Below, piece after piece: positions 1 to 20,444 of a stretch of 20,444 nucleotides of DNA. This stretch comes from Actinomycetota bacterium (GTDB taxonomy: Bacteria > Actinomycetota > Humimicrobiia > Humimicrobiales > Humimicrobiaceae): the NCBI GenBank assembly GCA_022865545.1, contig JALHTA010000113.1:1-20444 (forward strand), in the 5' to 3' direction. Made by a program: the position numbers and the translations under genes. Under the pieces are notes generated by a model. The model was not told the DNA's origin. It saw nothing but the letters and a program-made list of their open reading frames with translations, and did not search any database. Positions within the stretch are counted from its first letter, which is position 1; each line of letters begins with the position of its first letter.

Positions 1-76
1 TTGTGCAGGAAGAAAGGATAATCATAGAGACAAGTAAAAATAAAGTGATAAGGCATATGATTGCATTCTATTTCAT
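1..76 (-). pseudogene. 5' end of a lipoprotein gene with UAG at codon 3 (partial)
   Basis: Read on the minus strand, ATG at 76-74 is preceded by a very strong Shine-Dalgarno sequence, AAAGGAGGG (94-86), with a 9-nt spacer. The frame reads M-K-stop-N-A-I-I-C, then a hydrophobic stretch, then ILSSC-T up to the window edge. This is a textbook type II signal peptide: short n-region, hydrophobic core and an LSSC lipobox whose cysteine would be lipidated. The only defect is TAG at 70-68; AAG (Lys), one base away, would give the usual MKKN n-region. No ATG, GTG or TTG between the stop and the hydrophobic core could restart the full signal peptide. The rest of the gene lies outside the window, so the product and its function are unknown. 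It could be a recent nonsense pseudogene, a sequencing or assembly error, or a read-through codon. TAG is used as an ordinary stop by dnaB, purA, mcsB and clpC here, which argues against global recoding. Confidence 0.6.
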
Positions 77-356
77 AAAACCTCTCCCTCCTTTAAAATC
101 ACCATTTGTAGAAAAATAAACCCTTGATAGAACTGGTATCTATGTAATTCTACAAAATTTATCCACTAGATGGTATCATTATTTTAGAATTTATCACTTT
201 TTGTATAACTCCCGGATATCTGTATCTTCAAAGTGGATAAACAGGGTTTAAAAGAAACATAAAAAGTAGGCCAGGCCAGGTGGATTTTTTCCACAGGGTC
301 TTTATTTTAATCGGGTTTTAATATATAAAAGCTAAAAGACATAAGAAAGGCTATAA
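77..356. other. Divergent intergenic region with DnaA-box-like sites
   Basis: This 280-base AT-rich gap separates the divergent lipoprotein start from the histidine phosphatase gene. It holds TTATCCACT (159-167), its exact reverse complement AGTGGATAA (232-240), and TTTTCCACA (287-295). Each is one mismatch from the DnaA box TTATCCACA. The third lies in a small inverted repeat, GTGGA (280-284) and TCCAC (290-294). A second inverted pair is TTTGTAGAA (105-113) and TTCTACAAA (148-156). No clear sigma-A promoter is visible for either gene. An origin or DnaA-regulated role is an inference only; dnaA, dnaN, rpmH and parAB are not in the window. Confidence 0.3.
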
Positions 357-1031
357 GTGGGAGTAAAATTATTTTTAATAAGACATGGGCAGACGAGTTG
401 GAATGTAGAGGGAAGATATCAGGGGGACCATGACATAGAGCTAAACCAGGTCGGCATAAAACAGGCAAAGCTGGCTGCAAAGTACCTTTCCAGGGTAGAG
501 TTTGCAAATATTTATTCCAGCCCTTTAAAACGTGCCCTTTATACAGCGGAGACAATAAAAGGCAGGAGGGATCTCAAGATAAAAGTCAGGGATGACCTGA
601 AAGAGATGAATTTTGGCAAATGGGAAGGCCTGAAATTTCTTGAGATAAATGAGAAATATCATAAGGATTACCAAAAATGGCTCGAGGATCCATATAATAA
701 TAGACCCACGGATGGGGAGAATTTTAAGGAAATAACAGAAAGGACCACAGCCGAGATCAGTAGGATCGTTTCAGAAAATACTGATGGTTCAAGTGTTGCA
801 ATAGTCGCACATGGGGGTGTAATACTGTCACTTTTAGTATATTGGCTGCAGATCCCTTTAGAACGCTGGAAATCAATAATACAGAGGCAGGGGGCAATAA
901 ATATTGCAGTAATCGATAAAGGTTATCCCTATATATCAGCAATAAACTATACAGGGCATTTAAAACCTATCTATGATGATGCTGAGGATAAAGTCATAAA
1001 AATATACAGCAGTTTAAGGAATAATAAATAA
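357..1031 (+). CDS. Histidine phosphatase family protein (phosphoglycerate mutase-like)
   Basis: A 224-residue member of the histidine phosphatase (branch 1) superfamily, which removes phosphate from small metabolites or proteins through a phosphohistidine intermediate. The RHG signature with nucleophile His10 is at residues 9-11. Arg59 lies in SSPLKRA, the acid/base candidate Glu83 in LKEMNFGKWEG, and the second catalytic histidine His152 in VAHGGV. All four expected catalytic elements are therefore present. The start is GTG at 357, with AGAAAGG at 344-350 as ribosome binding site and the RHG motif only eight residues in, as usual. It sits 14 bases before the MscS-like gene and is probably cotranscribed with it. 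The family covers CobC-like alpha-ribazole phosphatases, GpmB/PhoE-type phosphatases and others; no neighbour here (no cobalamin genes) narrows the substrate. Confidence 0.88.
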   Translation: MGVKLFLIRHGQTSWNVEGRYQGDHDIELNQVGIKQAKLAAKYLSRVEFANIYSSPLKRALYTAETIKGRRDLKIKVRDDLKEMNFGKWEGLKFLEINEKYHKDYQKWLEDPYNNRPTDGENFKEITERTTAEISRIVSENTDGSSVAIVAHGGVILSLLVYWLQIPLERWKSIIQRQGAINIAVIDKGYPYISAINYTGHLKPIYDDAEDKVIKIYSSLRNNK

Positions 1032-1045
1032 ACCGGAGGTTTAGG

Positions 1046-1921
1046 ATGGAAGAAGGCACAGAGAATGTAAATATGTTAAGTGGGGGTTTTATACAGAATT
1101 TTTTAGATAACTGGATAAATATTGCAATAATCATTGGGGCTCTTGTGGTCCTTGTTGTCATTGTCAGTATTGTCAGGAGAAGGTTAACGAGATTTTTCGA
1201 AAGAAAGATCCCTGAGGACCGCATGCTTATAAGGAAACGCACGCTTACATTTAATAGCGTCATATCAAATCTGGTAATAGTAGTAGCTTTTATAGCAGCT
1301 GCCCTGATAGTAGCTGAACAACTGGGCATCAGCGTTACCCCTCTTCTGGCAGGTGCAGGAGTCGCGGGGATCGTCTTTGGTTTCGGTGCCCAGAACCTTA
1401 TAAAGGATATTATAAACGGAGTCTTTATACTTTTTGAACAATGGTATCAGGTAGATGATGTTGTAACTGTGGCAGGGATAACAGGTTCAGTGGAAAGGTT
1501 CAATCTAAGGACTACAGTATTAAGGGATATCGAGGGAACGGTCCATTATATTCCCAATGGGGAGATATCAATGCTCGGTAATAGGACCCAGCTGTGGTCG
1601 AGGGCAGTAGTAGATGTAGGCGTTCATTATGACGAAGACTTAGACAGGGTAGTCGGGGTCCTGGAGGAGATATTTGATGAGATAATGAATGATAAAAAAT
1701 ATAAGAAAATGATCCTTGAAAGACCATCAATACTTGGAGATGATGGAATAAGCGAGCTTGGGGATTCTGCTATAATATTCAAGCTGGTATGCAAGGTAAA
1801 ACCTGGAGAACAGTGGAACATAGCCAGGCAGCTCAGGAAAAGAATAAAGGATAAATTTGACGAGGTCGGCATAGAGATACCCTATCCCTGTACTAACATT
1901 TATATGAGGAATAATAAATAG
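1046..1921 (+). CDS. MscS-family small-conductance mechanosensitive channel
   Basis: A 291-residue membrane protein. Three hydrophobic helices are visible: about 24-43, 72-90, and a Gly/Ala-rich pore helix at 97-130 containing GAGVAGIVFGFGAQNLIKD. The regular Gly-Ala packing followed by the AQNLIKD-INGVFILFE block is diagnostic of the MscS pore (TM3a/b). The beta domain follows (YQVDDVV, TVAGITGSVE, RTTVLRD, VHYIPNGEI), then a C-terminal alpha/beta domain. Such channels open under membrane tension to release solutes on osmotic downshock. The length is close to the minimal three-helix MscS. GGAGGT at 1035-1040 precedes the ATG by 5 nt. It follows the histidine phosphatase gene by 14 bases, so the two probably form a small operon. 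No signal peptide or extra sensory domain is present. Confidence 0.92.
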   Translation: MEEGTENVNMLSGGFIQNFLDNWINIAIIIGALVVLVVIVSIVRRRLTRFFERKIPEDRMLIRKRTLTFNSVISNLVIVVAFIAAALIVAEQLGISVTPLLAGAGVAGIVFGFGAQNLIKDIINGVFILFEQWYQVDDVVTVAGITGSVERFNLRTTVLRDIEGTVHYIPNGEISMLGNRTQLWSRAVVDVGVHYDEDLDRVVGVLEEIFDEIMNDKKYKKMILERPSILGDDGISELGDSAIIFKLVCKVKPGEQWNIARQLRKRIKDKFDEVGIEIPYPCTNIYMRNNK

Positions 1922-1963
1922 ATAAATATTTTTTTTAAGATCAATAAAAGTACCAGTTTATTA

Positions 1964-1990
1964 TTGATTAATAATTTCATTTGTTATAAT
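1964..1990 (+). promoter_or_regulatory. Extended -10 promoter of the rpsF-dnaB operon
   Basis: A consensus TATAAT (1985-1990) is preceded by TGT, which makes a TGn extended -10 element. A weak -35 candidate, TTGATT (1964-1969), lies 15 bases upstream; an extended -10 can work with a poor -35. The transcript would start near 1997 and leave a leader of about 100 nt before rpsF. Confidence 0.7.
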
Positions 1991-2040
1991 ATCCCTAGTA
2001 TTAATGTAAGTTGAAAAAATTAAATATTTTTCATCTTTCT

Positions 2041-2078
2041 GTTCTACTTTATGAGTAGAACCTAATTTTGTTAATTAG
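2041..2078 (+). promoter_or_regulatory. Tandem hairpins in the rpsF leader
   Basis: Two adjacent perfect hairpins lie just before the rpsF Shine-Dalgarno sequence. The first has 8-bp arms, GTTCTACT (2041-2048) and AGTAGAAC (2054-2061), with loop TTATG. The second has 6-bp arms, CTAATT (2062-2067) and AATTAG (2073-2078), with loop TTGTT. Many bacteria carry an S6:S18-binding autoregulatory RNA upstream of rpsF. I do not see the CCG element expected for that motif, so this may be a variant or an unrelated structure. The first stem is not followed by a U-tract, so it is not an ordinary terminator. Confidence 0.5.
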
Positions 2079-2098
2079 TCCAAAGGAGGATCGCGAGA

Positions 2099-2386
2099 TT
2101 GAAAGAATATGAATTAGCTGTCATCTTTGACGCTACACTGGAAGAAGAAAAAGTCGACCAAGAGATAGCAAAACTAACCACACTTCTTGAAAAAGAAAAA
2201 TGCGAGATAGCCAGAATAGATAAATGGGGCGTTAAAAAACTCGCATATCCAATCAAAAAACAGGAAAGCGGATTCTATGCCATTATCTATTTCAATGGTG
2301 CAAGTGCGATTATTCCTGAGGTTGACCGCGTTAATAAGATCAATGATCTTGTTTTACGTCACATGGTAGTAAAAAGTGAGCAATAA
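2099..2386 (+). CDS. rpsF: 30S ribosomal protein S6
   Basis: A 95-residue protein of the length usual for S6, which binds the central domain of 16S rRNA as a heterodimer with S18. The N-terminus MKEYELAVIFDATLEEEKV, followed by DKWGVKKLAYPIKKQESGFYAIIYF and ending in LRHMVVK, matches the S6 ferredoxin-like fold pattern. The start is TTG at 2099, fixed by the strong AAAGGAGGA (2082-2090) 8 nt upstream. It is the first gene of the rpsF-ssb-rpsR-DUF2232-rplI-dnaB operon, downstream of an extended -10 promoter and two leader hairpins. S6 and S18 genes flank ssb, as in most bacteria. Nothing in the protein itself is unusual. Confidence 0.97.
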   Translation: MKEYELAVIFDATLEEEKVDQEIAKLTTLLEKEKCEIARIDKWGVKKLAYPIKKQESGFYAIIYFNGASAIIPEVDRVNKINDLVLRHMVVKSEQ

Positions 2387-2421
2387 TCAAAATTATTATA
2401 ATCAGAAAAGGGTGATATTAT

Positions 2422-2865
2422 ATGGCTTTTAGTGTCAACAATATAACCATACTGGGAAATATTACAAGGGATCCTGAACTCCGTTTTACTCCAAGCGGAA
2501 CGGCGGTAGTAAGTTTTGGACTTGCGGTAAACCGTAATATCCAAAATAAAAAATCAGGTGAATGGCAGAGCGAAGTTGATTTCTTCAATGTAACTGCATG
2601 GTATAAGCTAGCTGAGAATTGTGCTGAGAGCCTGGGTAAAGGCGACAGGGTACTTGTATCAGGAAGGCTTTCGCAGGATAGTTGGGAAGACAAGGAAGGA
2701 CAGAAGAGATCAACTGTAAAAGTAATAGCCAGCGTGGTCGCACCCAGCATGGAATTTGCTACTTGCAAACTTGAAAAGAATCCGAAAATGGACAGTGGGG
2801 GTATGGCTGCTGCCGAAAGCACGAAGGAAGAAGTCGATTTTACTGATGAAGACATACCATTTTAA
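2422..2865 (+). CDS. ssb: Single-stranded DNA-binding protein
   Basis: A 147-residue SSB that coats single-stranded DNA in replication, repair and recombination. The OB-fold spans about residues 1-110 (NNITILGNITRDPELRFTPSG, then FNVTAWYKLAENCAESLGKGDRVLVSGRL), which is the classical family signature. A short, less conserved linker follows. The protein ends in the acidic tip DFTDEDIPF, the usual docking site for partner proteins such as helicases and primase. The linker is much shorter than in many Gram-positive SSBs and lacks a long Gly/Gln-rich stretch. AAGGGTGA near 2406-2413 serves the ATG at 2422. It lies between rpsF and rpsR, and dnaB is further down the same operon, so replication and ribosome proteins are coexpressed. 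Confidence 0.97.
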   Translation: MAFSVNNITILGNITRDPELRFTPSGTAVVSFGLAVNRNIQNKKSGEWQSEVDFFNVTAWYKLAENCAESLGKGDRVLVSGRLSQDSWEDKEGQKRSTVKVIASVVAPSMEFATCKLEKNPKMDSGGMAAAESTKEEVDFTDEDIPF

Positions 2866-2924
2866 TAAATTATCTAAAGAATAAATAATTCTGTTTGAAA
2901 ACTTAGGAAAGGAGAGAAAAACAG

Positions 2925-3242
2925 TTGGCAAAGAAAAAAAGTAGTAGAAATAATAGGAATAGTGATAGGAATAGTGATAGGACCAGTGATAGGACCAGTG
3001 AAAGAGATAAAAATTCGGGCCCTTCCGGTCTAAGACAAAGGAAGAAGTATTGTTTTTTTTGCAAAGAGAATATAGATATTGTTGATTATAAAAATACTGG
3101 TATGCTGGAAAGATATATTTCCGATAGAGGCAAGATAAGACCCAGAAGGTCTTCAGGAAACTGTGTTCAGCATCAACGCAGGGTCGCCGTGGCTATAAAG
3201 AGAGCCAGGGTCATGGCTTTGATCCCATATTATCAAAGATAA
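2925..3242 (+). CDS. rpsR: 30S ribosomal protein S18 with N-terminal repeat extension
   Basis: A 105-residue S18; the family is usually 75-90 residues. The core runs from about residue 38 ([13 protein letters not shown]) through [22 protein letters not shown] to the hallmark [12 protein letters not shown]. Cys43, Cys46, Cys80 and His83 (CFFC and CVQH) are in place for a zinc site, so this is the zinc-binding (C+) type. The first 36 residues form a Ser/Arg/Asn/Asp-rich extension with four near-identical four-residue units ([16 protein letters not shown]). The start is TTG at 2925 after AAAGGAGAG (2907-2915), followed directly by AKKKSSR. S18 pairs with S6, encoded two genes upstream. The extension should project from the ribosome surface; its function is unknown. 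Confidence 0.96.
2958..3005 (+). repeat. Four copies of a 12-bp in-frame tandem repeat within rpsR
   Basis: Units AATAGTGATAGG (twice), ACCAGTGATAGG (once) and ACCAGTGAAAGA (once) lie head to tail at 2958, 2970, 2982 and 2994. Each unit encodes one S-D/E-R block of the S18 N-terminal extension. Because the unit is a multiple of three bases, copy number can change without breaking the frame. Confidence 0.9.
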
Positions 3243-3259
3243 TCTATAGAGATTTTTAT

Positions 3260-4267
3260 ATGTCCTTTGATAACCTAAGCAGGATAAAAACAAAGAAGTT
3301 AAATCTGGGACTTCTTATCCTGTTTACTTTTTTAGCCCTGGTATTTTCATTCTTTGTGCCGGGACTTGGATTGCTCGGGATAGCGCTTCTGCCAATACCC
3401 ACAGTCCTGCTTGTGATAATGGGCAGGATAAGGGATGGTATTATATGCGCAATGGTAGCGTGCCTGGTGATACTGGCACTTAACTATATACTTGCACCGG
3501 TAGCTATTATCCTGATCATTTCGGTAGCTTTTATCTATAGGTCGGCTGTTGAAAATAAAAAGACTTACTGGCAGGTGATCGGGACAGTATTCTTTGCATT
3601 TTTTGTAGCCATCATTCTGTATATTATATTATTCTCTGCTTTTTACAGGGTAAATTTCTTTTCAGAGACCCTTGCGGGATACAATGAATATATAGACGGC
3701 CTGATGGATGATTCTTTTATAGAGGCATACAGCAGCCTGATGATGTTTGACCGGTCTCAGATGAGTGAAATAATAGCTCAGACGCAGAGCATGCTAAAGT
3801 TTATTCCCAGGATCCTACCGGGAATACTGGTGGTATCTTTTGGAATAATAAGCGGGCTAAATTATGCTTTTAGTGTACGGATATTTAAAAGATACCAGAT
3901 AGAGATCAAACCGCTGGTTCCATTTATAAAATGGGACCTTCCCTGGCATTATGTCTGGGGAGTAATAGTCGGGCTTGTTCTTGTTCTGGTCCCGGAAATG
4001 GGCAGTACGGCAGATGGTGGAAGATTAACCATAAATACTGCAATAGATATAGTGGGCTATAATCTGATAATAATATTTGGCTTTCTTTATCTGGTACTGG
4101 GAATCTCGGTTCTTTTTGGAATTTTTGCCAGGCTTAAAGTGGGAATCGTCTGGAAGATACTTATATTTGCATCTTTATGGTTCTTTTTTGCTTTTGCACT
4201 TATAGTTTTTCCATTAATGGGACTTATCGATATCTGGGTGAATTTCAGGAGACTAAAAAGAAAATAA
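3260..4267 (+). CDS. DUF2232 (YybS-like) integral membrane protein
   Basis: A 335-residue hydrophobic protein with about eight predicted membrane helices. They begin near residues 17-60 (GLLILFTFLALVFSFFVPG then LLGIALLPIPTVLLVIMG) and end at about 290-325, followed by a basic tail (RRLKRK). The Gly/Pro pattern LLPIPTVLLVIMGRIRDGI near the N-terminus and the position immediately after rpsR match the DUF2232/YybS family, which Bacillota usually encode at this same place. The molecular function of the family is not established to my knowledge. The start is ATG at 3260, 17 bases after rpsR, without an obvious strong Shine-Dalgarno sequence, so expression may depend on translation of rpsR. In Bacillus a gdpP (yybT) gene follows yybS; here rplI follows directly. 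Confidence 0.8.
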   Translation: MSFDNLSRIKTKKLNLGLLILFTFLALVFSFFVPGLGLLGIALLPIPTVLLVIMGRIRDGIICAMVACLVILALNYILAPVAIILIISVAFIYRSAVENKKTYWQVIGTVFFAFFVAIILYIILFSAFYRVNFFSETLAGYNEYIDGLMDDSFIEAYSSLMMFDRSQMSEIIAQTQSMLKFIPRILPGILVVSFGIISGLNYAFSVRIFKRYQIEIKPLVPFIKWDLPWHYVWGVIVGLVLVLVPEMGSTADGGRLTINTAIDIVGYNLIIIFGFLYLVLGISVLFGIFARLKVGIVWKILIFASLWFFFAFALIVFPLMGLIDIWVNFRRLKRK

Positions 4268-4311
4268 AAAATAAATTATAAAAACTAATCTTTATTATAC
4301 AGGAGGAAAAC

Positions 4312-5001
4312 TTGAAAGTAATATTAACACGGTATCATGAAAAATTAGGTGATTTAGGCGATATAGTCGAAGTCAAGGCTGGATATGCCAACAATTATTT
4401 AATACCCCAGGAGATAGCCATAATGGCTACAAAGGGTAATATAAATCAAATGGAACTGGTTAAAAAAGCTGCAGTAAAGGTTGAGGCAAAAAATGTTGAA
4501 GAAGCAAATAAGGTAGCTGAAGGTCTTGCAGATATTACCTTAAACTTCATTGTTAAGACCGGTGAAGAAGGCAAGCTCTATGGTTCTATTACCAATAAGG
4601 ATCTTGAGGTAAAAATAATGGAAGACAAGAAAGTCGAGATAGATAGAAAGAAGATCGATCTTCCAGAGCATATAAAAGAACTTGGCGAATATGATGTCGA
4701 TATAAAATTATATAAAGATGTGAAAGCGACTATTAAGGTGATTGTCGAACCTGATGAGGAGTCAAAGGCCCTGATAGAGGCTCATCAAAAGGAAAAAGAA
4801 TCATCAGAAGCAGAAGAAAAGAAAAAGATCGATGCTGATATAGAGACTGAGGCTGCCAAGGGAAAAACTCAAGAAGTCAAAAAAGAAGATGCAGCCAGTC
4901 TGGATGCATCGGAGACTGAAGAGGCTGATCCTGCTACCGAGGCAATAGAAGACGAAGAGAAGAAGACAGAGAAAAACAAATCGGACAAAAAAGATAAATA
5001 A
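4312..5001 (+). CDS. rplI: 50S ribosomal protein L9 with long charged C-terminal tail
   Basis: Residues 1-147 are a complete L9. The N-terminal rRNA-binding domain (MKVILTRYHEKLGDLGDIVEVKAGYANNYLIP) is followed by the long connecting helix and the C-terminal domain (GKLYGSITNKDL through DVDIKLYKDVKATIKVIV). L9 is normally about 148 residues. Here residues 148-229 add an 82-residue tail that is almost entirely Glu, Lys, Asp and Ala, with Ser/Thr, and ends in NKSDKKDK. It looks disordered or helical and contains no domain I recognise. The start is TTG at 4312 after AGGAGG (4301-4306). The reading frame is continuous into a normal TAA, so the tail is not an obvious frameshift artefact. dnaB starts 19 bases later. 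Confidence 0.96.
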   Translation: MKVILTRYHEKLGDLGDIVEVKAGYANNYLIPQEIAIMATKGNINQMELVKKAAVKVEAKNVEEANKVAEGLADITLNFIVKTGEEGKLYGSITNKDLEVKIMEDKKVEIDRKKIDLPEHIKELGEYDVDIKLYKDVKATIKVIVEPDEESKALIEAHQKEKESSEAEEKKKIDADIETEAAKGKTQEVKKEDAASLDASETEEADPATEAIEDEEKKTEKNKSDKKDK

Positions 5002-5020
5002 GACTAAAATTATTTAGCTT

Positions 5021-6439
5021 ATGCAGGATAAAATAAAAAATGATAGCCGCAGGTCACCGCTGGATACCAGCAGACTTCAGCGGATACCTCCATACAATAT
5101 TGAGGCTGAAGAATCCCTTTTAGGGGCCATGCTCATATCAAGGGATGCTGTAGCTTCAGTATTGGAGATAGTCAAATCAGATGATTTTTACAGGAAACAG
5201 AACCAGGTAATATTTGATTCTATTCTTGAACTCTATTCAAAAGGGGAACCCTCTGATCCGATCACTATTGCGGATCACCTTAAGAAGAAAAGTATGCTCG
5301 AAGAGGTGGGTGGCAAAACTTTTATCCATTCACTTATCAGCAATATACCCCTTGCGGCAAATGCAGAGTATTATGCGAGGATTGTAAGAAATCATTCAAT
5401 CTTGCGGAAACTGATATATGCTGCCACTGATATAGCTACTATGGGCTATGAGGTACCCGAGGACCTGGTCGCCACTGTCGACAAGGCGCAGGAGCTGATA
5501 TTTTCCATCTATCAGGATCTTAATCAGGGAAACAGTAGAAACTCAGTATCAGTTATGAAGGATATAGTATCTGAAGTATATGAAGAAGTAGAGATGCTTC
5601 ACGAAGCAGGATCCGATATCTCGGGTATATCTTCCGGTTATATAGATTTTGACCACATTACTTCAGGTTTCCATAATTCCGATCTAATAATAATCGCGGC
5701 AAGACCGGGTATGGGCAAGACTTCCTTTGTACTTGGTGCAGCAATGAATATTGCACTTAAGGAAAAGATCCCTGTTGCAATATTTTCTCTTGAGATGTCA
5801 AAGCATCAGGTGGCTCAAAGGCTTATGAGTGCACAGTCAAGGATCGATCTCCAGAGACTAAGAGATGGAAAGATAAGGGAAAATGAATGGACCAAGCTGG
5901 CCAGCGCTATAGAAAAACTTGCAGAATGTAAACTATATGTAGATGACACGGCATTTCTTACAGTAATGGACCTCCGGTCCAGGGCAAGGATGATGGCTTC
6001 GACATATGGTATTAAGATGATAATTGTCGATTATCTGCAGCTGATGCAATCGACTTCAAACTACAGGGGCAATAAAGTTCAGGAGATAACTGAAATATCC
6101 CAGAACCTAAAAGGTATTGCCAAAGAACTTGATATTCCCGTAATAGCTGTCTCGCAGCTTTCAAGGGAAGTAGAAAAAAGGGAAAACAAAAGACCGCAGC
6201 TTGCGGACCTCAGGGAATCAGGCTCCATAGAGCAGGATGCCGACCTTGTGGCTTTTGTATACAGGGATGAATATTATGATGAAAATTCAAATAAAAAGGG
6301 TGAGGCAGAATTGATAATAGCCAAGCATAGAAACGGACCTATAGGAAAGATAAAACTGCAATTCAATAAAAGATATGCATTATTTTCAAATTTAACAGGA
6401 TCACATCAGTTAGAAAAACGAGGTGAAGGAAATGTCTAG
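5021..6439 (+). CDS. dnaB: Replicative DNA helicase DnaB
   Basis: A 472-residue hexameric 5'-3' helicase that unwinds DNA at the replication fork. The N-terminal domain starts RIPPYNIEAEESLLGAMLIS (from about residue 21) and runs to about 150. The RecA-like domain has Walker A ARPGMGKTS near residues 227-236, the FSLEMSKHQVAQRLM motif, Walker B MIIVDYLQLMQ, and the SQLSREVEKRENKRPQLADLRESGSIEQDAD block with the arginine-finger region. All standard motifs are present, and no intein interrupts the Walker A region where DnaB inteins often sit. The ATG at 5021 is the first possible start after an in-frame TAG; no clear Shine-Dalgarno sequence is visible, so coupling to rplI, 19 bases upstream, is likely. 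Its last codons overlap the purA start by 8 bases. Confidence 0.97.
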   Translation: MQDKIKNDSRRSPLDTSRLQRIPPYNIEAEESLLGAMLISRDAVASVLEIVKSDDFYRKQNQVIFDSILELYSKGEPSDPITIADHLKKKSMLEEVGGKTFIHSLISNIPLAANAEYYARIVRNHSILRKLIYAATDIATMGYEVPEDLVATVDKAQELIFSIYQDLNQGNSRNSVSVMKDIVSEVYEEVEMLHEAGSDISGISSGYIDFDHITSGFHNSDLIIIAARPGMGKTSFVLGAAMNIALKEKIPVAIFSLEMSKHQVAQRLMSAQSRIDLQRLRDGKIRENEWTKLASAIEKLAECKLYVDDTAFLTVMDLRSRARMMASTYGIKMIIVDYLQLMQSTSNYRGNKVQEITEISQNLKGIAKELDIPVIAVSQLSREVEKRENKRPQLADLRESGSIEQDADLVAFVYRDEYYDENSNKKGEAELIIAKHRNGPIGKIKLQFNKRYALFSNLTGSHQLEKRGEGNV

Positions 6440-7760
6440 TTTAGCCATTGTAGGATCACAGTGGGGAGATGAAGGAAAAGGAAGAATAGTGGACCTGCTT
6501 TCCAGTCAGGTAGATATGGTCGTGAGGTTCCAGGGCGGGAACAATGCCGGCCACACTGTTGTAAAGGGTAAAGATGTATTTAAGCTGCACCTGATCCCTT
6601 CAGGGGTGCTATACCCTGAAGTTACCTGCGTCATAGGGGATGGAGTAGTCTTAAATCCTGCAGTATTAATTGAAGAGCTTGATAACTTAAATATGAAGAA
6701 TATTAATATTGAAAATCTTAAAATAAGCTGTAAGGCACATATGGTGATGCCTTACCATATAGTCCTCGATAAAGCCAGGGAACACCATCTTGGAAAATCA
6801 AAAATAGGAACGACCCATAAGGGAATAGGACCAGTCTATGCCGATAAAGCCTCCAGGTCCGGTATCCGGACACAGGATCTTCTTGACCATAAGATATTTA
6901 AGGTAAAGCTGGAAGAAGAACTCTCCCTAAAGAATGCTATCATAGAGAAGGTGTACGGCATGGAGCCTTTGGACCCAGTGGAGATATATGAAGATTATAT
7001 GCTTTATGCTGAGAGGATAGGCAAGTACATAATAGACACGGCTTTTATGATAAATAAGTTCCTCGACCAGAACAAGAGCGTATTATTTGAAGGTGCCCAG
7101 GGTACCATGCTTGATATTGACCAGGGAACATATCCTTATGTCACTTCATCATCTACCACCTCGGGAGGAGCCTGCATCGGTGCCGGAGTGGGTCCGGGGA
7201 GACTTGATGAAGTTCTGGGTATCGCGAAAGCCTATACCACCAGGGTGGGATCAGGACCTTTCCCAACTGAGATCGAGGGAGATATTGGCGTCTTGCTAAG
7301 AGAGAAAGGTAATGAATATGGGACCACTACTGGAAGGTCAAGAAGATGCGGCTGGCTTGATGCTGTGGTTCTTAGATATTCTGCGATGCTTAATTATCTT
7401 GACAGTATAGCAATTACAAAACTTGATATACTTTCAGGACTTGAAAAAATAAAGATATGTACAGCATATAAATATAAAAAAGAAGTCTATAAAGATCTTC
7501 CATGCCACCAGACCATACTCCATAAGTGTACTCCGGTATATGAGGAATTTGAAGGATGGTCAGAGGATATTACCGGGATCAAGAATTATGAAGATCTGCC
7601 CGCGACAGCAAGGAAATATATAGAAAGCATAGAAGAGATAATAAAGGTGCCGGTCTCTATGATAAGTGTAGGACCCGAGAGGAGCCAGATAATCATCAGG
7701 GATGACAATCTAAAAAAAAGACTTTTTGATTCAAACAACCGGTCGACCCTTATTATATAG
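6432..7760 (+). CDS. purA: Adenylosuccinate synthetase
   Basis: A 442-residue enzyme making adenylosuccinate from IMP, aspartate and GTP, the first committed step to AMP. I chose ATG at 6432, not the upstream GTG at 6423. GAGGTG (6419-6424) then sits 7 bases before the start, and the catalytic residues fall at Asp13 (WGDEGKG) and His41 (GNNAGHT), as in characterised enzymes. Other signatures are GTTHKGIGPVYADKASRSGI, EGAQGTMLDIDQGTYPYVTSSS (IMP site), VGSGPFPTE and TGRSRRCGWLD (aspartate site). The gene is full length and intact. It overlaps dnaB by 8 bases and so forms the distal end of that operon. A repeat-like sequence begins at its stop codon. Confidence 0.96.
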   Translation: MSSLAIVGSQWGDEGKGRIVDLLSSQVDMVVRFQGGNNAGHTVVKGKDVFKLHLIPSGVLYPEVTCVIGDGVVLNPAVLIEELDNLNMKNINIENLKISCKAHMVMPYHIVLDKAREHHLGKSKIGTTHKGIGPVYADKASRSGIRTQDLLDHKIFKVKLEEELSLKNAIIEKVYGMEPLDPVEIYEDYMLYAERIGKYIIDTAFMINKFLDQNKSVLFEGAQGTMLDIDQGTYPYVTSSSTTSGGACIGAGVGPGRLDEVLGIAKAYTTRVGSGPFPTEIEGDIGVLLREKGNEYGTTTGRSRRCGWLDAVVLRYSAMLNYLDSIAITKLDILSGLEKIKICTAYKYKKEVYKDLPCHQTILHKCTPVYEEFEGWSEDITGIKNYEDLPATARKYIESIEEIIKVPVSMISVGPERSQIIIRDDNLKKRLFDSNNRSTLII

Positions 7761-7801
7761 GAGCCTGCCCGAGAACTGGGACCTGAGCTTGCAGGCTGAT
7801 A
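7759..7801 (+). repeat. Repeat copy A, with hairpin, after purA
   Basis: This intergenic sequence starts at the purA stop codon. It resembles the reverse complement of 9693-9735: 18 of the first 21 bases match, and about 33 of 44 match with a one-base gap. It also contains a hairpin with 7-bp arms, AGCCTGC (7762-7768) and GCAGGCT (7791-7797), followed by GATATTTTT. The hairpin might act as a weak terminator after purA, but the 22-nt loop and interrupted T-tract make that uncertain. Confidence 0.45.
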
Positions 7802-7872
7802 TTTTTAAATAGATCAAGGCCTGAAGAAGAAGCGATATGTAGTATATTTCTAGTGTGAAAATATCAGGTATC

Positions 7873-7878
7873 TATAAT
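7873..7878 (+). promoter_or_regulatory. Possible -10 element upstream of purD
   Basis: A perfect TATAAT lies 31 bases before the purD start, in an otherwise non-coding gap. No convincing -35 hexamer is found 16-18 bases upstream (the closest text is TAGTGT), and there is no TG extension. This is therefore a tentative purD-purE promoter. No purine riboswitch fold was recognisable in the gap 7802-7909. Confidence 0.4.
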
Positions 7879-7909
7879 TTTTCTTTGTCATAATAAATGA
7901 AGGAGCAAG

Positions 7910-9199
7910 TTGAACGTATTAGTAATCGGCGGCGGCGGCAGGGAACACTGCCTGGCCTGGAAAATTGCAGCAAGCGACCTTGTAGACAAAGTATATGCCG
8001 CTCCGGGAAATGCCGGGATCAGCAAAGTAGCTGAATGTGTGGAATTGGATATTGGAAAAAGTGGTTTTAACCTGATTGTTGATTTTGTTGAGGCTAATGG
8101 CGTAGGGCTTGTCGTAGTCGGACCCGAAGCACCGCTTGTTGGAGGGATTGCCGATCATCTCGAGAACCGTGGGATTTTAACCTTTGGCCCCAAAAAGGAT
8201 GCTGCCATGCTTGAAGGTAGCAAGGTTTTTACCAGGGATCTATTATCCAAATATGATATTCCTACACCTGAGGCTTTAGTTTTTGAAAGGTCACAATACG
8301 CCGAAGCTGTAACATATGTCAAAAATCAGAATAAATTTCCTTTAGTTATAAAAGCTGACGGTCTTGCATCCGGAAAGGGAGTACTTATAGTACAGAATAC
8401 CAGTGAGGCTGTTAAAGCCCTGGATGACTGTATGGTAAGCCAGGTATTCGGGGATTCAGGAGACAGGGTGATAATCGAGGATTTTCTTACCGGATATGAG
8501 ACATCCATACTGTGCCTTTCTGATGGGAAAAAGATCATCCCTATGGATCTTGCCCAGGATTATAAAAGGATCTTTGATGCTGATGAAGGTAAAAATACCG
8601 GTGGCATGGGAAGCTATAGTCCGGTCCCGATGGTAAGCAGCAGTGTTTATAAAAAAGCTCTTGATAATATTATATATCCTACCGCAGATGCACTTAGAAA
8701 AGAAAATATTGATTACCGCGGTATCCTTTATGCAGGAATAATGGTAAGTGGAGACGAACCTTATCTCCTTGAATACAATTGCAGGTTCGGTGACCCTGAA
8801 ACGCAGGCAGTCCTCCCCAGACTTGATGATGATCTGGTACCGCTTCTTATGGGATGTGCAGAAGGAAATATTGGAGTGGACTTGCTTTCCTGGAGCAGTG
8901 ATAAATGCATGTGCGTAGTGGCAGCATCACGCGGATACCCTGATACGTCTTCAAAAGGTGATATCATCACCGGACTTGATAATTTTAATGGTGATGATGA
9001 TATTGAAGTATTTCATTCAGGGACCAGGAAACAGGACGGAAATATCGCTACTGATGGAGGAAGGGTGCTCGGACTTTCAGCACTGGCCCCTGGATTTAAA
9101 GAAGTAAGAAGAAAAGCTTATAATGCCATGAGTAAGATAAGCTTTGATGGAATGCAATACAGAAAAGACATAGCATATAAGGCAGAGGAGGATGTCTGA
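7910..9199 (+). CDS. purD: Phosphoribosylamine-glycine ligase
   Basis: A 429-residue ATP-grasp enzyme (GAR synthetase) that joins phosphoribosylamine and glycine, the second step of de novo purine synthesis. The N-terminal domain begins MNVLVIGGGGREHCLAWKI, with VVGPEAPLVGGIAD following. The ATP-grasp part contains LVIKADGLASGKGVLIV, GYETSILCLSDG, DYKRIFDADEGKNTGGMGSYSP and EYNCRFGDPETQAVLPRL. The C-terminal domain ends near DIAYKAEEDV. All expected motifs are present and the length is normal. The start is TTG at 7910 after AAGGAG (7900-7905), a short 4-nt spacer; no better start lies nearby. Its stop overlaps the purE start by one base (TGATG), so the two are translationally coupled. Confidence 0.96.
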   Translation: MNVLVIGGGGREHCLAWKIAASDLVDKVYAAPGNAGISKVAECVELDIGKSGFNLIVDFVEANGVGLVVVGPEAPLVGGIADHLENRGILTFGPKKDAAMLEGSKVFTRDLLSKYDIPTPEALVFERSQYAEAVTYVKNQNKFPLVIKADGLASGKGVLIVQNTSEAVKALDDCMVSQVFGDSGDRVIIEDFLTGYETSILCLSDGKKIIPMDLAQDYKRIFDADEGKNTGGMGSYSPVPMVSSSVYKKALDNIIYPTADALRKENIDYRGILYAGIMVSGDEPYLLEYNCRFGDPETQAVLPRLDDDLVPLLMGCAEGNIGVDLLSWSSDKCMCVVAASRGYPDTSSKGDIITGLDNFNGDDDIEVFHSGTRKQDGNIATDGGRVLGLSALAPGFKEVRRKAYNAMSKISFDGMQYRKDIAYKAEEDV

Positions 9200-9660
9200 T
9201 GAAAAAAGATATAATGAAAGTAGCTATTGTGATGGGAAGCATATCTGATGAACCAATAATGAAAAATGCTTCGGATACCCTTAAAAGTTTCGGGGTAAAA
9301 TGCGAGACCCATATACTTTCAGCTCATAGAATGCCAAACAAGACAAGAGAATTTGCAGGGGGCCTAAAAAAATCCGGCATAGGAATTGTCATAGCAGGTG
9401 CAGGGAAAGCTGCGCATCTTCCAGGAGTCATAGCTTCATATACTGAACGTCCGGTAATAGGTGTACCGATAAAGACTTCCGACCTTGGCGGAATGGATTC
9501 ACTTCTTTCCATAGTACAGATGCCTTCAGGAGTGCCTGTAGCATGTGTAGCAATAAATGGTGCAAAGAATGCGGCACTTCTGGCAATTGAGATCATTGCA
9601 CTTTCTGATGAAGGTATGGCGGAAAAAATAAAAAAATTCAAGTATGATATGGAATATTAA
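9199..9660 (+). CDS. purE: 5-(carboxyamino)imidazole ribonucleotide mutase, PurE
   Basis: A 153-residue PurE, which rearranges N5-CAIR to CAIR in purine synthesis. Visible motifs are VMGSISDEPIM, the catalytic SAHRMPNKT (His43), IAGAGKAAHLPG (68-76), GVPIKTSDLGGMDSLLSIVQMPSGVPVA and NGAKNAALLA. These fit class I (N5-CAIR mutase) better than the class II AIR carboxylases. One small oddity is Lys70, where GAGGAAHLPG is the common form. The start at 9199 is supported by GAGGAGG (9185-9191) 7 bases upstream; an in-frame ATG at codon 6 (9214) would give MKVAIVMGS and cannot be excluded. It overlaps purD by one base. Its usual partner purK is not in the window. Confidence 0.95.
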   Translation: MKKDIMKVAIVMGSISDEPIMKNASDTLKSFGVKCETHILSAHRMPNKTREFAGGLKKSGIGIVIAGAGKAAHLPGVIASYTERPVIGVPIKTSDLGGMDSLLSIVQMPSGVPVACVAINGAKNAALLAIEIIALSDEGMAEKIKKFKYDMEY

Positions 9661-9692
9661 AAAATATTAAATTTCAATTTTAGCAGTTATTT

Positions 9693-9735
9693 TATTGTCC
9701 AACAAGTCCAGATCCAGTTTTAGGACAGGCTCCTA
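9693..9735 (-). repeat. Repeat copy B, inverted relative to copy A, after purE
   Basis: The minus strand from 9735 reads AGGAGCCTGTCC then TAAAACTGG. This matches 18 of 21 bases of 7759-7779 and about 33 of 44 over the full length with one gap. The two copies bracket purD-purE in inverted orientation. Internally TGTCC and GGACA (on the minus strand) can pair. There is no transposase nearby, so a MITE-like or decayed insertion-sequence end is only an inference. Confidence 0.45.
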
Positions 9736-9744
9736 GATCTTTAA

Positions 9745-9766
9745 GGGTTAATATTTTTATTAAGCC
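9745..9766. promoter_or_regulatory. Imperfect palindrome upstream of pstB
   Basis: GGGTTAATA (9745-9753) and TATTAAGCC (9758-9766) form an inverted repeat with 8 of 9 pairs and a TTTT centre, about 60 bases before the pstB start. It could be a regulator site or a hairpin. It does not match a Pho box that I can recognise, and no good promoter could be assigned around it. Confidence 0.35.
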
Positions 9767-9825
9767 ATTTATGGATATATACGGCCAAGATTGGAAATAT
9801 AGGATAGATGTGAGGTGTGGTTGTT

Positions 9826-10608
9826 TTGAGTGATAATGGCACAAAAATAAAAGTAAAAGATTATGGTTTCTATTATGGGGCCAATAAAGTTCTCGGCGGT
9901 ATTTCAATGGATATACCAAAAAATACTATTACAGCACTGATCGGTCCATCAGGATGCGGAAAATCAACATTCCTGAGGACTTTTAACAGGATGAACGACC
10001 TTCTTCCCAATACAAAAATGGAAGGAGATATATTAATAGATGAAAAAGACATATACAAAGACACAATAGATGTAGTTGAGCTCCGAAAGAAAATAGGAAT
10101 GGTCTTTCAAAGACCTAATCCATTTCCAAAGACAATCTATGAAAATGTTGCCTATGGGCCAAAACTTCACAGAAAACATTCAAAGCAAGAGCTGGATGAG
10201 ATCATTGAGACAAGCCTTATAAAAGCTGCCCTGTGGGATGAAGTAAAGAATAAATTAAATACAAGCGCACTGGACCTCTCAGGGGGCCAGCAGCAGAGAT
10301 TATGCATAGCAAGGGTCCTGGCTGTAGACTCGGAAATAATCCTGATGGATGAACCTGCGTCAGCACTTGATCCGATCTCGACTCAGAAGATCGAAGACCT
10401 GATAGATGATCTTAAGAAAAATTATACAATAATCATCGTTACACATAATATGCAACAGGCGGCAAGGGTATCCCAGAAGACAGCATTCCTGCTTATGGAA
10501 AGTTTCGGAACACCTTCTACACTTATAGAATATGATGATACCAATAAGATATTTACTAATCCCGGGGACAGGCGAACCGAGGATTATATCACGGGTAGAT
10601 TTGGTTAG
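9826..10608 (+). CDS. pstB: Phosphate ABC transporter ATP-binding protein
   Basis: A 260-residue ABC ATPase that powers high-affinity phosphate import with PstC/PstA. Walker A GPSGCGKS is at residues 40-47, followed by [12 protein letters not shown], a PstB hallmark. The Q-loop is [23 protein letters not shown], the signature [16 protein letters not shown], Walker [14 protein letters not shown] and the switch histidine THNMQQA. The C-terminus DYITGRFG is the standard PstB ending. A longer frame opens with GTG at 9817, but I chose TTG at 9826 because GAGGTG (9812-9817) lies 8 bases upstream and TTG starts are common here. The ATPase looks active. No pstS, pstC, pstA or phoU is adjacent, which is unusual; the transporter must be encoded elsewhere or be absent. 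Confidence 0.93.
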
Positions 10609-10652
10609 GCTCCTGGATCAGGCATATTTATCCATAAGTTACTTTATTTATT

Positions 10653-10681
10653 TTGACATCTTTATTTTCTTACAATATAAT
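10653..10681 (+). promoter_or_regulatory. Perfect consensus sigma-A promoter for greA
   Basis: TTGACA (10653-10658), a 17-bp spacer and TATAAT (10676-10681) match the housekeeping consensus exactly. Transcription should start near 10688, giving a leader of about 80 nt before greA. The upstream region is T-rich. This promoter may also drive lysS-mcsA-mcsB-clpC if transcription reads through. Confidence 0.88.
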
Positions 10682-10767
10682 ACCTCAATTAAATATTATA
10701 ACTATTTGATATGAATTTGTTTACGGTAGAAATAAAGTAAGATATTAAGCACTGGGGGCAGTTACCA

Positions 10768-11235
10768 ATGAAAGAATACCGTTTGACCAAAGAAGGACAT
10801 GGTAAGCTGATCGAGGAAAGAGAAGATCTTGTCAGCAATAAGCGAAAAGAGATAGCCGCGAGATTAAAGGATGCAAAAGATAATGCAGGAGATCTCGCTG
10901 AAAATACTGAATATGAATATGCAAAAAATGAACAGGCATTCATCGAGGGCAGAATAGAGCAGATCAATGAGATCCTGAATAATCATGTGATCATTGAAGG
11001 AAATAATCATAATGATGCCATCGATATTGGTTCGACAGTAGAGGTTAAGGACCTGGATTCGAATAAGAGGAAGAAATACATGCTTGTAAGTTCAGTTGAG
11101 TCCGATCCTGAAAATCATAAGATATCTGATGAATCCCCGACAGGCATGGCGCTTCTGGGCAAGAAAATCGGAGATGAGGTACAGATAAAGACACCTCAAA
11201 GTATGATCAAGCTTAAAGTGCTTAAAATAATATAA
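10768..11235 (+). CDS. greA: Transcription elongation factor GreA
   Basis: A 155-residue GreA, which enters the RNA polymerase secondary channel and stimulates cleavage of backtracked RNA. The N-terminal coiled coil (about 1-75) carries GDLAENTEYEYAKNEQ with the tip acidic residues Asp42 and Glu45, equivalent to the catalytic Asp41/Glu44 pair. The C-terminal FKBP-like domain contains IGSTVEVKDL, ISDESPTGMALLGKKIGDEV and a final VLKII strand. Length is normal. A G-run (GGGGGC, 10754-10759) precedes the ATG by 8 nt as a moderate ribosome binding site. It lies directly downstream of a perfect consensus promoter, consistent with strong constitutive expression. The greA-lysS order is common in Bacillota. 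Confidence 0.96.
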   Translation: MKEYRLTKEGHGKLIEEREDLVSNKRKEIAARLKDAKDNAGDLAENTEYEYAKNEQAFIEGRIEQINEILNNHVIIEGNNHNDAIDIGSTVEVKDLDSNKRKKYMLVSSVESDPENHKISDESPTGMALLGKKIGDEVQIKTPQSMIKLKVLKII

Positions 11236-11358
11236 GTATTTTTGGTAATGGTAATTTTATTTCCTCGCCTTTGAGCTATAATAATTATTATAATGGGGTC
11301 TTTGTTTTAAGCTGACAATCCGTTTTTATTAAAAGGTATCTTAAAGGAAATCCACAAT

Positions 11359-12909
11359 ATGAATGACAGCGGCTCTAAAAGTAAAAATGAGCAGAACAGA
11401 TTAACAGATGACAGATATGAATATTTACTGGAGACTGAAGAGCCTCTTGCTGAAACACTTAAAGCAAAGCTTGATAAAGTAAAATCCCTTAAGAGTAAGG
11501 GAGTCAGGCTTTATGGTACCAAATTTGAGAAAAATATTGATATTTCTGATTTAAGGGAAAAACATTCAGGACTCTCGGCCGGAGAGAAAGCGGAAGGTAA
11601 TTTAAGGATAGCCGGACGGATCATGATATTTAGGAGACATGGTAAGGCTACTTTTTGTGATATCAAAGATTCTACCGGGAAAATGCAGCTTTTTCTTAGC
11701 CTGAACAGCCTCGGAGAGGAAAAATACAATTTATTCTCCGAACAACTTGATATTGGTGATTGGATAGGAGTAGAGGGCAGCATATTTGTTACAAGGGCAG
11801 GTGAGCTTTCACTGGGCGTGAAGAGTTTTGAACTCTTAAGCAAATCCATCAGGATCCTTCCTGAAAAGTGGCACGGACTTAAGGATAAGGAGCTTCGTTA
11901 TAGACAGAGGTATCTGGATTTTACAGTCAACCCGGATGTTAAGGAAGTATTTATTATCAGGATAAAGGCAATAAATGCATTGCGGCAGTTTCTTAATAGC
12001 AGGGGATTTTTAGAAGTAGAGACCCCTATGTTGCAGTCTATACCTGGCGGTGCGGCAGCCCGTCCGTTTATCACACATCATAATGCGCTTGATATTGATC
12101 TTTACCTGAGGATCGCTCCGGAACTTTACCTTAAAAGATTGATTATAGGAGGATTTGAAAAAGTATATGAGATAAACCGTAATTTCAGGAATGAAGGAAT
12201 ATCTTATAAGCATAATCCCGAATTTACCATGGTCGAGTTTTATCAGGCTTTTTGCGACTATAATGACCTGATGGAGCTGACTGAGGAACTAATAAAATAT
12301 ATTGCAGTAGAATCTACTGGCAAGTTAGATTTTAAATACAGGGGAGAAGATATAGATCTCGAACCCGGATGGCAAAAGTTTACCATGCTGGAATCAATAG
12401 AATATTATGGGAAGATAAAAATAGATTTTTCAACAAAAACTGCTGAGTTGGAAAAAATATGTAAAGATCTTGATATCGAAGTCAGTAAAGAGTGGGGTAC
12501 CGGAAAGATAATAAATGAAGTATTTGAAGCAGTTGTTGAGGCAAAACTCATCCAGCCTACCTTTATAAAGGATTATCCTATAGAGATATCTCCACTGGCA
12601 AAGAGACATCCGGATAATGAAAACCTGACTGAAAGATTCGAACTCTTTATAGGGGGAGAAGAAATGGCTAATGCATTTTCAGAGCTTATCGACCCCCGGG
12701 ACCAGCTGGAAAGATTTAAAAACCAGGCAAAAAGCAGTGATGAAGAGGAAAGGATAACGGGAAAAATAGATATCGATTTTCTCAAAGCCCTTGAATACGG
12801 GATGCCGCCAACAGGCGGGGAAGGCATAGGCATAGACAGGCTTATTATGCTCCTGACTGGAAGCGACTCTATTAGGGATGTGATATTGTTCCCGCTTCTT
12901 AGACCTTAA
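11359..12909 (+). CDS. lysS: Lysyl-tRNA synthetase, class II
   Basis: A 516-residue enzyme that charges tRNA-Lys. The N-terminal anticodon-binding OB domain (about 75-180) includes IAGRIMIFRRHGKATFCDIKD. The linking block ILPEKWHGLKDKELRYRQRYLDF follows, then the class II catalytic core: motif 2 FRNEGISYKHNPEFTMVEFY and motif 3 GGEGIGIDRLIMLLTGSDSIRDVILFPLLRP. The N-terminus has about 35 hydrophilic residues before the helical start, slightly more than E. coli LysS. The start is ATG at 11359 with AAAGGA (11343-11348) about 10 nt upstream. Two TATAAT-like sequences (11277-11282, 11289-11294) lie in the greA-lysS gap but lack clear -35 partners. mcsA follows after 39 bases with no terminator visible. 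Confidence 0.96.
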   Translation: MNDSGSKSKNEQNRLTDDRYEYLLETEEPLAETLKAKLDKVKSLKSKGVRLYGTKFEKNIDISDLREKHSGLSAGEKAEGNLRIAGRIMIFRRHGKATFCDIKDSTGKMQLFLSLNSLGEEKYNLFSEQLDIGDWIGVEGSIFVTRAGELSLGVKSFELLSKSIRILPEKWHGLKDKELRYRQRYLDFTVNPDVKEVFIIRIKAINALRQFLNSRGFLEVETPMLQSIPGGAAARPFITHHNALDIDLYLRIAPELYLKRLIIGGFEKVYEINRNFRNEGISYKHNPEFTMVEFYQAFCDYNDLMELTEELIKYIAVESTGKLDFKYRGEDIDLEPGWQKFTMLESIEYYGKIKIDFSTKTAELEKICKDLDIEVSKEWGTGKIINEVFEAVVEAKLIQPTFIKDYPIEISPLAKRHPDNENLTERFELFIGGEEMANAFSELIDPRDQLERFKNQAKSSDEEERITGKIDIDFLKALEYGMPPTGGEGIGIDRLIMLLTGSDSIRDVILFPLLRP

Positions 12910-12948
12910 ATACTAAGTAAAATAAGTACCATTAGATGGTGATGCTAA

Positions 12949-13485
12949 ATGATATGTGATTTTTGTAAAAAGAATATAGCTACGATCCACTTGATAAGGG
13001 TTCAGAATGATAATGTTGAAAAGGTGAATATCTGTGAAGAATGTGCCGGAGATTTTTCCTTTTTTTCAGAGGATGATTTCTATAAGGACCTAACAAAAAT
13101 CCTTTATAAGATATTTAAAGCCGATGAAGGTCAGCTAAGCAGCATAAGGGAATTAAAAAACCTCAAGAATCTTGAAATAAGAAAGAACCGATCCTGTTCT
13201 TTCTGTGGCATGGATCTTAAAAATATAAAAAAACTTGGCAAGATGGGCTGTCCAAACTGTTATAGCGAGTTTAAAAACATATTGCTTCCTATTATTAAAG
13301 CCATACATAAAAATATCGAGCACAGGGGGAAGATCCCGGAAAATACTACCGGCCTGATCAAGCTTGAAAAAAATATAAGGGATCTCCGAAACAGATTAAA
13401 AAGAGAGATCTTTGTAGAGAACTTCGAAGAGGCTGCCAGAATAAGGGACGAGATAAAGCAATTGGAGAAAAATATTTATGAATGA
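12949..13485 (+). CDS. mcsA: McsA, zinc-finger activator of the ClpC/McsB system
   Basis: A 178-residue McsA-type protein with the typical four CxxC pairs at 3-6 (CDFC), 29-32 (CEEC), 83-86 (CSFC) and 101-104 (CPNC). These should bind two zinc ions. The C-terminal UVR motif (about 142-177: LEKNIRDLRNRLKREIFVENFEEAARIRDEIKQLEKN) is the segment also found in UvrB and ClpC. In Bacillus, McsA activates the arginine kinase McsB and helps deliver substrates to ClpC. All key cysteines are present, so this protein looks functional. The start is ATG at 12949 with GGTGAT just upstream. It overlaps mcsB by 8 bases, so the two are coupled. The ctsR gene that usually precedes mcsA is missing; lysS is there instead. 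Confidence 0.92.
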   Translation: MICDFCKKNIATIHLIRVQNDNVEKVNICEECAGDFSFFSEDDFYKDLTKILYKIFKADEGQLSSIRELKNLKNLEIRKNRSCSFCGMDLKNIKKLGKMGCPNCYSEFKNILLPIIKAIHKNIEHRGKIPENTTGLIKLEKNIRDLRNRLKREIFVENFEEAARIRDEIKQLEKNIYE

Positions 13486-14551
13486 TTCAAGGAACTTTCT
13501 TTCAGGAGATGAATCCGAGATCGGAAACCTGGATGGAAACTCCATTATTCTCAGCACGAGAGTGGCCCTTGCCCGAAATCTTGCAAATCATAAGTTTCCC
13601 TCTTCCAGTACTCTTGATGAAAGAACCCAGATAATACGAACTGTCCAGGATTGTATGGAAGGTATAGACGGAAGCTTTGAGTTTCATTTTCACCAGCTCT
13701 CAAGGCTTACAAGAGTGCAGAGGCAAATGATCCTTGGTGATTACCAGATCGATGAAGAATTTGTATCAAAACTATCAGGCAGGGCGATATTATTATCTCC
13801 CCGTCTTTCCTTAAAAGATAGTGCTATTTCCATATTGTTGTGCTGGGATGATCATATAAGGATACAGGTATCGTCTCAGGGTTCATGCATAAAAGAAGGA
13901 TATGTACTAACTGGAAAAATAGAAAAATTACTCGAATCAAGGCTTTCATTTTCCTTTGATAAGGAATGGGGATACCTTACTGCAAATCCCGCTAATCTTG
14001 GCACAGCGCTTGAAGTATCGATAATGGCGCATCTTCCGGCAATTGCAATTAGTCCGGAGATAGCAGATCTTATTAAGAATCTTACAAAAGTAGGTTGCTC
14101 TATAAGTGGTTTTTCGGGTATAAATTCCGAGATCATAGGTAATCTATTCAGGATATCAAGTTCGAAGACATTGGGCAAGAGTGAAGAAGAGATAGTTGAA
14201 GAAATGCAAGCAATTTGCTTAAATATAATTGAAGAGGAAGAAAGTTCAAGAAAGAAACTGGTTAAAAAGGACCTTCTTGGAGCAAAAGATAATGTATATC
14301 GTTCTTATGGCCTTTTAAAATATGCGAAAATATTATCTTTTGATGAGGCCCTGGAGCTCTTATCTATCTTAAGGCTCGGGCTTGATCTGGGAATCGTCGA
14401 AAAAACCAGGGACTTTGATTTATTTGAACTTATTAATATAATTAGTGACTCTCATGTAATCTCTAATTTTGAGATAGAGGGACCAGTTTCAGACGATGAT
14501 ATCGATTTAAAGAGAGCGGACCTGATAAGAGAAAAAGTACTGGAGGAATAG
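13478..14551 (+). CDS. mcsB: McsB-family protein with degenerate arginine-kinase active site
   Basis: A 357-residue homologue of McsB, the protein-arginine kinase that marks proteins for ClpCP. The fold is recognisable from IILSTRVALARNLANHKFP (23-41), DDHIRIQ (124-130), GYLTANPANLGTALEVSIMAHLPAI (165-189), GNLFRISSSKTLGKSEEEI (221-239) and YRSYGLL through ILRLGLDLGI. Compared with the family motifs as I know them, several active-site residues are replaced. SSRxRLARN has Ala30 for the second Arg. NEEDHIR is CWDDHIR (122-128). CPTNxGTGLRAS has Asn170 for Cys and Glu179 for Arg. VRGxYGEGSEA is ISGFSGINSEI, with Ser210 for Arg and Ile215 for Glu. SNQITLG is SSSKTLG. The RDxxRA phosphoarginine pocket is IDLKRA near the C-terminus. 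The frame is intact, so it is probably expressed but catalytically altered or inactive. It overlaps mcsA, and clpC follows after 8 bases. Confidence 0.85.
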   Translation: MNDSRNFLSGDESEIGNLDGNSIILSTRVALARNLANHKFPSSSTLDERTQIIRTVQDCMEGIDGSFEFHFHQLSRLTRVQRQMILGDYQIDEEFVSKLSGRAILLSPRLSLKDSAISILLCWDDHIRIQVSSQGSCIKEGYVLTGKIEKLLESRLSFSFDKEWGYLTANPANLGTALEVSIMAHLPAIAISPEIADLIKNLTKVGCSISGFSGINSEIIGNLFRISSSKTLGKSEEEIVEEMQAICLNIIEEEESSRKKLVKKDLLGAKDNVYRSYGLLKYAKILSFDEALELLSILRLGLDLGIVEKTRDFDLFELINIISDSHVISNFEIEGPVSDDDIDLKRADLIREKVLEE

Positions 14552-14559
14552 ATTAAAAT

Positions 14560-17034
14560 ATGTTTGAAAGATTTACAGAAAGAGCAAGAAAAGTAGTTGT
14601 AAAAGCTCAGGATGAAGCCCGGTTCCTGAAGCAGAATTATATTGGTACTGAGCATATCCTGCTGGGCCTCATTGATGAGAAAGAAGGAATTGCTGCAAAA
14701 GTATTTCAGGAGCTTGATATAGCATTTGATAGTATAAGAGCTGCAATAAAAGATGTAGTCACGGAAGGAAGCTCTGAGTCATATGAACATATACCTTTTA
14801 CCCCCAGGGCAAAAAAGGTCCTTGAGCTTTCCCTCAGGGAGGCCCTGCAGATGGGACATAATTATATTGGCACAGAACATATATTGCTGGGGCTACTACG
14901 TGAAGGGGAAGGTGTGGCGGCAAGGGTGCTGAATAGTCTTGGGATTACTCTTAGCAATGTAAAAGAAAAGGTAAAGGAGATCCTGAACAGGCAGTCACTT
15001 TATGCTGATTCTGATTTAAAGACCAGCCAGGACAGCAGCATGCCGAAAAGGACGCTAAAGATGTTAAACCAGTTTGGCAGGGAGCTTACACAGTTAGCAA
15101 AAGATGGAAAGCTCGACCCTGTCATCGGCAGGAAAAAGGAAATCGACAGGATAATACAGATCCTTTCAAGGAGGACTAAAAATAATCCAATACTTATCGG
15201 TGAATCCGGTGTAGGGAAAACTGCCATCGTAGAGGGAATTGCTCAATATATTATAACAAATAAGATACCATCCAATCTTTCGGGTAAAAGGATATTCACA
15301 CTCGACCTGGGTGCGCTTATCGCAGGTTCCAGGTACAGGGGAGACTTTGAGGAAAGACTTAAGAAGGTACTCGCTGAGATTAAAGATAGTGGAAATATTA
15401 TTTTATTTATAGATGAAGTCCATACGCTTGTAGGGGCAGGGGCCGCTGAAGGTGCCATAGATGCAGCCAGTATTTTAAAACCCATGCTTGCAAGAGGCGA
15501 GATACAGACAATAGGTGCTACGACTATTACAGAATACCGTAAATATGTTGAAAAAGACAAAGCCCTGGAGCGAAGGTTCCAACCTATCTTTGTTGAGGAA
15601 CCTTCTGTATTTGAGACTATCGAAATACTAAAAGGGCTCAAAACAAGATATGAGACATTCCATAGCTTGACAATAACTGATGAGGCAATAAATTCAGCTG
15701 CAAAATTGTCCCAACGCTATATCAGCGACAGGTTTCTTCCTGATAAAGCTATTGACCTGATCGATGAGGCAAGCTCAAGGGTAAGGGTGCGTACACTTAT
15801 GACTCCCCCTGACCTTAAAGAATTGGAAGCAAGCATCACAAGCATTGTGGAGCAGAAACAACAGGCGATAAAGGATCAGGATTTTGAAAAAGCTGCTCAA
15901 TTGCGTGACAAGGAAAAGCAGCTCTTAAAGGAAAAGAAGGAAATAGAAGAGCAAAAAAGCCGTTCAAAAAAGACAAATAAAGAAATCGTTGACGAAAATG
16001 ACATAGCCGAGGTCCTTTCAAACTGGACCGGTGTTCCAGTCTATAAGCTTACTTCTACAGAATCATCAAAGCTTATGAATATGGAAGATGACCTCCACAA
16101 GAGGGTTATAGGTCAGGATCAGGCGATAAAGACAGTATCCAAAGCTATCAGGAGATCGCGTTCAGGACTGAAGGATCCCAAAAGACCGATTGGTTCATTC
16201 ATGTTCCTGGGACCTTCCGGTGTAGGAAAGACAGAGCTTGCAAAGACCATTGCGGAATTTCTTTTTGAGAAGGAAGAAACGCTCATACAGGTGGATATGT
16301 CTGAATATATGGAAAAACATTCTGTTTCCAAGCTTGTAGGTTCACCCCCTGGATATGTAGGTTATGATGAAGGTGGTCAGCTGACCGAGATGGTAAGAAG
16401 GAAACCTTATAGCGTGATACTGCTTGATGAGATCGAAAAGGCCCATCCCGATGTATTTAATATTCTTCTACAAATATTTGAAGACGGGCACCTTACTGAT
16501 TCACAGGGTAAAAGAGTCGATTTTAAAAATACTGTAATAATCATGACTTCAAATCTCGGAGCAAGGGAGATACAGAAGAATAATCCTATGGGATTTAAGA
16601 AGATAGACACTGAGGATCTCTCATATGACGGGATAAAGGAAAAAGTCATGAGTGAGTTAAAAAGGGCATTCAGGCCAGAATTTTTAAACCGCATAGACGA
16701 AGTCATCGTATTTCATAAACTCACAGAGAAACAAGTCTTTAATATAATGGACCTTATGATGGCCAGGCTTGGACAGGCACTTGAGCTACAGGGGATCATG
16801 ATCGATATTAAAAAGAGCGCGAAAGATCTGCTTCTTAAAAAAGGTTATGATTCTGCGATGGGTGCAAGACCAATGAGAAGGGCCATACAGAGTCTTATTG
16901 AGGATCCAATATCTGAGAAGATCATTGCAGGTGAGGTAAAATCAGGGCAAGAATTAGTCGTAAAATCAAAAGACGGCAAAATACAATTCGAAATTAAGAA
17001 ACTTAGTAGCTCCGGCAGCGTCTTAAAAGTATAG
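14560..17034 (+). CDS. clpC: AAA+ unfoldase ClpC
   Basis: An 824-residue Hsp100 unfoldase that feeds proteins to the ClpP protease. Two N-domain repeats (about 1-145) each carry IGTEHILLGL; Glu31 and Glu106 correspond to the phosphoarginine-binding glutamates of Bacillus ClpC and are conserved. AAA1 has Walker A GESGVGKT (214-221) and Walker B ILFIDEVHTL. A UVR-containing middle domain follows (QQAIKDQDFEKAAQLRDKEKQL). AAA2 has GPSGVGKT (551-558) and VILLDEIEKAHPDVFNILLQIFEDG, and the protein ends in a normal C-terminal domain. The ATG at 14560 follows GGAGGA (14542-14547), which overlaps the mcsB stop. It is the last gene of the lysS-mcsA-mcsB-clpC run. No CtsR operator or CIRCE element was seen upstream, so heat control at this locus is not evident. 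Confidence 0.97.
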   Translation: MFERFTERARKVVVKAQDEARFLKQNYIGTEHILLGLIDEKEGIAAKVFQELDIAFDSIRAAIKDVVTEGSSESYEHIPFTPRAKKVLELSLREALQMGHNYIGTEHILLGLLREGEGVAARVLNSLGITLSNVKEKVKEILNRQSLYADSDLKTSQDSSMPKRTLKMLNQFGRELTQLAKDGKLDPVIGRKKEIDRIIQILSRRTKNNPILIGESGVGKTAIVEGIAQYIITNKIPSNLSGKRIFTLDLGALIAGSRYRGDFEERLKKVLAEIKDSGNIILFIDEVHTLVGAGAAEGAIDAASILKPMLARGEIQTIGATTITEYRKYVEKDKALERRFQPIFVEEPSVFETIEILKGLKTRYETFHSLTITDEAINSAAKLSQRYISDRFLPDKAIDLIDEASSRVRVRTLMTPPDLKELEASITSIVEQKQQAIKDQDFEKAAQLRDKEKQLLKEKKEIEEQKSRSKKTNKEIVDENDIAEVLSNWTGVPVYKLTSTESSKLMNMEDDLHKRVIGQDQAIKTVSKAIRRSRSGLKDPKRPIGSFMFLGPSGVGKTELAKTIAEFLFEKEETLIQVDMSEYMEKHSVSKLVGSPPGYVGYDEGGQLTEMVRRKPYSVILLDEIEKAHPDVFNILLQIFEDGHLTDSQGKRVDFKNTVIIMTSNLGAREIQKNNPMGFKKIDTEDLSYDGIKEKVMSELKRAFRPEFLNRIDEVIVFHKLTEKQVFNIMDLMMARLGQALELQGIMIDIKKSAKDLLLKKGYDSAMGARPMRRAIQSLIEDPISEKIIAGEVKSGQELVVKSKDGKIQFEIKKLSSSGSVLKV

Positions 17035-17051
17035 TTTTTAGGATATGTTAC

Positions 17052-17081
17052 TTAACAGTTTATAAATAAAATTGTTATAAT
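17052..17081 (+). promoter_or_regulatory. Extended -10 promoter of disA
   Basis: TTAACA (17052-17057), an 18-bp spacer and TATAAT (17076-17081) preceded by TGT form a good sigma-A promoter with an extended -10. The start site would be near 17088, giving a leader of only about 27 nt. No Shine-Dalgarno sequence is visible before the disA ATG. Confidence 0.72.
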
Positions 17082-17114
17082 AAGTATAATATTGGATGAT
17101 TTACTTTTAAGACT

Positions 17115-18224
17115 ATGAATAATAAGAATCAAGAAGGACTATTGCTGGAGAGCCTCCGTAAGATCGCTCCCGGTACTGAACTCGGTTTGGGTATGGAATA
17201 TATCCTGCAGGGGAAAACCGGCGGGTTGATCGTAATAGGCGATTCGGAAGAAGTACTGAAGCTGGTAAATGGCGGGTTTTATATTGGCTGCGGTTTTTCA
17301 CCCACAAAATTCTACGAACTTGCCAAGATGGACGGCGCCATCATACTAAGTTCTGACGGCAGAAGGATACTGTATGCGAATACCCATCTTTTTCCAAATC
17401 CCGAGATAAAGACAACCGAGACTGGTACAAGGCACAGGACTGCTGAAAGGGTTGCAAAGCAAACAAACACTCTTGTCATTTCTATTTCCCAGAAGAGAGA
17501 TGTTATTACAGTCTATAAGGGTAATATCAGGTATATGCTGGAGGAACCAAGAGTGGTCCTGGCAAAAGCCAACCAGGCACTTCAGACGCTGGAAAAATAT
17601 AAGGAAGGGCTTGATGGCCTTACTTTCAATCTAACCGTAAGAGAACTCGAAGATCTCGTCACATTATTTGATGTATGCAGTGTACTTCAGAGGTCAAGCA
17701 TAGTCCAGAAGACAGAAAAGGAAGTCAAAAAATATATTTATGAACTCGGTGATGATGGAAGGCTTCTAAGCATGCAGACTGAAGAGCTGATGGCTAATGT
17801 CGCCAATGATTCTATAAATATTGTGACCGACTATAATCATCCTGATAATAAATCAGAACCCTCCCAGATCATGGAGAAAGTCAATACCCTTTCGGCAGAC
17901 GAACTTCTTGATCTCAATAGGATAGCTCATATTCTGGGTTATAAGACAGTTGGAAACCTTAAGGAGTCAACCCTTCAACCCAGGGGTGTCCGCATACTTT
18001 CTGATGTCCGCAGGCTGCCTCAATCCATAATAATCAATTTAATAGATAAATTTGGTAATTTGAAAAGTATACTTGATGCAAGCATTGATGAATTATCTGA
18101 AGTGGCTGGTATGGGGAAAATAAGAGCTAACTCACTTTATGACCGGTTAAAGAAATATTCTGAGTATTATCTCTATAATGAACCTTATAATAGGGGAGGA
18201 ATATCACCCAAGATCAAAGTATAA
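17115..18224 (+). CDS. disA: DNA integrity scanning diadenylate cyclase DisA
   Basis: A 369-residue enzyme that makes the second messenger c-di-AMP from two ATP and scans DNA for branched lesions. The DAC domain (about 1-140) contains the catalytic motifs DGA (73-75) and RHRTA (106-110), plus GGLIVIGD. A helical spine follows (about 150-290), then a C-terminal helix-hairpin-helix DNA-binding domain with VAGMGKIRANSLYDRLKKY. All motifs are intact, so synthase activity is likely. It has its own promoter and an ATG at 17115. In Bacillota disA usually follows clpC-radA; radA is missing here, but the clpC-disA link is kept. No c-di-AMP phosphodiesterase (gdpP) is in the window. ispD follows after 79 bases. 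Confidence 0.96.
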   Translation: MNNKNQEGLLLESLRKIAPGTELGLGMEYILQGKTGGLIVIGDSEEVLKLVNGGFYIGCGFSPTKFYELAKMDGAIILSSDGRRILYANTHLFPNPEIKTTETGTRHRTAERVAKQTNTLVISISQKRDVITVYKGNIRYMLEEPRVVLAKANQALQTLEKYKEGLDGLTFNLTVRELEDLVTLFDVCSVLQRSSIVQKTEKEVKKYIYELGDDGRLLSMQTEELMANVANDSINIVTDYNHPDNKSEPSQIMEKVNTLSADELLDLNRIAHILGYKTVGNLKESTLQPRGVRILSDVRRLPQSIIINLIDKFGNLKSILDASIDELSEVAGMGKIRANSLYDRLKKYSEYYLYNEPYNRGGISPKIKV

Positions 18225-18303
18225 ACAGTAGGAACCCTAAAGTATCTAAAGTGTGCCGGGTCATAGCCTCTGCTATTACAGCGGTCTTGAAAGTTAGAAA
18301 AAT

Positions 18304-19014
18304 ATGAATGTAGCGATTATTACAGCAGCAGGTAAGGGCACCAGATTAAAAAGCAATATCAGTAAACAGTTTTTAAATATATACAATAAACCTATTCTGG
18401 CTCATACCCTGTCTATTTTTGAGAAGACACCGAAGATTGATGCTATCTATGTATCAGTTCCTAAGGACTATCTGGATTCATGCAGGAAAGATATTGTAGA
18501 GAAGTATAAATTTTCTAAAGTCAGAGAACTAGTGATCGGTGGAAGCCACAGACAGGCATCTGTCTTTAATGCTATTTCAAGTATTCCGGAAGACACAAAT
18601 ATTGTCCTTATCCATGATGGTGTCAGGCCCCTTGTAACTCCTGAGGAGATCAATGCGACAATAAGGAGGCTTATAAATGACAATAAGAAGGATCCGGAAG
18701 TAAAAGGAGTCATTCTTGCTGCACCTGCAAAAGAGACGATAAAGAAAATAATCGGCCAGACTATTGACTCGACTATTCCAAGGGATACTGTCTGGCATGC
18801 CCAGACTCCGCAGACTTTCTTTTACAGGGAGATAATAGAGGCACACCGTAAAGCAGCAGAAGAGGATTATATTGGAACTGATGATGCGAGTCTTATTGAA
18901 AGAATGGGCTGGAAAGTAAATGTAGTCAGGGGAAGGCATGAGAATATAAAGATAACCACTCCAATAGACCTTTTTCTTGCAGAGTTTTTTATAAATAAAA
19001 ATGGGAAACCTTAA
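18304..19014 (+). CDS. ispD: 2-C-methyl-D-erythritol 4-phosphate cytidylyltransferase
   Basis: A 236-residue cytidylyltransferase of the MEP isoprenoid pathway, converting MEP and CTP to CDP-ME. The nucleotide-binding loop ITAAGKGTRLKSNISKQFLN carries Arg14 and Lys21, where the common form is PKQFL. The GGSHRQASVFNAI block, IHDGVRPLVTPEEI, the APAKETIKKI segment and HAQTPQTFFYREI follow, then GTDDASLIERMG and the C-terminal ENIKITTPIDLFLAE. All are in family order and the length is normal. The ATG at 18304 has no strong Shine-Dalgarno sequence. The 79-base gap after disA shows no clear promoter, so cotranscription with disA is likely. ispF follows after 16 bases. Confidence 0.95.
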   Translation: MNVAIITAAGKGTRLKSNISKQFLNIYNKPILAHTLSIFEKTPKIDAIYVSVPKDYLDSCRKDIVEKYKFSKVRELVIGGSHRQASVFNAISSIPEDTNIVLIHDGVRPLVTPEEINATIRRLINDNKKDPEVKGVILAAPAKETIKKIIGQTIDSTIPRDTVWHAQTPQTFFYREIIEAHRKAAEEDYIGTDDASLIERMGWKVNVVRGRHENIKITTPIDLFLAEFFINKNGKP

Positions 19015-19030
19015 AGAAAGTGTTTAACAA

Positions 19031-19498
19031 ATGAGAATCGGAACCGGATTTGACGTACATGCATTTTCGCCGAAAAGAAAGCTTATCCTTGGTGGTGTTG
19101 AAATAAAACACGAAAAGGGACTTGAGGGTCACTCAGATGCAGATGTACTCGTCCATGCAGTTATGGATGCAATACTCGGTGCCTGTGGGCTGGGTGATAT
19201 CGGTATCCATTTTCCGGACAGTGATATGAAATATAAGGATATATCAAGCCTTGCCCTTCTTGGGGAGGTCAGGGAAAAGATGGAAGCAAAAGGTTTTGAG
19301 ATTGAAAATATTGATACCGTACTTATCCTCCAGGAACCAAAAGTCTTTAAATATTTTGGAAAGATGAAGACAAACATCGCAATTACCCTCAAGATCGATA
19401 CCGACAGAATAAATTTAAAAGCTACTACAACAGAGCACCTCGGTTTCTGCGGCAGGGAAGAAGGTGTCGCCGCCCAGAGTGTTGTTCTTCTGAAATAA
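19031..19498 (+). CDS. ispF: 2-C-methyl-D-erythritol 2,4-cyclodiphosphate synthase
   Basis: A 155-residue trimeric zinc enzyme of the MEP pathway that cyclises CDP-ME 2-phosphate, releasing CMP. The metal ligands are present as Asp8 and His10 (GTGFDVHAF) and His42 ([12 protein letters not shown]). Other signatures are [25 protein letters not shown] and the C-terminal [22 protein letters not shown]. The length is normal. It follows ispD by 16 bases and is the last housekeeping gene of the run. In many Gram-positive bacteria cysS or other genes come next; here a toxin-antitoxin locus follows. The ribosome binding site is weak (AAAGAAAG). Confidence 0.97.
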
Positions 19499-19517
19499 AG
19501 CTTATTTACATGATTCA

Positions 19518-19597
19518 GTTGTCACACATACAACGCTCCTTGTCTTTCATTTGACATTTAATGATTGACCACAGATGTGGTTTGGTAACATAGCGTT
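19518..19597. other. Nested inverted repeats between ispF and the toxin-antitoxin locus
   Basis: Three inverted pairs lie here: GTTGT (19518-19522) with ACAAC (19530-19534); AACGCT (19532-19537) with AGCGTT (19592-19597); and ACCACA (19568-19573) with TGTGGT (19576-19581). The last is a 14-bp near-perfect palindrome. No T-tract follows, so it is not a typical terminator of the ispF transcript. A TTGACA at 19551-19556 has no matching -10. Possible roles are a regulator site or a small structured element; none is shown. Confidence 0.35.
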
Positions 19598-19634
19598 TTA
19601 GAATAGGAAATGAAAAATAACATTATAAACTATC

Positions 19635-19670
19635 TTGAAGATGTATTAATTAATTGATATAGTATTACTA
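19635..19670 (+). promoter_or_regulatory. Promoter and palindromic operator candidate of the vapBC-like operon
   Basis: TTGAAG (19635-19640), a 17-bp spacer and TATAGT (19658-19663) form a plausible sigma-A promoter. An 11-bp palindrome, TAGTATTACTA (19660-19670), overlaps the -10 and lies 25 bases before the antitoxin start. Antitoxins of this type usually repress their own promoter by binding such palindromes, so this is the likely autoregulation site (inference). Confidence 0.5.
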
Positions 19671-19695
19671 TTGAAAAAAAGTAAGGAAATATATT

Positions 19696-19953
19696 ATGAG
19701 TATTACAACAATAACAAAAAAAGGCCAAATTACTATTCCAAAGTCAATAAGGGATAAATTAGCTATTAAGGACAATGATAAGCTTTCTGTTAAATTGGTT
19801 GGGAATAAAGCTATTATTGAAAAAATTCCTTTTTTACTTGAGCTTGAAAGCTCGATAAAAACTACCAAAGGTAGGAAGGAATTGGATTGGAAGGAAATAG
19901 AGAGGAAAACTCATGAAGCCCGGGCTAAAAAAGCCGTAAAGGGAAAGGGTTGA
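19696..19953 (+). CDS. vapB: AbrB/MazE-type antitoxin
   Basis: An 85-residue protein whose first 45 residues are a classic SpoVT/AbrB swapped-hairpin DNA-binding domain: TTITKKGQITIPKSIRDKL, then NDKLSVKLVGNKAIIEKI. The C-terminal 40 residues (LELESSIKTTKG through EARAKKAVKGKG) are helical and strongly basic; they should wrap around and neutralise the toxin. The ATG at 19696 is preceded by TAAGGA (19682-19687). The stop lies one base before the toxin start, the usual coupled antitoxin-toxin layout. The gene is AT-rich and uses plainer A/T-ending codons than the genes before it, consistent with recent acquisition. The name vapB is used because the partner is a PIN toxin. Confidence 0.86.
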   Translation: MSITTITKKGQITIPKSIRDKLAIKDNDKLSVKLVGNKAIIEKIPFLLELESSIKTTKGRKELDWKEIERKTHEARAKKAVKGKG

Positions 19954-19954
19954 T

Positions 19955-20359
19955 ATGAAGGAAAGAATATACGCTGATACTAATATTTTTATTCGCTTTT
20001 TTGCTGATGATATGCCTGAACAGACTGAGATTTCAAAAAAAATCTTAAAAGGTTTATTGGAAGATAAATATGAATTATATCTTTGTGATTTAGTTTTTGC
20101 TGAAATCGTCTATGTACTCGAGAGTTATTATAAGCTTGATAAGAAAGATATCCTGGATAAAATGTTTGCAATACTAAAATTTAAGAATCTAGTAGTTGAA
20201 AATAAATCAATAATTATTGAGGCTTTAGAAATATATAATGAGAAAAACATTGATTTTACTGATGCTTATATGGCCTGTCATGCCAGAAAGGCCGGCTGCA
20301 ATAAAATATTTTCATTTGATAAAGATTTTACCAGGATCAATTTTTTGAAAATATTATAA
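19955..20359 (+). CDS. vapC: PIN-domain ribonuclease toxin
   Basis: A 134-residue PIN-domain protein, the toxin half of a VapBC-type module; relatives cleave tRNA or rRNA in a metal-dependent way. The four acidic active-site residues are present: Asp8 (YADTNIFIRF), Glu50 (DLVFAEIVYVLE), Asp103 (DFTDAYMACHA) and Asp122 (IFSFDKDF). The enzyme is therefore predicted active. The ATG at 19955 follows the antitoxin stop by one base, with GGGAAAGGG upstream. The length is normal and the frame intact. The target RNA cannot be read from the sequence. The 85 bases downstream to the window edge show no gene and no terminator. Confidence 0.9.
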   Translation: MKERIYADTNIFIRFFADDMPEQTEISKKILKGLLEDKYELYLCDLVFAEIVYVLESYYKLDKKDILDKMFAILKFKNLVVENKSIIIEALEIYNEKNIDFTDAYMACHARKAGCNKIFSFDKDFTRINFLKIL

Positions 20360-20444
20360 GTGATAATATCAATTTCAATTCTTAAGATAAAAAACTGTAT
20401 ACAAAGACTTGAGCAAACATTAAAATATTTGGATAATGATTAAA

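Follow-up and report, generated by a model that had tools for sequence, protein, structure and literature searches.

McsB normally tags damaged proteins for destruction. Here we ask what an McsB could be doing that keeps its place between mcsA and clpC with much of its arginine-kinase active site replaced, as is seen in a 20,444-nt stretch of DNA (hereafter the window; contig JALHTA010000113.1 of assembly GCA_022865545.1, from an Actinomycetota bacterium of the Humimicrobiaceae in GTDB). We consider it probable that this gene encodes an McsB pseudokinase, in which arginine phosphorylation has been dismantled with the McsA-McsB-ClpC genes kept, and that the protein serves as a non-catalytic adaptor or regulator.

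An intact mcsB-like gene in an mcsA-mcsB-clpC operon

The earlier note on this DNA had described an intact 357-codon mcsB that overlaps mcsA and precedes clpC, and the reading frames bear this out (Table 1): the frame ends in TAG, has no internal stop and shares 8 nt with mcsA, and clpC starts 8 nt past its stop. By descent the product is an McsB-type phosphagen-kinase homologue, with PF00217 (Pfam, E 1.9e-44) and the McsB C-terminal domain matched full-length within an mcsA-mcsB-clpC operon. Its top PDB matches are McsB structures, spanning residues 21-354, and its top NCBIfam models are those of protein arginine kinase, with 276.4 bits against a curated cut-off of 385 and 255.1 bits against one of 500; both scores are too low, and the protein thus falls short of the equivalog level for this enzyme. 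An AlphaFold2 model (90 sequences; pLDDT 88.5, pTM 0.87) has McsB 6fh1 as its best PDB match in Foldseek (TM 0.83), so that, as modelled, the protein keeps the McsB fold. In a protein search that scored the 7998 candidates sharing most words, the nearest named relatives among the matches listed (120 of 1327) are uncultured Actinomycetota, one of them named Candidatus Hydromicrobium sp., of the class Candidatus Humimicrobiia. A contig scan of the genomes gave one distant locus, which was left unused.

Table 1. Features of the window, with the residues of B. subtilis McsB that are replaced
Feature	Position (nt)	Strand	Basis
lysS, upstream of mcsA, no ctsR between	11359..12909	+	ORF list, NCBIfam
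mcsA, both CxxC pairs per zinc finger present	12949..13485	+	NF053706, E 8.8e-40, 136/210 bits (below cut-off)
mcsB-like gene, predicted pseudokinase, 357 aa	13478..14551	+	ORF, Pfam/NCBIfam/PDB matches, alignment, model
Ala30 replaces R31	13565..13567	+	alignment; R31K kills B. subtilis kinase activity
CWDD (codons 122-125) replaces NEED	13841..13852	+	alignment, clade conservation
Asn170 replaces C167	13985..13987	+	alignment; C167 in 0/23 clade, 13/92 family rows
Glu179 replaces R176	14012..14014	+	alignment; Glu in 23/23 clade rows
Ser210 replaces R207	14105..14107	+	alignment; R207 in 4/23 clade, 18/92 family rows
Ile215 replaces E212	14120..14122	+	alignment; E212 in 0/23 clade, 37/92 family rows
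RISSSK (codons 225-230) replaces QISNQI	14150..14167	+	alignment; SSSK = 227-230
clpC, 824 aa, N-domain E32 and E106 kept	14560..17034	+	Pfam, alignment

The partners of McsB are retained. The zinc-finger CxxC pairs of McsA are also present, by eye, in the relatives whose sequences cover them. In ClpC, E32 and E106 of the N-domain, which we take to be the phosphoarginine-site residues, are found in 29 of 29 covering rows and R254 in 30 of 30. A loss of this ClpC pocket was considered as corroboration and gave no signal, all three residues being kept. The gene order is likewise stable: among the 30 family genomes with an McsB match, 29 have mcsB or its end beside clpC on one contig, and in the remaining one (G030) the match ends at a contig edge. 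Five family genomes without an McsB match (G007, G008, G023, G031 and G032) gave no McsA match either, and only G031 among them is resolved as a visible deletion of both genes. CtsR (PF05848) was not found in any of the 35 family genomes, a search with a weak control in which only Lactococcus, out of 14 controls, was positive. The earlier note had also raised a second, canonical mcsB elsewhere in the genome; in the window's own draft genome (G000, 92% complete, 487 contigs) there is no PF00217 protein besides the known copy, which the search recovered, its control being uninformative (0 of 14 control genomes gave a match).

Replacements in the active site

We took residue equivalences from an alignment with B. 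subtilis McsB, whose numbering is used for R31 and the like. Every replacement that the earlier note had named (Ala30, Glu179, Ser210, CWDD at 122-125, Ile215 and SSSK) is confirmed by this alignment, which adds R86 to Gln83, C167 to Asn170, R337 to Ile342 and Q222 to Arg225. A working enzyme would be expected to carry C167 together with E121 and E212, which we take to be the catalytic glutamates of McsB; the window protein has Asn170, Asp124 and Ile215 there. The claim that the glutamate of NEED is lost stands in part: NEED has become CWDD, with Trp123 for E120, but E121 has changed only conservatively, to Asp124. Kept are R28 (R29), R33 (R34), R128 (R125), D125, H126, D343 (D338) and R346 (R341).

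According to the available text of PMC7235348, each of R29K, R31K, R34K, R125K, R176K, R207K and R337K abolishes the kinase activity of B. subtilis McsB in vitro, C167S is kinase-inactive as well, and R31 and R337 are placed by its authors outside the active site. Four of these seven essential arginines are replaced in the window protein (A30, E179, S210 and I342), and three of the six in the kinase domain (R29, R31, R34, R125, R176 and R207) are kept. We dropped the loss of R337 as a sign of a pseudokinase: none of the 92 family rows has it, nor does any of the 26 rows from other actinobacteria, of which 16 are otherwise canonical at the sites covered, and Acetoanaerobium also lacks it. Since R337 is absent even from otherwise canonical rows, its loss is not diagnostic. 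In arginine kinase, Arg124, Arg126, Arg229 and Arg280 form the cluster that guides the nucleotide, as stated in the available part of PMC12467219; the matching of these numbers to McsB is our own and not that paper's.

Could the protein still act as a protein arginine kinase, even a weak one, in which the lost residues have been compensated? R28, R33, R128, D125 and H126, the McsA zinc fingers and E32, E106 and R254 of ClpC are all kept, and the change of E121 to Asp is a mild one. Against this, all 23 rows of the clade described below have Glu in place of R176 and lack both E212 and C167; in B. subtilis an R-to-K change alone at R31, R176 or R207 suffices to abolish activity in vitro (PMC7235348, available text); and the genome gave neither a YwlE-like match, at the sua5 site or elsewhere, nor another PF00217 protein. 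No neighbouring arginine clearly takes over, an escape that the earlier note had foreseen. Arg225 was tried as compensation, or as a salt-bridge partner, for the change of R176 to Glu179, and was rejected, a basic residue being found there also in relatives that have R176. A residual kinase is in our view very unlikely, and we infer from the residues that the window McsB would be without arginine phosphorylation.

An altered pocket shared by a clade

Our McsB tree holds 122 rows, 116 of them different, and the family comprises 92 rows, some identical (SH-aLRT 100); neither the tree nor the counts include the partial proteins P0023, P0043, P0047, P0058 and P0059, the partial G005 frame or proteins P0071-P0121, and gapped sites were not scored as losses (this affects G333 and G011). 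The window McsB falls within a 23-row clade (SH-aLRT 99) in which R31, C167, R176 and E212 occur in no row, R176 being Glu throughout, and of which every row keeps R34, D122, H123, D338 and R341. The position of E121 holds D in 19, N in three and E in one of the 23. Across the family the number of lost catalytic residues is graded: R29, R31, R34, R125, R176, R207, E121 and E212 are all kept in 10 of 92 rows, R34 is found in 91 (the other has a gap) and R341 in 92. The window gene belongs to a 74-row part of the tree that contains none of the ten fully canonical rows. The catalytic losses therefore look stepwise, but the deep branch concerned has a support of only 87, and its counterpart in a careful tree one of 31 (bootstrap 46).

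At nine positions the clade conserves a residue other than the canonical one (thresholds of at least 0.9 among 22 clade rows and at least 0.75 among 29 canonical rows), and seven of these lie in the old NEED, SCPTNVGTGLRAS and QISNQ blocks. Cys122 and Trp123 are present in 22 of 22 clade rows, where 29 of 29 canonical rows have N and E. If the pocket were a mere structural relic, one would expect such sites to vary, which favours a pocket with a new activity or ligand (a nucleotide, an acceptor, a transferred group or a sensory ligand) handled by C122, W123, D125, H126, R28 and R33. We nevertheless regard this as unlikely: the ex-catalytic sites 128, 210 and 215 are variable within the clade, neither Tyr89 nor the basic character of residue 225 is specific to it, both being found elsewhere as well, and the absence of the phosphatase gene fits a simple loss of arginine phosphorylation.

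Selection and the case for decay

The pseudokinase reading requires that the altered gene still be maintained, and the earlier note had accepted that frameshifts or relaxed selection in relatives would instead point to plain decay. None of the 34 McsB match rows has an inner stop. Among 19 pairs of relatives, 16 gave an mcsB dN/dS (NG86) of 0.045-0.232, the canonical pair G004-G018 (0.104) being one of these 16, and the other three pairs are saturated. These values measure selection in relatives with altered McsB, the close relatives of the window gene having given no DNA for dN/dS; for G000-G001 the value of 0.126 rests on a dS of 2.6 and is rough. Both checks thus spoke against decay, dN/dS being far under 1 in those relatives for which it was obtained. 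One result is contrary: in G031, mcsA and mcsB are gone between lysS and clpC, with about 40 bp left that are 95% identical to relatives' mcsB, a deletion for which a chimeric contig is possible.

Besides this remnant, a drift toward gene loss would draw on the graded number of lost residues across the family and on the lower conservation of mcsB, which stands at 55% between G000 and G001, against 65% for mcsA and 85% for clpC. But the canonical pair G004-G018 is about as diverged, with 61% for mcsB, 74% for mcsA (from 88 codons only) and 88% for clpC, and the intact frames, the low dN/dS and the new conserved motif also argue against it. Judged by the pocket shared in the clade and by dN/dS, the altered McsB does not look like decay, which we hold to be highly improbable. 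Taken together, the kinase fold is kept, the catalytic loss is clade-wide and purifying selection is seen in relatives (roughly for the window gene itself), as would be expected of a pseudokinase.

The candidate eraser is missing

In B. subtilis, phosphoarginine is removed by YwlE (available part of PMC5506225). A YwlE-like protein was matched in 9 of the 35 family genomes, the match in G023 being weak and ArsC-like by motif. The other eight (G013, G008, G005, G021, G012, G018, G030 and G004) are encoded directly downstream of sua5, before rpiB/glyA, presumably the same sua5-linked order as in B. subtilis, and the gene follows sua5 in all three canonical-McsB family genomes in which the site is resolved. 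The Thr of the motif marks arginine specificity. Seven of the eight sua5-linked proteins have CxGNTxRS and that of G030 has CSGNIARS; G005 and G030, with YwlE-like genes whose motifs are changed, have only a partial McsB. The YwlE label is a likely one that, for the G013 protein, rests on position and motif: Pfam gives LMWPc, and NCBIfam gives only arsenate reductase, far under the cut-off, and no YwlE model.

No YwlE-like match was found in the window's own genome (a draft, 92% complete), and with it no YwlE-type phosphatase that would complete a phosphoarginine writer-eraser pair. There, sua5, rpiB and glyA, names that Pfam confirmed, are contiguous, the frames of sua5 and rpiB lying 84 nt apart, and the sole LMWPc match looks ArsC-like from its motif and carries an in-frame stop. 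Among 28 family sua5 loci, the gene is present in 8, rpiB/glyA comes next in 19 (own genome included) and the sequence ends too soon in 1. Outside the family, 12 of 21 sua5 loci have an LMWPc gene at the site; rpiB is next in G135, G043, G288 and G132, glyA is next in G209, in G079 and G267 about 800 bp of unexplained sequence lie between sua5 and rpiB, and the sites of G067 and G349 are not resolved. Phosphatase motifs were sought with a loosened pattern, a stricter one having matched no locus, and LMWPc motifs were read for 30 of the 35 matches outside the family. The presence of PF01451 as such was discarded as uninformative, most family matches looking ArsC-like by motif.

Over 46 scored genomes, the YwlE-like gene is present in 17 of the 19 with canonical McsB and in 4 of the 27 with altered McsB (Fisher 4.8e-7); since the genomes are related, this test overstates the association. 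Classes were assigned by hand, from motif and sua5 synteny, with McsB status already known and hence not blind. Corrected for the tree, the association is only suggestive: 8 independent pairs gave on average 4.9 the same way, 0 opposite and 3.1 equal, and 6 pairs on the careful tree gave 4.5, 0 and 1.5, with a median p of 0.0625 in both. Five genomes have R-to-K or E-to-D changes only, and leaving out the three of them that were scored gives 17/19 versus 2/24. Eight family genomes without a resolvable site (G001, G034, G015, G009, G011, G026, G025 and G016) were left undetermined; counting them as lacking the gene gives 17/20 canonical versus 4/34 altered. G005 and G030 (partial McsB) and G008 (YwlE-like gene, no McsB found) are in no table. 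Among the 16 genomes outside the family that scored positive, 14 have Ile, Met or Leu in place of the motif's Thr, and for 4 (G331, G142, G297 and G323), in which the stretch examined did not include sua5, the score comes from the motif. Other LMWPc types, in G132, G288 and G067, were not counted and may be phosphoarginine phosphatases.

The exceptions to co-loss run in both directions and, together with the median p, weigh against our reading: the gene is kept with an altered McsB in G012 and G021, and was not found beside a canonical McsB in G135 (sua5-rpiB-glyA) and G386 (71% complete). It is also kept in G154 and G142, each with a single R-to-K change. As a whole, the multi-site loss common to the clade, the McsB fold, the low dN/dS and the missing YwlE-like gene sustain what the earlier note had proposed, namely that arginine-kinase function has been lost.

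A proposed role next to ClpC

We suggest the following scheme. This lineage would have lost the catalytic residues of the arginine kinase and kept the fold, the McsA partner and the place before clpC, and the sua5-linked YwlE-like phosphatase gene would have gone missing from the genome too. Bound to McsA, the pseudo-McsB may then work on ClpC non-catalytically, as an adaptor or regulator, a role that we predict from the gene neighbourhood and from the joint absence of mcsA and mcsB in some family genomes, and find plausible, and the former active-site pocket could have been re-used or sealed. Three of the seven essential arginines (R28, R33 and R128) remain, however, E121 became only Asp, and mcsAB proved dispensable in G031. 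The ClpC adaptor function of B. subtilis McsB, moreover, is said to need kinase activity in the available part of PMC5506225, in which kinase mutants disturb the tagging and adaptor roles together; because these mutants affect both, tagging is hard to separate from a physical adaptor role. Lineages in which the chemistry is apparently lost and the McsA-McsB-ClpC genes are kept separate the two functions by nature, so that the question can be put to a direct test.

Compared with the McsB proteins of B. subtilis and G. stearothermophilus (6fh1, 6tv6), the window protein would have the same fold (model, TM 0.83) and has the same mcsA-mcsB-clpC order. The equivalents of R29, R34, R125, H123, D338 and R341 are common to both, whereas those of R31, E120, E121, C167, R176, R207, E212 and N225 are replaced in the window, where neither ctsR nor a YwlE-like gene was found. 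Our literature search, outside which lay preprints and most subscription papers, found no McsB or phosphagen-kinase pseudokinase. The fold of Ser/Thr pseudokinases is unrelated to that of McsB. The bacterial Ser/Thr pseudokinases of PMC12599244, the available part of which mentions McsB only in its references, resemble the window protein in being kinase-like without key catalytic residues. Another parallel is the C167S mutant of B. subtilis, an inactive kinase with the protein present, as the window McsB is predicted to be from its residues. From it a kinase-independent function was inferred for MgsR, with ClpX as the main factor and clpC deletion without effect (available text of PMC7235348). 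C167S is a laboratory point mutant with an effect on MgsR, which is degraded mainly by ClpXP, whereas the loss in the window is natural, multi-site and clade-wide. In Mycolicibacterium smegmatis phosphoarginine is present with no known McsB, as stated in the available part of PMC9604228, and another arginine kinase could therefore exist here too; the pseudo-McsB might then be a reader, and not a writer, of the mark.

Degenerate McsB in other Actinomycetota

PF00217 was found in 55 of 396 Actinomycetota genomes drawn; 29 of these belong to the family, and in each of the other 26 one McsB copy was examined (G339 has two). Six of the 26 lack several catalytic residues, and not by conservative changes alone: G209, G079, G267 (f28), G043 (f7), G132, G288 (f41). 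In addition, G349 has R31K and R125C, G067 has R176E alone, G154 and G142 have one R-to-K change each, and 16 show no loss. No LMWPc match was found in G209, G079, G267 or G043 (96-100% complete), nor in G135, G349 or G386. Lineages in which the kinase chemistry looks lost are a warning that a "protein arginine kinase" annotation, or phosphoarginine signalling inferred from the presence of mcsB, is unsafe in Actinomycetota.

A broader reading, which we advance as doubtful, would be that McsA-McsB is fundamentally, besides its chemistry, an adaptor for ClpC that needs no phosphorylation, that chemistry and eraser were jointly discarded in several actinobacterial lineages with the adaptor left in place, and that the pocket of the window's clade was rebuilt around Cys-Trp-x-Asp-His so as to bind a new ligand and gate ClpC. 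The six degenerate McsB proteins are like the window pseudokinase in having lost several catalytic residues, but the residues lost are others, and they sit on separate branches of the tree. As in the window, mcsA and clpC adjoin mcsB in all six genomes, and they do so in G067 as well.

Degenerate McsB and mcsB loss at other loci

McsB proteins lacking differing sets of catalytic residues are encoded in other Actinomycetota, at three loci of family f28 (L164, L166, L167), one of genome G043 (L165) and two of family f41 (L161, L162); all share the mcsA-mcsB-clpC context, and the losses in f28, G043 and f41 were apparently independent events. In one relative of the window's own family (G031), mcsA and mcsB are deleted from the lysS-clpC interval (L154, G031:C59), where a short mcsB relic is left immediately 5' of clpC; this arrangement might conceivably stem from a chimeric assembly.

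Phosphatase genes

YwlE-like proteins are usually ~150 aa long. The open frames at L168-L175 exceed this, at 216-262 aa, and the motif is altered in two genomes of the window's family, G030 and G005. Between sua5 and rpiB in two f28 genomes (G079, G267; L255, L256), a stretch of ~800 bp, at the position occupied by the phosphatase gene in other genomes, gave no ywlE match. The ArsC-like phosphatase frame of the window's own genome is interrupted by an in-frame stop.

Other gene content of the window

The MazE-type antitoxin-like and PIN-domain genes probably form a VapBC-type pair; the window otherwise carries ordinary housekeeping genes.

Features in the window and elsewhere in its genome
Feature	Position	Strand
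Adjacent MazE-type antitoxin-like and PIN-domain genes	19696-20359	+
ssb, rplI, dnaB, purA, purD, purE, ABC-transporter ATPase gene, greA, lysS, disA, ispD, ispF	within 1-20444	
Low-molecular-weight phosphatase frame, ArsC-like by motif (L046)	G000:C99:3893-4285
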